64,000 bases of DNA from a virus: the IMG/VR virus record IMGVR_UViG_3300043410_001333, positions 1 through 64,000 of that record; one strand, given 5' to 3'. Each line of letters begins with the position of its first letter. Position 1 is the stretch's first letter. The notes beneath the pieces were generated by a model. It was not told the origin of the DNA. It did no database searches and was given only the letters and a program-made list of their open reading frames with translations. Positions 1 through 64,000 of the stretch are shown here, piece by piece. Both the position numbers and the translations under genes were made by a program.

Positions 1-127
<127 letters not shown>

Positions 128-181
128 CAGCTTGCGCGTAGTCGGTCGGGCTGGATACCTGGCAAGCATTCTGTATAAAGA

Positions 182-292
182 AGCATGCAACTATCTTGCA
201 GTATGATTGCTGCAAACTAGAAGCATGCTGCTATCTTGCAGCAAACCTACAGCATGCTTGCACCTATCTTGCGGCATGTTTGCTGCAATCTA
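182..292. repeat. Triple AGCATGC-N(2-6)-CTATCTTGC direct repeats (iteron-like)
   Basis: AGCATGC followed by CTATCTTGC occurs three times (182-199, 222-239, 251-272). A second element, GCTGCAAACTAG / GCTGCAATCTAG, lies after the first and third copies. The block is followed by a strongly AT-rich stretch (about 300-480). This arrangement resembles iterons beside a melting region, or an array of operator sites upstream of the first gene. The role is inferred; only the repeats are seen. Confidence 0.6.
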
Positions 293-542
293 GCAGCAAT
301 CTCGACCCCCCACCCCCAAAAAATCCCAAAAGAAAAAATTTCCGCTATATACATGAGTGGCATAGATAATTTTTTGCAATTCCACATATTGTTTCTTGTT
401 TTCAATAACCCACCCCCTTTCCTACACAAAATGACGCCGTTTTCTATACAAAATTTTGGAAATTTTGGAAAACCGACTGATACTGCTTGCGTCACGCCCA
501 TCTGCCGTGATACCGCTTCCCCGCCTTCCCTTTGGAGTGCCT
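293..542. other. AT-rich non-coding leader
   Basis: This region has poly-A/T runs and no ORF with a ribosome binding site or family resemblance. It separates the repeat block from the first credible start codon at 543. No clean -35/-10 pair was found, although several TATAAA/TATTTT-like hexamers are present. It is a candidate for promoter or origin sequence for the plus-strand block. Confidence 0.4.
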
Positions 543-866
543 ATGGACACCCCCGACATCCCCGACGACAACGACCCCGCAGCGGCTGCCCCCACCAACA
601 TAGTGGCGTTCGCGCGGCCTACTCCGTCTTCCACCCCCGCCGCTGACAACGACGACGGCAACGACAAAAGCATTATGGACGTTGATGACCTGATTAGCGC
701 TTTCACCGCTGTAAAAGATCAGGTCATATCTGCCAGTATCGTTTACGAGAACGACGCAGGCGGAATTTCTCACATGTATTCTCCACAAACCACTCAACAA
801 CTGATCGTCAAGCAGTTCGTATTTAGCGCGGACGTGACATCTATCGTGAAGGAGATAAATCAATGA
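543..866 (+). CDS. Hypothetical phage protein (107 aa)
   Basis: I do not recognise a family. ATG 543 is chosen because GGAG lies about five bases upstream; the same frame is open further upstream but without a ribosome binding site. The first 35 residues are Pro/Asp/Ala-rich and look disordered. The remainder (about residues 45-107) has the regular hydrophobic spacing of a folded alpha/beta domain. The stop overlaps the next start (ATGA), so the two are probably co-translated. It is the first gene of a run of small unknown genes before the terminase. Confidence 0.7.
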   Translation: MDTPDIPDDNDPAAAAPTNIVAFARPTPSSTPAADNDDGNDKSIMDVDDLISAFTAVKDQVISASIVYENDAGGISHMYSPQTTQQLIVKQFVFSADVTSIVKEINQ

Positions 867-1270
867 GTGTTGGCGATATTAAGTTTACTACACAAACTCA
901 CGATAAGTTTGTAGAAAACATACTCTTCGTCCGGCACGAAGACGAACTCCCACGTTTAGTCATACCTGAATTTAACACCAAGACGCGCTTTGTATCTGAA
1001 CAAAAATACGAAGAAACGCTCGCCCTTCTTCGCTCCACCGAACTTAAACTCGCGAAACTCCAAAAGGACTTCGCGGAACTAGCCCTAACTCCCCCTTCCC
1101 CGCCAACCCCACAGCGGCTGTCCGCAACCTGGGAACATCTGCCGGACGTTATCACACCTTTCACCGCCGTTCCGCAGCCGACAACAACCCCCAGCGGCAA
1201 GCCGTTGATTCCGTTCAATGCGCTGCGGCCACGCAAACAACCTATTGGTCTGGTAACGGAGTATTCGTGA
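863..1270 (+). CDS. Hypothetical phage protein with short coiled coil (135 aa)
   Basis: The start overlaps the upstream stop by four bases, with AGGAG-like sequence (AAGGAGAT) just upstream. Residues about 45-72 have a heptad-like pattern (LALLRSTELKLAKL...) suggesting a short coiled coil, followed by a Pro-rich linker. No family is recognised. It lies in an apparent operon of small early-type genes. Confidence 0.7.
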   Translation: MSVGDIKFTTQTHDKFVENILFVRHEDELPRLVIPEFNTKTRFVSEQKYEETLALLRSTELKLAKLQKDFAELALTPPSPPTPQRLSATWEHLPDVITPFTAVPQPTTTPSGKPLIPFNALRPRKQPIGLVTEYS

Positions 1271-1650
1271 TCCATTCCTGGAAAACTCCTGAAATCGTAG
1301 ATTGGTCTACGGTTGACACCACAACAAAATTTCTGGTGTCTATGCTGTTGAACCTGAAACACGCGGTCGCAGAAAACAGTTTCATGCCCCCCGAACAGCA
1401 CCGGTCTAAATCGCTGCATTGGTTGAAGACGAATAATCGGTGGTATGTAAAAGGAACTTCCGACAGCGACGTTAATCCGATGCTGGCGCAGGCATGGCGC
1501 ACGCAACCGTACACTTTGATGTACTGGAACAACACAGAAAAAGAAGGAGGAACGTGGTGGTTGCTTGAGCCGTTTTTACCGCCTGTGCATGTTCACCAAA
1601 CGGACCTATTGCGTGAAAACGCTGAATACATAAAGCCGTGCGAACCGTGA
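1267..1650 (+). CDS. Hypothetical phage protein (127 aa)
   Basis: A GTG start is used, overlapping the preceding stop (GTGA). The protein is rich in Trp and aromatic residues (W5, W13, W52 and W59 among them) with no transmembrane segment and no recognised motif. The stop-start overlap on one side and the 13-base overlap with the next gene on the other place it firmly in the operon. Function unknown. Confidence 0.65.
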   Translation: MIHSWKTPEIVDWSTVDTTTKFLVSMLLNLKHAVAENSFMPPEQHRSKSLHWLKTNNRWYVKGTSDSDVNPMLAQAWRTQPYTLMYWNNTEKEGGTWWLLEPFLPPVHVHQTDLLRENAEYIKPCEP

Positions 1651-2000
1651 CTTTCCTCCCCTACCACCCCGACGAATGGGACACGATCTATGATCGTCGT
1701 CCCTGTACAACCTGTCTGGACGATCCAACTCGCTGCGACGATATGACTTGCAACGGCAAGACAACCTACCGACAGCGCCCCAAAACCCCTCCTGAAAAGG
1801 AATATACTGTGACAGAAAATGATAGTTTAACTAATCCTTTTAACACGCAGAAAATTAACTGGAATATAGTAGATGCTATATTTAGACCTATTGCTAATCA
1901 TGAAAACGGACTTTCTTTACTAGATTTTATCGATGGTTTAGTAAAAATGTATAAAATTAGTTTTGAAGACGTTAAGGATATTTACAATGACAAACATTGA
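1638..2000 (+). CDS. Hypothetical protein with N-terminal Cys cluster (120 aa)
   Basis: GTG start within the previous gene. The N-terminal part carries C23, C26, C33 and C38, a spacing that could bind zinc. The sequence composition changes sharply near 1800: the first half is GC-rich like its neighbours, the second half is AT-rich. This suggests a recent fusion or an imported C-terminal domain. Not recognised as a known family. Confidence 0.55.
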   Translation: MRTVTFLPYHPDEWDTIYDRRPCTTCLDDPTRCDDMTCNGKTTYRQRPKTPPEKEYTVTENDSLTNPFNTQKINWNIVDAIFRPIANHENGLSLLDFIDGLVKMYKISFEDVKDIYNDKH

Positions 2001-2235
2001 TACCGGCTTTGCCCCCGCTGAAACCAACGACGACGCCCCTATCACCATCCGCGACGTGATGGATATTCTGTACACCGAGGTATCCCAACTCGCTGATGAT
2101 GCGTATCTTATCGCGTCCTACATCGCGGATACCCGACCAGCGGCTGTCGCCAACCTGTCTGAAGACGAGTATGAGGACGCTGTGCATGACGCCGTGATGC
2201 GCGTCATTACGAATGTGGCCGACGACCGTGACTAA
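1987..2235 (+). CDS. Hypothetical acidic protein (82 aa)
   Basis: ATG 1987 is preferred over an in-frame upstream TTG because AAGGAT lies seven bases before it. The protein is strongly acidic and predicted helical (residues 20-75). Small acidic proteins of this kind are common in phage early regions, but this one carries no recognisable signature. Overlaps the end of the previous gene and the start of the next. Confidence 0.65.
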   Translation: MTNIDTGFAPAETNDDAPITIRDVMDILYTEVSQLADDAYLIASYIADTRPAAVANLSEDEYEDAVHDAVMRVITNVADDRD

Positions 2236-2365
2236 AAACCAACGCCGCCGCTTCGTATTCTGGACGCGACGGGCACGGCTTCATCTGCTTCTCATGGATT
2301 CCGCACTTCTTACTGTTGCTTTTTTGTTCATAATGGCTATACTGAACGCACTTACAGTAAGATGA
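2228..2365 (+). CDS. Small single-pass membrane protein (45 aa)
   Basis: GTG 2228 overlaps the end of the upstream gene. The peptide begins with a very basic segment (TKNQRRRFVFWTRRAR) followed by about 22 hydrophobic residues (LLLMDSALLTVAFLFIMAIL), a classic positive-inside membrane anchor. No family is recognised. The coding call rests on the membrane-protein pattern and the operon position. Confidence 0.45.
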   Translation: MTKNQRRRFVFWTRRARLHLLLMDSALLTVAFLFIMAILNALTVR

Positions 2366-2374
2366 TTTAAAGCC

Positions 2375-2605
2375 ATGTGGGATGTAGTATTTTATAGCTT
2401 TCTGTTTGTAGGCCCCGCCGCGGGATACGCGGTGGGTGCCTTCATGACCGATTCGTATTGGCGACTGTGTGGCAATACGCCTGCAACTAGCCGCACGCCC
2501 GCCAACAGCGACGGGCGATATTACTACGTAGTCCCTGAAGACGAATACGTGGCGATGAAACTGTGTCAATGCCCTCCTGCGAAGAAGCAAGGAAATCCTT
2601 TATGA
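2375..2605 (+). CDS. Hypothetical protein with N-terminal membrane segment (76 aa)
   Basis: ATG 2375 lies nine bases after the previous stop. Residues 3-24 form a hydrophobic, Gly-containing segment that could span the membrane. The rest is hydrophilic, with Y-rich and Cys-containing stretches. Two consecutive small membrane proteins (this and the 45-residue one) may act together, for example in superinfection exclusion, but that is speculation. Confidence 0.6.
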   Translation: MWDVVFYSFLFVGPAAGYAVGAFMTDSYWRLCGNTPATSRTPANSDGRYYYVVPEDEYVAMKLCQCPPAKKQGNPL

Positions 2606-2829
2606 GTCTCTATAATTGGCTTGGTATCGACGTTGAACTGCTTACCGTACCGGCTGGCGAAAACACAGCGGCTGAAAACAAGCCTGTCGAGCGCGCCCGT
2701 GAAGTCATCACTGATCTGAAGTCGGGCCGCATTCCCCGTTCCGTTGTGCGGGATCTTGGCGAAGCCGTCAACCATGCAAGCCGCGACCAGAGCGCGGCGG
2801 ACGCTATCGGGCGTAACTGGAACAGGTAG
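2602..2829 (+). CDS. Hypothetical protein directly upstream of terminase (75 aa)
   Basis: ATG 2602 overlaps the upstream stop (ATGA), with AAGGA about ten bases before it. The sequence is helical, with an E/R/D-rich C-terminal half. Its place just before the large terminase is where a small terminase subunit often lies, but at 75 residues it is short for that and no helix-turn-helix is evident. No other small-terminase candidate was recognised. Confidence 0.6.
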   Translation: MSLYNWLGIDVELLTVPAGENTAAENKPVERAREVITDLKSGRIPRSVVRDLGEAVNHASRDQSAADAIGRNWNR

Positions 2830-2831
2830 TA

Positions 2832-4411
2832 ATGTCAACAACATACAATGACGAAGACCTTAAACTTCTGGACGATGCCGATCTGGCCGCGTTCGCGGCG
2901 CGTCGAAAGTGGCTTATCAGTGCGCGTCACCGCACTAATGACGGTGTTCTGCTTCCCGATGAAAGTCAGGGAAAGCAGATACCGCCGATGGACGATAATG
3001 ACTGGTCGATCCTGGTGTTTCGCGCAGGTAGAGGTTTGGCAAAACCGTTTCGCTAACGCAATGGCTTTGGTGGGAAATGTGGCGTTTCCCCAACATGATC
3101 GGCCACTATGTAGCACCAACACTGTCCGACGTTCGCGGAACATCGTTTGAAGGCGCCGCCGGTCTGTGTTCGGTTATTCCAGCGGAATGTCTGAAAGACG
3201 GTTCGCTGGATAAAGCGTATAACAAATCCACGCATGAGATTAAACTGAAGAACGGATCACTGATCCGCGGTTTCGGTGCCGTTGAAGAAGCCAGCCGCTT
3301 GCGTGGTCCGCAGTGCCATGCCCTAGCGGCTGACGAGATAGCGCAATGGGATCGCCCGGCGGGCAATCTGGAACTGGCGATGAACAATGCGCTGTTTGGC
3401 CTGCGATTGCCTTATCCAGATGGATCACTCGGCCGAGCGGTGATGGGCACCACGCCGCTGTCCATCCCGTTCCTGAAACGCTTTGAAAAGCAAAAGGGCG
3501 TCCGCATCGTTCGCGGGTCCAGCTACGAAAACGTCGATAACCTGAACCAAATCTACCGTAATCAGTTAGAGCGGCTGGCAGGTACGCTGATCGGCAAGCA
3601 GGAAATCGAAGGTCTGTATATTGATGACGAATCGGACCTATCGATCATCAAGCGCCGCTGGATACAACTGTGGCCCCGCGGCAAACCCTTCCCTACCTTT
3701 ACCTACATCATAGAAGCCTACGATTGCGCAGCGTCGGAGGAAAACTATGATATGAAGAAACAGACATCTGACCCCACGGCGTCTATTGTTTTGGGTGTGT
3801 TCGATACCTACAAGGAATTTTCGGAACAGGAACGCAAGCGCCGCGGTATCAAGTCGCGGTTCGCCGCGCTGTTGTGCGATGCCTGGGCGCAACGGATGGG
3901 TCTGCCGGAACTTCTGGAAAAGGCTCGCAAGCAGCATGCTATACGATGGGGTGAACCACCCAAGCGTTCTGATCTTGTGTTGATCGAGGACAAGTCGTCC
4001 GGTCCCGCGCTGCGGCAGTTTCTCGTCCAGTATGGCGTGCCAACCTTTGCCTACAACCCAGGACGCCAAAGCAAGGTCAACCGGCTACATACTGTATCGC
4101 CACTTATCAATCAATCCATGCTGTTTGTGCCGGAATCCTACCGCCCCGGCATGGAAGCGCAGCCCATTGAATGGGCAACCGACTTTCTGGAACAGGTCTG
4201 CGGCTACTACGGACCCGGATCTACCGAACACGACGACTATGTGGACACTCTGTCCAGCGCCTTCGCCGTGCTACGTGACCGTGGTATGCTGGAAAGCATG
4301 CCTGAAAACACATATGTTGACCGGGAAGACAAAATAGAGAAAGATCGGCGCGAAGCGGATCGTGTTTATAAAAAGACCAATCTTAAACCTATACAAAACC
4401 CGTATTTATGA
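2832..4411 (+). CDS. terL: Terminase large subunit, reading frame broken at Walker A
   Basis: ATP-driven DNA packaging motor and nuclease. The N-terminal part (2832-3038) reads ...DDNDWSILVFRAGRGL and then runs into a stop at 3054. The rest is open one frame back from 3038. Joining the frames at 3036-3040 gives GRGLGKT, a perfect Walker A, and an uninterrupted protein of about 526 aa, the normal family size. Walker B is LAADEIAQW. The C-terminal nuclease half has the acidic YDCAASE region, VLIEDKSSG and DDYVDTLSSAF. One G appears to be missing from what should be TTGGGC. This may be a sequencing or assembly error, a true mutation, or less likely programmed -1 frameshifting. The fragments correspond to ORFs 2832-3056 and about 3038-4411. 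Confidence 0.9.
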
Positions 4412-4452
4412 GTATTATGCGGTTCCGACCGCTTTGAAAGACTATTTCAGGA

Positions 4453-7182
4453 ATGGCTCTATCCCCGAATCGCAACCAGTTGCCGCCGGATCGCCGGGTT
4501 GAAGACGACGAAGATCGGTATCTGGACGCCGCAACACCGCTGACCGACCCTGATAACGGCGAATTTATCGATGTAGAGCCGGATTCGGACGATATCGTGC
4601 TGGAAGACGCCCCTGATGGCGGTATTCTCGCCCCGCCGCTGGACGGAGAAGGTGTTCTTGAGGTAGATATTACTATTGAGAATACCTTCTATGCAAATCT
4701 TGCCGAATATATTCCAGAATCCGTTCAAAGTGCTATCGTAACCGACCTTATCAACAAAGTAGAGAATGATAAGGAAGCACGCAAGAAGCGCGATGAACAA
4801 TATGCGGAAGGTATTCGCCGCACAGGTCTAGGTAATGATGCTCCTGGTGGTGCCGAGTTTGAGGGAGCCAGCCGCGTCGTTCACCCGATGCTGACGGAAG
4901 CCTGTATCGATTACGAAAGCCGCGTCATCAAGGAATTGTGGCCACCGGCAGGCCCCGTGAAGCCCAAGATCGTCGGCGCTGTTACAACGCAGAAGGTCGA
5001 ACAAGCCAACCGTATCTCCGAACACATGAATTTCCAACTTACCACGCTGATGAAGGAAGCGCGGTCGGTCATGGAAGTGACACTGACACAGGTTCCCCTG
5101 GGTGGTAGTCAGTTTGTGCGTCTATGGTATGACGAACGGCTGCGGCGTCCGCGATGCGAGTTCCGCTCCGTGGACAAGATGTATATACCGTACGGAGCGG
5201 CTGATTTCTATTCGGCGGAACGCAAGACGTTTGCCGATACCGTGACGGAAATGGAGTTCACCAAGCGGGTGAACGAAGGTATGTACCGCGACACCAACAT
5301 TGGTGGTCCCGGTGATATGCCAGAGGAATCCAAGTCAACGCAAGCCTCCAACAAGGTTGAAGGTGTTGATGATCCCGGCGAGAACATTGACAATACGCGG
5401 CTGATCTACGAGATTTGCACGTATATACAGATGTCTCCAGAGATTCTGGACTCGATCAGTGACTGCGCATGCGTGGAAAAGGAAGACGGGTTTTACCCGT
5501 ATATCATTTCCATCGACACGACGACGCGCAAGATGCTGTCGATGTACCGAAACTGGGAAGAAGACGACGACAAGTGCGAGCCTATCAACCACGATTTTGA
5601 ATTCCCGTTCATTCCGTGGGATGGTGCGTTTGCCATCGGCTTTCCGCAGTTGATCGGCGGCCTGTCAGCAGCAGCTACAGGTGCGTTGCGTGCGCTTATG
5701 GACAGCGCCCATGCGCAGAACGCCTATGGCGGTCTGATTATGAAGGGTGCTGGCGTCAGCGGTCAGACGGTACGACCACAGATCGGTGAATTCGCGGAAA
5801 TCGAAGTTGGTCTTGAGACCAAGGACATCCGCGACGTTATCATGCCGTTCTCGCCAACGCAGCCCTCCGGCGTGCTGTTCCAGTTGCTGCAGTTCCTGGT
5901 GGAATCGGCTCGTGGTGTGGTTCGGTCGTCCATGGACGATGTGCAGAACAACACGCCTGTTCCGGTGGGCACACAGATGGCCCGCATGGAAGAAGGGCTT
6001 GTTGTGTTCAGCGCGATCCACGGACGTGCGCATGCCGCCTTCAATCGGTTCCTGAGTGGCCTGCACCGGCTGAACCGTCTGCATCTGCCGCCCGTGGTGA
6101 AGATCGACGCCGAAGGCAAGGAACTGATCGTTCGGCGCAAGGATTACGAAGGTCCGTGCGTTGTGCAGGGTGTGTCGGACCCGACCATCTATTCCGACCA
6201 GCAGCGGTTCGCGCAGATGCAGTATCTGCAACAGCGCATACAGACGCTTCTGACCACACAGGTCAATATCTACAAGATCCGCGAAGTCGAACTGTTCTGT
6301 CTGCGTCTGATGAAACTTCCGAATCCGGAAGGTTTCCTGGTAGAACAGCCAGAGCCGCAGGAACTGAATCCTGTGAACGAAAATCTCAGTATGTCGCTTG
6401 GCCAGCCGGTCATGGTGTTCCCCGATCAGGATCACATGGCGCATCTACAGGTGCATCTGGATTTCATGAAAAGCCCGATGTTCGGTATGAGTCCGGTTAT
6501 CGCGCCGAAGTTCCTGCCACAAGCGATCCAGCATGTGGCCGAGCATATCGCCTATCTGTATGTGGCACAGACGGTAGACACGATCAAGCAAGCCGCTGAC
6601 GGTCGCGATCCGACCGAACTGATGGGCAAGAGCGTGGAAATCAAGCGGAAGTTTGATGGTCTATTGGCGAATGCGTCCAGTCTGGTTATCCCTGAACTGG
6701 AACAGCAACTGCAAGGCATCATGCCGATTATCCAGCAGGCCCAGCAAATGCTACAGCAGATCATGCCGAAGCCTCCGATGGACCCGGCACAAGCAGCGGT
6801 CCAGGCAGCCACGATGGAAACCCAGCGCAAGACAGCGGCGGATCAGCAGACCGCGCAGCACAACCAGCAGAAGTTGCAACTTGACGCGCAGAACGATCAG
6901 CAGACCAATGCTATTGCCGCGGAGCGCAACCAGATTGATCGTCAAGGGCAGTTCCTGCAGGCCCAAGCCGACGCCCAAAGCGATCAGGAAGCGAATGCAC
7001 TGGAACGCGAACGTATGGCATCCGAGAACACGGGTCTGGCGGCTGATCTTGGCGTGCGGATGGACATCGCGCACCTGGACGCGAATACTCGGCTTGACAT
7101 TGCCGACCGCAACGCCGAGTCTAAGGCAGAAGCCGCGCGAATGGCCGCGCGTGCTGCTGCCAACAGGAATACAAGCGAATGA
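4453..7182 (+). CDS. Portal protein (909 aa)
   Basis: Forms the dodecameric DNA gate at the capsid vertex. It follows the terminase directly. The segment around residues 130-180 (...GAEFEGASRVVHPMLTEA, then IKELWPPAGPVKPKIVG) is typical of the large portals of podophages. The first about 75 residues are acidic and disordered. The C-terminal about 150 residues (from about 760) are Gln/Ala-rich and likely coiled coil, matching the barrel or crown extensions of long portals. CAGGA lies just upstream of ATG 4453. The length is at the upper end for portals. Confidence 0.85.
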   Translation: MALSPNRNQLPPDRRVEDDEDRYLDAATPLTDPDNGEFIDVEPDSDDIVLEDAPDGGILAPPLDGEGVLEVDITIENTFYANLAEYIPESVQSAIVTDLINKVENDKEARKKRDEQYAEGIRRTGLGNDAPGGAEFEGASRVVHPMLTEACIDYESRVIKELWPPAGPVKPKIVGAVTTQKVEQANRISEHMNFQLTTLMKEARSVMEVTLTQVPLGGSQFVRLWYDERLRRPRCEFRSVDKMYIPYGAADFYSAERKTFADTVTEMEFTKRVNEGMYRDTNIGGPGDMPEESKSTQASNKVEGVDDPGENIDNTRLIYEICTYIQMSPEILDSISDCACVEKEDGFYPYIISIDTTTRKMLSMYRNWEEDDDKCEPINHDFEFPFIPWDGAFAIGFPQLIGGLSAAATGALRALMDSAHAQNAYGGLIMKGAGVSGQTVRPQIGEFAEIEVGLETKDIRDVIMPFSPTQPSGVLFQLLQFLVESARGVVRSSMDDVQNNTPVPVGTQMARMEEGLVVFSAIHGRAHAAFNRFLSGLHRLNRLHLPPVVKIDAEGKELIVRRKDYEGPCVVQGVSDPTIYSDQQRFAQMQYLQQRIQTLLTTQVNIYKIREVELFCLRLMKLPNPEGFLVEQPEPQELNPVNENLSMSLGQPVMVFPDQDHMAHLQVHLDFMKSPMFGMSPVIAPKFLPQAIQHVAEHIAYLYVAQTVDTIKQAADGRDPTELMGKSVEIKRKFDGLLANASSLVIPELEQQLQGIMPIIQQAQQMLQQIMPKPPMDPAQAAVQAATMETQRKTAADQQTAQHNQQKLQLDAQNDQQTNAIAAERNQIDRQGQFLQAQADAQSDQEANALERERMASENTGLAADLGVRMDIAHLDANTRLDIADRNAESKAEAARMAARAAANRNTSE

Positions 7183-7382
7183 TCCCCGCGCATGAAGATA
7201 TGGTGAAGCGTTACGCGGCACTTTCTGCGGACGAAAAGTTCTGGGTCAACACGCAGATGACCCAGGCTATTCGTAATTTTCCGGAACGACTGAAGCAGGA
7301 TCTGGATATGTTTCCCAACGCGGCCATGTGGGAGTTGGCCATGGTCCAACTGGAACACTCGAAAGCCAATGGACGAACCTAA
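7179..7382 (+). CDS. Small structural-operon protein (67 aa)
   Basis: Overlaps the portal stop (ATGA) and the next gene by 14 bases. Helical, amphipathic, with no recognised domain. Such small genes between portal and scaffold are frequent in podophages and usually uncharacterised. Translational coupling to the portal gene implies late expression. Confidence 0.65.
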   Translation: MIPAHEDMVKRYAALSADEKFWVNTQMTQAIRNFPERLKQDLDMFPNAAMWELAMVQLEHSKANGRT

Positions 7383-8025
7383 GCACTCCCGCCCCCTTCT
7401 TGAATCACTACTCGCGGGAGAGAAAGACACTCTTTCCCGCGAGGAAATGCTTTATCTGATGCAGGAAGCCGCACCGCGGCTGCGACCGAACCCCGGTCCA
7501 GATCAACCGCCTAACCCGTATAAATTGCCGTGGCTGGTTGTTGGAAGTGCGTCGTGTGTATACGACGATCTGCGGTTCAAACCCTATACCGGTCCGACAA
7601 TCGCTGTCAACCGCGCGATGCTGGACCTGGATATCCCCGTTGATATAGGCTGTACGCTGCATCACGAAATCACTCGTGAATTGATGCTTGGCTACAATGG
7701 CCGGTTGTTCTGTTCGCGCGGCACTGATTATGTGACAGACGTATTGCCGGTCAAGGACGAATGGCGAAACGGCACCAGCGGCTTGTACGCGGTGCAGATC
7801 GCGCTGCACTTCGGCGCTCCGGGTGTTATTTTGTGCGGAATGCCGATAGATGATTCGCCACATTTCCATCGTGAAACAGGTTTAGCGCGCGGTATTCCAG
7901 AATTAGTTGCAATGCACCGTCAACCATGGATAGAATACGCCGATTTCTTGCGTAAAGCCGGGGTTCGCTCTATGAGCGGCTGGACACGCGAACTTCTGGG
8001 AAGTCCTTTGGACTATAACGCATAA
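7369..8025 (+). CDS. Rossmann-like protein of MptE/DUF115-like type (218 aa)
   Basis: The core reads WLVVGSASCVYDDL, then AVNRAMLDLD, then SGLYAVQIALHFGAPGVILCGMPID. That pattern, a beta-strand with a Gly-rich turn followed later by a hydrophobic helix and a GA-x-x-I-x-L-x-G strand, is the one I associate with phage and archaeal MptE/DUF115-like proteins, often annotated as putative sugar-modifying or pterin kinase-like. The first about 45 residues are an extra helical/Pro-rich extension. Location between portal and GroES-like genes suggests a virion-assembly or surface-modification role, but the substrate is unknown. The family call is moderately sure, the function is not. Confidence 0.5.
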   Translation: MDEPKHSRPLLESLLAGEKDTLSREEMLYLMQEAAPRLRPNPGPDQPPNPYKLPWLVVGSASCVYDDLRFKPYTGPTIAVNRAMLDLDIPVDIGCTLHHEITRELMLGYNGRLFCSRGTDYVTDVLPVKDEWRNGTSGLYAVQIALHFGAPGVILCGMPIDDSPHFHRETGLARGIPELVAMHRQPWIEYADFLRKAGVRSMSGWTRELLGSPLDYNA

Positions 8026-8038
8026 GGAAACATCACGC

Positions 8039-8209
8039 ATGAACGCAAACAGCGACAACGGCAATATGAGCCGTCCCAACAGCAGCGGCAAGGTCGATTC
8101 CAACATCAAGGGACCGTTGCCGATGCGCTGGCTTCACAAGACTGGTAAGTTGAATCTGGCAGAGCCGCAGGGCAAGCCGATTTCCAAGAAGGGCACCGCC
8201 GGAAAGTGA
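8039..8209 (+). CDS. Small basic Ser/Lys/Gly-rich protein (56 aa)
   Basis: ATG 8039 has AAGGAAAC upstream and the stop overlaps the next GTG start (GTGA). The peptide is hydrophilic and basic (pattern NSSGKVDSNIKGPLPMRW, later KPISKKGTAGK) and probably disordered. Small basic peptides at this position can be minor capsid or DNA-binding proteins. No family recognised. Confidence 0.6.
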   Translation: MNANSDNGNMSRPNSSGKVDSNIKGPLPMRWLHKTGKLNLAEPQGKPISKKGTAGK

Positions 8210-8394
8210 TTTTTCGCCAGTTTGAAAAACTGCTGGATAGAGAGATAGAGTCGCGCGTGCAAGCCATCCTGAAGGTGGAACCGGGCGACTCTTTCGCGCA
8301 TGCTTCGTTGCGCGGGCAGCACATGGCCCTCATGAGGGTCAAAGAACTGCTGAAAGAAGCAACACGCAACGACATTGATGATGACGAGGATTGA
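8206..8394 (+). CDS. Hypothetical helical protein (62 aa)
   Basis: GTG start overlapping the upstream stop. The whole protein is predicted helical and ends in an acidic tail (NDIDDDED). No recognised family. It lies between the basic peptide and the GroES-like gene, and its stop codon lies against the next start (TTGATG). Confidence 0.6.
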   Translation: MIFRQFEKLLDREIESRVQAILKVEPGDSFAHASLRGQHMALMRVKELLKEATRNDIDDDED

Positions 8395-8879
8395 TGCCTT
8401 ACGACGATTATCCGGTGAACAAGGTAGAGTTTGCCTACAACAGCGTTGAGGAAGCGTTTCCCGACGTGGACGTTATGCACGAACCGAACGGTGAGTTCGT
8501 TATTGTGCAGATCCGCTGCCCCAAGCGCGTTACCAGCGGCGGTATCATTCTGTCAGAAGAATCCGTCAAGATTGAAAGCGACAACACACAGGTCGCCAAG
8601 GTCGTAGCTATCGGTCGCGCGGCTTTTCGCAATCGCGCCAATGGCGATAAATGGTTCGGCAATGAATGGTACAAGGTCGGTGATTTCGTGCGCGTGCCGC
8701 GTTACGGCGGTGATCGCTGGACGATTCCTTACACGTATAGGGAACCGGAACGGCAGTTACTGAGTGGTATCAAGGTTCCCGCAAAGGAAATTACGACTGA
8801 AATCACGTTTGCCCTGTTCATGGACAAGGACATTCGCGCAAAGATCACGGACCCGCTGAAGATCAAGTCTTTTCTATAA
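8394..8879 (+). CDS. GroES/Cpn10-like co-chaperonin (161 aa)
   Basis: Resembles phage-encoded Cpn10-fold proteins that help fold the capsid protein with host GroEL. The characteristic blocks are present: VQIRCPKRVTSGGIIL at about 38-53, AKVVAIG at about 67, and VGDFVRVPRYGGDRW at about 97-111. A mobile-loop-like segment (GGIILSEES) sits where GroES contacts GroEL. It is longer than host GroES (about 97 aa), with an extended C-terminus. Position just before scaffold and capsid genes fits the role. ATG 8394 is preferred to TTG 8391. Confidence 0.75.
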   Translation: MPYDDYPVNKVEFAYNSVEEAFPDVDVMHEPNGEFVIVQIRCPKRVTSGGIILSEESVKIESDNTQVAKVVAIGRAAFRNRANGDKWFGNEWYKVGDFVRVPRYGGDRWTIPYTYREPERQLLSGIKVPAKEITTEITFALFMDKDIRAKITDPLKIKSFL

Positions 8880-8911
8880 CACTTATAAACGGAATTGAGG
8901 ATTAACCCTTA

Positions 8912-10069
8912 ATGTCAGGTACAATTTTAGACGATAAGGACGATGACGACGAAAAGCCGTTTACGTCCGTTCAGGGGTCTATGGTGGACTCCCTTCTTCC
9001 CGATGAAGAATACGAAGATTTTGATATTGTCGAAACAGACGATCAACTCAATCCAGTAGAACCTGCAAAGCCACAGCAACCGGCAGCGGAAACGACACCC
9101 GCTGCTACGGTTGACAATACAGCGTCTGACGATCAGAGCGACGATGAACACGAACGCAAGCGTCGTGATCGCGCAGCGGAACGTCGTCGGCGTAAGGAAG
9201 GCCGTGAACGCACTTTTGCCGAGAACGCTCAGTTAAAGGACGAAGTCCAGCGGCTGAAGGAACAACTGGAAGGTATTGCACCGCGTCTGACGAAGTTGGA
9301 CCAGGAGCGTATCCAGGACCAGATTTCGTTTACCGATAAGGAAATGGAAGCCGAAGCCAAGCGTGTCGCTGCTGCGAAACGTCGTATGGCAGAAGCTATC
9401 CAGACCGGTGATGCAGACGCCCATACAGCGGCACTGGACGAGTGGGAAGCGGCCAAGCAACGTGGTCAGGAACTGGCCCTTCAGAAGCAGCGGCTGGCTA
9501 CAAGTGTCCAGACACCGGCTGCACCCGCGGCGGATCAGCGCCCTGCCGCGCCACAGCGCACCGAACAGCCGCGTGCGCCTACGCCACTTCCGCAGGAAGC
9601 CGTTGAATTTCTTGAAGATTTTCGCGCCAATCACAGTTGGATGAAGTTTGACGGCCAGGGCCGTCCGGCGGATTTCGATACGCAGTTGATCCTGCAACTT
9701 GACGCCCAGGTCGCGGCGGAAGGTTTTGATCCGCGTGAACAGGACTATTGGGACGAGTTGGAATCGCGCGGACGGAAGTATCTACCGCAGCATTTCAGCC
9801 GTCGCCAAGGTGCATCACCAGCCGCTGCACCCGCCGCGGCACCACAGCAAGCAGCAGATACACGACGGGGGCCGAAAGTGTCAGGTAGTTCTGAAAGACC
9901 TACGGGCAATGCGAATAACAAAGTATATCTAAGCCCGCAACGCAAGCAATTTCTTGTAGATGCTGGTGTTTTGGATAATTCTGGTAAGAATGTTGTTGAC
10001 AAAAACCTTTATACACGATACATGCGAGCATATCAGAAATATGATCGCGAAAATGGTCGTAGTAACTGA
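8912..10069 (+). CDS. Scaffolding protein (385 aa)
   Basis: Directs procapsid assembly and is removed before packaging. The features are typical: an acidic disordered N-terminus (DDKDDDDEK), a highly charged helical middle with coiled-coil heptads (about residues 95-205), Pro/Ala-rich linkers, and a C-terminal basic, Tyr-rich block (about 345-385) that in other scaffolds binds the shell. It lies upstream of the capsid genes in the canonical order. No protease domain is seen. Confidence 0.75.
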   Translation: MSGTILDDKDDDDEKPFTSVQGSMVDSLLPDEEYEDFDIVETDDQLNPVEPAKPQQPAAETTPAATVDNTASDDQSDDEHERKRRDRAAERRRRKEGRERTFAENAQLKDEVQRLKEQLEGIAPRLTKLDQERIQDQISFTDKEMEAEAKRVAAAKRRMAEAIQTGDADAHTAALDEWEAAKQRGQELALQKQRLATSVQTPAAPAADQRPAAPQRTEQPRAPTPLPQEAVEFLEDFRANHSWMKFDGQGRPADFDTQLILQLDAQVAAEGFDPREQDYWDELESRGRKYLPQHFSRRQGASPAAAPAAAPQQAADTRRGPKVSGSSERPTGNANNKVYLSPQRKQFLVDAGVLDNSGKNVVDKNLYTRYMRAYQKYDRENGRSN

Positions 10070-10088
10070 TTGATAGCGGAGATTTAAG

Positions 10089-10694
10089 TTGGACGAACGT
10101 GATATGCAGGACGGTATGATGGAGGAAACGGTTCGTTCCGGTTCCGCGCGCCATGCTGCTTCTCGTGCCGCCTCTAGGGATGAGCGCTTGGAATCAGTTC
10201 GCAATCTATTTGATCGCGAAGACGAAAGTGACAGCGGTCGCGGTGACTTGGACGATGAACGTTTCGAGATGTTCCGCGATTCGCTTACCCAGTCGGTTTT
10301 GCCGGATCTTCCTAAGATTCCCGGCTACCATGTGTGTTGGCTTTCAACGCAACATGCGTCAGACACAATTCAACAGCGGATGCGTCTCGGTTATGAACTG
10401 ATTCGCAAGGATGAAATTAATAAGGATTTCGGCCCCGCGACGCATTCTACAGGTGACTACGCAGATTTCGTGTCAGTTAAAGAAATGGTGGCCGCTAAGA
10501 TTCCTATGCGTTTGTACAACAGATATATGCAGGAAGTTCACCACAGACAGCCGTTGGAATCCGAAGCCGGAATCCGGGCCAATGTTGAACAAATGAAGTA
10601 CGAGTTGGGCGAACGCAACATCAATCTTATGGAAGGTAATGGCACGGCTGGTTTGGGCAAGGGAGCCAAACCGATGCCGGTGTTTACTGAATGA
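10089..10694 (+). CDS. Virion-operon hypothetical protein (201 aa)
   Basis: TTG 10089 is favoured over ATG 10104 because GGAG lies seven bases upstream of the TTG only. The N-terminal 60 residues are Arg/Glu/Met-rich and disordered. The rest (LPDLPKIPGYHVCWLSTQ... then an alpha-helical C-terminus) resembles small structural proteins found between scaffold and capsid genes of podophages. Function unknown. Confidence 0.65.
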   Translation: MDERDMQDGMMEETVRSGSARHAASRAASRDERLESVRNLFDREDESDSGRGDLDDERFEMFRDSLTQSVLPDLPKIPGYHVCWLSTQHASDTIQQRMRLGYELIRKDEINKDFGPATHSTGDYADFVSVKEMVAAKIPMRLYNRYMQEVHHRQPLESEAGIRANVEQMKYELGERNINLMEGNGTAGLGKGAKPMPVFTE

Positions 10695-10720
10695 TAAGCA
10701 CAGGGGAAACGTCGTTTTGG

Positions 10721-10744
10721 CTCCATGGTAATTCAACTATGGAG
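10721..10744 (+). promoter_or_regulatory. Hairpin covering the ribosome binding site of the decoration gene
   Basis: CTCCAT (10721-10726) can pair with ATGGAG (10739-10744), and the GGAG inside the right arm is the ribosome binding site for ATG 10755. The loop is 12 bases. This could damp translation of the decoration protein relative to the capsid protein. Only the pairing is seen; regulation is inferred. Confidence 0.4.
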
Positions 10745-10754
10745 TTAACACAAA

Positions 10755-11345
10755 ATGGCTACTACTGCCGCACCTTACGGCTTTATTCCGATTAGCCACA
10801 CTGCTGGTACTCCGCGGACAATTCGTATGTCCGGGGGTATCGCAAGTGGTCAGAGTGGGAACATCTTCAAGTATCAGCCGGTAAAGCTGGTAGCTGGATA
10901 TCTGTCTCCCGTAACCGCCTCTACCGATAAGATTTTCGGCATTTTTGCCGGTGTGTCTTACGGGCCTGTTGGCGCACAGCCTACTGATTCGCCTATGTGG
11001 CCGACCGGTCAGACCTATGTAGACCCGAACATCGTTCCGATGTTTGTCTATGTATGGCCTGCTTGGGACCCTGCGCTGCGACTGAAGGTTCAGGCTAACG
11101 GCGCTGTTGCTCAGGCGCTGATGGGCAGTCAGTTCAATGTTGCTTCTGTGGCGGGTAACACTACCACAGGGCTGAGTCAGGCGTCGGTAGACGCTGCTGG
11201 CGTCACAACGACATATCAGGGTCAGTTCTTCCTGTCGGAGTTCTTTGAAGGCCCGACAAGCACTCCTGGTGATGCGTATACCGATCTTATCGTCAGCGTT
11301 GCGTACCCGCAGGTTGGCCCGGCTGGTCAGAATTCTATTTACTAA
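10755..11345 (+). CDS. Probable capsid decoration/head-stabilising protein (196 aa)
   Basis: A beta-rich, Gly/Ser/Thr-rich protein beginning MATTAAPYGFIPISHTAGTP, directly upstream of the major capsid gene. This N-terminus and the NIFKYQPVK block look like small virion proteins that precede the capsid gene in many aquatic podophages. Position and size suggest a cement or decoration protein; this is inference from synteny. No catalytic residues. Confidence 0.6.
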   Translation: MATTAAPYGFIPISHTAGTPRTIRMSGGIASGQSGNIFKYQPVKLVAGYLSPVTASTDKIFGIFAGVSYGPVGAQPTDSPMWPTGQTYVDPNIVPMFVYVWPAWDPALRLKVQANGAVAQALMGSQFNVASVAGNTTTGLSQASVDAAGVTTTYQGQFFLSEFFEGPTSTPGDAYTDLIVSVAYPQVGPAGQNSIY

Positions 11346-11385
11346 TATGAATTTTGATCTAGTAATTACTTTAGGAGATTAATAA

Positions 11386-12306
11386 ATGGCTATTCCGATG
11401 CGGAGTACCGATTTTCGTTCCATTGTCGAACCGATTTTGAACGAAGAATTCGACGGTATCTACGATCAGCGAAAGGACGAGTGGAAGGGTGTTTTCAAGG
11501 AAGTGCGTGGTATTCCTCGCTCTTATCATGAACGTCCCTACCTGTACGGCTTTACGATGGCGCCTGAAATGCCTGACGGTGATCCGGTGTCGTATGACGC
11601 TGGTGGTCAGCTTTATGTGGCACGTGCCTTCTACCGTGTTTGGGGCCTTGGGTTTGCTATCACCAAGGTTCTGGTGGAAGACGGCGATCACATTGATATC
11701 GGGCGTACCTACGCTCGCCATCTTGCGCAGTCGCTGATTGAAACCAAGGAAACGCTGGCGGCGAACGTGCTGAACTTCGCGTTCAACGGTTCGTATCCTG
11801 GCGGCGACGGCGTGTCGCTTTGCAGCACGTCCCATCCGCTGGTGAACGGTACGTTCTCCAACCAGTTGGCGACCCCAGCGGCTCTTAGCCAGACTTCGCT
11901 TGAACAGATTCTGATTCAGGTTCGTCAGGCTGTTGACGCGCGTGGTAAGAAGATCAATCTTCAGCCGCGGTCTATCGTTTGCTCTCCCGCAAACGTGTTC
12001 CAGGCGGAAGTTCTTCTGAAGACTCCGCTGCGTACCAGCACTGCGAATAACGACATCAACCCTGTTATTAGTTCTGGGCTGCTGCCGGAAGGCCAGCACA
12101 ACATGTCGCGTCTGACCAGCAATACTGCTTGGTGGGTTAGCACGAATGTTCCGGACGACGCAGGGTTGCAGATTGTTATGCGTCGTGGCCTGGAAAAGAG
12201 CATGGAAGGGGATTTTGAGACGGACTCCATGCGATTCAAATCGACCGAGCGATACGTCCCGTTCTGGGTGGACCCTCGTACCGTTTACGGAACGAGTGGG
12301 CTTTAA
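11386..12306 (+). CDS. Major capsid protein (306 aa)
   Basis: Predicted HK97-fold shell protein. It has a strong AGGAG ribosome binding site and is followed immediately by a perfect terminator, as usual for highly expressed capsid genes. The sequence shows an N-terminal arm, a long helix region (ARHLAQSLIETKETLAAN), a P-domain-like central part (SIVCSPANVFQAEVLL) and a C-terminal strand block (ERYVPFWVDPRTVYG). The order scaffold - decoration - capsid supports the call. Confidence 0.85.
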   Translation: MAIPMRSTDFRSIVEPILNEEFDGIYDQRKDEWKGVFKEVRGIPRSYHERPYLYGFTMAPEMPDGDPVSYDAGGQLYVARAFYRVWGLGFAITKVLVEDGDHIDIGRTYARHLAQSLIETKETLAANVLNFAFNGSYPGGDGVSLCSTSHPLVNGTFSNQLATPAALSQTSLEQILIQVRQAVDARGKKINLQPRSIVCSPANVFQAEVLLKTPLRTSTANNDINPVISSGLLPEGQHNMSRLTSNTAWWVSTNVPDDAGLQIVMRRGLEKSMEGDFETDSMRFKSTERYVPFWVDPRTVYGTSGL

Positions 12307-12326
12307 TACGTTGATTTGATTGAATT

Positions 12327-12361
12327 TTTCCTTCCGGCTAAAATGCCGGAAGGAAATTTTT
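12327..12361 (+). terminator. Rho-independent terminator after capsid gene
   Basis: A 12-bp perfect stem TTTCCTTCCGGC / GCCGGAAGGAAA with a six-base loop (TAAAAT) is followed by TTTTT. It lies 20 bases after the capsid stop and should insulate the downstream endonuclease gene or reduce downstream read-through. Confidence 0.9.
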
Positions 12362-12379
12362 AAGAGGGACATTTCAAGG

Positions 12380-12409
12380 TTGACTAACTAGTTCATCCCC
12401 GTGTAGTAT
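12380..12409 (+). promoter_or_regulatory. sigma70-like promoter for the endonuclease VII-like gene
   Basis: TTGACT (12380-12385) and TAGTAT (12404-12409) are separated by 18 bases, 30 bases before the start at 12439 and just after the capsid terminator. The combination suggests the endonuclease gene is an independently transcribed insertion. Confidence 0.6.
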
Positions 12410-12438
12410 CGGGTTCTTGTTTTACACAGGAACGTAAA

Positions 12439-13623
12439 ATGCCCTCTAAACCGTGTATTATGTGTGGATTAGCAAAACCTATATACGATGACGGTAAGTG
12501 TCGTTATTGCTATGCTGATTGGATTGTAACTACAGGGCGATCTGAAACAGAACTGCCTCCACGTTGCACTGTTGCTAATTGCGACCGGTTTGCCGAAAAG
12601 AAAGGTATGTGTGATCGTCACTATAGACGTGTTGCGGACCACGGACATTCAGACAAGATAAGACAGCAAGGTCCTAGCGAATTACGACAACATCCTTATT
12701 TTAAGAATTGGGAATATCTGAAACGCAATAACGTATTGTGCGACGAGTGGAACGATTTTCGATCTTTTATACGGCATGTAGGCGAGAGACCTACTGAATA
12801 TCATAAAGCGTATAGACCAAGAAAAAACGAATTATACGGTCCTGACAATTTTGAATGGGTTTTAAGTCGTTCTAAGAATTTTGCTGCGCACTATGTAGAA
12901 TTTAAGCCTTCTCGTGAAAAATCCGTACTAAATCGTTTTTACGGTATGTCACAACAACAGTATGACACGTTGTTAGCGGAACAAGGCGGAAAATGCGCTG
13001 TGTGTGATAAAAACACTGACGTATATGGTAAGGCTACTGAAGTAAACCAATCACTGTCTGTTGACCACGATCATTCAACAGGCGAGATAAGAGGATTGTT
13101 GTGCAGAAAACACAATTTTGCTTTGGGTCAATTAGACGATAATCCTGATATTATAAGAAAACTTTTAGAATATGTTACCAAACCTAACCACACTGGTTGG
13201 TTTGTTCCTGAAAAAAATTACTATGTAAAAGGCACCCCGGCGGCGTACAGAAAACCAAACACAAAAAATAAAAATTGTTCTGTGAACGGATGTTATAATC
13301 CAGTTAAAGCAAAAAATTTGTGCAGTTCACACTATGCACAGAAAAGAATAACAGGTTCTACAACCGTACCCGTGCGGTTACGTCCTTCCTGCTGCGTGGA
13401 TGGCTGTAACGAGATATCTGTCGCTAAGTTGATGTGCCGTCCGCACTACAACGCAGACTACCAAAAAAGATTGTCAGAAAAGAAACGATCCGAAAAAACA
13501 TCATTTAAAAACTTGACCGTATCTTCTCTTGTATGTGATAATCCAACCCACAATTCCGTTAACATTCGTGGAGATACGGTCCCGAAAGAACGGCTATACC
13601 CACTAGGAGTTAACAATGCTTGA
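12439..13623 (+). CDS. Endonuclease VII-like homing endonuclease with zinc-finger repeats (394 aa)
   Basis: Central domain (about residues 165-250) matches the recombination endonuclease VII family typified by T4 gp49: C186-x2-C189, the D209-H210-D211 active-site block, and C222-x2-H225 followed by an FALGQLDD helix. It is flanked by three copies of a C-x4-C-x9-C-x2-H unit (C43/C48/C58/H61; C280/C285/C295/H298; C318/C323/C333/H336), which look like DNA-recognition zinc knuckles. Base composition is clearly more AT-rich than the neighbouring structural genes. With its own promoter and the terminator before it, it behaves as a mobile insertion between the capsid and beta-helix genes. A true Holliday resolvase role is less likely, since RusA is encoded elsewhere. 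Confidence 0.8.
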   Translation: MPSKPCIMCGLAKPIYDDGKCRYCYADWIVTTGRSETELPPRCTVANCDRFAEKKGMCDRHYRRVADHGHSDKIRQQGPSELRQHPYFKNWEYLKRNNVLCDEWNDFRSFIRHVGERPTEYHKAYRPRKNELYGPDNFEWVLSRSKNFAAHYVEFKPSREKSVLNRFYGMSQQQYDTLLAEQGGKCAVCDKNTDVYGKATEVNQSLSVDHDHSTGEIRGLLCRKHNFALGQLDDNPDIIRKLLEYVTKPNHTGWFVPEKNYYVKGTPAAYRKPNTKNKNCSVNGCYNPVKAKNLCSSHYAQKRITGSTTVPVRLRPSCCVDGCNEISVAKLMCRPHYNADYQKRLSEKKRSEKTSFKNLTVSSLVCDNPTHNSVNIRGDTVPKERLYPLGVNNA

Positions 13624-14578
13624 CATCTCTACAACCAATTTTCCGAACGGCATCAGTTCTTACGGTATCCCGACGTTCGGCGTCGGCGGTATGCTGCCGT
13701 TCACGGGCCGTTACATCTTCGTTGACGCGACAAACGGCAACGACGGCAATCCAGGCACTCCGCAGAATCCTGTTGCTACACTGACGCAGGCCCTGACTTT
13801 GTGCGGCGATGGCGACAACAACGACGTTGTTTTTGTGACAGGCACCATCAGCATCACATCTACGCTGGCCTGGAACCTGAACAAGACCCACCTGATCGGC
13901 CTGACCGCTCCGTCGTCTAATGACCGGGCGCGCATCACAGGCGGCGGGTCTACCGTGTTCACCCCGCTTGTGAACGTGACGGGTCAGGGCTGTATCTTCG
14001 CCAACATCAGCACTTTCTACGGCTACGCGAGTGCGACGGCGCAGATTTGCTGGCTGGAAGCTGGCGGGCGTAACTACTACAGCAACTGTCAGTTCCTGGG
14101 CATGGGCAATGCCACAGCGGCGGCTCAGACCGGTGCGCGTAACCTGAAGGTGACGGGCGAAGGCGAAAACGTTTTCGACCATTGCCGTGTGGGTTTGGAC
14201 ACGATCACCCGCAGTGCCGCGAACGCGTCGCTGGAATTCGCTTCCGGAACAGCGCGCAACGAGTTCCGCAACTGCGTGTTCCCGTTTGAGACAAACGCGT
14301 CTTCGCCGCTCGGTGTCATCGTCTCCGCAGCGGCTGGTTCGGACCGTTATCAGTTGTTCGACCGATGCGTGTTCATCAACAACGTTCAGTCTACATCTAC
14401 TACGATGTCGGGTCTTTGCACCCTGGCCGCGTCCATGGGTGGGCTGCTGCTGATGAAGGATTGCACACTGGTCGGCATCACTGAGTTTGGCACGGACGCT
14501 ACGTCTCGTGGTCAGATTTATGTTGATGGTGCGTCGGTTGTGGCAGCGACTTCGGGTATCGCTGTTAACCCGACCTAA
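13616..14578 (+). CDS. Right-handed beta-helix virion protein (320 aa)
   Basis: Starts inside the end of the endonuclease gene with AGGAG nine bases upstream, so its native ribosome binding site lies within the endonuclease C-terminus. The sequence (...YIFVDATNGNDGNPGTPQNPVATLTQALTL...) is the classic opening of phage and surface beta-helix domains, followed by short repeats rich in N, G and V/I. Likely a capsid or tail surface protein; no catalytic residues of a lyase are evident. Confidence 0.65.
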   Translation: MLDISTTNFPNGISSYGIPTFGVGGMLPFTGRYIFVDATNGNDGNPGTPQNPVATLTQALTLCGDGDNNDVVFVTGTISITSTLAWNLNKTHLIGLTAPSSNDRARITGGGSTVFTPLVNVTGQGCIFANISTFYGYASATAQICWLEAGGRNYYSNCQFLGMGNATAAAQTGARNLKVTGEGENVFDHCRVGLDTITRSAANASLEFASGTARNEFRNCVFPFETNASSPLGVIVSAAAGSDRYQLFDRCVFINNVQSTSTTMSGLCTLAASMGGLLLMKDCTLVGITEFGTDATSRGQIYVDGASVVAATSGIAVNPT

Positions 14579-14593
14579 GACTGACCTGTATAG

Positions 14594-14620
14594 ACTCCGG
14601 TTCTTACAATGAACCGGAGT
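14594..14620 (+). terminator. Hairpin after beta-helix gene, weak terminator
   Basis: ACTCCGGTTC pairs perfectly with GAACCGGAGT around a seven-base loop, 15 bases after the stop. Only TT follows, so it is either a partial terminator or an mRNA-stabilising 3-prime hairpin. Confidence 0.5.
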
Positions 14621-14642
14621 TTCCCGCTATGGGAGTAGCGCT

Positions 14643-15299
14643 GTGACACATCCTATTTATCTTTCAGTAACAGCAACGCCCGCGGATACGGCTGGCGTGG
14701 CAGCAAACCAGACGCGTCCTTCGGCGGGATATTTTACCCTAAACGGCACTTTCGTAACCGGCGGAACGGCTTCTTTTGCGTCGCCTACACAAATTAACGT
14801 TGTAAGTTTAGTAGTAGATACAAGCGACCGGACATTTACAATAACAGGTACTGACGTTCTTGGAAATCCACTGACGGAAGAAGTTCTAGGCTCCGACAAC
14901 ACAACCACTTCCGTAGAGTTTTTCTCCACTGTCAGCAGCGTCTACGTTGATGGTATCGTTTCCGGTAATGTGTCCATTGGAACATCCAACAACGTCGCTA
15001 CACAGTGGGTTCCTTTCGATACCTACATGCCTGATTTCCAAGTGGCGTTCTATTTGGTAAGCGCTACTTTAGGCCCTCTGCCACAGATTGAAGTTACGTT
15101 TGACGATGTTTACGGAACGTGGCGCCCCGCTGCTGTGCCATATCCTCGCGGAGTAGCGCCTTCGGCTTTCAGTTTTACCGGAACAGCCAACGGCGTCATC
15201 AACGATAGCGTAGGCCCTGTGACAGCGGCGCGTCTTGTCGTTGATAGTTCAGGGTCTTATGGTAGCGTAAATGTTACCTTCATCCAGCAGGGATACTAA
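14643..15299 (+). CDS. Beta-rich virion protein (218 aa)
   Basis: GTG start with GGGAG about eight bases upstream. Thr/Val/Ser-rich, all-beta in appearance, with two similar halves ending in VRL/ARLVVDSSG-type strands. No enzyme motif. Placed between capsid and adaptor genes, it is probably a minor virion component. Family not recognised. Confidence 0.6.
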   Translation: MTHPIYLSVTATPADTAGVAANQTRPSAGYFTLNGTFVTGGTASFASPTQINVVSLVVDTSDRTFTITGTDVLGNPLTEEVLGSDNTTTSVEFFSTVSSVYVDGIVSGNVSIGTSNNVATQWVPFDTYMPDFQVAFYLVSATLGPLPQIEVTFDDVYGTWRPAAVPYPRGVAPSAFSFTGTANGVINDSVGPVTAARLVVDSSGSYGSVNVTFIQQGY

Positions 15300-15302
15300 C
15301 CC

Positions 15303-15878
15303 ATGGTAGTTAGATATTTCCGCAACGGTCAGGATTTTGACTTCGGTCCTCGCTACGCGAAGGGTGGTCCGGTTATCGGCACGAAGAAAGGCACCAAGAT
15401 GTCTATTCCGTTGCCGGGTCCGGACAACATGAGCATGGACGCCGACAGCAGCGGGGTTGGCGAAGAACCGTCTGAAACCAGTCTCGGCCGTAGCGGACGG
15501 ATCGCCCGCAGCCGTGCTGGTATGTCAGGTCTAGGCAATGCTGCACGACGCATTGCAACGGGGCCTGTCGGCCCGGTGGGCGCCGCTACGTCCCTGGCAG
15601 CCGCTCCACGTCCTGCTGTCAAGCGCGGTGGTGTTCCGGCTTTCGCCCGCGGTGGTCCGCTCACAGCGGCTGAACGCAATTCACTGCCGAAGTCTGATTT
15701 CGCGTTGCCGGGTAAGGGCGAAGGCAAGAATGGTAAAGGGTCGGGGTCCTACCCGATTCCGGATGCCAACCACGCGCGCAATGCCTTGGCCCGTGTAGCG
15801 CAACACGGCACAGCCGCTGAGAAGGCCGCTGTTCGTGCCAAGGTTCACGCAAAATATCCAGATATCGGGAAGAAGTAG
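15303..15878 (+). CDS. Virion-operon protein with YAxGG motifs (191 aa)
   Basis: Contains YAKGGPV near residue 18 and FARGGPL near 115, separated by a basic Gly/Pro/Ala-rich linker. The C-terminal 45 residues (YPIPDANHARNALARVAQHG..., ending VRAKVHAKYPDIG) form a conserved helical domain that I have seen in many phage and bacterial small proteins. The YAxGG motif recurs in four other proteins of this genome. Function unknown. Confidence 0.6.
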   Translation: MVVRYFRNGQDFDFGPRYAKGGPVIGTKKGTKMSIPLPGPDNMSMDADSSGVGEEPSETSLGRSGRIARSRAGMSGLGNAARRIATGPVGPVGAATSLAAAPRPAVKRGGVPAFARGGPLTAAERNSLPKSDFALPGKGEGKNGKGSGSYPIPDANHARNALARVAQHGTAAEKAAVRAKVHAKYPDIGKK

Positions 15879-15880
15879 TC

Positions 15881-16276
15881 ATGACCGTAGGACGTGTAAA
15901 ATCCTTTTCACACCACCGCGCCGGTAAGGCGCAGGGTAAGGGTATGCCTCACTACGCCGAAGGCGGTTCTATGCGTCATGACGACGCCGCTATGGATCGC
16001 AAGATGATTTCAGCGGCTATGAAGGCTGACGAGAAGACCGACAAGCGTATGATTAAGAGCGCTGTCAGTCAACACGAAACGCAGGAACACGGCGGCAAGC
16101 ATTCCAAGATTGAGTTGGCCTGTGGTGGTAAGGTTCGCAAGTACGCCCAAGGCGGTCCTGTCAAGCGCGCCCGTTCGGTGCCCGTCGCGCCGCAGCAGCC
16201 GATGATCGGTCCGATGCAGAGCGCGATGTCCGACACCTACGGCAACAACATGAAGCGGAGAATGCCGCGTGCATAA
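15881..16276 (+). CDS. Small basic protein with YAxGG motifs (131 aa)
   Basis: Basic, His/Lys/Met-rich. It carries YAEGGS (25-30), a CGGKV block and YAQGGPV near residue 87, the same motif as the upstream gene. Two bases separate it from the preceding stop and it overlaps the next start. Probably a minor virion or assembly protein; no recognised domain. Confidence 0.6.
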   Translation: MTVGRVKSFSHHRAGKAQGKGMPHYAEGGSMRHDDAAMDRKMISAAMKADEKTDKRMIKSAVSQHETQEHGGKHSKIELACGGKVRKYAQGGPVKRARSVPVAPQQPMIGPMQSAMSDTYGNNMKRRMPRA

Positions 16277-16496
16277 AGCGGTAATGGAAGCACAGTCCCG
16301 CACCCTGGCAGAATGGGCTGAACTTTGGGAACGTGAATCTTTTGTAGGCGATTCCACCGGCTATAGTTCTGTTGTTGTAGCTTTGCGTAAAGCATCGTAT
16401 AATATCGCCAAGGTCGTTGATCCAAACGCCAAGCAGAATTTAGGGTTGCACGAACTTCCGGAACCGGAAGTCGTGATGGAAGTTAGAGAAGATTAA
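16269..16496 (+). CDS. Hypothetical helical protein (75 aa)
   Basis: GTG start overlapping the previous gene by eight bases. Helical, with an acidic C-terminus (PEPEVVMEVRED), and shares one base with the next start (TAATGG). Not recognised; operon position only. Confidence 0.6.
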   Translation: MHKAVMEAQSRTLAEWAELWERESFVGDSTGYSSVVVALRKASYNIAKVVDPNAKQNLGLHELPEPEVVMEVRED

Positions 16497-17593
16497 TGGC
16501 AACCAGCGGGACAGTCAGCGGCTATAACTTCAATCTCGGCAAGGTTATAGATCACGCTTTCCGTCGCGCTGGTGTTCAGCCCGAACAGGTTTCATCTGAG
16601 CAACTGGAAGTAGCGCGGGATCTAGTGTTCACCCTGACAAGCGAATGGGTGAACGCTGGGTTTCCGTTATGGACCCGTAAGTATTATCTTTTGAACACCC
16701 CTATCGGATCGCCCGATGTAGCAGCGCCGGTTGGCACGGTAGACATACGACAGGCTTACTGGCGTATCTTCAACCCTTATCGCGGCAACGCTACGACTTC
16801 AGCCGGTGCGGATGCGTCACCGCTGTTTACAGGCGAACCGAATGATACAGATGTTGTTATCGCAGGCCCAAACGCCGGGGTTATTGTAGATTTCGGTTCT
16901 GAAACCGAGATGGATACCGTAGGAGTGCTGCTGGGTGGTTCTTCGCCTATCACAGCAGCGCTTCAAATCAAAATTTCTGTGGATGGGTCTACCTGGACAA
17001 CGTTCCAGACACTTGACAGCGCGACGTATACACCGGGGCAATGGACATATTTTGATCTGAACCCTACGTTATCCGCGCAGTTCGTTCAACTTGTGTTGCC
17101 CAGCGGCACGTTCACGTTGAACGCTTTGAATTTTTGTCTAGCCAACGGCAACGATATTCCTATCGGACCGTTAAACATAGACGATTATTACAACCTGCCA
17201 GATAAGATGTTTCGGTCCAACCAACCGAACTCGTCATATCTGGATCGTCAGTTGGCGCAGCCCGTGTTGAAGGTATGGCCTGTACTGAACGTGCAAGGCT
17301 TCTACCGTGGTACGGTCACAGCGCTTGCTCGCCGCTACATCCAAGATCCCGGTGAACTGACGAACGACGTGGAAGTCCCGCAGCGGTGGTTGGAAGCGTT
17401 GATTTGGCGGCTTGCGTCCATTCTGGTGCATGAGATACCGACACCTATTGAACAAAACGCACTTGCTGCTTGGCAGGCCCGTGTAGCTTTGACGGACAAG
17501 AACCGCCGTGAGGCGGAATTGCTGGCCTGGGCGGAAGAACGTGTGCGCGCACCGATCCGGTGGTCTCCCAACTTTTCTGTCTATACGAGGTAG
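16496..17593 (+). CDS. Head-tail adaptor-like protein with inserted beta-sandwich (365 aa)
   Basis: The N-terminus (LGKVIDHAFRRAGVQPEQVSSEQLEVARDLV...WVNAGFPLWT) and the C-terminal helical block (VPQRWLEALIWRLASILVHEIP...) are the two halves of a helical tail-adaptor fold of the P22 gp4 / SU10-adaptor kind. Between them (about residues 85-225) sits a beta-rich insert resembling a discoidin (F5/8 type C)-like sandwich (VIVDFGSETEMDTVGVLLGG...). Such inserts can decorate the tail with a carbohydrate-binding domain. The adaptor role is inferred. Confidence 0.6.
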   Translation: MATSGTVSGYNFNLGKVIDHAFRRAGVQPEQVSSEQLEVARDLVFTLTSEWVNAGFPLWTRKYYLLNTPIGSPDVAAPVGTVDIRQAYWRIFNPYRGNATTSAGADASPLFTGEPNDTDVVIAGPNAGVIVDFGSETEMDTVGVLLGGSSPITAALQIKISVDGSTWTTFQTLDSATYTPGQWTYFDLNPTLSAQFVQLVLPSGTFTLNALNFCLANGNDIPIGPLNIDDYYNLPDKMFRSNQPNSSYLDRQLAQPVLKVWPVLNVQGFYRGTVTALARRYIQDPGELTNDVEVPQRWLEALIWRLASILVHEIPTPIEQNALAAWQARVALTDKNRREAELLAWAEERVRAPIRWSPNFSVYTR

Positions 17594-17599
17594 CGCACA

Positions 17600-18292
17600 G
17601 TGCCTCGGTTCCTAGACACTAGAGGCAATCCTACACTCGGCATCGGAATATGCGGCCGGTGTAGTCGAAAGATGCCTTTGCATGAATTGCATTCGGACCC
17701 GAACGCGCCGGGATTGCTTGTGTGCGTAGAGGATTTGGATCAATACGATCCTTATCGTCTTGCGCCACGCGAAACAGAAAATATCGCCTTGCGCTATCCG
17801 CGGCCTGATGTTCCGCTTTATCCAGGTCCCGTGCTTGATCCAGTTCTGCCGCTGCAAGGTGCTGTTGACCCCAACACGATTCTTGTAACGCAGACCGATA
17901 TCCTTATCGGCAGCGGAGACGACACGCCGACAGAAGTATTTACAACGCCCCCTGAAGTTATCGCTTCCGGCGAGACGCAAGAAACTGTTTATACAGGCAA
18001 CAGCATTCTAGGTGTAAATCCCGCGACGACGCAAGGCGTGGCTGTGGCACCCCCAGTACACAAGGTCCGTGTGACAGTGCCTTGGGCACCAAACACGTAT
18101 TATCCTGTCGGAGCGTCTGTAACACCTATAAATCCGGTAGGTATGCAAGCAGCGGGTTTAACTATTTATACTTTCACTTGCATAGCGCCCGGTATATCAG
18201 GTAATATAGCACCAGATTGGACTGTTTTTCCAGGCACAGGTGTATTAGATAATCAGGTGTTTTGGCTGAACGCAGGATTTTATCAGCCGTAA
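17600..18292 (+). CDS. Virion protein with N-terminal Cys knuckle (230 aa)
   Basis: GTG start. Residues 18-42 contain C18-x2-C21 and C42 in the context ICGRCSRKMPL...PGLLVC, a conserved zinc-ribbon-like start seen in podophage tail genes, followed by RYPRPDVPL. The rest is Pro/Thr/Val-rich, ending with a WAPNTYYPVG...FTCIAPGISG block of carbohydrate-binding (WxxxxxYxxG) type. Probably a tail accessory protein. Confidence 0.55.
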   Translation: MPRFLDTRGNPTLGIGICGRCSRKMPLHELHSDPNAPGLLVCVEDLDQYDPYRLAPRETENIALRYPRPDVPLYPGPVLDPVLPLQGAVDPNTILVTQTDILIGSGDDTPTEVFTTPPEVIASGETQETVYTGNSILGVNPATTQGVAVAPPVHKVRVTVPWAPNTYYPVGASVTPINPVGMQAAGLTIYTFTCIAPGISGNIAPDWTVFPGTGVLDNQVFWLNAGFYQP

Positions 18293-18307
18293 AAGGATAT
18301 AGTTTCG

Positions 18308-21058
18308 ATGTCGGGTAGCACAACACCTGTTCTCATTCAGATACCTAGCCTCGGAACAGCCGGAACTCCGCTCAACACAGCCGCTGATCTTGTCGTTGTT
18401 TCGCAAAGCGGCATAGCGCGAAAGTTAACTGTAGACGAGTTTATCACGGGTGGTAAGTTCGCCACTCTCGGTACCAACACATTCACCGGTAAACAGACAA
18501 TCGTTACATCCGGAACAAGTCTGGAAGTAACAGGACTTTCGCAGTTCAACACGGAAGTCTATCTACCTATCAATGTGAACGCCGCTACTGGCATGGATAT
18601 CAACAGCAGCCCGCCTTCTGGCTTTCCGCTGCTGATAAATTCTAATCTGACAGGAACCTATCCGGACCGACCGAACCCGCTGATAGATTCTCCTTATCTG
18701 AACTACATCATTTGTAGAGACACGGCGGATTTCACGAACGCTCCCGCGAATTCAGGTGCTGTTGTTCAGATCAGTCATAATCTGAACAACGGTAACGGCG
18801 GCGGACGAAACACGCTTCAGATTACCACAAATGTTCAGGGAACAAACATAAATGTAGACCCGCGGCTGAACCAGTGGTCAGCAGCAGCGTTTTTCGGTAA
18901 TGGTCTTGTTAATGTTGGTGGTACGGATGTCAGCAATCCTACGACTACTCGCGGAACAGTTTACGGTATCTATCCGCAAGCTGTCTTGTATGGTCCTCAA
19001 GGCAGTTTCAACGGCGCTACAAACTGGTTCGGTGTAGCCGGGGGTGAGGTAGACGTTGGTATTCTGGCGGGAGCGTCGGCGTACCATAAGCGCGGTTTCT
19101 ATGTGGGCTTGCTTGGACTGGATCGTGTATCCGGGGTAGGGGACGATTTCGGTTTTGGCCTTACCACTCTCGGGTCAACGGTAGGTTGGCGCAACGGCTA
19201 TTCGGTGGGTCAGACTGGGGGCAGCGCGGGTTATATCATCAACCCGACAACAGGCGCGCTGTTCGGTATCACGACGATGCAAAACGGTTCTGCATCAGGG
19301 CCGAAGTTCTCCCTGCAGCAGTCTCCTTACGGCATCAACATCGCTCAGTGGGTATCTACAGAAGGAGCGTTCATCTCTCCTGGTTTCCGCGTAAACAAGG
19401 ACGGCGCGGTGCTTATAGGGGGCGCAAAAATATCGTATACGTCGCCCACCTTTGCTATTGACGCCAATGGCCGCACAACAACAGCCGCTACGGTAAGCGG
19501 ATCGTCCGGTCTGAACACCGGCAACCGTGTCGGAGACCGTTTTTACGATACGAAATATTATGGTATATACCAAGCGGCAACAATTGATGGTAACGGTGCC
19601 GTAACAAAGTTTTCTGTGGTAAGTCCATCGTTTACAGATGTTGTCGGGCCTGATACGACGCTGACGCTGATCGGCGGTTCCGGCGGACAGCAGCAGGTAA
19701 AAGCGGATGTGACCTGGACCGACGCAACAGACATCTCGTTTGCCGCGTCAGGGGCCACAACGACGTTCGGCGGTAACGTGGATGCTACGGGCTATTTGAT
19801 CGACGGTGCGCCGTTTGCGTCTGCCCCAGCAGCGGCGTCCAACGGTTATCAGACGGTTCTCGGCCGGGATGCAGGGCTAACGTTGAAGTCTTCCGCTATT
19901 GAATCAACCATTGTTGGTTGGCGCGCGGGCGGCTCTGATGGCGTCGGTTTGACAGGTGCTGAAAACACCTTGATCGGCTGGCACTCCGGTAATCGTATGA
20001 CCAGCGGCGCGTTCAACACGGCTGTCGGCGTCAATACGATGGGGTTTGAAACCACCGGCAGCAACAATACCGCGGTGGGTGTAGACGCCATGCGCAACAG
20101 CGTAGGCATGATCGCCAATATCGCGATAGGCACGAACGCTCTGCGCAACGGTGCTGTTACCGTGTCCAGTGTGGCAGTCGGTTACGAGGCGCTGAAGGGC
20201 GATGAAACTGTTCCGTCTACTTCGGTAGGCAGCGACCTGATCGCCATCGGCTACGCGTCCATGACTTCCGCTACGCGCACAACAGCCGCTAACGTCGTAG
20301 CTATTGGTACACGTTCCGCGACCGCTATTACGACAGGCACAGCCAGCGTTTACGTAGGACACGAAGCGGGCAAAGCGGTTACATCATCGGCTAATGCTGT
20401 AGGTGTCGGTTATCAGTCTCTTTTGAAACTGACTACAGGCGGTGGTAACGTCGCTGTAGGCCGCAACACACTTAATGAAATAACAACAGAAACAGGCAAC
20501 GTAGCGGCTGGTAATCAGGCCGGTAAGACCGTTATAGGTAAAGAGAACGTTTTTGTTGGGCTAAATTCCGGTATAACGGCTACTACAGCTAACTATAACG
20601 TTGCCATAGGCTCTGGAACAGGAACACTTCTACAATCCGACAACAACGTTATCTTGGGTGCCTATAGCGGTGTAAAAATTACAACCGGCGCCAACAACGT
20701 TCTGATCGGTCCTGCTGTTGGTTTGACGACGCTCGCTACCGGCAGCAACAATATCCTGATCGGTAACTCAAACTGCGATACAGCGACCAGTTCTACAAGC
20801 GGTACGCTGAAGATAGCCAACTCGACTGTTCCTGTTATGTCCGCCACGGGTATTACTGGAACAACGCCTGTTGTGTGTTTTGACGGCGGCACGGTTACGA
20901 TAGGGCCTTCAGGTTCTCCCACTATTACCTTCGGCTCTGGTGCGCCTGCGTCTACGCAGCCTAAAGGGTCTGTTTATCTTCGCACGGGCGGCGGTGTCGG
21001 CTCCACGTTGTATGTCTCGCAAGGTGGCGGCACATGGAACCCGGTAGCGGGAGTTTAA
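18308..21058 (+). CDS. Tail fibre with YadA-head-like repeats (916 aa)
   Basis: The N-terminal about 50 residues (IPSLGTAGTPLNTAADLVVVSQSGIARKLT) are shared with the next gene and probably form the virion anchor. The C-terminal third (about 570-870) contains many repeats of the NTAVGxxAM/L type, the left-handed parallel beta-roll seen in trimeric autotransporter heads and phage fibres. It ends in a short beta-rich tip. Trimeric receptor-binding fibre is the best interpretation. The spacing of one base before the next start implies coordinated expression. Confidence 0.7.
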   Translation: MSGSTTPVLIQIPSLGTAGTPLNTAADLVVVSQSGIARKLTVDEFITGGKFATLGTNTFTGKQTIVTSGTSLEVTGLSQFNTEVYLPINVNAATGMDINSSPPSGFPLLINSNLTGTYPDRPNPLIDSPYLNYIICRDTADFTNAPANSGAVVQISHNLNNGNGGGRNTLQITTNVQGTNINVDPRLNQWSAAAFFGNGLVNVGGTDVSNPTTTRGTVYGIYPQAVLYGPQGSFNGATNWFGVAGGEVDVGILAGASAYHKRGFYVGLLGLDRVSGVGDDFGFGLTTLGSTVGWRNGYSVGQTGGSAGYIINPTTGALFGITTMQNGSASGPKFSLQQSPYGINIAQWVSTEGAFISPGFRVNKDGAVLIGGAKISYTSPTFAIDANGRTTTAATVSGSSGLNTGNRVGDRFYDTKYYGIYQAATIDGNGAVTKFSVVSPSFTDVVGPDTTLTLIGGSGGQQQVKADVTWTDATDISFAASGATTTFGGNVDATGYLIDGAPFASAPAAASNGYQTVLGRDAGLTLKSSAIESTIVGWRAGGSDGVGLTGAENTLIGWHSGNRMTSGAFNTAVGVNTMGFETTGSNNTAVGVDAMRNSVGMIANIAIGTNALRNGAVTVSSVAVGYEALKGDETVPSTSVGSDLIAIGYASMTSATRTTAANVVAIGTRSATAITTGTASVYVGHEAGKAVTSSANAVGVGYQSLLKLTTGGGNVAVGRNTLNEITTETGNVAAGNQAGKTVIGKENVFVGLNSGITATTANYNVAIGSGTGTLLQSDNNVILGAYSGVKITTGANNVLIGPAVGLTTLATGSNNILIGNSNCDTATSSTSGTLKIANSTVPVMSATGITGTTPVVCFDGGTVTIGPSGSPTITFGSGAPASTQPKGSVYLRTGGGVGSTLYVSQGGGTWNPVAGV

Positions 21059-21059
21059 T

Positions 21060-24000
21060 ATGGCTGATAATCCAGTAGTACAAATACAAAACCTAGGGGC
21101 TGCTTCTACACCGCTGACGCCGGATAGCGATCTTATGATCGTGTCGCAGGGAGGCAAGGCCCGCAAGGTAACTGTAGCCAACTCGTTTCCTATTGCTGAA
21201 TTTCCGGCGGTTGACGCGGCTGACATAACAGGCGATGAAAACGTTCCGTTTTCGCAAGAAGGGACTGTCAAGCAATCTACCTTTGCGCTGATTCGCAAGG
21301 CCCTTACAGATACATTCAATGTCAAGGACTACGGCTGGCGCGGCAATGTTGAAACGGACATGGCGGCGTATCAAGCTTGCGTAGCGGATGCGGAAGCGTT
21401 TACGCTGTCAACCGGTATCGGAGCCACTATCATCATGCCTCGTGGCACCAGCATGGTAACGAACGAGTCGTGGATTCCGATCATCAGCGGCGCCCGCTAT
21501 ATCGGCTATGGTGAAGGTGCTACTATCTTTCAACACAACGACAAGGTATCTTCAACGCGCCGTGAGTTGTTCCAGTCACGTGATCTTATAACTGAAGCGC
21601 AGTATTCTGTTTCCAACGCGCAACTGAACGGTTTCACCTATATCGGCACTATGAACCCGGAAACAGGTGCTGACCCAAACCCGGATGATCCTACCCAGCC
21701 GCTGTTCAGATCCGGATGTTTTCGTATCGTCGCGTCCGACTTGGAAATGATGAACCTAGAAATTCTACTGAGCGCCTACCGCGGCGGCTTGGTGGAAATG
21801 ACAGCCGAAGGTCGGTTGCTGCTGCAGAACATCTACATGAATTATACACTGGCAACGGGTATTCGGGTCAACAATCCAAAGTGGGTGTTTGCACAGAATA
21901 TTACAGGTGTCAGCACGCGCGATCAGTTCATGGCGTTCTTGACCTTGGACGCGACGCCAGACGTTGACGCGGACGGCAACACGGTTCCGGTTCCTACCGG
22001 TGTATTTTTGAAAGACATTTTTGCCTCCGAGTCCTTTGGTATGGCGATAGGCGCTTTCCGTCAAGTTCAGATTGACAACTATCAAGCAGATCGTATGACA
22101 TCATACGGTCTGTTCATGAGCAACTATAACTCGTTTGATAGCACACACGCCGGGCAGTTCGTTGCAGGGCTGCGCAACATTACTATGACTGATCTGTTGC
22201 TGGATTCAACAGTTGGTGACGACGTAACAGGACAGGACGGCTACATCATTCTCGGTGGTTACGGTCCGAAGGCTCGCACAGAAGACTCTGATGGTAATCC
22301 TGTAACCGAAGCAGCACCGTGGCGTTCTCTAGCGGGAGAGTTGAAAACTCCTTGGGAATCGTACTGGACCAATGACAACATAGATAACCCGATGAATGAT
22401 AATCCAGGAAACACGCAGTTTCTTATGGATAACGTGTTTATTGGTCGATACCATCCAGCGGTAAGTTCTATTCTGAAATGGGGCTACGGTCCGTATCGTA
22501 TTCGCATGGGCGATCCGTACGAAGGGCCTATTACTGAAACGGATCTTACGCGCCCTGGTATCCGTGTTCAAGGATATCTTCGCGATTCCATTTTCAGCAA
22601 CTGCGTATTCGGCAACGGTGGTGTTGGTATAGATTTCCGTATGACCGGATCTGGTGTGCCTCTATACGCGGAAAACCGTGTGTGGGAGCGCGTTCAGATT
22701 ATCAATCCGCTGTCTGTATGGAACCCTTCCGGATTCTTCAAATGCACCACAGCGACATCCATCACCAACCAGGACATAACGATCATCAATCCTGTTGTTC
22801 GTTGTGATCCGTTTTATACAGCCACAGGGCGCAACACAGACGGTTCGTGGACTTCCGCCGCTACGCTGTCCGCTTTTGATACTGGTTACTGCAAAGGCAT
22901 TCAGATAGTTGGTGGTGAAATCAGGGATGTTGCAAAGGTATACTCGTCGCAGGCTGGATGCGAGCCGTTGTTTCGTGGTGAGATAACCTTGTCTTGCTAC
23001 CCGTATACCGTGGGTTACGATTCGCATAACCTGGGTATCGGAACCCTACCCGCGGCGGGACCATCCTTCCGCTATAGGTTCTTTGGTTGTGACCCGTTCG
23101 ATGACGCGAACTACGACAAGTTCCTGCACGAACAGCCGGTAGAAGCAGCGGATATTCCAGACACGCTTCAAATGCAGGGGGCGGTTGTATATAACAGTGC
23201 GTTCGATCCTGATGCCAATCAGATCATGTGGTGGCGCAAATTAGCTACGAGTGACCAGACCACGGACTGGTTGTCGTGGAACGCGATTACCGGTGCTGGC
23301 AGCGTAAACCCACAGCGACAGTATCTGGATTTCATATCTCGACTTGACCCAGCACCTTCGCCTACGGTTCAGACGGCCTATGAAAATCTATTTGACTATC
23401 TGCAAGCACAAGGCGTTCTTGCCAAGTTGGATGTGCTGCAGGTGTATGTGGCGGAAACAACCCAAGCCGCTGCGCAGAATCTGGTGAGCAAATCGTATAC
23501 GGCTACACTGTCCAATGGTGTGTTTACGTCTCTTGCCGGTTATGCTGGTAACGGGACAAACGCCTGGATAGACACCGGTTTCAATCCGACAACAGCGCTG
23601 TACAAGAAGTTTTCTCGTGACTATGGCGCATTCGGTGTCTTCATCGGTAGCAACTCGCAATCATCAAAACAGGACACAGGAACGACTGGCGGCGCTACGT
23701 CTACCTACATCATCACCCGCAACGGGTCCAATCTGCTTGAAGGCAAGATCAATGACAATTCTGGATCACCGCTGCTGGCCGCTACAGGCATAACAACGTC
23801 TATCGGTCTTTCGTCCATGTCGCGCACAGGCAGCACGCGTAACATCTACAAAAACGGTGTTTTGCAGAATTCCGATACCGATGCGTCGGACGGTCTTCCT
23901 ACTACTGACCTTGCTGTTCTGCGTCACGGAACAAACTATTCGGCTAAGACAGCTTATGCTTGGTATGTAGGCGGCGGTACGGCTGATGAACCTTGGGACG

Positions 24001-24071
24001 CCGCGGACGAAGCCGCACTTAACACTGGACTTCGGACCTATTTTGCGGCAGTAGGACTTGTTGTTCCCTAA
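21060..24071 (+). CDS. Tailspike-like protein with beta-helix (1003 aa)
   Basis: Shares the N-terminal anchor pattern (VQIQNLGAASTPLTPDSDLMIVSQGGKARKVTV) with the preceding fibre. From about residue 88 it reads FNVKDYGWRGN...TDMAAYQACV...ATIIMPRGT, the canonical opening of the pectate-lyase/tailspike beta-helix fold. A long helix follows to about 640, then a C-terminal LamG-like beta-sandwich (about 800-1000). It is likely a polysaccharide-binding or degrading spike. The catalytic residues cannot be assigned from sequence alone. Confidence 0.7.
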   Translation: MADNPVVQIQNLGAASTPLTPDSDLMIVSQGGKARKVTVANSFPIAEFPAVDAADITGDENVPFSQEGTVKQSTFALIRKALTDTFNVKDYGWRGNVETDMAAYQACVADAEAFTLSTGIGATIIMPRGTSMVTNESWIPIISGARYIGYGEGATIFQHNDKVSSTRRELFQSRDLITEAQYSVSNAQLNGFTYIGTMNPETGADPNPDDPTQPLFRSGCFRIVASDLEMMNLEILLSAYRGGLVEMTAEGRLLLQNIYMNYTLATGIRVNNPKWVFAQNITGVSTRDQFMAFLTLDATPDVDADGNTVPVPTGVFLKDIFASESFGMAIGAFRQVQIDNYQADRMTSYGLFMSNYNSFDSTHAGQFVAGLRNITMTDLLLDSTVGDDVTGQDGYIILGGYGPKARTEDSDGNPVTEAAPWRSLAGELKTPWESYWTNDNIDNPMNDNPGNTQFLMDNVFIGRYHPAVSSILKWGYGPYRIRMGDPYEGPITETDLTRPGIRVQGYLRDSIFSNCVFGNGGVGIDFRMTGSGVPLYAENRVWERVQIINPLSVWNPSGFFKCTTATSITNQDITIINPVVRCDPFYTATGRNTDGSWTSAATLSAFDTGYCKGIQIVGGEIRDVAKVYSSQAGCEPLFRGEITLSCYPYTVGYDSHNLGIGTLPAAGPSFRYRFFGCDPFDDANYDKFLHEQPVEAADIPDTLQMQGAVVYNSAFDPDANQIMWWRKLATSDQTTDWLSWNAITGAGSVNPQRQYLDFISRLDPAPSPTVQTAYENLFDYLQAQGVLAKLDVLQVYVAETTQAAAQNLVSKSYTATLSNGVFTSLAGYAGNGTNAWIDTGFNPTTALYKKFSRDYGAFGVFIGSNSQSSKQDTGTTGGATSTYIITRNGSNLLEGKINDNSGSPLLAATGITTSIGLSSMSRTGSTRNIYKNGVLQNSDTDASDGLPTTDLAVLRHGTNYSAKTAYAWYVGGGTADEPWDAADEAALNTGLRTYFAAVGLVVP

Positions 24072-24085
24072 CATTGGAGTTTTGT

Positions 24086-24268
24086 ATGACCCCCGAAATC
24101 GCCCGCGCCACATTGCAGTTTCTGCAGCGTTGTTCTCTTATGCCGAACGAACGGCAGGTGTTCAACGAAGTAGAACAGGCACTTGTAGCTGTGGCGCAAA
24201 GCGCTGTCGTAATGACGGCACCTAACCCGATGGCAGCCCCCGCTGCTGATCCTAACATGACAGACTGA
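24086..24268 (+). CDS. Small helical protein (60 aa)
   Basis: ATG 24086 is preceded by TTGGAG with seven-base spacing; an in-frame TTG overlapping that ribosome binding site is rejected. Short, helical with an Ala/Pro-rich tail. Lies between the spike and the adaptor gene. Could be a fibre chaperone, but there is no supporting motif. Confidence 0.55.
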   Translation: MTPEIARATLQFLQRCSLMPNERQVFNEVEQALVAVAQSAVVMTAPNPMAAPAADPNMTD

Positions 24269-24273
24269 TACTC

Positions 24274-24936
24274 ATGGCGACAAACACTACGTTTTCAAGC
24301 CTAAAGACGGATATCGCCAACTATATCGAGCGCGGCGGCAGTCTGACGACTGACGCAACTGTCTATGAACAGATACCGCGTTTTATCAATATGGCTGAAC
24401 GTATTTTGATTGAGGACTTGAAGTTGCTGGGAACCATTGAAGTTCTCAGCAACGCGCCCGTAGGTTTGTCGGAAGGAGTATCGGTTTACGCCAAGCCGGA
24501 CCGTTGGCGTCAAACGGTATCTATGAACGTTGGGACAGGAACATACAAGAACAAACGTATTTTCCTGTTTCCACGTTCGTATGAATACGCACGTACTTAT
24601 TGGCCTGATTCCACTTTGACAGATGTTCCGAGGTGGTATTCGGATTACGATTATTCGCACTGGATCATAACTCCCACACCGGACGATAACTATCCGTGGG
24701 AAATTTTGTGTTACATGCAACCACCGTTGCTGGATGATGTAAACCAGACCAATTTCTGGACCGATTACACCCCAGCAGCTTTGTTGTTCGGTTCACTTTT
24801 GCAGGCTACTCCTTTCCTGGGCGAAGACGCGCGCATATCCGTATGGGGCGCTGCATACCAAAAGGAAGTGGAAGCCCTTAGCGCACAAGATTTACAGCGA
24901 CAACTTGACAGAAGCACTGCTAGAACGCGTGTTTGA
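24274..24936 (+). CDS. SU10-like phage adaptor protein (220 aa)
   Basis: Head-to-tail adaptor ring beneath the portal. Hallmarks are IPRFINMAERILIEDLKLLG near 34-53, KPDRWRQTVSM, RSYEYARTYWPDSTLTDVPRWYSDYDY, WIITPTPDDNYPWEILCYMQPPLLDDVNQTNFW (given in part) and a closing helical LLFGSLLQATPFL block. These match the family typified by the phage SU10 adaptor. Adaptor and nozzle genes are separated here by a fibre gene. Confidence 0.75.
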   Translation: MATNTTFSSLKTDIANYIERGGSLTTDATVYEQIPRFINMAERILIEDLKLLGTIEVLSNAPVGLSEGVSVYAKPDRWRQTVSMNVGTGTYKNKRIFLFPRSYEYARTYWPDSTLTDVPRWYSDYDYSHWIITPTPDDNYPWEILCYMQPPLLDDVNQTNFWTDYTPAALLFGSLLQATPFLGEDARISVWGAAYQKEVEALSAQDLQRQLDRSTARTRV

Positions 24937-24951
24937 TAGAGGATAAATTAT

Positions 24952-26796
24952 ATGTCGGGTTCATCGTTCACTAATATATTTGGAGGTACAACAGTCAGTC
25001 CTTCCAACCCGTCGTATCTGGCTCTAGCGCTGTCCGCCAACACGCAACTCTACTGGCCGTTGGAGACAACGGAAAGCGTGCCTATCGTTGCGTCACAGAT
25101 TGACGTAACACCGACGACAACCGGCTTGGCTGTCCTGATGCCTCCTGCCGATACCGGCTCTACCGGCATAGCGACGATCATCACGAACGTCGGGGCTAGC
25201 ACTTTCACGGTAAAGGACAGCACGGGCGTTGCTATCGCCACGGTAGATACAACCGAATCGTGGATTATTACACTTACCGATAACACCACAGCGGCTGGTG
25301 TGTGGCGCGGCTATCAGTTGGCCAGCACAGCATCGTCTGCTGTGGCTGCGGATCTTGCTGGGGCTGGGCTACAGGCAGACGGAACACGTCTGCGTACCTA
25401 TATGCCGCAGGTTTCGCTGAACGTAAATACAAATATCGGAGCGTCCTATCGCGCCAAGTCCATTGTTTGGACAGGCGGCGTTGGTACATTGCAACTGGCC
25501 GATATCGCTGTTTTGGGTGATGGATGGTATTGTGGTGTTGTGAACAACGGCACAGATGCACTTGTAATTACAACAACGTCCAGCCAGCAGATAAACAACG
25601 ACACGTCCCTTATCATGAACCCTGGTAACTCGGGGATCATTGTCGCGGGTCCTGTGCGATTCAATACGCTTGGCGTTTTGATCGGTCCTCTCGCGGTGGA
25701 AAACGGCGGGACAGGCGCCGATACGGCGAACCAAGCATTGACCAATCTTGGCGGCACAACCATCGGCAAGACGATCTTTACCGCGCCTAGCGCAGCCGCT
25801 GTTCGTGCTGCTATAGGTGTGTCAGCCGCGTTTACTGAACTTACCCTTGGCACAAGCACAGTGTTGACCGCAGGAAACGCTGGCGACGTTATAATTTGTA
25901 CGTCAGGTATTGTTCTTACACTTCCTCTTACTTCTTCTGTGAACACTAATTTTGTAATACAAGTTAAAGCATCTAACGGAAACGTAACTGTAACACCAAA
26001 CGGCGCGGATTCTATCAATGGTGGTAGTGTTGGAGTCGGCGTAACTGTACCTAATCTATCTAGCGCCCTGTTTACTACAGATGCGTCTGGAAAATGGTGG
26101 ACCCTTTATGGTCCGGCTGTATCTGCTACCACTATTACAACTACAGGCTCCGCCGCTGTCGGAGGGTCGCTTGATGTAACAGGAACAGCGGCTGTTGGCG
26201 GCACGTTGACGGTAACGGGAAATGCCAGCGCAGCGAATTTTAACACAGCAGGCACCGTCGCGGCGACCGGCACTGTTACTGGCGGAAATATAAACACAGG
26301 TGGCACCGTAAACGCCACAGGTGCCATAACGGGTGGCGCGTTCAATACGTCTGGTACGCTTAACGTAGGTGGCGCCGCTGCTGTTGGTGCTATAAACGTA
26401 ACTACAACTGCGAATATATCCGGTCTTGCTTCGGTCGGCAGCCTCAATACGACGGGAACGGTAGCAGCGTCCGGCGTCATCACCGCCGCAAATGGAACTG
26501 CTACCAATCAGGTTGTGAACTTTGCGCAGTTCAACCCTTCCGCTGCTACGAACGGTTATATTAAACTTCCCGGCGGTGTTACGTTTCAGTGGGGCAAAGT
26601 AGAACAATCGTCGTTGACGGTAGCCGTGTCATTTCCCGTAGCGTTCAGCGGAACGGCGTATTCTGTTACTATGGGAGGCGGCGACGAAGGTTATTCGTGG
26701 GCGCCTAAGAGCATCACATCCAGTGGCTTTAACAGCGTGGCTGGTACTTTCTCCCCTGGTCTGTATGCGTATTGGCACGCGGTAGGACCGACGTAA
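24952..26796 (+). CDS. Tail fibre with gp53-like C-terminal tip (614 aa)
   Basis: N-terminal unique region, then a collagen/roll-like middle with the fibre signature LAVENGGTGADTANQALTNLGG split around residue 260. A run of Thr/Ala/Gly repeats (INTGGTVNATGAITGG and variants, about 395-520) follows. The last about 80 residues (NGYIKLPGGVTFQWGKV... AVSFPVAFSGTAYSV) match the gp53-like C-terminal domain of tail fibres, the receptor-binding tip. Third receptor-binding protein of the cluster. Confidence 0.75.
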   Translation: MSGSSFTNIFGGTTVSPSNPSYLALALSANTQLYWPLETTESVPIVASQIDVTPTTTGLAVLMPPADTGSTGIATIITNVGASTFTVKDSTGVAIATVDTTESWIITLTDNTTAAGVWRGYQLASTASSAVAADLAGAGLQADGTRLRTYMPQVSLNVNTNIGASYRAKSIVWTGGVGTLQLADIAVLGDGWYCGVVNNGTDALVITTTSSQQINNDTSLIMNPGNSGIIVAGPVRFNTLGVLIGPLAVENGGTGADTANQALTNLGGTTIGKTIFTAPSAAAVRAAIGVSAAFTELTLGTSTVLTAGNAGDVIICTSGIVLTLPLTSSVNTNFVIQVKASNGNVTVTPNGADSINGGSVGVGVTVPNLSSALFTTDASGKWWTLYGPAVSATTITTTGSAAVGGSLDVTGTAAVGGTLTVTGNASAANFNTAGTVAATGTVTGGNINTGGTVNATGAITGGAFNTSGTLNVGGAAAVGAINVTTTANISGLASVGSLNTTGTVAASGVITAANGTATNQVVNFAQFNPSAATNGYIKLPGGVTFQWGKVEQSSLTVAVSFPVAFSGTAYSVTMGGGDEGYSWAPKSITSSGFNSVAGTFSPGLYAYWHAVGPT

Positions 26797-26797
26797 T

Positions 26798-28375
26798 ATG
26801 ACATCTGCAACTCCGTTTGCTTTCAATTTCAAGCCGGGTATCGCTCGCGACGGCACGACGTTTGACAGCGATCAGTACGCTGATGGTCTGTGGTGTCGCT
26901 GGCGTCTAGGGCGTCCGCGCAAGATGCGCGGATACAAACAGATCACCGATCAGTTGCTAGGCACCCCTCGGCGCATCCATTGCTTCTACCAGAACGGTCA
27001 GGTTATCTCGCATATTGGAAGTGTCAACGGTATTCAGCAGGTTGTGTTCAACCACCAAACCGGTGCGCTGATAAGCATCGCTGACAGAACACCCTCTAAT
27101 TTCACGGCGGGTAGCAACATCGGGTTCACGATGGACGCTATATTTGACACAACAAGCAACGTTGTGCAGTTAGTTGTACATTTCGTTCCTGACATGGGGT
27201 CTATTGCCACTGACACGACAACCACACCGGTTATCGGTCAGATCGATAGCACAACGCCGCTGGCGGAATTTTCCGACCCGTCGCCTTCAGATGGTGTGTG
27301 GACGCAGCCTAGCATATCCGGTGGTATTGTCTGCGTGCAGCCCTATGTGTTTGACTTTGACTCGTATGGTCTGGTGCAATGGAGCGCGCCGAACCTGCCG
27401 CTGTATCTAGGTGTGACCGGCGGTACGAGTGGAGCGGGTCAAGCCCGCATATCCGCGCAGAAGATCGTGGCAGGCGCTCCGTTGCGCGGCGGTGGCGCGC
27501 AGTCCCCCGCGGCTTTGTTCTGGTCGCTGTCCGAAGTTATCACGGCTAGTTTTGTAGGATCGGCAAACGGAACGTTTCGTTTTACGACGGTATCTCCATC
27601 CTCGTCCATTTTGTCCAGTCGCGCGGTCATTGAATACGATGGTCTTTATTTTTGGGTTGGTATTGATCGTTTTCTGGTGTTCAACGGCACTGTAACCGAA
27701 GTTCCCAATCCTACAAACCTTGATTGGTTTTTCAATAATCTGACGCCGAACTACGAAGATCGTGTGTTCGCGTTCAAGGTTCCGCGCTACGGGGAAATTT
27801 GGTGGTGCGCGCCGATGTTCGGATCTACTGAACCAAACTATGCGGTGATCTACAACACCCGAGACAACGTGTGGTACGACACCAAACTGCCTAACGGTGG
27901 CCGCGGAGCGGCTTATCCCGCACAGGGTTTTCATTATCCGATTATGGGCGGCCTGGCCGACGAAACCAAGTATCGTTTGTGGATGCACGAATTCGGTGTT
28001 GACGAAATAAGAGGCACTGAAACACGCGCTATCCGCAGTTATTTTGATACAGGATTGTTTGGCGGCATCAAGAATGATCCTCCTGACAACCAAGGTCTGA
28101 ATTTTCGGACTATTTCTCCGGATATTGAACAGTCTGGCGATATGAACGTGTATCTGATCGGTCAAGCGGCTGCCAGGGCGCCAGAAGAAACGACAGGTCC
28201 GGTGCTGTTACCCGAAATCGCAGCGTCGCCGCAAGAACGCCAGATTTCGTTCACGCCCAAGACGCCTATGCAGTTGGCGCGAGTGCGGTTTGAATCCAAT
28301 GTTACCGGGGGTGATTACGTTGTTGGCCGCAACATCGGACGTGCGCAGCCGGGCAGCACACGAGTAACAACATGA
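26798..28375 (+). CDS. P22 gp10-like tail nozzle / DNA-stabilisation protein (525 aa)
   Basis: A beta-propeller-like tail hub protein that closes the adaptor complex. The opening FKPGIARDGTTFDSDQYADGLWCRW, the GLYFWVGIDRFLVFNGTV segment and the FKVPRYGEIWWCAPM strand are typical of this group, as is the run of Trp-containing blades. Length is close to P22 gp10 (472) and related nozzles. The stop overlaps the next start (ATGA). Confidence 0.75.
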   Translation: MTSATPFAFNFKPGIARDGTTFDSDQYADGLWCRWRLGRPRKMRGYKQITDQLLGTPRRIHCFYQNGQVISHIGSVNGIQQVVFNHQTGALISIADRTPSNFTAGSNIGFTMDAIFDTTSNVVQLVVHFVPDMGSIATDTTTTPVIGQIDSTTPLAEFSDPSPSDGVWTQPSISGGIVCVQPYVFDFDSYGLVQWSAPNLPLYLGVTGGTSGAGQARISAQKIVAGAPLRGGGAQSPAALFWSLSEVITASFVGSANGTFRFTTVSPSSSILSSRAVIEYDGLYFWVGIDRFLVFNGTVTEVPNPTNLDWFFNNLTPNYEDRVFAFKVPRYGEIWWCAPMFGSTEPNYAVIYNTRDNVWYDTKLPNGGRGAAYPAQGFHYPIMGGLADETKYRLWMHEFGVDEIRGTETRAIRSYFDTGLFGGIKNDPPDNQGLNFRTISPDIEQSGDMNVYLIGQAAARAPEETTGPVLLPEIAASPQERQISFTPKTPMQLARVRFESNVTGGDYVVGRNIGRAQPGSTRVTT

Positions 28376-28614
28376 TCCCTGTTGATCCACGTTTTATGTC
28401 GGCTGTTAGTTGGGCGGATATGACGATAACGGTGTTGCTGGACGAAGCACCTATTCCACGGCTTATGAGTGAGGAAAAGTGGAAAGACTGGGCGGCCTAC
28501 GTTATTTTGACACCTGATATCGCCGCGCTGAAACCAGCCCAGCCACAGAATTATGCTAACTGGTATGACTGGGCAGCAGCGTTCAACGAAACATTAAGGC
28601 TTATCGCAAACTAA
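28372..28614 (+). CDS. Small tail-operon protein (80 aa)
   Basis: Overlaps the nozzle gene. Contains the pattern MSEEKWKDWAAYVILTPDIA and WYDWAAAFNETLRL, two Trp-rich helices typical of small proteins following nozzle genes in podophages. Function unknown. Confidence 0.6.
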   Translation: MIPVDPRFMSAVSWADMTITVLLDEAPIPRLMSEEKWKDWAAYVILTPDIAALKPAQPQNYANWYDWAAAFNETLRLIAN

Positions 28615-28617
28615 TCG

Positions 28618-28652
28618 TTTACAAAAGACACACGTTTATACTATAGTATAAT
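28618..28652 (+). promoter_or_regulatory. sigma70-like late promoter
   Basis: TTTACA (28618-28623), an 18-base spacer, then TATAGT (28642-28647) running into TATAAT (28647-28652). It lies in the 110-base gap before the ejection-protein block, the largest gap in this part of the late region, and probably drives the ejection and lysis genes. Confidence 0.6.
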
Positions 28653-28724
28653 TACTGCGCGTGGTCCTTGACGACCGGCGGATGCTTAGTGTTTGCGTCC
28701 AGCCGCGAACGGAAAGGAAACCAC

Positions 28725-28853
28725 ATGCGTTCATCAGATTTTGGCTTGATTACCAGCCCCGCGATGATCGGGAAGTCAAAGCCCAAGCCAACGACCAAGC
28801 CATCTTCAAAACCGGTAAAGTCCGGCGGTAAAAAGTCCGGAAAGGGCCGATAA
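28725..28853 (+). CDS. Small Lys-rich peptide (42 aa)
   Basis: ATG 28725 follows GGAAAGGAAA. The peptide has a short N-terminal folded-looking part, then a Lys/Pro/Ser/Gly tail (KPTTKPSSKPVKSGGKKSGKGR split). Its stop overlaps the next start (TAATGG). A histone-like or DNA-associated virion peptide is possible; no family. Confidence 0.55.
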   Translation: MRSSDFGLITSPAMIGKSKPKPTTKPSSKPVKSGGKKSGKGR

Positions 28854-30733
28854 TGGCTATGTTTGATCCAAACGATCTGGTTCCTATTGACAATTCGCAA
28901 TACGAGTTGAAGAACTGGACTGACGTAAAGTCCGACGAAGTTCCCGATTATGTCAAGCAGGCCATCGCACGCGGCAACTATCCCGGCCTTGGTCTGACGC
29001 CCGAACTGTTGAAAAATGTCCAGTACGGAACATGGGACCTTAACGGTCAGAAGAATTACGGATTCAAGGTAAACCCTGACAACCGCGTCGAATATACCAG
29101 TGACAACGGCTACAAGGGTTACATGGATAAGGCCGGGAACATTCTCGGCAACACGCAGTTCAACACGTTTGGTGTTCCGCTGCCATGGACCGACGACGCT
29201 TGGCAGAATGCCAGTCGTTCTGATTACCTGCGTCCGGCTTTTGCTGGGCAGACTACCACGAACACAGCCGAGGGCGCACCGGCCTATGATGTTACGAACG
29301 GCATGGTATCGCCATCCGCGGCTATGGTGGATTATGCGACCCGTGCCAAGAAAGCCGCTGACATCGCAGGCAAGGTCAGTCCTTTGGCGTACCTTGCGCC
29401 GCTGTTCCCGCTTGCTGTCGGTCTAGGCGCAGGTGCGCTTGGCGGCGTAGGGATTGGTGGTGCCGGGGCTGGCGCGGGTGCAGGTGCGCTGGAAGGCGCT
29501 ACGATGGGTGCCGGTGGCGGCGCTGCAGGACTAGGCGCGGGCACAACGGCGGCTGAACTATCAGGACCGTTGACGATCCTTTCGTCGGTATCGGAACCTG
29601 CCGCTGCTGGTGGGGGGTTGGGTGCTGTTGGTATCGGGTCCGACGCGATAGCCGCCCCCGCAGCTATCGGAAGCGGCGCACCTTTAGCCGCGGGGGGCGC
29701 AGGAAGTGTTGTTCCGGCTGCTATTCCTGCGCTCCCTTCGTCGGGTTTTCTAGGCGGCATCAACAGTGCCATCGCCAGCGGTATTGAAAGTGCTTTGACG
29801 CCGATTGTAGGCGCAGATACGGCTGTCAATATTGCTCCTATCGCGTCAAAGGCCGTTCTAGGTGCTGTAACTAGCGGCGCTCTATCCGGTATCACAGGCG
29901 GTAATCCGCTGACAGGAGCCTTGACCGGCGCTGTTACCGGCGGCGCTTTGGGTGCTTTTGGCGGTGCTGGCGGTCCTCTGGCGTCGGCGCTGGACATCGC
30001 ACCGAAGTACGCCGACATGTTGATCGGCGGCGCGACAGGTGGTCTAGGCGCTCTTGCCACCAAGCAGAACCCTTTGATCGGGGCGTTGGGTGGCGTCGCG
30101 GCTGGCTATGCTAATGACGCCATGGGCAATACTACCCCGACAGATCCGACCGCCGCAACAGCGGCTGGGGGTGCGGGCGGCATCAAGGGCGGTATCAACG
30201 GCACGTCTCTTGCATTAGGCGCATTGGCCGCTGCGGCGTCCGCTATGGGTAACAAGAAGACAACGGCGCCGACAGGAACCACAACGACAAGTGGGGCAAC
30301 GCCTGGACCGGAGTCTGTTTCTGGAACGCTTGGTCCTTACTTCAACAAGTCTCTGACAACTGTTGCACCGACGCGTGTAGCGCTAAATCCGTTTAGCGGC
30401 GGGGTTCCGAATTACTGGACCTATGGTGGACCGGAACAGACGTATTTCAGCGGGAACTCGCTTCGTTCGCTGGGTTATGCACAAGGTGGTTCGATTGACG
30501 GGGCGCCTACGGATGACGGTCGAGAGTTCTCTACGGACTACGGTGATACGCATGTTCGCGGACCTGGAACGGGAACGTCTGACTCGATAGCAGCACGTCT
30601 GTCGGACGGGGAGTTTGTTCTACGCGCACGCGATGTGACCGCCGCCGGGGGCGGCGATAATGAGAAAGGCGCAGCTAAACTGGATCGTTTGATGCGCAGT
30701 GGCGCTTTGTCGCGGATGATCCGTGATGCTTAG
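28853..30733 (+). CDS. Ejection/internal virion protein, Gly-Ala rich (626 aa)
   Basis: Long hydrophobic Gly/Ala-rich middle (about 170-440), suited to membrane insertion during DNA ejection. The C-terminus carries GYAQGGSIDG, then RGPGTGTSDSIAARLSDGEFVLRA and a DNEKGAAKLDRLM helix, a module common at the C-termini of phage internal virion proteins and tape measures. First large gene after the predicted promoter at 28618. The membrane role is inferred from composition. Confidence 0.65.
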   Translation: MAMFDPNDLVPIDNSQYELKNWTDVKSDEVPDYVKQAIARGNYPGLGLTPELLKNVQYGTWDLNGQKNYGFKVNPDNRVEYTSDNGYKGYMDKAGNILGNTQFNTFGVPLPWTDDAWQNASRSDYLRPAFAGQTTTNTAEGAPAYDVTNGMVSPSAAMVDYATRAKKAADIAGKVSPLAYLAPLFPLAVGLGAGALGGVGIGGAGAGAGAGALEGATMGAGGGAAGLGAGTTAAELSGPLTILSSVSEPAAAGGGLGAVGIGSDAIAAPAAIGSGAPLAAGGAGSVVPAAIPALPSSGFLGGINSAIASGIESALTPIVGADTAVNIAPIASKAVLGAVTSGALSGITGGNPLTGALTGAVTGGALGAFGGAGGPLASALDIAPKYADMLIGGATGGLGALATKQNPLIGALGGVAAGYANDAMGNTTPTDPTAATAAGGAGGIKGGINGTSLALGALAAAASAMGNKKTTAPTGTTTTSGATPGPESVSGTLGPYFNKSLTTVAPTRVALNPFSGGVPNYWTYGGPEQTYFSGNSLRSLGYAQGGSIDGAPTDDGREFSTDYGDTHVRGPGTGTSDSIAARLSDGEFVLRARDVTAAGGGDNEKGAAKLDRLMRSGALSRMIRDA

Positions 30734-30754
30734 AGAAACAACATATGACGGACA

Positions 30755-30779
30755 CAACGGCTGCAACGAACAGCCGTTG
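30755..30779 (+). promoter_or_regulatory. Hairpin upstream of GIY-YIG gene
   Basis: CAACGGCTG pairs perfectly with CAGCCGTTG around a seven-base loop, in the only sizeable gap of the ejection operon (30734-30812). No U-tract follows. Homing endonuclease genes in phages often carry such hairpins that limit early translation. Confidence 0.45.
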
Positions 30780-30812
30780 GTCCTAACCTATCATCAAGAC
30801 GAGGACTTGACT

Positions 30813-31559
30813 ATGGCTGACGACATTATAGAGACGCCTGTGTTTGTTTACAAGATTACATGCACGGTGAACGGAAAGGCTTATATAGGCATAACAAAAG
30901 GGTCCGTTGATAAGCGATGGAAATCTCATGTTAATGCTTCTAAAAGAAAAAATACAAAAAATAAAAAACTATTTCAACACGCCATAGCTAAACACGGGGC
31001 GGATAAGTTTAAAATAGAAGTTATATACGAAGCAGTAAATAATGAAGAAGCGGCTGTAGTAGAACGTGCTGTTATAGCCGCGCATAATACATTTGTTCCT
31101 TTGGGCTATAATTTGTCTACCGGCGGTGAGTTTAGGAAATTTGTTAAACGTTCTAAGATAAGCAGACAAAAGTTAAGCGCTGCAAAAACAGGTGTTAAGC
31201 TTTCTGACGAAACAAGGCGCAACATGTCTGCTTCTAAAAAAGGAGTTCCTTGGACTGACGCTCAGCGTGAGTCTATAACGGCAACGCAGCAGACACCCGA
31301 ATATCGCGAAAAAATGCGTGCTGCGAACGCCAAAAGAGGGAAACAGATTTACACTGATGAAACACGAAAAAGCATAAGCGAAAGTGTAAAAGCGTACCAT
31401 AATCTTCCAGGTGTTAAAGAAAAACAAAGCGCTAGCGCTAAAAAAAGACTAGAAAATCCAGAACTAAGAGAAAAAATTTCTCAAGGTTTAAAAGAGTATA
31501 ACGCTGCTAAACGCGCGGAAAAAGCGCTAGACCTAATTAGACAAGGATACGTTCTATGA
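30813..31559 (+). CDS. GIY-YIG homing endonuclease (248 aa)
   Basis: ATG 30813 has GAGG eight bases upstream; the frame is open earlier but the domain starts right after this Met. Residues 11-26 hold the FVY...YIG pair (FVYKITCTVNGKAYIGIT), then RWKSH, and an E in VERAVIAAH as the metal-binding glutamate. From about residue 110 there are repeated NUMOD3-like DNA-binding helices (SAAKTGVKLSDETRRN, SASKKGVPWTDAQRES). AT-rich compared with its neighbours, and its stop overlaps the next virion gene. It is an inserted mobile gene in the ejection operon. Confidence 0.85.
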   Translation: MADDIIETPVFVYKITCTVNGKAYIGITKGSVDKRWKSHVNASKRKNTKNKKLFQHAIAKHGADKFKIEVIYEAVNNEEAAVVERAVIAAHNTFVPLGYNLSTGGEFRKFVKRSKISRQKLSAAKTGVKLSDETRRNMSASKKGVPWTDAQRESITATQQTPEYREKMRAANAKRGKQIYTDETRKSISESVKAYHNLPGVKEKQSASAKKRLENPELREKISQGLKEYNAAKRAEKALDLIRQGYVL

Positions 31560-32794
31560 GCGGATCAACAAGCAATTTTTTGTGGCAGGGACAGCCGATC
31601 GCGCCTCAGCCAACAGGTAGTGACACCGCCAATTCATTTCCTTTATGGTTGCAAACATACACATATAATTTAGCAAACGCGGCACAAAATCTAGCTGCTA
31701 CGCCTTACACGCCGTTTCCAGGTCAGCAGGTAGCGACACCTTCGCAGACAACACAGAACGCGTGGGGTATGGCCGAAAACAATGTGGGCAACTACACACC
31801 CGCGTTGAACGCCGCTGTGGCTAATACGTCTGCCGCTGCGGCGCCCATTCAGACGCCTTCTCCGCTTACGGCGCAATCTATTACAGCCAACCGTATCGCT
31901 AACCCGCAGACCATTACGGCAAACCCGGTAACGTCTAACGCTATTTCAGCGTCTGATATCAACCAGTATATGAATCCGTATGAGAACAGTGTAGTCGGAG
32001 CGCTGCGTCAAGCGGCCAACGAAAACCTGTTTACCGACGTTCTGCCGAACGTGCAGGATCGTTTTGTCAGCGCGGGACAATCACGTTCGCCGCAGGAGAT
32101 GCAGGCTACCAACAACGCGATATACAAGAGCCAACAGGCACTGGATCAGGCTATCGCTGGATCTTTGGAACGAGGCTATAGCGGCGCGCTGAACACAGCC
32201 GCACAGCAGCAAGGGTTTTTGACAAACCTAGCCACACAACAGCAGGGCTTCCAGACGGGCCTCGCACAACAGCAGCAGGGGGTGCAGCTAGGTCTGGATA
32301 CTAATCAGCAGCAGTTCTTGACAAATCTAGCGCAGCAAGAGCGCGACAGACAGTTGGCGTTGGACCAGTACAATCAAACAACCGGGTTGAATGTCGCGCA
32401 AGGCAACCGCGCTGCGGCGCAAGGCGCCGGGGCGCAGTACGGACAACTTGGCGCGCTGACACAGCAACTTGGCGCGGCGGATGTAGGACAGTTGGCGTCC
32501 GCTGGACAAGCACAGGATCAAACAAATCAAGCGAACATTAACGCTGCATTAAATAATTTTTATTCACAGCAACAATGGCCTTACCAGAACCTTGGTTTTG
32601 CCAGCAACGTCGTTCGCGGCTTGCCTGTCAATACCAACCAGCAGGTTGTCGGCCAGACATACAATGTTCCTTACAGCCCTTCGCCGCTATCGCAGTTCCT
32701 CGGAACCACGCTTGGCGCGTCGGCGCTAGGGCTGAAGGACGGTGGTCACGTACGGCGGCGTGACGGCGCACTAGCGGTTTGGAAGAAGGTTTAA
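31556..32794 (+). CDS. Gln-rich internal virion protein (412 aa)
   Basis: N-terminal Thr/Ala/Asn-rich region, then a helix block (QYMNPYENSVVGALRQAANENL) and a long Gln-rich coiled-coil segment (about 205-330, repeated QQQGF units). The C-terminus has KDGGHVRRRDG, a relative of the YAxGG tails. This organisation matches ejection proteins of podophages. It follows the GIY-YIG gene with an ATGA overlap. Confidence 0.65.
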   Translation: MSGSTSNFLWQGQPIAPQPTGSDTANSFPLWLQTYTYNLANAAQNLAATPYTPFPGQQVATPSQTTQNAWGMAENNVGNYTPALNAAVANTSAAAAPIQTPSPLTAQSITANRIANPQTITANPVTSNAISASDINQYMNPYENSVVGALRQAANENLFTDVLPNVQDRFVSAGQSRSPQEMQATNNAIYKSQQALDQAIAGSLERGYSGALNTAAQQQGFLTNLATQQQGFQTGLAQQQQGVQLGLDTNQQQFLTNLAQQERDRQLALDQYNQTTGLNVAQGNRAAAQGAGAQYGQLGALTQQLGAADVGQLASAGQAQDQTNQANINAALNNFYSQQQWPYQNLGFASNVVRGLPVNTNQQVVGQTYNVPYSPSPLSQFLGTTLGASALGLKDGGHVRRRDGALAVWKKV

Positions 32795-32795
32795 C

Positions 32796-34415
32796 ATGGC
32801 GGGCGCACTTTCAGGCTACGACGTAAGTCCAGATACTTACAACGGTGATGACGACACCGATTATTCGGATTCGCCGCTGTTCATAGGCGCAGCTACCAAC
32901 GAGATGGTGACGCCTCCCGTACCGCCGCAGGGCGGTGCGTTGTCGGCGCAACCGCCGGATGTGACAGCCAAGATGAACGCGCTGGACGCGGCAAGCGCAC
33001 GTCTGCAGGCTGCACGCGACGCCCGCAACGCGCAGCAGAATGGTGGCGTGAACCTACCGCTGTTAGCCGCAGCCGGGGCGTTGCTTGCGCCTACCCGCGG
33101 CGGGGGTTTTGGTGAATCGCTCGGCAACGCCATGACAGCGGCTGTTCCCGTAGCACAAAAACAGCAAGCGGTTGAAGAACAACGCGCTTTGCAAGCCGCA
33201 CAGATGGATTGGAACAACGCGCTTCGCAAGGAACAGTTGGCTAATCAGACTTATGCGCGGCAGCAAGCGGATAAGCGAGAAGATCGCATACGTGAAGAAA
33301 CAAAAGCGCGTGAAGATCGTATATTGGCGCATCAAGAACGTATGGCGAAACTGGCAGAAGACAAAGCAGGAACAGGTAAATACGAATATCAAGTATTTCA
33401 AGAAACGGACCCTAACGATCCTGAAGGCAAAAAGCAAATTCCTGTTTTGTATAAATTGGATAAGACGGGTAAAGAAGATCCTGTTCCTGTAAAAAATAAC
33501 ACTATGAAAGTTGGAGCGGTAAACCCCAACGCTAATACAGACCCCGACGCGGAACTATCCGACGACGCTGCGCAGTTAGCAGCAGAACGTGTAATGGCGG
33601 GCGATCCAGGGGCTATGACAAACATAGGCAGAGGTAAACAAGGAGCTAAAAACGTAGCAAAAGTGTACGAGAAACTGTCTCAAATGACTAAAAATGCAGG
33701 ACAAACAGGAGCGGACGTGGCGGCAAACCGCGTAGAACTACAAGCCTCGGGAGCGGGAGCGCGATCCGCTGCGCAACGCGAATCTCTTATGGCTACTGCG
33801 ATGTTGGAAGCACAAAAATTTGCTCCTATTGCAGTTGATTTATCACGTAAAGTGGATCGCACTAACTATCCTGCGCTTAATACAGTTCTAAACGCCACAA
33901 AACGTAACACGGGTGATCCAAATATTATTCAGTTACAGATTGCCACAAATGGATTTTTGAACGCTTATGTAAAAGCTATTACACCAGTAGGTGTTACTAC
34001 TGAAGGGGCACAGCAGCGTGCGCGTGAACTTCTGGATAGAGCGTGGTCACAAGGGCAGTATGAAGCAGCTATTAAACAGCTTCAAGTAGAGATGGACGCA
34101 GCCATGCAAGCGCCTACAGAAGTCAAGGCGCATATTTTGGATAACATTCGCAAAAGAAAGGTAACACCTATTGATCCGTCTACGTTGAACGTTCCTTCGC
34201 AGCAGAACGACTCAGCATCTCCCGCAGGGAATACAACACCTTTCGGCACGCCGCGTAATACGCCCGCGCAACCACAACAGCAACAGAAAGCAGGTGCGGA
34301 CGCGAGCAATCCTGTAATAGTCAGCACACCGGCAGAAGCGGAAGCGCTTCCACCAGGAACATTTTACGGTCGCAAAGACGCTAACGGTAATGTTAAAATA
34401 TATCAGCGTAAGTAG
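32796..34415 (+). CDS. Helical internal virion protein (539 aa)
   Basis: A hydrophobic segment (about 88-118) is followed by a highly charged helical stretch (about 125-195, ADKREDRIREETKARE) and a globular helical domain (about 260-445). It closes with NPVIVSTPAEAEALPPGTFY, a C-terminal module common in ejection proteins. Base composition drops in GC in the 33.2-34.2 kb section. Part of the 28.8-38.0 kb ejection block. Confidence 0.65.
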   Translation: MAGALSGYDVSPDTYNGDDDTDYSDSPLFIGAATNEMVTPPVPPQGGALSAQPPDVTAKMNALDAASARLQAARDARNAQQNGGVNLPLLAAAGALLAPTRGGGFGESLGNAMTAAVPVAQKQQAVEEQRALQAAQMDWNNALRKEQLANQTYARQQADKREDRIREETKAREDRILAHQERMAKLAEDKAGTGKYEYQVFQETDPNDPEGKKQIPVLYKLDKTGKEDPVPVKNNTMKVGAVNPNANTDPDAELSDDAAQLAAERVMAGDPGAMTNIGRGKQGAKNVAKVYEKLSQMTKNAGQTGADVAANRVELQASGAGARSAAQRESLMATAMLEAQKFAPIAVDLSRKVDRTNYPALNTVLNATKRNTGDPNIIQLQIATNGFLNAYVKAITPVGVTTEGAQQRARELLDRAWSQGQYEAAIKQLQVEMDAAMQAPTEVKAHILDNIRKRKVTPIDPSTLNVPSQQNDSASPAGNTTPFGTPRNTPAQPQQQQKAGADASNPVIVSTPAEAEALPPGTFYGRKDANGNVKIYQRK

Positions 34416-34424
34416 GAAAATTAT

Positions 34425-37400
34425 ATGGCCGAAGATCCGTGGGCGAAACTAGGAACACCTGTAGAGTCTGACTGGGACGCGCTGGGTACTGCCGTAACCC
34501 CCGCTTCTGAACGTACTATGGGCGACTATACGAAGGACATAGTTAAAAGCGCGGGTAAAGGTTTGTCGGAAGGCGCGGCTGCTGTCTTGGGTATTCCATC
34601 CGACGTGTGGAAACTGCTGGACCGAGGTTACCAGTACGCTTTGTCGGAAGTCGCTGAACGTGCTGGCGCGTTAAAGCCGGGAGACGCCGCGCGCATCCGT
34701 AAACCAATAGAAGGACTTGAAGACTACAATCTCACAACGGATGCGCTTACGGATCGTATGCGTAAGATGGGTGTGCTGCCAGACTACAAACCGCAAACGA
34801 CAGCGGGAAAGTACGCTGAAACCATATCGTCTTTTGCACCAGGGGCTGTTGCGTTCGGCACACCGGGCGCGGCCAACATTCCAGGGTCCGTTCTAAAATA
34901 CGCCGCTGTGCCAGGAGCGGTAAGTGAGACTGCAGGCCAGATTACGGAAGGCACCGAACTAGAACCAGCCGCTAGGGGTGTTGGTGCTTTGGCTGGTATG
35001 GCACCTTCCATGGTGTTTGACGTGTTTCGTTCACCTACGCGTCCTTTGCGCGAAGCGATTAGAAATGCTTCCGCCGCTGACATGACCGCGGCACAAAAAC
35101 TGCTAGAAGAATCCCGTCTTTCGGGCGCTCCGTTAACGCTTGCTGAGGCTTTGGACTACACCACTAAAGGTGCTACGTCACTAGGTGACGTGATGCGGGT
35201 CATAGAACAAACCGCAACAGGTTCTCCGACTATGCGTCGGTTCTTTGCAGACCGCCCTGAACAAACGGCACAGTTAACCGACAGAACGCTAACGAATATG
35301 GCGCCGGGGCAAATAGCGTCAGATACAATCCCGCCGCGCGTGCAAACAGCGGCGCAAAAGGAAATAGCGACATCGCCAGAAGGGCAGGCGATGGATCAGA
35401 GTATGTTTGCTGTTGGTCCGAGGCTTACACCTGAAGAAACAGGAGCGGCAATTCGTCCTGAAATTCAGCAGACATACACAGGTCGAGAAGGTATGCGTGC
35501 GGCGCAGGCAGACGCAGACTACGCCGCTGCGCGCGCTGCTGACAACAATCCGGAAACTGGCGGTCCTGCCGAACCCGTGCAAATCGGACCTGTCATAAAC
35601 TACGTGGACGATCTTTTAGCCAATGCTAAAGGTCCTGTAGCGGCGGCTTTAAGAAGTGTCAGAGAAACACTGTTCAGCAACGGACAGCCAGATAAAACAG
35701 TTACAGGTCTAGGTAATGCGCGACAAGCTATAACAGGCATAATAAGCCGCGAAACAGCCGCTGGGGATAGAGTCACATCCCGTGTGTTGGAAGACGTGCT
35801 TGGTCAACTTGATAGCGCTCTTGAACAGGTTCCGGCTTACGGTCAAGCCAGACGTAACTTTGCGGCTAACTCTGAACCACTACGGCCTTTTGAAGAAGGC
35901 ACAGTCGGTGGGAAAATCGTAGAAAAAGATCAATACGGACGTAACTACACCCTACCGACAGAACAAATTCCGTCTACGATAGAAAAAGCGGGCGCTACAG
36001 GAGCGGATCAGTTTCTGGAAGCAGCGGCGAACAGTCCGAATGCGAAGAACGCTTTCAGTTGGTATTTTGCTAACAAAATGCTGGAAAACGCTCGCGATTC
36101 TGCGGGCAAAATAGACGTAGGTAAGTTGAAAACACTGCTTGCCGACAACGAAGATTTACTGAAACGTTTTCCAGATATACGCAACCGCTTGGGAAATGTT
36201 CAGCAAGCGCGAGAAGCGTTGGGCGTGCTGGAAACATCGCCTACAGGTAAACTTGCTGATACAGAATCGTTTTCAAAACAGATAAACGTGTTGTTTCCGC
36301 CTGCTAACAGCCGTGAACTTGTTCCTGGTATGGAAAAGACGGTTGGAAAAGCAGTGTCTGACGTAGTTAAACACGATCCCGAAGCGGCGTCACAACTTGT
36401 CAGACTTTACGCAGAACAAGCGTTCAATAAGGCTGCGGAAGTTAAGCAAGGAGTTGCTAATCAGTGGGCAGGACCACGTTTTGTAGCACAGTTGACCGGC
36501 AACACGCAGATGGCGGAAAACCTGAAAGCGGCTGTGACCGCACTTCCTAACGGTGGTGTTCGGTGGAATGCTATGCAAAAAGCGTTGAAGATAATGCAAG
36601 CACAAGGCATGCGCCAGCCTGTAGGGTCTAAAACAGCTTTCAATACGCAAATGCAAAGCGAAATGAAACAGGGATCGTTGGCTGCTGATGTAGCGGCTCA
36701 CATACCGAGTCCGTCAGGTATGGCAGGGGCGGTTGCTAAATGGTTTGAAGAACTTCGCTACGGAAACAGAGCGTCTGAATTTGCGAAAGTATTTACGGAA
36801 GGCAACATAGACGATCTTCGTAAGTTGTCCAAGGCCCCCGTAGGTTCGTCTAAAGGCGTGACTGCGTTGAACGACGTACTTGTAGCAACAGACGAACCGG
36901 AACGTGCAAATTACGCACGCGGAGGCTCCGTAGACACGTCCCTTCCCTACTCGGACCCTTCCGATCCGACTGAATCGTCCAGCGCACCTTCGCCCTATCT
37001 GATGACGGTGTTTCAGGAAGCGTCCAAGTCTTCGGGTGTTCCGCTTGACGTGTTGTTGGCGGTTGCGAAACGAGAATCAAATTTCAACCCCAAGGCACGC
37101 GGCCGCAGCGGCGAGATGGGTTTGATGCAGATCATGCCGTCAACCGCACGCCAGCCTGGATATGGTGTAGCACCAGTTGACGACACGGAATTGTTTAATC
37201 CATCAACCAATATCAACTTCGGCGCGCAGTATCTCGCGGCACGTGCGAAGTCTGAAGGGGTGAAGGATTGGAACGATCCGATCCAACGTGCCAAGGCGCT
37301 GAAAGCCTACAACGGTGGGGGTGATCCGAACTACGTGGAAAACGTCAGCCGCTATCTACCGCAAACACCAACCGAGCCGGTGCAGCCCGTAGAGGAAACA

Positions 37401-38006
37401 GCCGAAACGACGGACAATACCATACCAGAAGTGACGGTTGGTGAACTACCACCTTTGCAGCCTGAAAGCCTGTCACCACAGCAGCGCGCACAGGTGCTGG
37501 CGTATGTCCAGAAACTTCTAGGTAATCAGCGGTATTTCGCAGAAGGCGGTCTTGTCCAATCGGACGTGCCGACAACACCTGAACCGCAGCGCGATATCGC
37601 AGCGCAAACCGACACCATGGCTGACCCAGCCGCTGGCAAGGACGCGGTGTTCATCGCGACAGGTTCGCCCCTGCCGTCTGATATTCCCGATGGTGCGATC
37701 CTGGTCAAGAGACCGGAGGGTTTCCTGCTGACCATGAATCCGCAAAAAGCAGCAGCCTATCAGGAAGCCCCTGAACTGACAGATACGTTCATGGCGGATA
37801 TCCTCGGCTACTCGGAGCCGAAGTCACAGACCGAGAACCCCGTTGTCATGCAAGGCGTTCAACCGCCGGACCAAGTGACATCGGAACAACTGGCCACACC
37901 CGGCAACGAAGACGCCGCGGTGCAAGCCATTCTAGCGCAAGATCCGACAGCGGCGCTGCGCGTAATGACACCAGACCAAGCACAGCAGCGGCGTGCCGCA
38001 GCCTAA
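34425..38006 (+). CDS. Ejection protein with lytic transglycosylase domain (1193 aa)
   Basis: Virion-borne murein hydrolase that opens peptidoglycan during DNA entry. The SLT domain lies at about residues 860-985: ...GVPLDVLLAVAKRESNFNPKA with catalytic Glu in KRES, then GEMGLMQIMPSTA, and ALKAYNGGGDPNY. The SLT domain is preceded by NYARGGSV and followed by YFAEGGLV. The C-terminal region (DAVFIATGSPLPSDIPDGAI..., FLLTMNPQKAA) is a conserved phage module. The N-terminal 850 residues are helical, like large internal core proteins. Confidence 0.85.
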   Translation: MAEDPWAKLGTPVESDWDALGTAVTPASERTMGDYTKDIVKSAGKGLSEGAAAVLGIPSDVWKLLDRGYQYALSEVAERAGALKPGDAARIRKPIEGLEDYNLTTDALTDRMRKMGVLPDYKPQTTAGKYAETISSFAPGAVAFGTPGAANIPGSVLKYAAVPGAVSETAGQITEGTELEPAARGVGALAGMAPSMVFDVFRSPTRPLREAIRNASAADMTAAQKLLEESRLSGAPLTLAEALDYTTKGATSLGDVMRVIEQTATGSPTMRRFFADRPEQTAQLTDRTLTNMAPGQIASDTIPPRVQTAAQKEIATSPEGQAMDQSMFAVGPRLTPEETGAAIRPEIQQTYTGREGMRAAQADADYAAARAADNNPETGGPAEPVQIGPVINYVDDLLANAKGPVAAALRSVRETLFSNGQPDKTVTGLGNARQAITGIISRETAAGDRVTSRVLEDVLGQLDSALEQVPAYGQARRNFAANSEPLRPFEEGTVGGKIVEKDQYGRNYTLPTEQIPSTIEKAGATGADQFLEAAANSPNAKNAFSWYFANKMLENARDSAGKIDVGKLKTLLADNEDLLKRFPDIRNRLGNVQQAREALGVLETSPTGKLADTESFSKQINVLFPPANSRELVPGMEKTVGKAVSDVVKHDPEAASQLVRLYAEQAFNKAAEVKQGVANQWAGPRFVAQLTGNTQMAENLKAAVTALPNGGVRWNAMQKALKIMQAQGMRQPVGSKTAFNTQMQSEMKQGSLAADVAAHIPSPSGMAGAVAKWFEELRYGNRASEFAKVFTEGNIDDLRKLSKAPVGSSKGVTALNDVLVATDEPERANYARGGSVDTSLPYSDPSDPTESSSAPSPYLMTVFQEASKSSGVPLDVLLAVAKRESNFNPKARGRSGEMGLMQIMPSTARQPGYGVAPVDDTELFNPSTNINFGAQYLAARAKSEGVKDWNDPIQRAKALKAYNGGGDPNYVENVSRYLPQTPTEPVQPVEETAETTDNTIPEVTVGELPPLQPESLSPQQRAQVLAYVQKLLGNQRYFAEGGLVQSDVPTTPEPQRDIAAQTDTMADPAAGKDAVFIATGSPLPSDIPDGAILVKRPEGFLLTMNPQKAAAYQEAPELTDTFMADILGYSEPKSQTENPVVMQGVQPPDQVTSEQLATPGNEDAAVQAILAQDPTAALRVMTPDQAQQRRAAA

Positions 38007-38020
38007 AGGAGATTAAACAC

Positions 38021-38695
38021 GTGAAGAAGTTCATTCTAGCTTTCATTTTCGGCGCATTGTTCGTGGCGTCCATTTCGGTAGCCAACGCGCAGCAGACGTA
38101 TATTTGCATCAAAACGGGCAGCGGCTGTCAGATTGTTGACGCCACACACCCCCTCCCGGTAGGTGCTACGATTTCTGGAACCGTGACTGTTACCGGCGAT
38201 GTTACTGTTACCGGCGGCACCGTTACAGCCAATGTGGTCAACCCGAGCATCATATCGTCTCAATCTACTCCTACCGTAACCGCGGGTGCGTATTCCAGCG
38301 GCTACAGCCTGGGTGGTTTGCTGACGTTGGCCAATGTGGTTGCAGCAAACGGCAATCAGGTTTTCATCCAGTCCGCTACAGTGGCGTTCAAGTCCGGTGC
38401 TATTCCAGCCATGGACGTTATCTTCTTCAACGCCAATCCCACCTCGTCTACGATCACGGATAATCAGGCCATCGCGGTCAACTCGGCCGATCTGGGTAAG
38501 ATTGTTGGTGTAGCGCATATTGCGGATTGCACCTTGGCAGCGGCGTCAACAGAATCCGTATGTCAGGCGCAGAATCTGGTTATCCCTGCCGTGTTGTCTA
38601 CCACATCGCTGTATGCCGCTGTTGTTGTTCGGGCGTCAGTGACACCGGGCAGCACGTCGGACGTTATCGCAACTATTCGTTCTGTGCGGAACTAA
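38021..38695 (+). CDS. Exported beta-rich phage protein (224 aa)
   Basis: GTG 38021 has AAGGAGA upstream. Clear signal peptide: MKKFILAFIFGALFVASISVANA with an ANA cleavage site before QQ. The mature part contains VTV-T-G repeats and a beta-sandwich (AVAFKSGAIP...VIFFNANPTSST) with paired Cys. Such signal-bearing proteins occur next to tail genes of some phages. Possible roles are periplasmic or surface-exposed. Function unknown. Confidence 0.65.
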   Translation: MKKFILAFIFGALFVASISVANAQQTYICIKTGSGCQIVDATHPLPVGATISGTVTVTGDVTVTGGTVTANVVNPSIISSQSTPTVTAGAYSSGYSLGGLLTLANVVAANGNQVFIQSATVAFKSGAIPAMDVIFFNANPTSSTITDNQAIAVNSADLGKIVGVAHIADCTLAAASTESVCQAQNLVIPAVLSTTSLYAAVVVRASVTPGSTSDVIATIRSVRN

Positions 38696-38696
38696 C

Positions 38697-39749
38697 ATGT
38701 TCATGAAGCGCCTCTTAGCGGTTCTATTCGCCGCTGTCATGTATGTGACGGCGGCGCACGCGGGTTCGGCGGAATTCGTACGTCTGGAAGGCGCTGCTGT
38801 TCCGCCGCCTACTATCGATTTCAATTTTCTTACCATGGCACAAAAAGGTGTCATGGACAGCCGTATCGTGTGTTCTCGTGGCACGACAGCCACAGACGGC
38901 TTGTACACCGACGCCGCTGGGTCATCGTACAACAGTTACTTGGTAGACCAAGTGCGGCTCATTTCCGGAAAAGGCGTCCTTCTGGAAATGTCCAAGACGA
39001 ACCGGTTACTAAACAGCGCCACACCCGCTACGCAAACGACAGGTTCTCTGGCTACAGGATCTTATATCCTTTGGGTTGTTGGCACTGGAAACGCCGCTGT
39101 TGCCGCTGCTACAGCTACCGGCACCGGTTTCGGGACAGCGACAGGCGGCAGTCCGGTCAGGTTTACCATAACAGGGGCTGGTACAGTGACAGTCACTGTA
39201 ACAGGTTCTTTGAATCGTTTTCAGTTAGAAGAAGGCTCTTTCGCCACGTCGTTCATTCCGACCGCAGGTGTTATAGCAACCCGCGGTGTAGACCGATGCG
39301 ATATGACGTACGCCACTAAACAAGCGTTTTCTTTCTCTGTCACCGCCATGATGCCGGACGCCACAGCTACAACCGTCATCGTGCGACATTTGGTCAATTT
39401 CAACAGCAGCGATTCATCGCGTGTTGGGATTCGTATACAAACGACCACCGCGTTTCCGCAGATGCAGATTTTAGGTGGAACCGGAGCAACAGCGGGTGGC
39501 AATACAGGCGCTTACGTAAGCGGTCAGTATTTTACACAGACCGTGGTGCTGACGGGAACGAACTACGTTCAAACCAAGAGCCAAGGTAGCACGTTGTTCG
39601 CAGCCGCTACGGTGCCCAGCGGCAACACGACGATATCGTTTGGACAAACGTCTACGTCGTCTTCTACCGGATGGGGCGGCTTTATTTCACGTTTTCGCTA
39701 CTGGCCCGCACCTATGGGCGTAAACCAAGCAATAGCGACGACTAGGTAA
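38697..39749 (+). CDS. Exported carbohydrate-binding-like protein (350 aa)
   Basis: Begins with a signal peptide (MKRLLAVLFAAVMYVTAAHA). The mature protein shows the phage fibre/spike pattern EMSKTNRLLNSATPATQTT...LATGSYILWVVGTG followed by GTVTVTVTGSLNRFQLEEGSFATSFIPTAG (given in part), then a LamG-like sandwich. It is likely a surface or receptor-binding protein that is exported. It is unusual for virion proteins to have a signal sequence, and two occur in a row. Confidence 0.65.
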   Translation: MFMKRLLAVLFAAVMYVTAAHAGSAEFVRLEGAAVPPPTIDFNFLTMAQKGVMDSRIVCSRGTTATDGLYTDAAGSSYNSYLVDQVRLISGKGVLLEMSKTNRLLNSATPATQTTGSLATGSYILWVVGTGNAAVAAATATGTGFGTATGGSPVRFTITGAGTVTVTVTGSLNRFQLEEGSFATSFIPTAGVIATRGVDRCDMTYATKQAFSFSVTAMMPDATATTVIVRHLVNFNSSDSSRVGIRIQTTTAFPQMQILGGTGATAGGNTGAYVSGQYFTQTVVLTGTNYVQTKSQGSTLFAAATVPSGNTTISFGQTSTSSSTGWGGFISRFRYWPAPMGVNQAIATTR

Positions 39750-39820
39750 AATATAACCCTTTATTTTTTAGTAGCGCGCATGGTATATTTCAACTTGTGT
39801 CGAGAGGAAACAACCCCGTG

Positions 39821-39835
39821 CTATGTTCCACATAG
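39821..39835 (+). promoter_or_regulatory. Small hairpin in lysis-cassette leader
   Basis: CTATGT pairs with ACATAG around a three-base loop, in the 39750-39881 leader. The leader also holds a strong AGGAG-led 12-codon ORF (39857-39895, MTYITYIRDAGA) that overlaps the start of the next gene. Together they suggest translational control of the lysis genes. Inferred only. Confidence 0.3.
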
Positions 39836-39881
39836 TCGGTTTCTAGGAGAAATACAGTGACTTATATCACGTATATCCGGG

Positions 39882-40100
39882 ATGCCGGTGCCTGAGAAAA
39901 GCGGGAATGGCCATGAGAATGCGAATGCTCAAATGCGAAAAGACGAAAAACGTGAAAAGATCGTCCAGATCGCAAATCTGGCTAAGAGTGCCGTGCCGTG
40001 GATAGCGCTGAAACTTGGAGAGGCGTTTCTTTCGACCATTGGCGCAGTCATTGGCGGCGCCGTGGCGGCGTATGTGCTGCGCTATATTGCTGGGCCGTAA
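39882..40100 (+). CDS. Small membrane protein of lysis cassette (72 aa)
   Basis: Basic hydrophilic N-terminus (about 30 residues, MRKDEKREK) followed by about 40 hydrophobic residues with two possible spans (PWIALKLGEAFLSTIGAVIGGAVAAYVLRYIAG, shown as the region 38-70). Just upstream of the holin. It could be an antiholin or accessory. Its start overlaps the 12-codon leader in another frame, suggesting coupled initiation. Confidence 0.6.
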   Translation: MPVPEKSGNGHENANAQMRKDEKREKIVQIANLAKSAVPWIALKLGEAFLSTIGAVIGGAVAAYVLRYIAGP

Positions 40101-40170
40101 GCAGACACGGCTGCCGCTACTGCACACTTTTTACATTGTCGTTCATTATTACATCTGTAGCGGTGTGGTT

Positions 40171-40419
40171 ATGACAAGTGTCAATATTCTCGGTAGTCTT
40201 GTTCTAGCCGCTTTCGCTTTGGCGGTGTATCTGGTGTTGTCACGTTCCATTCCGCAAGGCTCTACAGACGCCGCCAACGTGATGCTTGGCACGCTGGGCG
40301 CCATGGCACTCACAGTGGTTCAGTATACGTTCGGGTCCAGCGCTGGAAGTGCGGCTAAAGCGGCTCAGTTGGCCGAAGCACAGAAGACTTTGCTGGAAAA
40401 GACAAACCCGCAGGCGTAA
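40171..40419 (+). CDS. Holin (82 aa)
   Basis: Two transmembrane segments (about 6-25 and 34-52) separated by a short loop. It closes with QYTFGSSAGSAAKAAQLAEAQ, the Tyr-x-Phe-Gly-Ser-Ser-x-Gly-Ser motif that I know from many phage holins. ATG 40171 is chosen because the frame upstream encodes no hydrophobic start. No endolysin gene is adjacent. Confidence 0.7.
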   Translation: MTSVNILGSLVLAAFALAVYLVLSRSIPQGSTDAANVMLGTLGAMALTVVQYTFGSSAGSAAKAAQLAEAQKTLLEKTNPQA

Positions 40420-40429
40420 CCTGCGGGTT
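40405..40429. terminator. Convergent-operon terminator hairpin
   Basis: AACCCGCAGG (40405-40414) pairs with CCTGCGGGTT (40420-40429) around loop CGTAA and includes the holin stop. Read on the minus strand it is followed by TGTCTTTTCC, a modest U-rich tail, so it best serves the minus-strand replication operon while also ending the plus-strand lysis transcript. Confidence 0.65.
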
Positions 40430-40434
40430 CGGTG

Positions 40435-40716
40435 TCAAAGAAACGGACGGATAAACGCTTCGCCGTCCGATGTCAGATTGACGAATATGCTACGTGCGTC
40501 GCTGAAATTGGCTGTACGCTCAACCAGCGGCGGCTGTATTTCGTGTTCAAGTCGGTTAACCGCCTTGACAACGGCTGACCTGGATAGCCCTAACCTTTCA
40601 GACAGATCCTTGACAGTGCGCTTGCGCACATTGCATTCAGCGAGAATGGCAACCTGACTGAATGTCAGATTGACCCCGCGGCGGACAATCGTCAGGACTC
40701 CCAGTTCAAACTGCAT
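40435..40716 (-). CDS. MarR-like winged-helix regulator (93 aa)
   Basis: The helix-turn-helix is visible in VKDLSERLGLSRSAVVKAVNRLE, followed by a wing-like IQPPLVERTANFSDARSIFVNLT. Start ATG 40716 overlaps the upstream stop (TGATG). Too short for a complete MarR dimerisation domain, so it may act as a small DNA-binding repressor. Last gene of the replication operon; probable regulator of late/early switching. Confidence 0.65.
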   Translation of the reverse strand: MQFELGVLTIVRRGVNLTFSQVAILAECNVRKRTVKDLSERLGLSRSAVVKAVNRLEHEIQPPLVERTANFSDARSIFVNLTSDGEAFIRPFL

Positions 40717-41006
40717 CAGGCTACCGCGCGACCGTTGCGGAACTGCTTGACGATAGTAGCATTGGCTGGCGTAGCCCAACCCGTGCCGTTCAGTGCGTCC
40801 AGAATGGTGTCCAGACTGGCCTTGTCGGCATGGTGCTGGCGCACCACAGCTTCCATATACAGGCCGTCGTCAGCGGTGGTGCCGTCGCGAGCGGCCTTGT
40901 TGGCGATGGTCTGCGACGAATAGAATCGCGTTACAGGCGCAGACGGCAAACCGGCATCCGCGTCGGCACGGTTGCCCGTGAAACTTACACTGTAGGTCTT
41001 TGGCAT
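40716..41006 (-). CDS. Hypothetical protein (96 aa)
   Basis: ATG 41006 is preferred to an upstream in-frame ATG. Basic C-terminus, helical part with AVVRQHHADKASLDTILDALNG. Not recognised. Its stop overlaps the regulator's start. It is preceded by a strong hairpin at 41024-41046. Confidence 0.55.
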   Translation of the reverse strand: MPKTYSVSFTGNRADADAGLPSAPVTRFYSSQTIANKAARDGTTADDGLYMEAVVRQHHADKASLDTILDALNGTGWATPANATIVKQFRNGRAVA

Positions 41007-41023
41007 GAAGGGGTCCGAAAAGG

Positions 41024-41046
41024 GCGGCGGTCTATTAAACCGCCGC
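41024..41046. promoter_or_regulatory. Inverted repeat upstream of regulator pair
   Basis: GCGGCGGT pairs with ACCGCCGC around a seven-base loop (CTATTAA). It lies in the 122-base gap between the DNA polymerase stop and the 96-residue protein, and could be an operator for the adjacent regulator or an attenuator. No U-tract on either strand. Confidence 0.4.
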
Positions 41047-41128
41047 GAGTTGGTAGGTGTGGATGACATGCGTAGCAAGTCGCTACAGGTCGCGTATAGC
41101 CCAAGTAACGAAAGGTGTCAACGAAGTC

Positions 41129-44100
41129 CTAGCCAAACCGCGTTGAAATATCGCAAGCGGCTGCGATGGGTAGCCCGGCTGTCCAGGAGGGCTGGGTTAC
41201 TAGGCACTGTTCAAATTCTGGCAGACGGCGTTCGGCGTATTCGCGGGGTATTTCAGCCGTGATAGAGTCATGCACATGTAATACGATAGGAAATCCCGCG
41301 TCATACATATTACAGATTGCAGTAGCAAGCATGTCTGCAGCTATCGCCTGAACGCAATTAGACACTATAAACGGTTGTCCTTCCTTAGTTCTTACTGTGA
41401 AACGGTGATTAGGCCCTGCGTTTAGAATATCGTAAACTTCCCTAAACTCCCCGGAGGCGCAAACATTAACTGTTCCGATAATCCTTGGTTCGCGCGGTAA
41501 ATAAGAGTAGCTTTGTTTATTCCAGATAATTCTACGGCTTCTGCTACTAGCATCGGTCCGCGCGGAGTGTTTATCGTGTGGTTGCTTCGCTTGTTTCGCA
41601 TTTGCGTACGACGAGTAGCCCAACGACAGTTCTCGCGTGAATACCCTCGTGAGTTGTCTATGCGATCCAACGATAGTCCTTTCACATAATCTTTCCCTAT
41701 GTCTGTCCAAAATATGTCGAAATTTTTCCACTCCGGACAAACAGTTATCCCGCGCCCTCCGTAATTTTTCCAACTGACGTTTTTTGTGTTGTAACATCTT
41801 GCGTGCATAGCTTTCCATATTTGATACACAGGCAGTTTGCATTTCCCGTGTGTTATCGCTTTTTTCCCGGCGCGCTTTAAGTCTGAAGTTTGACATCCGC
41901 AAGATTGCAGACGGTCTATAGTAAACGCCCGAACTGTTAGCTGGCGTGTATTCCCGCACTGACATCTTGCTAACCACACTGCCCTTCGGCTGTCCGACCC
42001 TAAATATCTTTCTGCCGTCAGGATACCTGTCTGGTAACCAGTGATGTCTAGCGAATGACGCGGTAGCTTCTCTCGCGCTTCCTTCAGAAGCATTTTTCCA
42101 ACTAGCATTTATCAAAACCTTATGATCCGGAGTTATGTTTACTCCATCAAAATCTATTGTTTTTTGTTTACCTCTATGAATGAGTCCATCATGGCTAACC
42201 CACCTATGACCGTCCCATAGAAGATCACGCCTAGTAACGTTTACTATAGGTACCCACCCCCTCGACGTTAATACATCCGTGTCTTCGGCTAAACAATTTT
42301 CCGTTGCTAACCCGCGCCAGAATGTTCTACGAAATATTGCACGTCCTTTGATTGTTAACATAGTCAAATCTAAAGTTTTTTTAGGTGATCCGTCGTCCCA
42401 AAAACCCTGTTCTAGTCTAGGCGCCCAGTAGCGCATAACACGCCCAGACGGAAGACGACACATCAAACAATTACCGTCCATACACCATGCTATATTGTGG
42501 AGGGGAGCTACGCTGAATGTAGACCCCGGATACATAACTGCGTTCACGGCAGCTTCTAAATTGGCGTTCCAAAAATTCACCAACATAGGATTGTCGGCTC
42601 GGTAACTCGCGACAATCGGAGCGCCTTCTTCCTTCGCGATCCGCAGCCCGTAGTTCATAGCCGCTGGGATGAACGCGTTCACACCCCCAGCAAAACCCAA
42701 GAACAATGTCATGACCTTGCCAATCTGGCGTTCTGTTTTGGTCAACTCGTGTGGCAGTTTGCCGTAGGTGGGCGCGGCCTGGGCACGGTAGATGTCTTCA
42801 CCGCGGCGGAACACTTCAACTTTGTCTAGCTGCTGTGCAAGCCACACTGGGATTCGTGCTTCAATCTGCGAGAAATCTCCGTTCAGGAACATATGACCTT
42901 CGCGCGCTGTCAGCGTACGTCGCAGCATGCGCCCGATCCACGGCAGCACACCTTCTACATAAGTGCGTTTCTGTGCGTCCTCGCGGGTCCATGTATAGAG
43001 CGTTTCTATTTCATCCCTATCACCGCGACGGCCGACTTCGATAGCGTTGCGCAACGCCATATCAGATAGCCGCTCAAACTCTTTTTTCTTTACTTTCGGA
43101 TTAACTCCTGTTATCAACTCCACTTCATCCGGGTTGGCAACAACATCGCGGACGAAATTGTGCGGCTGCCACGCAGCCCCTGAAAATCGCCCTGTGCTTT
43201 GCGCGCCGAACAATATCAAAGCACCCCGCAACCGTCCGTCCGGGCTCATAGACGACAACATGCGTCGCAGCTTCTTGACGGACGCTTTGGCAGCTTCTGC
43301 GCGCCATTCCAGTGCCTGCCTGCAGTGATCGGGCACATCGTCGCGCGCCAGCAAATCGGCAATATCGGACTTACGCAGCCGGTAAGCTATCTTCTTACCG
43401 TTGTCTTCGTCGTCCTCGTCTTCTTCCTCCGGTTCGACATCGATACCCGCTGAACCCTTCTTGGGCAACACAACGCCGTTGTCCATCAGCCAGACTTTGA
43501 GTTTTTCAATATTGGACGTGGACGGCACAGCGCCGCTCGTTAGCTTACGTATCTCCGCATCCAGCCGCTTGGTTTCTTCCGTAGCGGCTTTCTCCAACCC
43601 GCGCACCAGTTCAACGTCCATAAGAATGCCACGGTCGTTAATCTCGCGGTCAATCTCGCGCATCCTGTCCCACGGCGGCGTCGTGAACCATGGTGGCAAA
43701 CGCTTTAGCGTTTCTTCCTCCATGATCGTGTCCTGGATACAGCGGTTCGTCAGCCATTCCAGGTCAGCACCTTGGATAACTGGTGTCTTGTTCTTATTCG
43801 TTACACGCCGAAGAAGGTTGTTGTCTTTCAAATTTGATACATAATTAACCCCTACAGCTTTGGCGCAAGCGTCAAGCGCGCGGGGTAAGTTAGCTCCTGC
43901 GGCAAAATGCATGGAATCCAACCATTGCTCCGGTTTAACCGCAGGAAACCTATAGCGACGAGTTAAAATTATATCCCATGCAAAACGATCGAAAAAAGTT
44001 ACGTTCCACCCCGACAGCAAACCCCCGCTGTTCACGTGGTCAACCAGATCCTGCGGCGGCGGTTCGCCTTTATGCCATACACGCGGCGGTGACGGATCGC

Positions 44101-44224
44101 CTAGCGGGTGATAAGCAAACAGTATAACGTCTGTGTCAGGATCATTCAGGTATGCCACAGCGCCGACCTTTTTAAGATCGGCGCTGGCGTGAGTTTCTAC
44201 GTCAAACGAATATACAGCGGTCAT
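41129..44224 (-). CDS. Family A DNA polymerase containing an intein (1031 aa precursor)
   Basis: Replicative polymerase. The N-terminal DnaQ-like 3-5 exonuclease begins YSFDVETHASADLKK. Pol motif A is NGDFSQIEARI (449-459), motif B is around GKVMTLFLGFAGG, and motif C is VLHVHDSITAEIP (981-993; the usual HDE is HDS here). Without the intein (residues 644-956) the mature length is about 718 aa, like T7-type polymerases. The insertion point is in the conserved EN|CVQAIAADML block. CAGGAT precedes the start. An HNH endonuclease is encoded in another frame inside the intein. Confidence 0.9.
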   Translation of the reverse strand: MTAVYSFDVETHASADLKKVGAVAYLNDPDTDVILFAYHPLGDPSPPRVWHKGEPPPQDLVDHVNSGGLLSGWNVTFFDRFAWDIILTRRYRFPAVKPEQWLDSMHFAAGANLPRALDACAKAVGVNYVSNLKDNNLLRRVTNKNKTPVIQGADLEWLTNRCIQDTIMEEETLKRLPPWFTTPPWDRMREIDREINDRGILMDVELVRGLEKAATEETKRLDAEIRKLTSGAVPSTSNIEKLKVWLMDNGVVLPKKGSAGIDVEPEEEDEDDEDNGKKIAYRLRKSDIADLLARDDVPDHCRQALEWRAEAAKASVKKLRRMLSSMSPDGRLRGALILFGAQSTGRFSGAAWQPHNFVRDVVANPDEVELITGVNPKVKKKEFERLSDMALRNAIEVGRRGDRDEIETLYTWTREDAQKRTYVEGVLPWIGRMLRRTLTAREGHMFLNGDFSQIEARIPVWLAQQLDKVEVFRRGEDIYRAQAAPTYGKLPHELTKTERQIGKVMTLFLGFAGGVNAFIPAAMNYGLRIAKEEGAPIVASYRADNPMLVNFWNANLEAAVNAVMYPGSTFSVAPLHNIAWCMDGNCLMCRLPSGRVMRYWAPRLEQGFWDDGSPKKTLDLTMLTIKGRAIFRRTFWRGLATENCLAEDTDVLTSRGWVPIVNVTRRDLLWDGHRWVSHDGLIHRGKQKTIDFDGVNITPDHKVLINASWKNASEGSAREATASFARHHWLPDRYPDGRKIFRVGQPKGSVVSKMSVREYTPANSSGVYYRPSAILRMSNFRLKARREKSDNTREMQTACVSNMESYARKMLQHKKRQLEKLRRARDNCLSGVEKFRHILDRHRERLCERTIVGSHRQLTRVFTRELSLGYSSYANAKQAKQPHDKHSARTDASSRSRRIIWNKQSYSYLPREPRIIGTVNVCASGEFREVYDILNAGPNHRFTVRTKEGQPFIVSNCVQAIAADMLATAICNMYDAGFPIVLHVHDSITAEIPREYAERRLPEFEQCLVTQPSWTAGLPIAAACDISTRFG
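41357..42295 (-). other. Intein in DNA polymerase (about 313 aa)
   Basis: Begins at Cys644 with the N-terminal splice block CLAEDTDVLTSRGWVPI. Block B is GVNITPDHKVLI (TxxH). The C-terminal blocks are REVYDILNAGPNHRFTV (F) and PFIVSN before +1 Cys957 (G), with Ser in place of the usual penultimate His. Splicing should yield EN-CVQA, a continuous polymerase motif. The centre does not resemble an intein endonuclease in frame; instead it is the out-of-frame translation of the nested HNH gene. Confidence 0.85.
41422..42108 (-). CDS. HNH endonuclease nested out of frame inside the polymerase intein (228 aa)
   Basis: Recognised by its conserved pattern: DITGYQTGILTAERYLGSDS, a Cys pair set (C49/C51 and C70/C72), then HGKCKLPVYQIWKAMHARCYN, NYGGRGITVC, the catalytic LDRIDNSRGYSRENCRWAT and RRTQMRNKRSN. 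This is the standard phage HNH family. It is read one base shifted from the intein frame. Tandem stops (TGA TAA) lie directly before ATG 42108, so it is a discrete gene. Its stop at 41422 lies inside intein block F. No strong ribosome binding site; a GGAAAA lies before an alternative ATG five codons in. Confidence 0.85.
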   Translation of the reverse strand: MLVGKMLLKEAREKLPRHSLDITGYQTGILTAERYLGSDSRRAVWLARCQCGNTRQLTVRAFTIDRLQSCGCQTSDLKRAGKKAITHGKCKLPVYQIWKAMHARCYNTKNVSWKNYGGRGITVCPEWKNFDIFWTDIGKDYVKGLSLDRIDNSRGYSRENCRWATRRTQMRNKRSNHTINTPRGPMLVAEAVELSGINKATLIYRANQGLSEQLMFAPPGSLGKFTIF

Positions 44225-44235
44225 ACGTAATCCTG

Positions 44236-44268
44236 AAACAAAACAAGCGGGAGCATAACCCCCGCTTG
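44236..44268 (-). terminator. Attenuator-like terminator between acb2-like gene and DNA polymerase
   Basis: On the minus strand CAAGCGGG pairs with CCCGCTTG (44268-44244) around a nine-base loop and is followed by TTTTGTTT, a full intrinsic-terminator arrangement. It sits between the Acb2-like stop (44292) and the polymerase start (44224), so polymerase would be made at a lower level than the upstream replication genes. Confidence 0.7.
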
Positions 44269-44291
44269 CAATGTAAATACAAACGTATTCG

Positions 44292-44519
44292 TTAGCGGGT
44301 AATGGACTTGACCGTCCACATAACCGCTTCCTCTACCTTCGTCTTAGCCAGCGAAATTTCACGGCTAGGACCAACGTCGTCCAGCAGTTCAAGGAACGCC
44401 AAACCATGGTCCTTGATCGCCTTTATCTGCTGCTTCTCAGCATCGGAAAGCACACGGTATTCGTGACGCATAACGTTGTTTGCAACGCGGGCGTCAGATG
44501 TGGAAGACACCGTTTCCAT
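44292..44519 (-). CDS. acb2: Acb2-like cyclic-nucleotide sponge (anti-CBASS), 75 aa
   Basis: Resembles the Acb2/Tad1 hairpin-domain family: an all-helical protein with RHEYRVLSDAEKQQIKAIKDHG and C-terminal SREISLAKTKVEEAVMWTVKSIT. Acb2 proteins form hexamers that sequester cGAMP and other cyclic di- and trinucleotides, blocking CBASS effectors. From memory, the PaMx33 pocket uses a Tyr and a Lys 15 residues apart (Y11, K26); here Y21 and K36 have the same spacing. It shares one base with the SSB stop (TAATG), so it is expressed early with the replication genes. Binding activity is inferred. Confidence 0.75.
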   Translation of the reverse strand: METVSSTSDARVANNVMRHEYRVLSDAEKQQIKAIKDHGLAFLELLDDVGPSREISLAKTKVEEAVMWTVKSITR

Positions 44520-45394
44520 TACGCGCTCCTACCTGCAAACGGAGGGAACCCCGCACCGCCAGTCGGCGCCGCAAAAGCACCCTGCGGGACAGCCCCACTC
44601 TGCACAGGCGCGGTAGCGGCCGCCCCCGGCACACCGATAGGCTGCGACCCCCACGACGCTGCGCCACCCGGCGACGCAGCACCGTCAGCCTTCGGCAACT
44701 GGCCGAAAGCTGCCTGCGCAGCGCGCATCGGGTCATACGAACCCATCTTGTCTCCGCCCTTGGCAAACTGCACGGCGTTCAGCAGCACGCCGATACCACG
44801 GTTCGGAATAGACTGACCCGGCTGCGGAAACGCAAACACCGTAACCTGCGCACGAGCGTAGCAGCCGCTGTAGATCATGGACGGATCAAGCGGACGGCCT
44901 TCTTCGTTCAGACACACAGGCTGCTGGGATTCGCCCTTCTTGCTGACAGCCGTCACACCCATGTTCAGAACGAACAGGCCACGGTATGGCTCATACTTGG
45001 CCGGGTCCTTGGTGTAGAACGCATCACCCTGACGCAGCGGGTTGTGCAAACCACCCTGTTCACGGGTCAGATACTGCAGCATCATCTCCCCGTTCATCAT
45101 AACCATTTCGTCCGGCTTTTGCGGATTCGGACGGTTTTCGCCGGGCCAGCGGTGGTTGGCCACCATACAGATGGCCTTCCAAAGATCACCGCAATGTTCG
45201 GGTGCCAGCAGCAGCGTCATGCTGAAGCGCGGTTCCTGTCCAGGCTGTGCCGCACGGGCCTTAGCCAGAGTAACATACGACGCGCGACCGATAGGCGTCG
45301 TCAGACGAACATTACCGTACTTCGGATCAAGAACAAGTTCCTGTGCGGGGGCAGCGCAAGCAGCGCTGAAAAGATAATCATCGCGAGTAGACAT
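44519..45394 (-). CDS. DUF2815 single-stranded DNA-binding protein (291 aa)
   Basis: Start preceded by AGGAT. The OB-fold core has YVTLAKARAAQPGQEPRFSMTLL, a central PYRGLFVLNMGVTA strand, and YSGCYARAQVTVFAF / NRGIGVLLNAVQFAKGGD. These match the DUF2815 phage SSB-like family, found next to DUF2800 and SNF2 genes in many phages as here. The C-terminal 75 residues are Gly/Ala/Pro-rich and disordered, as in SSBs. Likely coats ssDNA at the fork. Confidence 0.8.
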   Translation of the reverse strand: MSTRDDYLFSAACAAPAQELVLDPKYGNVRLTTPIGRASYVTLAKARAAQPGQEPRFSMTLLLAPEHCGDLWKAICMVANHRWPGENRPNPQKPDEMVMMNGEMMLQYLTREQGGLHNPLRQGDAFYTKDPAKYEPYRGLFVLNMGVTAVSKKGESQQPVCLNEEGRPLDPSMIYSGCYARAQVTVFAFPQPGQSIPNRGIGVLLNAVQFAKGGDKMGSYDPMRAAQAAFGQLPKADGAASPGGAASWGSQPIGVPGAAATAPVQSGAVPQGAFAAPTGGAGFPPFAGRSA

Positions 45395-45410
45395 ACAAAA
45401 TCCTAGATAT

Positions 45411-46703
45411 TTACTGTGAAGTTAATGCTTGGGTGCCACTACCCTTTTCGGGAGTAGTGCGTTTCAAGTATAGCGCACCAAGCGGACGCTCTACAAGATC
45501 GTTCATCAAAAAACGCTTGTCCTTCGGCAAAAGTTTTTCAGCTTGTGCCGGGGACACCAGTTTCTGAGGCGGATACAGATCAGTCAGACTTGCGCCTGCC
45601 TTACGCAAGGTGTTAGCCGCTGACTGCGGATCAACCCACGCGCGGTTGCCCTGCCGCTGTCCCAGTTCCCAGCCGGGAACCGCCGCTCCTGCCTGCAACA
45701 ACTTCATGGCGCGATCTTCGACCGCTTCAATCCAGGCGTCGTATACCTTACGGCGTTCAAGCACTGTTGCGATAGCTTCAACGCCCATCAAGGATGGTTC
45801 AACCAACACGGGCGCTTCCTTGGGGATAGGTGGCATCGGACTTGTGGCCTTCAACGCAGCCGATACCATCCCACCGCGACTGGCACCAACAACCGCCATA
45901 CCTGACGCCTGTAACGCGGGACAGATAGATTTGGCGGGACACCAACGGCACCACTTGCCGGTAGGATCTACCGACAGCGACGGGTTTTCATCAAGTGCCG
46001 CGTCAAATGCCGATACAACCTTACCGGCAAAATCAATCAGCAAATCGTCAGGATGAAAGATGTGGCTACGAACGCGGTCATTCTCGTCGCGTGAGCGCGG
46101 TTGGATGACGACCGATTCCACTTCTTCCCAACCACCATCTACGCCAAATGTGACCAGTCCCATCAGCGCGTAGTCGAGCAACTGCGGTGAATCACCTTCG
46201 ACGCGTACGCCCTGACCGTACTTCAAGTCCATGATGGTCAGTTTGCGCGCCTTCTTGTCCACCAACGCCACGTCCGCCGTTCCGCGGTTTTGCTGCAGAA
46301 CAATATCGGACGGATCAAGCGGCGCTAGGGACAAAAAATATTCAAGGTGCTTTTCGGTGCTGTGAGTAATCTTGTCTTCAACGACGCTAACAGCAAACTT
46401 GACGGCTTCCTCCATCTCCGCATCGACAAGCCAATCTTCGCCTGTCTTCTCGTCAATCTTGATGCGCCGACCTGTCCATTCTTCCGGCATGCGGATTTCT
46501 GACAATGCTTCGTTGAACACCAGATGCGCCGCCGTGCCTTCCTTGGCAAACGACGAACTGGTGCGATCCCGCGGCAGAGTTGATGCAAGACTGACCGAAC
46601 CTGGACAGTTCAGCCAGCGCGACGCCGACGAAGGGCGAAACAACGCCTCTCCGTCAGCCGCTGCTACGTAGCGGTTAAACCGCTCCAAACGCTCTGGCGT
46701 CAA
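45411..46703 (-). CDS. DUF2800 PD-(D/E)XK nuclease (430 aa)
   Basis: RecB/Cas4-like exonuclease. The core reads GTADVALVDKKARKLTIMDLKYGQG, giving the D-(x)n-D-x-K signature, with a C-terminal cysteine cluster (WCRWCPAKSICPAL) typical of iron-sulfur Cas4-like nucleases. The opening RPSSASRWLNCPGSVSL is the family hallmark. TTG start overlaps the previous stop (TTGA), suggesting strict coupling. Acts with the SSB and helicase in recombination-dependent replication. Confidence 0.8.
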   Translation of the reverse strand: MTPERLERFNRYVAAADGEALFRPSSASRWLNCPGSVSLASTLPRDRTSSSFAKEGTAAHLVFNEALSEIRMPEEWTGRRIKIDEKTGEDWLVDAEMEEAVKFAVSVVEDKITHSTEKHLEYFLSLAPLDPSDIVLQQNRGTADVALVDKKARKLTIMDLKYGQGVRVEGDSPQLLDYALMGLVTFGVDGGWEEVESVVIQPRSRDENDRVRSHIFHPDDLLIDFAGKVVSAFDAALDENPSLSVDPTGKWCRWCPAKSICPALQASGMAVVGASRGGMVSAALKATSPMPPIPKEAPVLVEPSLMGVEAIATVLERRKVYDAWIEAVEDRAMKLLQAGAAVPGWELGQRQGNRAWVDPQSAANTLRKAGASLTDLYPPQKLVSPAQAEKLLPKDKRFLMNDLVERPLGALYLKRTTPEKGSGTQALTSQ

Positions 46704-47452
46704 AGCTGCAACTCAGCCAGGATTTCCATCGCAAGCCGTTCGCGGTGTTCGGCCGGAACCTGTTCCAGCAGCGTCCAAGGCGCTTTCTCCGTGCCATCCT
46801 GCCACTGACGACGCCGCATGATCTGAAACGCAAAACCTGTCTTGGCTTTGTTTGCCTCAGCAATAACCGCGCGTAGATCCTCTACCGTAAAAGTACGGTC
46901 CGTCTCCGCTGCTGTGGACGTAACAGGGGGCATCGCTGCGGGCTGAACCTGCGACTGTGCGACCGGCGGCGTAAACACAGGCGTCGGCGCGACAGTAGCA
47001 GCACCCGGCGCCGGGAACGACGGCATCGTGTTGGTTGTGCTAGGCTGGAACATCGGCGGGGGCGCGGATGCGACCGACTGCTGGAACGACGCGGAAGACA
47101 TAAGCGTGTTTTCCGCGATACCGTAACCTATCGCTACGTCTGGTGTCGTCTCGGGCGCTGTCGTCTCTGCTTCCGGTGCAGGAGCCGTTTCCGCTACCTT
47201 CTTGGCGTTGCTGGGGCGTCCGCGCTTCTTCACGGGTGTCACAACAGCGGCATCCGATGCAGGGGCTGTGCGGATTTCCGGTTCGTCGCCGGTATCGTCC
47301 GTGTCAGTTTCGTCCGGAAGCGTTTCGGTAGCGGGTGTCGTCACACGGTCCGTGACAATACCGCGCGAAGCCAGCATCAGGCTCTTGGCGGCTTCGGAAA
47401 CAAGATTGGGATATTCGGTTTCGAGTGTATCAAACTTGATTGTTACGCGCAT
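46700..47452 (-). CDS. Hypothetical protein with AT-hook-like motif (250 aa)
   Basis: Starts MRVTIKFDTLETEYPNLV. It then has an acidic stretch, a KKRGRPSNAKK AT-hook-like core, a long Pro/Ala/Thr-rich disordered middle, and a C-terminal helical domain (FTVEDLRAVIAEANKAKTG..., AEHRERLAMEIL). The AT-hook suggests minor-groove DNA binding. Position between helicase and nuclease implies an accessory replication or recombination factor. No family assigned. Confidence 0.65.
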   Translation of the reverse strand: MRVTIKFDTLETEYPNLVSEAAKSLMLASRGIVTDRVTTPATETLPDETDTDDTGDEPEIRTAPASDAAVVTPVKKRGRPSNAKKVAETAPAPEAETTAPETTPDVAIGYGIAENTLMSSASFQQSVASAPPPMFQPSTTNTMPSFPAPGAATVAPTPVFTPPVAQSQVQPAAMPPVTSTAAETDRTFTVEDLRAVIAEANKAKTGFAFQIMRRRQWQDGTEKAPWTLLEQVPAEHRERLAMEILAELQL

Positions 47453-47465
47453 TGTATATCCTAAG

Positions 47466-48788
47466 TCAGTGCGTGGCTGTTAGAAGATCAAGAAACGATT
47501 GAGCGGCTACATGTTTACGTTGGATGACCGTAGCCATTATTTCATCCAACCAGCAACCAGAAGCCTGCAACACATCGGCCGTTACAGGTTTTTCCTGGGT
47601 GATACGGTGAACTCGTTTGATAGCCTGAAACAAAGCGGTAGCTGTCCACGGTTGTTCGGCGACGATGGCGTTCTGTGATCGTGTCAGCGTCAAACCCATC
47701 CCACCTGCCTGCGTCTGCACCAGCAGCGCGTCAAGAGCGCCCTTTTGGAACCAATCCACAGCGGCTGTCAACTGCTTTCGCGTGCTGCTGCCGTCAATAT
47801 AGGACACCCGCCGCCCTTGATCGGCTAGTGACTGCCCGATCAGGTCCCTGACACTTGTATGTTGGAAGAAAATGACTGAGGGTTTTGCGGTTTCCATGAC
47901 GTGCTGAGTGACAGCCGCTGATTTGGCCACACCTAGTATGCGACGCACGCGCGACATTTCGTTGTCACGTATTTCGTCTTGCGTTTCCAGCATATCCGAC
48001 ACTTGCTGCGGTGTCCATTTTTCAAGAACCGGCGCTATTTCGTCGTATACGCTATCGTCTATATAAACCGGCTTGTTTTGTATAGTCAGCGGCGGAAGGT
48101 CGATACCGGCCGATTGAAGTGTACGCCGCAGGCAGAAAGGTCGAAACACAGCGGCTAGTTCTTCCGGGTTTTTCACACCCGACGCCTTCCAGCCTTCACG
48201 ACCATCGGGACGCAATTCCGCAAAGCGCCTTACGAAGTCGAACCATGTAGGGGCGTCCCCGTAAAACCGCCGCAACGGCCCATAAGATATAGGGTACAAG
48301 TCAGCCGCTGAATTGACAATAGGCGTGCCGGTCAGAAACCAGATATGATTCGCACGTGTCCATAGGCCCTGATCCGCCAGCAGCACGCCAGTTCGCTGCG
48401 CTTCAAAACGACGAAACTCGGCCGATTCATCAACTATGATCGTGTCAAACGGATCAACACCAAACAGTTCGTAGGCCCTGCGCTTTTGCACAAGAGCGGC
48501 GTGAGACACGATACATACGCATGGACCCTTGGCCGGTATAACATCCTGTGGCGACGCTATGACTACCACGGGGCGCTCTATATCCTGCTGCTGTTCGGCG
48601 GTGTTCGCCCAGTGATTTCGCACCAGCGCTGGCGATAAGATAAGGACGCGCTCGGCTTTGATGCGGTCAGCAGCCGCTATGGCTTGGCCTGACTTACCGA
48701 CACCCGGTTCGTCAAGCAGCAGCGCAACACGACGTTCTGCCAGGAAATCCGCGCCGATTTCCTGATGCGGCATCAGTTTGTATTTCAA
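47466..48788 (-). CDS. SNF2-family helicase/translocase (440 aa)
   Basis: Superfamily 2 ATPase: Walker A DEPGVGKSGQA (26-36), motif II DESAEFRR in IIVDESAEF, motif III TGTPIVN, and C-terminal motif V/VI AGGMGLTLTRSQNAI and QAIKRVHRITQ. No accessory domains, compact like phage SNF2 helicases linked to DUF2800/DUF2815. TTG start overlaps the previous stop (TTGA). Probably remodels forks or aids recombination. Confidence 0.85.
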   Translation of the reverse strand: MKYKLMPHQEIGADFLAERRVALLLDEPGVGKSGQAIAAADRIKAERVLILSPALVRNHWANTAEQQQDIERPVVVIASPQDVIPAKGPCVCIVSHAALVQKRRAYELFGVDPFDTIIVDESAEFRRFEAQRTGVLLADQGLWTRANHIWFLTGTPIVNSAADLYPISYGPLRRFYGDAPTWFDFVRRFAELRPDGREGWKASGVKNPEELAAVFRPFCLRRTLQSAGIDLPPLTIQNKPVYIDDSVYDEIAPVLEKWTPQQVSDMLETQDEIRDNEMSRVRRILGVAKSAAVTQHVMETAKPSVIFFQHTSVRDLIGQSLADQGRRVSYIDGSSTRKQLTAAVDWFQKGALDALLVQTQAGGMGLTLTRSQNAIVAEQPWTATALFQAIKRVHRITQEKPVTADVLQASGCWLDEIMATVIQRKHVAAQSFLDLLTATH

Positions 48789-48979
48789 AAGATAGTGGCG
48801 TACAGACGTTCGCGCGCTTCTTCGATCTGCGCATACTCATGATCGGTTAGATATCCTGTATGCGCAAACCCTGGCTGTCCAACATCTTCCCGACGCGCAA
48901 GAAGAACATCAACCCAACGCGCGCCACACGAACATACACGTCCGTTAGGTGTTTCCGAGAACAAGTGTCCTGCAATCAT
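48785..48979 (-). CDS. Small Cys-containing protein (64 aa)
   Basis: ATGA overlap with RusA upstream and TTGA overlap with the helicase downstream. Residues 14-24 (GRVCSCGARWVD) could form half a zinc knuckle; the rest is helical. Unknown function; the overlaps make it a real gene of the operon. Confidence 0.6.
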   Translation of the reverse strand: MIAGHLFSETPNGRVCSCGARWVDVLLARREDVGQPGFAHTGYLTDHEYAQIEEARERLYATIF

Positions 48980-49401
48980 TGCACGGGTTCCAGAGGGATT
49001 ACTGTTACGTCAACGCGGGGTGTGTCGCTGTAAAACTTGTCTGCTTCAATACGGACAACTTGAGCATCATCACGCCACACAATGCAGTTAATAGCGTCTT
49101 TTACAAGTTTGATGATATTGTCCAGATCCGGCTTTGATGTAGGACGTTGCCAACTATCCATAGCCGCTTGGCGTTTCTTGGCGCTCCACGACACAGGAAT
49201 AGGCATGTGGGCGGTCAGTTGAAACTTCAAAGGCCCTTCCAGTGGCGGTCTACCGGCCATGGCAGCGGCCGCAAACATGCGGACGGCCCCTTCCTCCGTT
49301 CTGGTCTGTTGGGGCGTAAACGCTACAGCGTGCCCAGCCACTTTACCGATACGAGGACGCTGCTTACCGCGGGGTTGTCCTGGAATACTAAATGATATCA
49401 T
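48976..49401 (-). CDS. rusA: RusA-like Holliday junction resolvase (141 aa)
   Basis: Cleaves four-way junctions and branched replication intermediates. Family marks are FSIPGQPRGKQRPRIG at the N-terminus and RPTSKPDLDNIIKLVKDAINCIVWRDDAQVV in the C-terminal half, where the aspartates of KPDLDN and DDAQ form the active site. Length is typical (about 120-140). Near the front of the minus-strand replication operon. Confidence 0.9.
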   Translation of the reverse strand: MISFSIPGQPRGKQRPRIGKVAGHAVAFTPQQTRTEEGAVRMFAAAAMAGRPPLEGPLKFQLTAHMPIPVSWSAKKRQAAMDSWQRPTSKPDLDNIIKLVKDAINCIVWRDDAQVVRIEADKFYSDTPRVDVTVIPLEPVQ

Positions 49402-49404
49402 ATA

Positions 49405-49623
49405 CTAATCTAAACTTTTGAATTCCAAATAGGGGAATTTTTTCCCAGCAACATGCTGTTCGTGTCCGCAAGCATTACACTTATGCGGAAACATGGGAAA
49501 ATTGATATTAACCACAGCGCCTTCCGAATATTCCAACTCGCCTTCGCGGCAATGAGGACACAACGCCTTCACCTTCACAGGACGCATCGGCACTTCTACT
49601 ACCCTCGGATCGTCGTCGGTCAT
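49405..49623 (-). CDS. Zinc-ribbon protein (72 aa)
   Basis: Four cysteines in two pairs: LCPHCREGELEYS and HKCNACGHEQ, a clear zinc ribbon. First gene of the minus-strand replication operon; ATG 49623 is used in preference to the in-frame TTG before it. No obvious Shine-Dalgarno, so it could be leaderless or weakly translated. Possibly a transcription modulator. Confidence 0.65.
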   Translation of the reverse strand: MTDDDPRVVEVPMRPVKVKALCPHCREGELEYSEGAVVNINFPMFPHKCNACGHEQHVAGKKFPYLEFKSLD

Positions 49624-49743
49624 CAATCACAATCAAAATAAAACGGTTGGCAACCGCCGCTGGGCTACGGTAGAAACGGTTCGCGCGTTTCCGCTCGGCC
49701 CCGGCAGACGGGCGCGTTCCCTCCATATACAGTTTTTACGGAA
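49624..49743. promoter_or_regulatory. Divergent control region with palindrome
   Basis: The only gap between the minus-strand replication operon and the plus-strand nucleotide-metabolism operon. It contains CGGTTG-G-CAACCG (49644-49656), a perfect palindrome well placed as an operator for both directions. I found no convincing -35/-10 pair, which may mean phage-specific or activator-dependent promoters. Confidence 0.45.
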
Positions 49744-50172
49744 ATGGCAACCACTATGGAACACGACCTGAAAAGCCTGCCGGACGGCTTTGCGGACCTG
49801 ATGAACGGCACTAAGACTTTTGAATTGCGTCTGGATGATCGTCCGTATGCCGTGGGTGACACGCTGCGGTTGCGGGAGTGGGTAGACGACGCCTACAGCG
49901 GCCGGACCGTCGTCAAGCGCATCAGCCACACGCTGCGGGGTTGCGAACATTTGCCCAAGGGCTTCGTCCTGATGGCCCTGGTGGACGCTAACAGCAACAT
50001 TACCGATTTGTTAGATGACATGAGCGCCGTCATCCGAGTAGCCGAAGGCCGTGTCACCGATGACACGTCCTACACGATGCGCGAACGGTGGTTGACACTC
50101 GCTGACAAGGGGCGCGCTATGGTTAATAATCTGAAATCGCAAAACATTTTTATGGTGGCGGTGCAGAAGTAA
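49744..50172 (+). CDS. DUF3850 / ASCH-PUA-like protein (142 aa)
   Basis: N-terminal 75 residues match DUF3850: HDLKSLPDGFADLMNGTKTFELRLDDRPYAVGDTLRL (given in part), REWVDD, and the closing LPKGFVLMAL strand. This PUA/ASCH-like fold binds nucleic acid, often RNA. C-terminal 60 residues are an extra helical extension. First gene of the divergent operon, consistent with early expression. Confidence 0.75.
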   Translation: MATTMEHDLKSLPDGFADLMNGTKTFELRLDDRPYAVGDTLRLREWVDDAYSGRTVVKRISHTLRGCEHLPKGFVLMALVDANSNITDLLDDMSAVIRVAEGRVTDDTSYTMRERWLTLADKGRAMVNNLKSQNIFMVAVQK

Positions 50173-50513
50173 TGCGCGTGTTGGTGTGCGGCGGCAGAGA
50201 CTACAGTGACTGGCAACACGTATGGGCTGTGTTAGACGAATATCATTCGTTGTATAACATAGACACTGTTATCCACGGCGCCGCGCGTGGCGCGGATACT
50301 TTAGCCAGCGACTGGGCGCATAATCGCAATGTGCGAGTAGAACCTTATCGCGCACAGTGGAACACGCACGACAACGCTGCTGGTCCTATTCGCAACAAGC
50401 AAATGTTGGACGAAGGCAAACCCGATATTGTTATCGCGTTTCCAGGCGGAAGGGGCACAGAAAACATGATCCAGCAAGCAACCGCTGCTGGTGTTCAGGT
50501 GGGGAGAGTATAA
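50172..50513 (+). CDS. DUF2493 / SLOG-family protein (113 aa)
   Basis: Rossmann-like SLOG domain: MRVLVCGGRDYSDW, then VIHGAARGADTLASDWA, AGPIRNKQML and IAFPGGRGTENM. These Gly-rich loops match DUF2493/YspA-type proteins, relatives of nucleotide-binding LOG and DprA families that bind ADP-ribose-like or cyclic nucleotides. In a phage it could act on nucleotide signals; the ligand is unknown. One-base overlap with the previous stop. Confidence 0.75.
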   Translation: MRVLVCGGRDYSDWQHVWAVLDEYHSLYNIDTVIHGAARGADTLASDWAHNRNVRVEPYRAQWNTHDNAAGPIRNKQMLDEGKPDIVIAFPGGRGTENMIQQATAAGVQVGRV

Positions 50514-50517
50514 TTTG

Positions 50518-52494
50518 GTGCCGAGTGTCACGCTCCTTACCGGAGATGCTTTAGACCAACTCCGCAATCTTCCTGATGAAAGTGTGCATTGTTGTGTGAC
50601 TTCCCCTCCTTATTTCGGGTTGCGGTCATATTTACCCGGCGTAGTTCGGTTAAAATTGAATATACCCGACAACGTTTCAGCGGCGGTTATTGAAAAATTA
50701 ACTGCGTATGGTATAATGCCTGTTTATAGTAATACAAATGAAATAAATGGTAGTTCGTGCGTAAATCAAACGGTCAGTTTGCCGCAGGGTATCACTGGCG
50801 GAAGCACCAAGCATTCCGCGATAGAGAATGGCTTATCTACAACTACACAGACTTGGGGCGAAGTTCGGGAGACATCGCAGCAGAATTTGGTACAACCGGA
50901 GAAGCTATTTTATTTTGGTTGCGGAAGTACGACATTCCTCGCAGATCAATTTCCGAGGCGCGAAGTACTAAAAAATGGGGACTTAGCGGACAGAACAACC
51001 CCATGTGGAACAAACGCGGAGAACTTAACCACCGATGGCTTGGTGGAGTTACCGCCGAAAGGCAAGCGTTTTACGCAAGTTACGAGTGGAAACAAGCGTG
51101 TTCGACGGTCTGGAAACGCGACGACGCCAGATGTCGTAGATGCGGGCTGCACAAAAAAGATCAGCCAGACTTGTCTTACCACATCCACCACATTATTAGT
51201 TTCGCCAACGTTGAAACACGAGCCGATCCGTCAAACCTCGTGTTGTTGTGTGAAAAATGCCACCGCTTTGTCCACTCTCGCGCTAACACAAACCGCGAAT
51301 TTATTCTTAAAACGTGATATTCCTTGTAACTTGCTGCGCTATTTTGAACCGGCGGAAATAGGTTTAGAACCCACACCCGACGAATATATCGCGCGTCTAG
51401 TTAGTGTGTTTCGTGAAGTGCGACGTGTGTTACGCAGCGACGGGTCGTTTTGGTTGAACATAGGCGATTCGTACGCGCGTAATCCATCAAAAGGTGGTAG
51501 CGGCCCTAGTGGTAAGAACAGCGCGTTCTACGGAGATTCCTATACGGATGCTCAAACAGCCGCCGATAGATCATTCGGAGAAGCCAAAGAAAAAGACCTG
51601 CTAATGATACCAGCCGCTGTCGCCATCGCTTTACGCGCGGACGGTTGGTATCTTCGGTCCAACATCGCGTGGACCAAGGGTTCGGTTATGCCGGAAAGTG
51701 TGAAAGACCGACCTAGCAGCGCGCACGAAAGCATATTCATGCTGACCAAGACGACGCGATATTTCTATGACGGGTTTGCTGTTGCTGAGTCCCCCGCTGA
51801 ATCTTCCCTAAAACGGATAACGCAACCCAACTTCAAAAATCAAAAAGGTGGCGAGAAGGATTACGGAAACGGCACTAACAGCAACCGAAGCGCGCGAAAG
51901 ACCCTGGAAAACTTTGCGGCTAATCCAACCAGACAACTCCGCAACCACTGGCACATCAACCCTGAACCGCTGCGAGACGCACACTTCGCCGCTTTCCCAA
52001 CCCGTCTTGCTAGTCGCTGTGTCCAAGCAGCTACGTCAGAATACGGCTGCTGCGGGGTGTGCGGGGCGCCGTATAAGCGTATCATCGCCCTAGGTGAACC
52101 GGATGCAGAACATATGGCCGCGTGCGGGGCTGACAGCAGCGGTGGTTATGATGGTGTATCGCAGAAAGACTACGCCTCCGCGCAAGCCCAGGACGCTTCC
52201 GCTACCAAAGCCCGTATTCTGGCGGGTATGCGCAAGAAGGAAACGGTCGGTTGGGAAAAGACTTGCGCTTGCGATTGCACTGACGTAGTGCCCGCTTTGG
52301 TGCTGGACCCGTTTTCAGGAGCCGGAACGACAGCGCTGTGTGCTGTCAGATTAGGACGCGATGCTATCGGTATCGACCTTAACAGCGAATACCACGAAAT
52401 AGGTGTGCGGCGTATCGCCAATCCAGACGCAAAGTGTCTGGACACAAACGGCGAACGACTTCCATTCAGAGAAGGAAAGGTGTTTGTGTCTTGA
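50518..52494 (+). CDS. DNA methyltransferase interrupted by an HNH gene (658 aa ORF)
   Basis: Beta-class N6-adenine/N4-cytosine methyltransferase: catalytic TSPPYFGL at residues 28-35 and SAM-binding LDPFSGAGTTALCAVRLGRDAIGIDL near the C-terminus, with a Cys cluster (CGVCGAPYKR, CACDC) of the family. Between SYLPG (to 50640) and PAEIGLEPTPDEY (from 51349) there are about 700 bases with no counterpart in such enzymes. This segment holds an HNH gene in another frame, yet the methyltransferase frame remains open throughout. GTG 50518 is preferred because GGGGAGAG lies eight bases upstream. Whether the ORF makes an active enzyme is unknown. Confidence 0.8.
   Translation: MPSVTLLTGDALDQLRNLPDESVHCCVTSPPYFGLRSYLPGVVRLKLNIPDNVSAAVIEKLTAYGIMPVYSNTNEINGSSCVNQTVSLPQGITGGSTKHSAIENGLSTTTQTWGEVRETSQQNLVQPEKLFYFGCGSTTFLADQFPRREVLKNGDLADRTTPCGTNAENLTTDGLVELPPKGKRFTQVTSGNKRVRRSGNATTPDVVDAGCTKKISQTCLTTSTTLLVSPTLKHEPIRQTSCCCVKNATALSTLALTQTANLFLKRDIPCNLLRYFEPAEIGLEPTPDEYIARLVSVFREVRRVLRSDGSFWLNIGDSYARNPSKGGSGPSGKNSAFYGDSYTDAQTAADRSFGEAKEKDLLMIPAAVAIALRADGWYLRSNIAWTKGSVMPESVKDRPSSAHESIFMLTKTTRYFYDGFAVAESPAESSLKRITQPNFKNQKGGEKDYGNGTNSNRSARKTLENFAANPTRQLRNHWHINPEPLRDAHFAAFPTRLASRCVQAATSEYGCCGVCGAPYKRIIALGEPDAEHMAACGADSSGGYDGVSQKDYASAQAQDASATKARILAGMRKKETVGWEKTCACDCTDVVPALVLDPFSGAGTTALCAVRLGRDAIGIDLNSEYHEIGVRRIANPDAKCLDTNGERLPFREGKVFVS
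50757..51317 (+). CDS. HNH endonuclease nested out of frame in the methyltransferase (186 aa)
   Basis: GTG 50757 is the only possible start, since TAG lies two codons upstream. N-terminal DNA-binding part: NGQFAAGYHWRKHQAFRD and a helix-turn-helix-like SGDIAAEFGTTGEAILFWLRKYDI. C-terminal HNH: CRRCGLHKK...YHIHHIISFANVETRADPSNLVLLCEKCHRFVH with both CxxC pairs and the HH active site. Encoded in the -1 frame relative to the methyltransferase. A probable homing endonuclease lodged in a host gene. Confidence 0.85.
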   Translation: MRKSNGQFAAGYHWRKHQAFRDREWLIYNYTDLGRSSGDIAAEFGTTGEAILFWLRKYDIPRRSISEARSTKKWGLSGQNNPMWNKRGELNHRWLGGVTAERQAFYASYEWKQACSTVWKRDDARCRRCGLHKKDQPDLSYHIHHIISFANVETRADPSNLVLLCEKCHRFVHSRANTNREFILKT

Positions 52495-53360
52495 CAATAC
52501 GTTCTTCCGTTATTCTGCACAGCAAAAACCATGTAGGCGTTCCGCTGATAACCATGAACGCCTATTACCCTCGCATAATCCATGCTGAGCATCTTCGTCA
52601 CAGATGTTTCTCGTTTTCCGTATCTTCCAGCCGCGCCATATCGGTTCATAAACTGATATCATCTGTTGAAGACGATCCCTATGTGCCGTTCGTGTGGCTG
52701 AAGACCGCTGGCCGCGGTATGGTGGCGGGTGAGGAACTGAAAGGCGCAGGACGCGTCATCGCGTACGATTCATATATGCGCGCCATGGAAGCCGCGCTGA
52801 CCGAAGCCCGTATCCTGGCCGCGCAGGAAGTCAGCAAGCAACAAGTCAACCGCATTCTGGAACCTTACGCCCATGTCAACGTCATCGTCAGCGGCACGTC
52901 ATGGGCCAATTTCTTCGCGCTACGGCGGCACCCAGCCGCTGACCCGGTGTTTCAGGAACTGGCGAACAGTATGTGGAGCGCGATCCACAGCAGCGAATCG
53001 CAGCTAGTCGCTGATGGGAATCTACACCTTCCGTGTCTTAGTGAGGATGATACGGATCTTGTGTGGGTTTTGAATAACATGCGTCGCACTGAACATAATA
53101 ACGCCTTGATGATGATTTGCGCCGCTCGGTGTGCTGGCGGCAGTTACACACTGGACGGCGTACGAACACGCGATCCAGGTAAGGACTACGCACTCGGCAA
53201 AACGCTTACGGAAGGATCGCCTATGCACGCAAGCCCGCTGGAACACGTAGCTATTGCTGATAGTTGCATGATGTATACACATCAGCATGGTAATTATTTC
53301 GGATTTAGACAATTCCGCAAGACGTTTGCTAACGAATGTGTGGAGGACGACTATCTGTGA
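52491..53360 (+). CDS. thyX: Flavin-dependent thymidylate synthase, ThyX-like (289 aa)
   Basis: Makes dTMP from dUMP with FAD and methylene-THF. The signature RHRCFSFSVSSSRAIS is the RHR-x7-S motif, followed by NRILEPYAHVNVIVSGTSWANFFALRRHPAADPVFQEL (given in part) and SPLEHVAIADSCMMYTHQHGNYFGFRQF. TTG 52491 overlaps the methyltransferase stop (TTGA) and restores the family N-terminus (SVILHSKNHVGVPLITM...YPRIIHAE); the later ATG would cut it off. Supplies thymidine with the kinase and RNR downstream. Confidence 0.8.
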   Translation: MTIRSSVILHSKNHVGVPLITMNAYYPRIIHAEHLRHRCFSFSVSSSRAISVHKLISSVEDDPYVPFVWLKTAGRGMVAGEELKGAGRVIAYDSYMRAMEAALTEARILAAQEVSKQQVNRILEPYAHVNVIVSGTSWANFFALRRHPAADPVFQELANSMWSAIHSSESQLVADGNLHLPCLSEDDTDLVWVLNNMRRTEHNNALMMICAARCAGGSYTLDGVRTRDPGKDYALGKTLTEGSPMHASPLEHVAIADSCMMYTHQHGNYFGFRQFRKTFANECVEDDYL

Positions 53361-53536
53361 ATAAGCCGGAAAAAATAACCATACCGAACGGCACTATAAT
53401 AAACGTCCTTAGTGTTGACCCAGATAAACAACACTGTGAGATAGCGATAGGCGATCCGCTTAATGACGTTTTTCGGGTTAGCGTAGACGAACTTATAAAA
53501 CTAAAACTTGAAATTATAAAGCGGGGGTATGAATGA
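53357..53536 (+). CDS. Hypothetical protein (59 aa)
   Basis: GTG start overlapping the ThyX stop (GTGA), with GGAGG about 11 bases upstream. Compact beta-rich sequence, KITIPNGTIINVLSV and a helical tail. Not recognised; the stop overlaps the next start. Confidence 0.6.
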   Translation: MNKPEKITIPNGTIINVLSVDPDKQHCEIAIGDPLNDVFRVSVDELIKLKLEIIKRGYE

Positions 53537-54111
53537 AAATCATCCTTCTGAACGGACCACCCCGCAGCGGCAAGTCAACCTGCGCGCAGTTGCTGCAAGC
53601 GCACTTCACCCCGCAGCGGTGTGCGATTTTGGGTTTTACGCTGCACCTTAAACGCATGGTCCATGCTATCTACGGGCTTGCGGCTGATACCGATCCGGAA
53701 GCCTTTGACGGTATCAAAGATACGTCCAACCCTTTGTTCATGGGTTTGTCGCCGCGGCAGGCGTATATACTTTGGACAGACACACTGAAAGAAAAACACG
53801 GCAAGGAGTTCTTTGGCCGGATGTTTCTGCGCGTCGCTGAGCAATATGGCGTCGATATCGTCGTTGTGCCGGACGCCGGATATACGGATGAACCAGCCGC
53901 TGTTGTGGAGCGCCTGGGCGAAGAAAACGTATTGCTGGCGCGTATCGACAGACACGGCACCAGCTTCAATGGCGACACCCGCACGCGTCTGGACCTGTCT
54001 AGTATGGGTGTAGCGGCGGTAGATGTGTTTAACGTTCCCTATGACGAATACCACATGGTCCGCGGTGTGTTGACCGCGATCAGAAAGACTTTTGGAGAAG
54101 AATACAAATGA
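53533..54111 (+). CDS. Deoxynucleoside monophosphate kinase (192 aa)
   Basis: P-loop kinase: LLNGPPRSGKSTCA (5-18) is the Walker A, followed by LHLKRMVHAIYGL and a LID-like IKDTSNPLFMGLSPRQAYILWTD. This pattern fits phage dNMP kinases of the T4 gp1 type. Acts after ThyX to raise dNTP pools. ATGA overlap with the previous gene. Confidence 0.75.
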   Translation: MKIILLNGPPRSGKSTCAQLLQAHFTPQRCAILGFTLHLKRMVHAIYGLAADTDPEAFDGIKDTSNPLFMGLSPRQAYILWTDTLKEKHGKEFFGRMFLRVAEQYGVDIVVVPDAGYTDEPAAVVERLGEENVLLARIDRHGTSFNGDTRTRLDLSSMGVAAVDVFNVPYDEYHMVRGVLTAIRKTFGEEYK

Positions 54112-54296
54112 GTGACTACGCAGCAGACGACTTTGAATTTATCCGTCGTCGCCTGAAGGAAATCGAAGACGAGACCGGGACCGAGTGCCCGATCTGCAAC
54201 GGCAGCGGCTGGGAAGTTTCCGACGATCTGTTCGGTATTCCGGCAACCGTTGAATGCAGTGTGTGCGGTAATCCGCACGGGTTTCCGCGCCCGTGA
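54108..54296 (+). CDS. Zinc-knuckle protein (62 aa)
   Basis: Two cysteine pairs: CPICNGSGWE and CSVCGNP, a DnaJ-like CxxCxGxG unit. N-terminal helix is acidic. ATGA overlap upstream and GTGA overlap downstream. Function unknown; may bind DNA or protein. Confidence 0.65.
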   Translation: MSDYAADDFEFIRRRLKEIEDETGTECPICNGSGWEVSDDLFGIPATVECSVCGNPHGFPRP

Positions 54297-55393
54297 AAGG
54301 AACATGGCATCTTGAACAAGGCGACTGCCGGGAAGTAGTGACTCGGTGGGCGTCCGAAGGTGTGTTGTTCGACGCTATCATAACGGACCCTCCGTATGAT
54401 CTTGTCAGCATCGTAAAGCGTTTCGGAAAGGAAGGTTCAGCCGCTGCCAAGAGCAATGGCGCTACAGGTGTTTATGGACGCGCATCCAAGGGATTCATGG
54501 GTCAGCAATGGGATGGAACCGGAGTTGCTTTTGATCCCGAAACATGGCGTGTCATGTACGACGCTATGAAGCCGGGTGCGCATATAGCAGCGTTTGGCGG
54601 AACACGAACGTTTCACCGGATGGCGGTTGCTATTGAAGACGCCGGATTTGAAATCCGTGATACTTTGATGTGGATATATGGAACAGGATTCCCGAAATCT
54701 CACAGTGTTAGTAAAGGTCTTTCAAAGAAAGGTGACGAAACAACCGCTGCATGGGAAGGATGGGGCACAGCGTTAAAGCCTTCTTTTGAGCCGATCATCC
54801 TCGCCCGCAAACCGCTGGATGGAACTGTTGCGGCTAATGTGCTGGCGCACAGAACGGGCGCTATAAATATTGACGGTTGTCGGGTATCAGTGGAGTCTAC
54901 AGATTCCGACCAAGACGGACGTTGGCCCGCCAACCTACTGCACGACGGTTCGCCAGAGGTTATCGCAGCGTTCGGAAATTACGGAACCACAACCTCAAAC
55001 GCCGGAACACGCCATAACAACGAACGCCCTGGTTCACGCGCGAAAGGTGCCGACAAACCACACGAAACGTCCGGTTTTTCAGACAGCGGCACGGCAGCCC
55101 GCTACTTCTCCGCGCTCGGTTTCACGGACGACGACACACGCTTCCACTACAGCGCCAAAGCATCCAAAGCCGACCGCGCCGGATCTGGTCATCCTACCGT
55201 CAAGCCGCTGTCCCTGATGCGGTGGTTGACGCGTCTTATCTGCCCGCCCGGCGGTTTAATTCTGGAACCGTTCGCGGGGTCAGGCACCACGCTCCAAGCC
55301 GCTGTGGAGCAAGGGTTTGACGTTATGGGTGTTGAAATGGGTGAACCGTATTGTGCCGATATTCGGCAACGAATGGAGAACATGAAGTCATGA
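54293..55393 (+). CDS. DNA methyltransferase, beta class (366 aa)
   Basis: Catalytic DPPYDLVS at about 31-38 and SAM-binding ILEPFAGSGTTLQAAVEQGFDVMGVEM near residue 325, so the permuted N6-adenine/N4-cytosine order. A TRD-like region lies between (about 120-290). GTG start, overlapping the upstream stop. The second methyltransferase of the window; likely self-protection against restriction or regulation. Target sequence cannot be read from the protein. Confidence 0.85.
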   Translation: MKGTWHLEQGDCREVVTRWASEGVLFDAIITDPPYDLVSIVKRFGKEGSAAAKSNGATGVYGRASKGFMGQQWDGTGVAFDPETWRVMYDAMKPGAHIAAFGGTRTFHRMAVAIEDAGFEIRDTLMWIYGTGFPKSHSVSKGLSKKGDETTAAWEGWGTALKPSFEPIILARKPLDGTVAANVLAHRTGAINIDGCRVSVESTDSDQDGRWPANLLHDGSPEVIAAFGNYGTTTSNAGTRHNNERPGSRAKGADKPHETSGFSDSGTAARYFSALGFTDDDTRFHYSAKASKADRAGSGHPTVKPLSLMRWLTRLICPPGGLILEPFAGSGTTLQAAVEQGFDVMGVEMGEPYCADIRQRMENMKS

Positions 55394-55968
55394 TAATTCG
55401 CTGGGCACAAAATCCGTTGGTTACGGTTGTTGAACTGGATGATAAAGATATTCAAATTCTTGAACTACATACACAAATAGAATGTCTAAAAGATAGACTT
55501 TACGGGGCGTACGTAAAGTTACACGACAAACGAGATATCGACGCTGCTATTGAACGTTTAAACCTTCCACTAATCGAAGGTGACGATCGTATTGAACGCC
55601 GGGTAAAAGAAATTGCGTCATCCTACATTGAAGCGCTTACGAAGGAATCTCACGAAGGCGATTGCACCTGTGTTCCTTGCACATGTTCTAAATGTCTAGC
55701 TGAAGAATATCTCGGCATAGATACGATAAAAGGACTAGGCAAACACGAAGCGTATAAAATTAACGCCGCTTTTGCTGCAACGAACGGTTCAATCGTAGCG
55801 GCAATGCAGCATTTGGACAACTACAACCCAACACCAAACGGTAATTGGAAGCGTAACTTAGATGCGTGGAACGAGTGTTTACCTAGATGGAAGACAGAAG
55901 CGGCAAACGCCGCTGTGTGGCTACGCAACTACCAGAACGAACATTTTCCGGAGACTGTAGATGCTTGA
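55390..55968 (+). CDS. Conserved phage protein with Cys cluster (192 aa)
   Basis: ATG 55390 overlaps the methyltransferase stop. The N-terminal half is helical and coiled (about 15-60). A CTCVPCTCSKC cluster lies near residue 90, followed by EEYLGIDTIKGLGKHEAYKI and a helical C-terminus ending NYQNEHFP. This layout is seen in several phage proteins I know only as hypothetical. Possibly zinc-binding. Confidence 0.6.
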   Translation: MIIRWAQNPLVTVVELDDKDIQILELHTQIECLKDRLYGAYVKLHDKRDIDAAIERLNLPLIEGDDRIERRVKEIASSYIEALTKESHEGDCTCVPCTCSKCLAEEYLGIDTIKGLGKHEAYKINAAFAATNGSIVAAMQHLDNYNPTPNGNWKRNLDAWNECLPRWKTEAANAAVWLRNYQNEHFPETVDA

Positions 55969-56476
55969 CAAAGCGGTAATCGACGCGTTCGTTTTTCCTA
56001 TCATGCCTCACGCTATGGCGGCTTTTGTTAAAGGCAGTCTGGAAATCGAAGGTATCTATCGTGACCCAACACACGAAGAACTGCAAGCCACTACCAAATT
56101 CCTTAGCCACGCGTTAGCGATCAATTCAGTTTGTAAACTGCAGCAAGCGTACGCTCCGGGATGTCCGATGCGGTCGCGCGAAGGCATGAACGTGCGCGTC
56201 GGCCAGCAGATCGCACCAAAGGGTGGCAAAGACATCCGCAAAATGACAGCCGTTGTGCTGGAAATAACGGACCCGTGGCGTTGTCATGTCGAGTTTGAAC
56301 ATCTGCATCCGTTTATGGACGGCAACGGTCGCACAGGGCGTGCAGTATGGGCGTGGAAGATGTTTGCGAACAACAGAGACCCCTTCAACCTGCCCTTCCT
56401 GCATCGGTTCTATTACCAGACCCTACACGCCTACGAGACATCGGGGATATTTTCGGATGTACCCACGCAATCCTAA
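55961..56476 (+). CDS. Fic/Doc-family protein with N-terminal inhibitory motif (171 aa)
   Basis: Fic core: HPFMDGNGRTGR near residue 116-127 (canonical HPFx[D/E]GNGRxxR), whose His is the catalytic base for AMPylation or related transfer. Near residue 28 the sequence GSLEIEGIYR provides the S-x3-E-G signature of an N-terminal autoinhibitory helix, characteristic of class II Fic enzymes. The gene lies within the DNA metabolism operon. The target and exact chemistry (AMP, UMP, phosphate) are unknown. Confidence 0.8.
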   Translation: MLDKAVIDAFVFPIMPHAMAAFVKGSLEIEGIYRDPTHEELQATTKFLSHALAINSVCKLQQAYAPGCPMRSREGMNVRVGQQIAPKGGKDIRKMTAVVLEITDPWRCHVEFEHLHPFMDGNGRTGRAVWAWKMFANNRDPFNLPFLHRFYYQTLHAYETSGIFSDVPTQS

Positions 56477-56741
56477 CGGCAGACCGCCTGTTGACGACAT
56501 CATAGACAAATGCTGGGTGGAAGAAGACTACACGGCTTGGTATCAGATCCACGGCGGCAAAAAGAAAGGACCGTGGCGCGATATCGTCCAGGCATATGTC
56601 GAAATGGAAAAAGCACAGAAGAAACGCGACGCCAAGATGTCGATAGAAGAACAACTAGCGGCATTGGACAGAACACTAAAGAGACGCAGAGCAAGACATT
56701 ACAAACGCAGGACAGACGAAAGAAAAAACTCAAGTGAATAA
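56457..56741 (+). CDS. Basic hypothetical protein (94 aa)
   Basis: ATG 56457 lies within the last 20 bases of the Fic gene. N-terminal MYPRNPNGRPPVDD, a W-rich central part, then a highly basic helical tail (KRRRARHYKRRTDERK). Could bind nucleic acid. The stop overlaps the next GTG start. Confidence 0.6.
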   Translation: MYPRNPNGRPPVDDIIDKCWVEEDYTAWYQIHGGKKKGPWRDIVQAYVEMEKAQKKRDAKMSIEEQLAALDRTLKRRRARHYKRRTDERKNSSE

Positions 56742-57345
56742 CAATATACTCGTATTCGACGTAGAGACAACGGGATTGCCGCTGAAAGGCACGCCCTCGG
56801 ACGACCCACGCCAGCCACATATCGTGCAGATAGCCGCTACCGTCATCAATCGTGATACACGCGAAGCGGTCGATTCCATCAACGCCATCGTCAAACCCAG
56901 CGGCTGGTTTGTGCCTCCGGAGACGACAGCCTTGCACGGTATCAGCCACGCTCTGGCCGTGGCACGGGGCGTACCAGAACAAGATGTAGTGCAAAAATTC
57001 GTGTCAATGCACAATAACTCTGTCCTGACTGTCGCGCACAACATCCAGTTTGACCTTCAAATCCTGCGCACGGCTATGCTACGATATGGCATGTCGCGCT
57101 CGGATGTTGACGACATTTGTCTGAAACCTACGGCGTGTACCATGCAGATGTCTTCTCCCATTTTGAATTTGCCGCCGACCGAACGCATGAAAGCGGTCGG
57201 TATACACAGTCCGAAGTCCCCCAAGTTGGAAGAATGTGTGCGGCACTTCTTTGGTGAAGAACTGCAAGGCGCTCACGACGCGTTCCACGATGTAAACGCT
57301 TGTGCGCGTGTGTATTTCCATTTGATTGAAAACTACAAGTTCTAA
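56734..57345 (+). CDS. DEDDh 3-5 exonuclease, DnaQ-like (203 aa)
   Basis: Exo I FDVETTGLPL (8-17), Exo II VAHNIQFDLQIL, Exo III AHDAFHDVNA with the HxxxxD ending, all five catalytic residues visible. Similar to the epsilon/DnaQ family of RNA or DNA exonucleases. GTG start overlapping the previous stop. It is separate from the exonuclease domain of the polymerase, so it may degrade host or viral nucleic acids. Confidence 0.8.
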   Translation: MNNNILVFDVETTGLPLKGTPSDDPRQPHIVQIAATVINRDTREAVDSINAIVKPSGWFVPPETTALHGISHALAVARGVPEQDVVQKFVSMHNNSVLTVAHNIQFDLQILRTAMLRYGMSRSDVDDICLKPTACTMQMSSPILNLPPTERMKAVGIHSPKSPKLEECVRHFFGEELQGAHDAFHDVNACARVYFHLIENYKF

Positions 57346-57356
57346 AGGGAAACAGA

Positions 57357-60029
57357 ATGGACGTTAACGTACCCGTGAACCTGCCTGCTTATGTGGTGCC
57401 TGATGGCATGGCGCGAAGCGTTTTTGAAAACAAGTACAGCCGTCGCAAGGCTGACGGCACGATGCAGTCGTATGAAGAACGAATGCGTGAAGTCGTGCTG
57501 GGGAATTTTATGTTGGACCCTGCGTGGCTTCCTGAAATGGAGACAAACAGCGCAGCACACGCGGACTGGTCCGAAAAACAGGTAGCGCTGTTTAACGATT
57601 TCCAGAATACGACTGCTTTGGCGGTGGCGGGTATTATGCCTACCGCGGGGCGGCATATCCAGCATGGCGATACCGACCAGCCCGGCAAGATCATGGAGTT
57701 GCACACTAACTGCAGCACAGCGGCATTCAGTTTCATGCTTATGCGACTGCTGCTGCGGGGATCTGGTGTGGGTCGCGACTACAGCGCAGAGACATGCCGT
57801 GTAAACTGGGACAATATGCCAGACGTGCGGCTGGTGCTGGATGAAAGCCATCCAGATTTTCATAAGACAGGCATGTACGGCTGGGTAGAGTCGTTGCGGG
57901 ACGCGCGACATAAGTATGATTCTTCGTCAGAAAACACACGCTGGTTTGTCGTTGAAGATTCTCGCGAAGGCTGGTCGAAGGTCGTTGAAATCCTTGAAAC
58001 AGCCGCTTGGCAAGAGAAGCACAAGAACAAGTTGTTTGTGTTTGACTTCTCCCAGGTGCGGCCGGAAGGCGCTCCTATCATGGGCCTGCAAGGGCGCCCT
58101 GCGTCGGGACCGCTGGCGTTCATGAAGGCGGTCAATCAAGTAGCGTCTGTCAAGGGCGTCGGCATGAAGCCGTGGAAGCAGGCGTTGTTCATCGATCACT
58201 ATATTGCAAGCGCGATTGCGTGGGGCGGCGCACGTCGCGCTGCCAGAATGGCTACGAAGAACTGGCGTGACCGAGACGTTATCGAGTTCATTGACATCAA
58301 GCGCGGCGGTTTTCTATGGTCCGCCAACAATTCTATCCTTGCTGACAAAGAGTTTTGGGAAGCAGCACGTGAGCCGCGTCCGTCACACGGACGCCGTGTA
58401 TTTGAGGCTATCGTAGGTGCGGCTTATTGGGACGCCTCTGGCGAACCCGGTATCATCAACGTAGACATGTTGAACCTGAACACGAACGGCATGGATAAGA
58501 TAACCGGCGCAACTCTTATCAATGAAAACGTATATACAGACTTACACCACAAGACAAAGGAAATGATCGATAACGTATTAGCGCATGTGAAGCAGGTTAG
58601 TTATCCGTTTATCACTAATCCTTGCTTTGCGGCTGATACTCTTATTGTGACCGACAAGGGTGCGTTTCCTATCAAGGACTTGGTAGGAAAAGAAGTTAAC
58701 GTATGGGACGGCACTAACTGGCGCACGGTGAATAATTTCCGTGTTACGGGGACCGATCAGCCGATGTTGAAGATCACGTTGACTAGCGGTGATGTTTTGC
58801 GCGTTACACCCGCCCATACTATGTACCTCGCGGATAATACTAAACTAACCGCCGCTGATTTGGTTCCTGGTTCTGTGCTGCTTACGGCGCCTCATATTGC
58901 TGAGACACCGTTTACAGTCGCGTCTGTAGATACAGACGGAATAGACGCGGAAGTATACTGTTGCACTGTGTACGGAACACACAAAATAACAACTGCTATA
59001 GGAATTACAACCGGACAGTGCGGCGAAATAGTTTTGAGCAACTACGGAGGATACTGCGTTATCGGTGATGTCAATCTTGCACGTGTTACACACATGAAGC
59101 AAGCACTTGACGCAGTTAGCCTGATGTCCAAGTTCCTTGTGCGTGTCAATCGTATGCGTTGTGAATACGCCGCTGAGGTAGAACGGACCAACCGTATCGG
59201 AGTAAGCTTGACAGGCATCCACGAGTTCGCCTGGAACCTTTACGGTCTTACGTTTTGGGACCTTATCGGATATTACGACGTTATGGGAACCCCGGCCGCT
59301 GTGCAGCACAAGGCACATCTGTTCTGGTGGGGTCTTCATCACATGCAGCGGGAAGCGGAGAACAGCGCCACCGTCACCGCTGACAGGTTTGGGATGGTAT
59401 CGCCGCACACGGTCACGACTATCAAGCCGAGCGGCACTGTATCAAAGGTCATGAACGTAACGGAAGGTGCCCATCTTCCGGCACTGAAGCACTATCTGCG
59501 GTGGGTCCAGTTCAAGATCGGAGACGCTGACATTGATACCTTGACCGCTCGGGGCTACCCGTTCAAGGACATATCGCATCGCTACAGTGGACATGTCGCT
59601 ATTGGATTTCCCACCAAGCAGCCTATCGTTGATTTGATGGGCGATAAGGTAGTTACGGCCGACGAAACAACGCCTGAACAGAACTTCAAGTGGCTGCGGT
59701 TGCTGGAACATTTCTGGCTGGGCGAAAACGGTCGGAACAACCAAGTCAGCTACACATTGAAGTACGATTCCAAAACCACGTCATATCAAGATTTCATGGA
59801 CATGATCCTTGAATGGCAGCCCCAGGTCCGCTGCTGTTCGGTCATGCCACAGTCCGACTGGCGTGAGTCTGAACGTATCTACGGCTACGTTCCCGAACAG
59901 CCGATCACCAAGGATGAATATGAAGCCTACATGGCGGTCATTAATCCGGTTGCCAAGGAAGCCTACGACGACGAACAACTGATGTGCGAGGGCGGCGTGT
60001 GCCCGATTGAGATGGATATCAACCGATGA
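57357..60029 (+). CDS. Class II (adenosylcobalamin) ribonucleotide reductase with mini-intein (890 aa precursor)
   Basis: Reduces ribonucleotides using vitamin B12, independent of oxygen. Family marks: NCSTAAFSFMLMRLLLRGSGVGRDYS near 118-142, GARRAARMATKNW, NP-CGEIVLSN after splicing (active-site Cys), VTTIKPSGTVSKVMNVTEG, and a C-terminal Cys pair (MCEGGVCPIEM) for re-reduction. Residues 423-554 are an intein; the mature protein is 758 aa. No NrdB/R2 partner, as expected for class II. Supplies dNTPs with ThyX, kinase and MazG-like genes. Confidence 0.85.
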   Translation: MDVNVPVNLPAYVVPDGMARSVFENKYSRRKADGTMQSYEERMREVVLGNFMLDPAWLPEMETNSAAHADWSEKQVALFNDFQNTTALAVAGIMPTAGRHIQHGDTDQPGKIMELHTNCSTAAFSFMLMRLLLRGSGVGRDYSAETCRVNWDNMPDVRLVLDESHPDFHKTGMYGWVESLRDARHKYDSSSENTRWFVVEDSREGWSKVVEILETAAWQEKHKNKLFVFDFSQVRPEGAPIMGLQGRPASGPLAFMKAVNQVASVKGVGMKPWKQALFIDHYIASAIAWGGARRAARMATKNWRDRDVIEFIDIKRGGFLWSANNSILADKEFWEAAREPRPSHGRRVFEAIVGAAYWDASGEPGIINVDMLNLNTNGMDKITGATLINENVYTDLHHKTKEMIDNVLAHVKQVSYPFITNPCFAADTLIVTDKGAFPIKDLVGKEVNVWDGTNWRTVNNFRVTGTDQPMLKITLTSGDVLRVTPAHTMYLADNTKLTAADLVPGSVLLTAPHIAETPFTVASVDTDGIDAEVYCCTVYGTHKITTAIGITTGQCGEIVLSNYGGYCVIGDVNLARVTHMKQALDAVSLMSKFLVRVNRMRCEYAAEVERTNRIGVSLTGIHEFAWNLYGLTFWDLIGYYDVMGTPAAVQHKAHLFWWGLHHMQREAENSATVTADRFGMVSPHTVTTIKPSGTVSKVMNVTEGAHLPALKHYLRWVQFKIGDADIDTLTARGYPFKDISHRYSGHVAIGFPTKQPIVDLMGDKVVTADETTPEQNFKWLRLLEHFWLGENGRNNQVSYTLKYDSKTTSYQDFMDMILEWQPQVRCCSVMPQSDWRESERIYGYVPEQPITKDEYEAYMAVINPVAKEAYDDEQLMCEGGVCPIEMDINR
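58623..59018 (+). other. Mini-intein in RNR (132 aa) with terminal Gln
   Basis: Begins at Cys423 with CFAADTLIVTDKGAFPIKDL (block A); block B GDVLRVTPAHTMYL (TxxH); block F AEVYCCTVYGTHKITTAI. The C-terminus is TTGQ before +1 Cys555, so the usual His-Asn is Gly-Gln. It splits the conserved NPCGE active-site motif so that the active Cys is the +1 residue. No endonuclease domain. Splicing competence is inferred. Confidence 0.8.
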
Positions 60030-60427
60030 AAAAGTTGCTTGACGACGTTACAGATTTTCATATGGCTACAGGGGTGCCGGTTTGTCCAACGCCCAAGGTG
60101 CCTTCACCAGAACGCGTGAAACTTCGTGCTACGCTGATTAGCGAAGAACACAAGGAAGTGCAAGAAGCGCTTTTGGGGAATGACCTAGCGGCTATAGCGA
60201 AAGAATTGGCTGATTCAATTTACGTACACGTAGGCACAGCACTTGAATATGGCATTCCCTTGGACCGCGTGTGGGACGAAGTGCAGCGGTCCAACATGGC
60301 CAAGGTGGACCCTGTGACGGGCCTTGTGAAGCGACGTGAAGACGGCAAGATCCTGAAGCCTGATGGCTGGCAGCCGCCGGATATCGAGGGCGTTTTGTTT
60401 GGTAAGAAAGGTATAGAACATGTCTGA
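60026..60427 (+). CDS. MazG/PRA-PH-like nucleotide pyrophosphohydrolase (133 aa)
   Basis: All-alpha NTP pyrophosphohydrolase: LRATLISEEHKEVQEAL gives the E-E-x2-E metal site, LAAIAKELADSIYVHVGTALEYG the E-x2-D, and VQRSNMAKVDPVTG the substrate loop. Found in phages as house-cleaning or nucleotide-adjusting enzyme. ATGA overlap with the RNR stop. Confidence 0.8.
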   Translation: MKKLLDDVTDFHMATGVPVCPTPKVPSPERVKLRATLISEEHKEVQEALLGNDLAAIAKELADSIYVHVGTALEYGIPLDRVWDEVQRSNMAKVDPVTGLVKRREDGKILKPDGWQPPDIEGVLFGKKGIEHV

Positions 60428-60749
60428 ATATTTTGACTACCGTTATCGGTTCCCGCTGTCGGGTCTTGTCAAGGCGCTGTCCGTGATGGACGCGCTGCGG
60501 AACGCGAACCTGATGTTGGGCAACCGACCGCTGAACATGCTGGGCGGTCCGCTGGATGAACACGCGGAACCGACAGATGCTGACACCGCGGCATTCCTGG
60601 GAGCGGTGCAGGACGGTTATGTCTACGTCCACGTGCGCAGCGTGATCCGGCCTGAACTGGTGCCCGACCCGACTCAATACGGCATGGAGCCGGTCAGCAA
60701 GCAGGATTCAGCCGCTGTTCTTGGCGTGTGGGCCGGGGACGAACTGTAG
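60420..60749 (+). CDS. Hypothetical protein (109 aa)
   Basis: Overlaps the MazG-like gene by eight bases. No recognised family; alternating helical and beta segments. Followed by the palindromic promoter region, so it is the last gene of the RNR-MazG operon section. Confidence 0.55.
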   Translation: MSEYFDYRYRFPLSGLVKALSVMDALRNANLMLGNRPLNMLGGPLDEHAEPTDADTAAFLGAVQDGYVYVHVRSVIRPELVPDPTQYGMEPVSKQDSAAVLGVWAGDEL

Positions 60750-60756
60750 TTTTATG

Positions 60757-60799
60757 CGCCTTAGCGTATATTTGATAGATATACGCTAAGGCGTATACT
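60757..60799 (+). promoter_or_regulatory. Perfect palindrome overlapping a sigma70-like promoter
   Basis: CGCCTTAGCGTATA (60757-60770) and TATACGCTAAGGCG (60780-60793) are perfect 14-base inverted arms with a nine-base centre. TTGATA (60772-60777) and TATACT (60794-60799), 16 bases apart, form a promoter whose -35 is in the loop and whose spacer is the right arm. This looks like an operator-controlled promoter for the genes downstream. Confidence 0.65.
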
Positions 60800-60818
60800 A
60801 GTAGAAAAGAAGCCTTAT

Positions 60819-60905
60819 GTGACTGACCTTATCTTGTTCGCCGCTCTGTGCGGCCTACTCGCTATCCTTGCGTATTCGTATTGGTTCTGGACAAATTTCA
60901 AGTAA
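60819..60905 (+). CDS. Very small membrane peptide (28 aa)
   Basis: GTG start 20 bases after the promoter -10. The peptide MTDLILFAALCGLLAILAYS plus YWFWTNFK is a single hydrophobic span. No strong Shine-Dalgarno, so the call is tentative. Confidence 0.4.
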   Translation: MTDLILFAALCGLLAILAYSYWFWTNFK

Positions 60906-60972
60906 CTCTCGCTTGATTTGTCCGCAGGAACGGTGCTATGCACAGACTTATCCACAACAGGATCAATCTCTC

Positions 60973-62124
60973 ATGCCCGCAGCGGCTCCCCTGACACTTG
61001 ACGACTTGCGTGCCCGACTGAACAAGGCCAAGCCTCCTACTCCCCCTCCCGACACTCCGAAGACGCCGCCTCCTTCCTTGAACGAACGCGTCGAAATCAC
61101 GTCGCTGCGTTCGGCCAACAATGATCTGAAGCGGCGCTTGGACGAAACCGAAAAGGCTCTTGCGACCGAGCGACACGTCAACAAGACGATCCTTGGTATC
61201 AAGGAAGGGCCAGTCCACCCTATTGTCCTGCCGCCGGTAGTTCACAGCGGCGGTTCACCAGGAGTGCCGATGTTTCTGTGGAGCGATTGGCACGTGGGAG
61301 AATTCGTAGATCCTGAACAGGTATACGGATACAACGAGTTCAACATTGAAATCGCCAAGCGGCGTGTAGAGCGGCTGGTCAACAAGTCCATCGACCTTGC
61401 CACTACACACGTCACGCATCCTGACTACGAATACGCCGTAGTGATCCTCGGTGGGGATTTCGTCAGCGGTTGGTTGCACGAAGAACTGGTAGCGACGGAT
61501 TGCTGCACACCGCTACAAGCGGCACGCTACGCGATTCAGATGTTGTGGGGGGCACTACAGCGCATGGCTGACGCCTTCAAACGCCTGACGGTAGTCTGTG
61601 TGCCCGGCAACCACGGGCGCCTCATGAAGCGTCCTCCTGCCAAACTGGGAGCCTATCAGGCGTTTGATTGGCTGATCTACGGAGCGCTGCAGGACTTCTT
61701 CCTGTCTGATACTCGCATGTCGTTCATCGTGCCCGCAGAAGGCGACGTGGTGTTGAACGTCGCCGGTACGCGCTACCTGATTATGCACGGCCATGAACTA
61801 GGCGTGAAGGGCGGTGACGGGCTGATCGGGTCCATCGGCCCGATGATGCGCGGCAGGTTGAAGGCAGGCCGTGCAAACGCCTCCCTGGGCCGAGACTTTG
61901 ATGTCTTGGTGCTGGGACACTTCCACCAAAGCATCTGGCTTCCAGGCAGCGGATTGATTGTGAATAACAGTCTGATCGGGTACAGCGAATACGGGCGTCA
62001 GATGCGGTTCGTAGCTACACCGCCCAGCCAGACCATGTGGTTCAGCCACGAGAAGTATGGGCCGATCCGCGGCGATCAGATTTTCCTTGAGGATAATGTT
62101 GACAAGCCGCTGCTGGTAGCCTAG
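60973..62124 (+). CDS. Metallophosphoesterase (383 aa)
   Basis: Calcineurin-like fold. Motifs in order: FLWSDWHVGEFV (D-x-H), VILGGDFVSGW (GD), VPGNHGR (GNH), IMHGHELG and LGHFHQSIW. The N-terminus (about 65 residues) is Pro-rich with a coiled-coil segment (LKRRLDETEKAL). ATG 60973 has AGGAT ten bases before. Related phage proteins act as SbcD-like nucleases or phosphoesterases; substrate unknown. Confidence 0.75.
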   Translation: MPAAAPLTLDDLRARLNKAKPPTPPPDTPKTPPPSLNERVEITSLRSANNDLKRRLDETEKALATERHVNKTILGIKEGPVHPIVLPPVVHSGGSPGVPMFLWSDWHVGEFVDPEQVYGYNEFNIEIAKRRVERLVNKSIDLATTHVTHPDYEYAVVILGGDFVSGWLHEELVATDCCTPLQAARYAIQMLWGALQRMADAFKRLTVVCVPGNHGRLMKRPPAKLGAYQAFDWLIYGALQDFFLSDTRMSFIVPAEGDVVLNVAGTRYLIMHGHELGVKGGDGLIGSIGPMMRGRLKAGRANASLGRDFDVLVLGHFHQSIWLPGSGLIVNNSLIGYSEYGRQMRFVATPPSQTMWFSHEKYGPIRGDQIFLEDNVDKPLLVA

Positions 62125-62180
62125 ATAGGGGTCAGCCCTAGTCGGGAAGGGCGGCTTGCTCCTTCACCGAATCCCGACAG

Positions 62181-62214
62181 CCCCCGGTTTGCCAGAGCCG
62201 GGGGTTTTCTTTTG
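62181..62214 (+). terminator. Strong Rho-independent terminator
   Basis: CCCCCGG (62181-62187) pairs with CCGGGGG (62198-62204), loop of ten bases, followed by TTTTCTTTT. It ends the plus-strand DNA metabolism block. A further structured segment, GTCGGGA...TCCCGAC (62141-62178), stands just upstream. Confidence 0.9.
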
Positions 62215-62337
62215 TCAGGCTTGAAGTTCGCTAGACCAGTAAAGCCACGACGCAAAATCTTCCTTGGTGGCAGGATCAAGGAAGTCCAGTCCCGCGCGCA
62301 GCAACTCCATAGTAGTCGGTTGGCGTGGCTGTTTCAA
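62215..62337 (-). CDS. Possible small protein (31-40 aa)
   Basis: An ORF from TTG 62337 (or ATG 62310) ends at 62215: ...MELLRAGLDFLDPATKEDF then ASWLYWSSELQA. It reads like a real amphipathic helical peptide and follows the tRNA-Arg gene on the same strand. Evidence is composition only; there is AGG at the TTG but nothing at the ATG. Confidence 0.35.
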   Translation of the reverse strand: MKQPRQPTTMELLRAGLDFLDPATKEDFASWLYWSSELQA

Positions 62338-62344
62338 CGTTTTA

Positions 62345-62413
62345 ACCTGCGCGTGTGAATCGAACACACCGTTACGAGTTTAGAACACTCATGCCGTTCC
62401 CAGCGGGCGCAGG
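62345..62413 (-). tRNA. tRNA-Arg (anticodon UCU)
   Basis: Perfect 7-bp acceptor stem CCTGCGC/GCGCAGG, anticodon arm TGAGT-GTTCTAA-ACTCG giving TCT, T-arm GTGTG-TTCGATT-CACAC. The D-arm region is only 15 bases, shorter than normal. No encoded CCA. Confidence 0.75.
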
Positions 62414-62423
62414 ATAGGGGGTA

Positions 62424-62495
62424 TAGACGCGGCCGGGGTCGAACCGACGACATCAGCCGTGTAAAGGCTGCGTTCTGCCACTGAACTACGCGTCT
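62424..62495 (-). tRNA. tRNA-Val (anticodon UAC)
   Basis: Acceptor AGACGCG/CGCGTCT, D-arm GTTC...GAAC, anticodon arm CAGCC-TTTACAC-GGCTG, T-arm GTCGG-TTCGACC-CCGGC. Full cloverleaf, no encoded CCA. Confidence 0.9.
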
Positions 62496-62508
62496 TCACA
62501 TTCATGTA

Positions 62509-62536
62509 TTGACATTAGCAGGTAGTAGGTGATAAG
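62509..62536 (+). promoter_or_regulatory. sigma70-like promoter for the tRNA-cluster HNH gene
   Basis: TTGACA (62509-62514), 16 bases, GATAAG (62531-62536), 38 bases before the HNH start. It directs plus-strand transcription against the surrounding minus-strand tRNA genes. Confidence 0.5.
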
Positions 62537-62573
62537 ACAACATATATCTTAACTACATGTTGTTAAAATTTAT

Positions 62574-63104
62574 ATGAAAAAACATCCAGGTTCGTCAATA
62601 TGGTGGGCTTCTTTGCCTTTAGCGGATCAAATATCTTACAGGGTAAGTCAGAGCGAAAACGGAATAACTACAGGAACCACTCAAACCCGTAGAGCGCGTC
62701 AAAACGCAAACAGTTACTACAAGCGGCATACGGACGACATACAAAACCTATCACCCGCCGCTGTTCGTTTACGTGTTATGGAAGAACAAAATTTTGCGTG
62801 CGCCGCGTGTTCTATTAGAGTTTGGATGAACAAACCTATCATATTAGAATTAGAACACATAGACGGGAATAACAAAAATAACACTAGGCACAATATACAC
62901 GCTTTGTGTCCTAATTGTCACAGTATGACACCGACATGGCGAGGGCGAAACAAACGAACCAAAGTGTCGGACGAAGAAATGAAAATAGCGCTTAAAGAAG
63001 AAAAAACCATCCACGCCGCGTTGTCTAGACTTCATATGGCGGCAAAGGGCGGCAACTACAAAAGAGCTACACGTCTACTACGAGAAATATTAAACGATAT
63101 GTGA
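62574..63104 (+). CDS. HNH endonuclease within tRNA cluster (176 aa)
   Basis: HNH core: ACAACSIRVW, then ILELEHIDGNNKNNTRHNIHALCPNCHSMTPTWRGRN (given in part), with two CxxC pairs and the EH-x-D/N active site. N-terminal helical region (WASLPLADQISYRVS) and basic C-terminal tail (RATRLLREIL). AT-rich, antisense to the tRNA genes on either side, and two bases from tRNA-Leu. Probable homing gene. Confidence 0.85.
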   Translation: MKKHPGSSIWWASLPLADQISYRVSQSENGITTGTTQTRRARQNANSYYKRHTDDIQNLSPAAVRLRVMEEQNFACAACSIRVWMNKPIILELEHIDGNNKNNTRHNIHALCPNCHSMTPTWRGRNKRTKVSDEEMKIALKEEKTIHAALSRLHMAAKGGNYKRATRLLREILNDM

Positions 63105-63105
63105 A

Positions 63106-63187
63106 TGCGGGCAACAAGATTTGAACTTGCACGCTCTAAGAGCAAAGGATTTTAAATCCCCAGCGTCTACCTTTCCGCCATACCCGC
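63106..63187 (-). tRNA. tRNA-Leu (anticodon UAA)
   Basis: Acceptor GCGGGTA/TGCCCGC, anticodon loop TTTAAAA giving TAA, long variable arm GCTC-TTA-GAGC, T-arm GCAAG-TTCAAAT-CTTGT. Class II structure typical of tRNA-Leu. Confidence 0.9.
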
Positions 63188-63198
63188 ACAGGAAAGTT

Positions 63199-63266
63199 CA
63201 GCGGTTGTTGGAATCGAACCGACCAGACTGGGGTCAAAGTCCAGCACACCCCCAGGGCGAACCGCT
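63199..63266 (-). tRNA. Degenerate tRNA-Gln (anticodon UUG)
   Basis: Acceptor AGCGGTT/AACCGCT is perfect; anticodon loop CTTTGAC gives TTG. The anticodon stem (CTGGA/CCCAG) and T-stem (GTCGG/CCAAC) each contain one A-C or C-A mismatch, and the D-arm region is only 15 bases. May be a decaying or unusual tRNA. Confidence 0.6.
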
Positions 63267-63279
63267 ACAGAAAAAGATA

Positions 63280-63351
63280 TGCCCGCGGCAAGGTTTGAAC
63301 TTGCGACCTTCACTTTACAAAAGTGCTGCACTGCCACTGTGCTACACGGGC
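63280..63351 (-). tRNA. tRNA-Thr (anticodon UGU)
   Basis: Acceptor GCCCGTG/CGCGGGC, D-arm GCAC...GTGC, anticodon arm GCACT-TTTGTAA-AGTGA (outermost pair G-A), T-arm GCAAG-TTCAAAC-CTTGC. Anticodon TGT. Confidence 0.85.
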
Positions 63352-63390
63352 TTGGTTCGGAAACCCCCACTTCTGCGCGTCCACAGAACG

Positions 63391-63408
63391 GTCCTGTTAT
63401 TTCAGGAC
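63391..63408. other. Hairpin between tRNA-Thr and tRNA-Met
   Basis: GTCCTG pairs with CAGGAC around a six-base loop in the 105-base gap 63352-63456. The gap holds no tRNA that I can fold and no ORF; the hairpin may be a processing or termination element. Confidence 0.4.
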
Positions 63409-63456
63409 TGGCGTATATCTGGGCGTTCCCTGATACAGTGGCCGGAGGCATGTTTA

Positions 63457-63529
63457 TTGGCGGAACCGGACTTGAACCGATACCCGAACTGTTATGAGCA
63501 GTTTGCTCTACCCATTAAGCTATCCGCCA
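63457..63529 (-). tRNA. tRNA-Met (anticodon CAU)
   Basis: Acceptor TGGCGGA/TCCGCCA perfect, D-arm GCTT...GAGC, anticodon arm AACTG-CTCATAA-CAGTT, T-arm ATCGG-TTCAAGT-CCGGT. CAT could also be a lysidine-modified tRNA-Ile; sequence alone does not decide. Confidence 0.9.
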
Positions 63530-63576
63530 TCAGTGTGTATGCTTGTGTATCTACAACTCCTTCCCGTTGTTCTTGT

Positions 63577-63605
63577 TGTTTACAAAAACGCGGTCGGTCC
63601 GTCAA
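63577..63605 (-). promoter_or_regulatory. Possible promoter for the tRNA cluster
   Basis: On the minus strand TTGACG (63605-63600), 17 bases, TAAACA (63582-63577), about 50 bases before tRNA-Met. The -35 is good and the -10 weak. Confidence 0.35.
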
Positions 63606-63638
63606 CCTGAAAAATGATCCCGCTCGGGAACACACTCG

Positions 63639-63887
63639 TCACCACTCCGAATACCCTGGACCAGTCAGCGCCTTCTTACCCAACTCAAACAGCCCCACCG
63701 TCTGCAACCAGTCTGCGCGGCCCCAACTGAACACTTCAATCTTACCGTCCTCCGTCATCAGAACAGCAGCACCACGAACGACATTTCCATAATAGCCCTC
63801 CCGCAGCGCCTGAGCGATAATTTCCATGCACTGCGGGATGTCGTTCAGATTTCCGCCTGGAAATTCAACGAGTTTAACGTCTGTCAT
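63639..63887 (-). CDS. Hypothetical protein (82 aa)
   Basis: ATG 63887 overlaps the upstream stop (ATGA) and has GGAA nine bases before. Sequence KLVEFPGGNLNDIPQCMEIIAQAL... then MTEDGKIEVFSWGRADWLQTVGLFELGKKAL matches a widespread type of small phage protein of unknown function. The 3-prime side carries a short CCC/GGG hairpin and U-run (about 63605-63636) that may terminate it. Confidence 0.65.
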   Translation of the reverse strand: MTDVKLVEFPGGNLNDIPQCMEIIAQALREGYYGNVVRGAAVLMTEDGKIEVFSWGRADWLQTVGLFELGKKALTGPGYSEW

Positions 63888-64000
63888 GGCGCGATTTCCG
63901 TGTCTATCTTTTCGCGATACGGGTTTTCCTTCCATCCGTCACCACCGCACATACTACACGTAACTTCCAACACGGTATCGTATCCTCCCGCTAATTCTTC
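63884..64000 (-). CDS. Partial protein with Cys motif (38+ aa, start outside window)
   Basis: Open to the window edge on the minus strand: EELAGGYDTVLEVTCSMCGG then DGWKENPYREKIDTEIAP. The CSMCGGDGW unit is a CxxCxGxGW zinc knuckle like the one in the 62-residue protein at 54108. Its stop overlaps the next gene's ATG. Confidence 0.55.
   Translation of the reverse strand, partial: EELAGGYDTVLEVTCSMCGGDGWKENPYREKIDTEIAP

What the first reader, a model, noticed from the sequence alone, without database searches (positions are those of the whole stretch)
41357..42295. HNH endonuclease encoded out of frame inside an intein of the DNA polymerase
The intein frame (blocks A, B, F, G around Cys644-Asn956) is continuous. 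Its centre, however, is not a LAGLIDADG or HNH domain in frame. The same DNA read one base later encodes a complete standard HNH protein (41422-42108), preceded by tandem stops and ending inside block F. Intein endonucleases are normally fused in frame; an overlapping, separately translated endonuclease gene would be a different way for an intein to be mobile. The intein frame crosses about 229 codons of the HNH gene with no stop, which by chance with equal base usage is of order 1 in 100,000.
Basis: partly seen in the sequence, partly recalled or inferred. Interest (0 to 1): 0.88.

Follow-up and report, generated by a model that had tools for sequence, protein, structure and literature searches.

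The report
Endonuclease gene hidden inside an intein
A phage DNA polymerase carries a self-splicing insert (an intein), and the same stretch of DNA, read one base later, encodes a second complete protein, an HNH endonuclease; 140 non-redundant inteins found here share this two-genes-in-one design, so it is a real and widespread but apparently undescribed way of building a mobile intein.

Summary
The polymerase ORF (41129-44224, minus strand) contains an intein, Cys644-Asn956. Between its two splicing halves lies a complete 228-aa HNH gene (41422-42108) in the +1 frame.

In public phages, IMG/VR and prokaryote genomes I found 140 non-redundant contiguous inteins of this family with an HNH in the same place: 71 in phase +1, 69 in phase +2, none in frame. 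They sit at several sites in family-A polymerases and in SNF2 helicases.

Both frames are maintained:
- In 61 clusters the intein frame has 0 stops where about 295 are expected; the third frame is as expected (717 vs 723). Free-standing HNH genes show no such deficit.
- Substitutions in the overlap pile up at the HNH frame's third codon position. The endonuclease is therefore the protein under selection there, and the intein frame is a stop-free linker (disordered in AlphaFold2).
- Many phase +1 members have a start codon with a Shine-Dalgarno-like motif at one conserved place.

Exact empty sites, and inteins far more alike than their host polymerases, indicate mobility. Best reading: a mini-intein carrying an overlapping, independently translated endonuclease gene. 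Splicing, translation and cleavage are inferred. Closest published case: the ShiLan domain, an out-of-frame HNH in a methylase without an intein.

The parts
41129..44224 (-). DNA polymerase (family A) ORF, 1031 aa, precursor containing the intein
   Evidence: PF00476 8.4e-16; phrog_17 6.6e-80
41357..42295 (-). intein, Cys644-Asn956, 313 codons, continuous frame
   Evidence: junction
42257..42295 (-). splicing block A (CLAEDTDVLTSRG)
   Evidence: alignment A1
42113..42145 (-). splicing block B (GVNITPDHKVL); its DNA also holds the Shine-Dalgarno-like site used by the HNH gene
41399..41437 (-). splicing block F (VYDILNAGPNHRF), overlapped at its start by the end of the HNH gene
41357..41374 (-). 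splicing block G (PFIVSN), followed by Cys +1 of the C-extein (41354-41356)
41422..42108 (-). overlapping HNH endonuclease gene, phase +1, 228 aa: zinc-finger-like CxC..CGC, HNH core, C-terminal helix-turn-helix-like region
42118..42122 (-). Shine-Dalgarno-like TAAGG, 9 nt before the HNH ATG
42109..42114 (-). TGA and TAA stops in the HNH frame directly before its ATG; they exclude a read-in fusion from the intein N half in this frame
42091..42093 (-). second in-frame ATG, at the start position conserved in the phase +1 group (just after the W-K of block B's tail); no Shine-Dalgarno-like motif here in the window
41438..42010 (-). approximate part of the intein frame read from the same DNA as the HNH core: stop-free, unconserved, predicted disordered linker

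Best explanation
This is a class 1-type mini-intein (Cys at position 1, Asn at the end, Cys +1) that has captured a complete HNH homing-endonuclease gene, with its own start and stop, in the loop where other inteins carry a fused endonuclease domain. Because the inserted gene keeps its own stop codon, it can sit there only out of frame. Ribosomes on the polymerase mRNA read straight through in the intein frame and make a long unstructured linker between the two halves of the splicing domain; the intein then excises itself. Other ribosomes start inside the intein, at an ATG or GTG next to block B, and make the free HNH protein. That protein cuts intein-free polymerase genes of co-infecting phages, and repair copies the intein with its hidden gene into them. 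Selection keeps the HNH protein, and in the intein frame only the absence of stops. Shown here: the anatomy, its recurrence, the constraint on both frames, empty sites and horizontal spread. Inferred: internal initiation, splicing, cutting.
For: Recurrence: 140 non-redundant contiguous inteins, 71 at +1, 69 at +2, 0 in frame (first set). Intein frame kept open: 0 stops against 294.6 expected in 61 clusters, third frame 717 against 722.9; 18 free or fractured HNH genes show 162 against 154 and 251 against 266 and none is open. HNH frame under protein selection: third-position changes dominate in 18 independent pairs (693 of 1267 and 737 of 1296), while before the HNH the intein's own third position dominates. 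In Jerseyvirus the polymerase frame's second position takes most changes (35 of 50; 32 of 45), HNH 94-95% identical against 82-84% for the intein frame. Start: ATG/GTG at one conserved place in 22 of 33 phase +1 inteins, 18 of them also with a Shine-Dalgarno-like motif, against 0 of 37 phase +2. Splicing domain: two confident halves and a disordered middle, matching mini-inteins. Mobility: exact 897-nt empty site; SP-101 and S532 differ by 22.9% in the N-extein but 2-8% in the intein; APSE-7 and L057 share HNH at 96% and N block at 98% with exteins at 73%.
Against: No expression, splicing or cleavage data. The first His of the HNH motif is Arg throughout the group, so cleavage is not assured. 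Foldseek found no solved match for the HNH model. Shine-Dalgarno motifs are partly a by-product of coding E/K-G-W; phase +2 members have no clear start, and their HNH frame is often open far upstream. A few HNH frames are broken (L057, L111).
Confidence: 0.85

Rival explanations
1. The HNH reaches its frame by ribosomal frameshifting, so that an intein-N/HNH fusion is made rather than a free protein.
For: In phase +2 relatives the HNH frame is open back to about intein residue 10-30 and has no well-conserved start.
Against: In the window two stops stand directly before the HNH ATG; in many phase +1 members a stop lies about 6 codons before the conserved start. Start codons at that place are specific to the phase +1 group.
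Confidence: 0.07
2. The HNH gene is a passenger or relic without function, and only the intein frame matters.
For: The intein frame is always open while a few HNH frames are broken; splicing is needed for the polymerase.
Against: In the overlap the HNH frame, not the intein frame, is the one conserved as protein, both at deep distances and within Jerseyvirus.
Confidence: 0.04
3. A group I intron with an HNH gene, as the Sodalis phage SO-1 record annotates its own copy.
For: HNH endonucleases are usual in phage introns; record note.
Against: Only tRNAs reach the Rfam gathering score in the window; the frame runs through without stops; blocks A, B, F, G and a Hint-like model are present.
Confidence: 0.01
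4. Assembly error: two compensating indels hide an ordinary in-frame intein endonuclease.
For: None found; the window is a single IMG/VR record.
Against: Same phase in many independent records, including isolate genomes.
Confidence: 0.005

Closest known systems
[quoted passage not shown] Arsenault et al. 2025, PMC11855218)
   Same: Insertion without stops in the host frame, HNH gene hidden in another frame, disjunct distribution taken as homing.
   Different: No intein and no splicing could be found there; the insertion stays in the host protein. Here the hidden gene lies inside a self-removing intein.
Inteins with a fused homing endonuclease (LAGLIDADG or HNH in frame; established knowledge)
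   Same: Hint-type splicing domain, endonuclease between blocks B and F, spread to empty sites.
   Different: The endonuclease is a separate overlapping gene, never in frame in 140 cases.
Split inteins of 'fractured genes' with a free endonuclease gene between the halves (Dassa et al. 2009, from memory; paper not held)
   Same: A free-standing endonuclease gene lies between the N and C halves of an intein. Eight relatives found here are of this form, the C half often starting with its own Met.
   Different: Here the intein frame is continuous, so splicing is in cis and both proteins share the same bases.
Hamiltonella phage APSE-1 P45/P46
   Same: The same architecture and phase; the record annotates an HNH gene inside the polymerase gene.
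   Different: No published account of P46 as an out-of-frame intein endonuclease was found with the searches available; the 1999 paper is not held.

Membership tests
Intein (Hint splicing domain) | Nucleophile at position 1, blocks A/B and F/G, terminal Asn, C/S/T at +1 | tested here: met
   Cys644, Asn956, Cys957; conserved TxxH block B; only a weak NCBIfam intein_Nterm match
Intein (Hint splicing domain) | Splicing-domain fold | tested here: met
   About 93 N-terminal and 30 C-terminal residues mostly at pLDDT over 90; best PDB matches are mini-inteins
Intein (Hint splicing domain) | Inserted at a conserved host motif; empty sites exist | tested here: met
Intein (Hint splicing domain) | Self-splicing activity | not testable with these tools
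   needs expression and mass spectrometry
Intein with fused homing endonuclease | Endonuclease domain in frame with the splicing domains | tested here: not met
   HNH in phase +1; 0 of 140 non-redundant inteins in frame
Split intein / fractured gene | Intein frame interrupted, halves on separate ORFs | tested here: not met
   frame continuous in the window; met in 8 relatives
HNH endonuclease (phrog_374, I-HmuI-like) | Profile match over the core | tested here: met
   E 2.4e-58; I-HmuI E 0.0083 with alignment A7
HNH endonuclease (phrog_374, I-HmuI-like) | Catalytic His of the first HNH strand | tested here: not met
   LDR in place of the VDH of I-HmuI, Arg invariant in 26 sequences
Group I intron | Ribozyme core | tested here: not met
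   no Rfam match other than tRNAs at gathering score
ShiLan-type hidden HNH | Out-of-frame HNH in a stop-free insertion of a host gene without splicing domains | tested here: not met
   splicing domains present here; the description does fit another gene of the window, 50491-52494

The most novel reading that the evidence does not exclude
A whole class of phage inteins, at several sites in polymerases and SNF2 helicases, encodes its homing endonuclease only as an overlapping out-of-frame gene. Such genes were captured at least twice, in different phases, and the intein frame is kept open by selection. The class forms a natural bridge between mini-inteins, mobile inteins and split inteins.
Probability: 0.8. 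Interest if true: 0.85.

Novelty: new variant of a known kind. Interest (0 to 1): 0.8.

Why it matters
Intein mobility is textbook knowledge with one layout: splicing domain and endonuclease in one chain. Here the two are separate proteins on the same bases, so expression of the endonuclease is uncoupled from splicing and the endonuclease can be lost or changed without harming the host protein. It suggests how a complete endonuclease gene can enter a mini-intein in one step, and how one stop plus a new start could then give a split intein. It also means that annotation misses these endonucleases: 151 GenBank phage records match at least 80% of an intein-bearing Jerseyvirus-type polymerase, and those listed are mostly annotated as plain or intein-containing polymerase without the HNH gene. 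Those phages, with exact empty sites among close relatives, make homing directly testable in laboratory hosts.

Tried and rejected
Single-protein scan of IMG/VR with the polymerase gave only remote relatives. Pfam and NCBIfam do not recognise the HNH, and NCBIfam sees the intein only below its cut-off. Foldseek against the PDB found nothing for the HNH model, so its assignment rests on sequence. A genome scan with the diverse alignment A1 could not be run; a narrower one worked. An alignment with two rows in a wrong frame (A2) was discarded. A tree of the splicing domains clusters the phases strongly but is too short to date or count the captures. Group I intron and assembly error were considered and rejected (see rivals). 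Literature searches (10 of 10 used) found the ShiLan papers but no account of an intein with an out-of-frame endonuclease; the bioRxiv preprint 10.1101/2025.01.02.630785, whose title mentions non-canonical intein architecture, and the papers on APSE-1, vB_SenS-Ent1 and fractured genes are not held, so priority is not certain.

Full report
What is there. The polymerase ORF 44224-41129 (minus) is continuous for 1031 codons. Residues 644-956 are an intein: Cys1, block A CLAEDTDVLTSRG, block B GVNITPDHKVL, block F VYDILNAGPNHRF, terminal Asn, Cys +1. Taking it out gives a polymerase that aligns without a gap at the junction to intein-free polymerases. Between blocks B and F the same DNA read one base later encodes a 228-aa protein, 42108-41422, which matches the phage HNH family phrog_374 (E 2.4e-58) and, weakly, I-HmuI. 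TGA and TAA stand directly before its ATG, a TAAGG lies 9 nt upstream, and its stop lies inside block F.

Is it chance? Permuting synonymous codons of the HNH gene gives 10.0 expected stops in the intein frame; none is seen, and none of 20,000 permutations is stop-free.

Relatives. tblastn against phage records found polymerases that align along the whole precursor, and in the same DNA an HNH about 40% identical: Hamiltonella phages APSE, Shewanella SFCi1, Caulobacter RW. In all of them the HNH is out of frame, at +1; in a second group (Pseudomonas MR14, Vibrio 97.13, EBPR siphovirus 2, Sodalis SO-1, Salmonella Jerseyvirus) it is at +2; a third HNH type (Streptococcus Javan113, a Gardnerella phage) is also at +1. 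A scan of IMG/VR with the intein N half, a genome scan and two further viral scans gave, after removal of duplicates, 140 contiguous inteins with an HNH of this family: 71 at +1, 69 at +2, none in frame; 8 interrupted ('fractured') inteins with the HNH between the halves; and 85 free HNH ORFs. Hosts are family-A polymerases at several sites and SNF2-type helicases. A few mini-inteins of the family lack the HNH.

Constraint. In 61 clusters the intein frame over the HNH has no stop where 294.6 are expected, while the third frame has 717 against 722.9. This is conditioned on contiguity, but interrupted inteins are few (8 against 140), and free or fractured HNH genes show no deficit (162 against 154; 251 against 266). 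In 18 independent pairs the third position of the HNH frame takes 55-57% of changes in the overlap, whereas before the HNH the intein's own third position does. Within Jerseyvirus the polymerase frame's second codon position, normally the most conserved, takes 35 of 50 and 32 of 45 changes. So the HNH is the protein conserved there and the intein frame is only kept open. AlphaFold2 agrees: the intein model is confident for about 93 N-terminal and 30 C-terminal residues and disordered between them, and its best PDB matches are mini-inteins.

Translation. In the +1 group the start sits just after the conserved Trp that follows block B: ATG or GTG at one exact position in 22 of 33, 18 of these with a Shine-Dalgarno-like motif, against 0 of 37 in the +2 group (Fisher p 2e-10; the sequences are related, so the p-value is only indicative). 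The Gardnerella phage has AAGGAGGT 8 nt before an ATG. In the window the better start is 42108. The +2 group has no clear start.

Mobility. Salmonella phage nctD30 has the exact empty site of the 897-nt intein, and many Jerseyvirus records match the polymerase with the intein missing. SP-101 and S532 differ by 22.9% in the upstream extein but 2-8% in the intein. L057 and APSE-7 share HNH (96%) and N block (98%) with exteins at 73%.

Interpretation. An intact endonuclease gene with its own stop can enter a mini-intein only out of frame if the host frame is to stay open, which explains the absence of phase 0. The fractured relatives look like a next step, a stop in the intein frame and a new start for the C half. 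That order of steps is inference.

Limits. Splicing, initiation and cleavage were not tested. The first His of the HNH motif is Arg in the whole group. The literature available here was open-access only; the nearest published case is the ShiLan domain (PMC11855218), which lacks an intein. The window's own methylase gene (50491-52494) carries a separate hidden HNH of that ShiLan kind.

Noticed in passing
50491-52494 (+), HNH at 50757-51317 (+): A DNA methyltransferase has a stop-free insertion of about 240 residues without recognisable intein motifs; inside it, at phase +2, lies a 186-aa HNH gene (phrog_8446, 1.8e-25). It resembles the ShiLan domain. Expected stops in the methylase frame 2.8, P(0) = 0.012.
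   Followed up: partly
58623-59018 (+), in the ribonucleotide reductase ORF 57357-60029: A 132-residue mini-intein that seems to end in Gln (..TTGQ|C), without endonuclease.
   Followed up: partly
12439-13623 (+): A 394-aa protein combining endonuclease VII-like and HNH-like regions.
   Followed up: no
L042, L055, L088, L091, L104, L043: Interrupted (split) polymerase inteins with a separate ORF, mostly HNH, between the halves; several C halves have a Met just before block F.
   Followed up: partly
L057, L084, L123, L127: Polymerase genes with two inteins at different sites; in L057 one has a +2 HNH and the other a +1 HNH.
   Followed up: no
L031 (Sodalis phage SO-1): GenBank notes call this polymerase/HNH overlap a 'type I self-splicing intron'; the sequence shows an intein with a +2 HNH.
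   Followed up: yes
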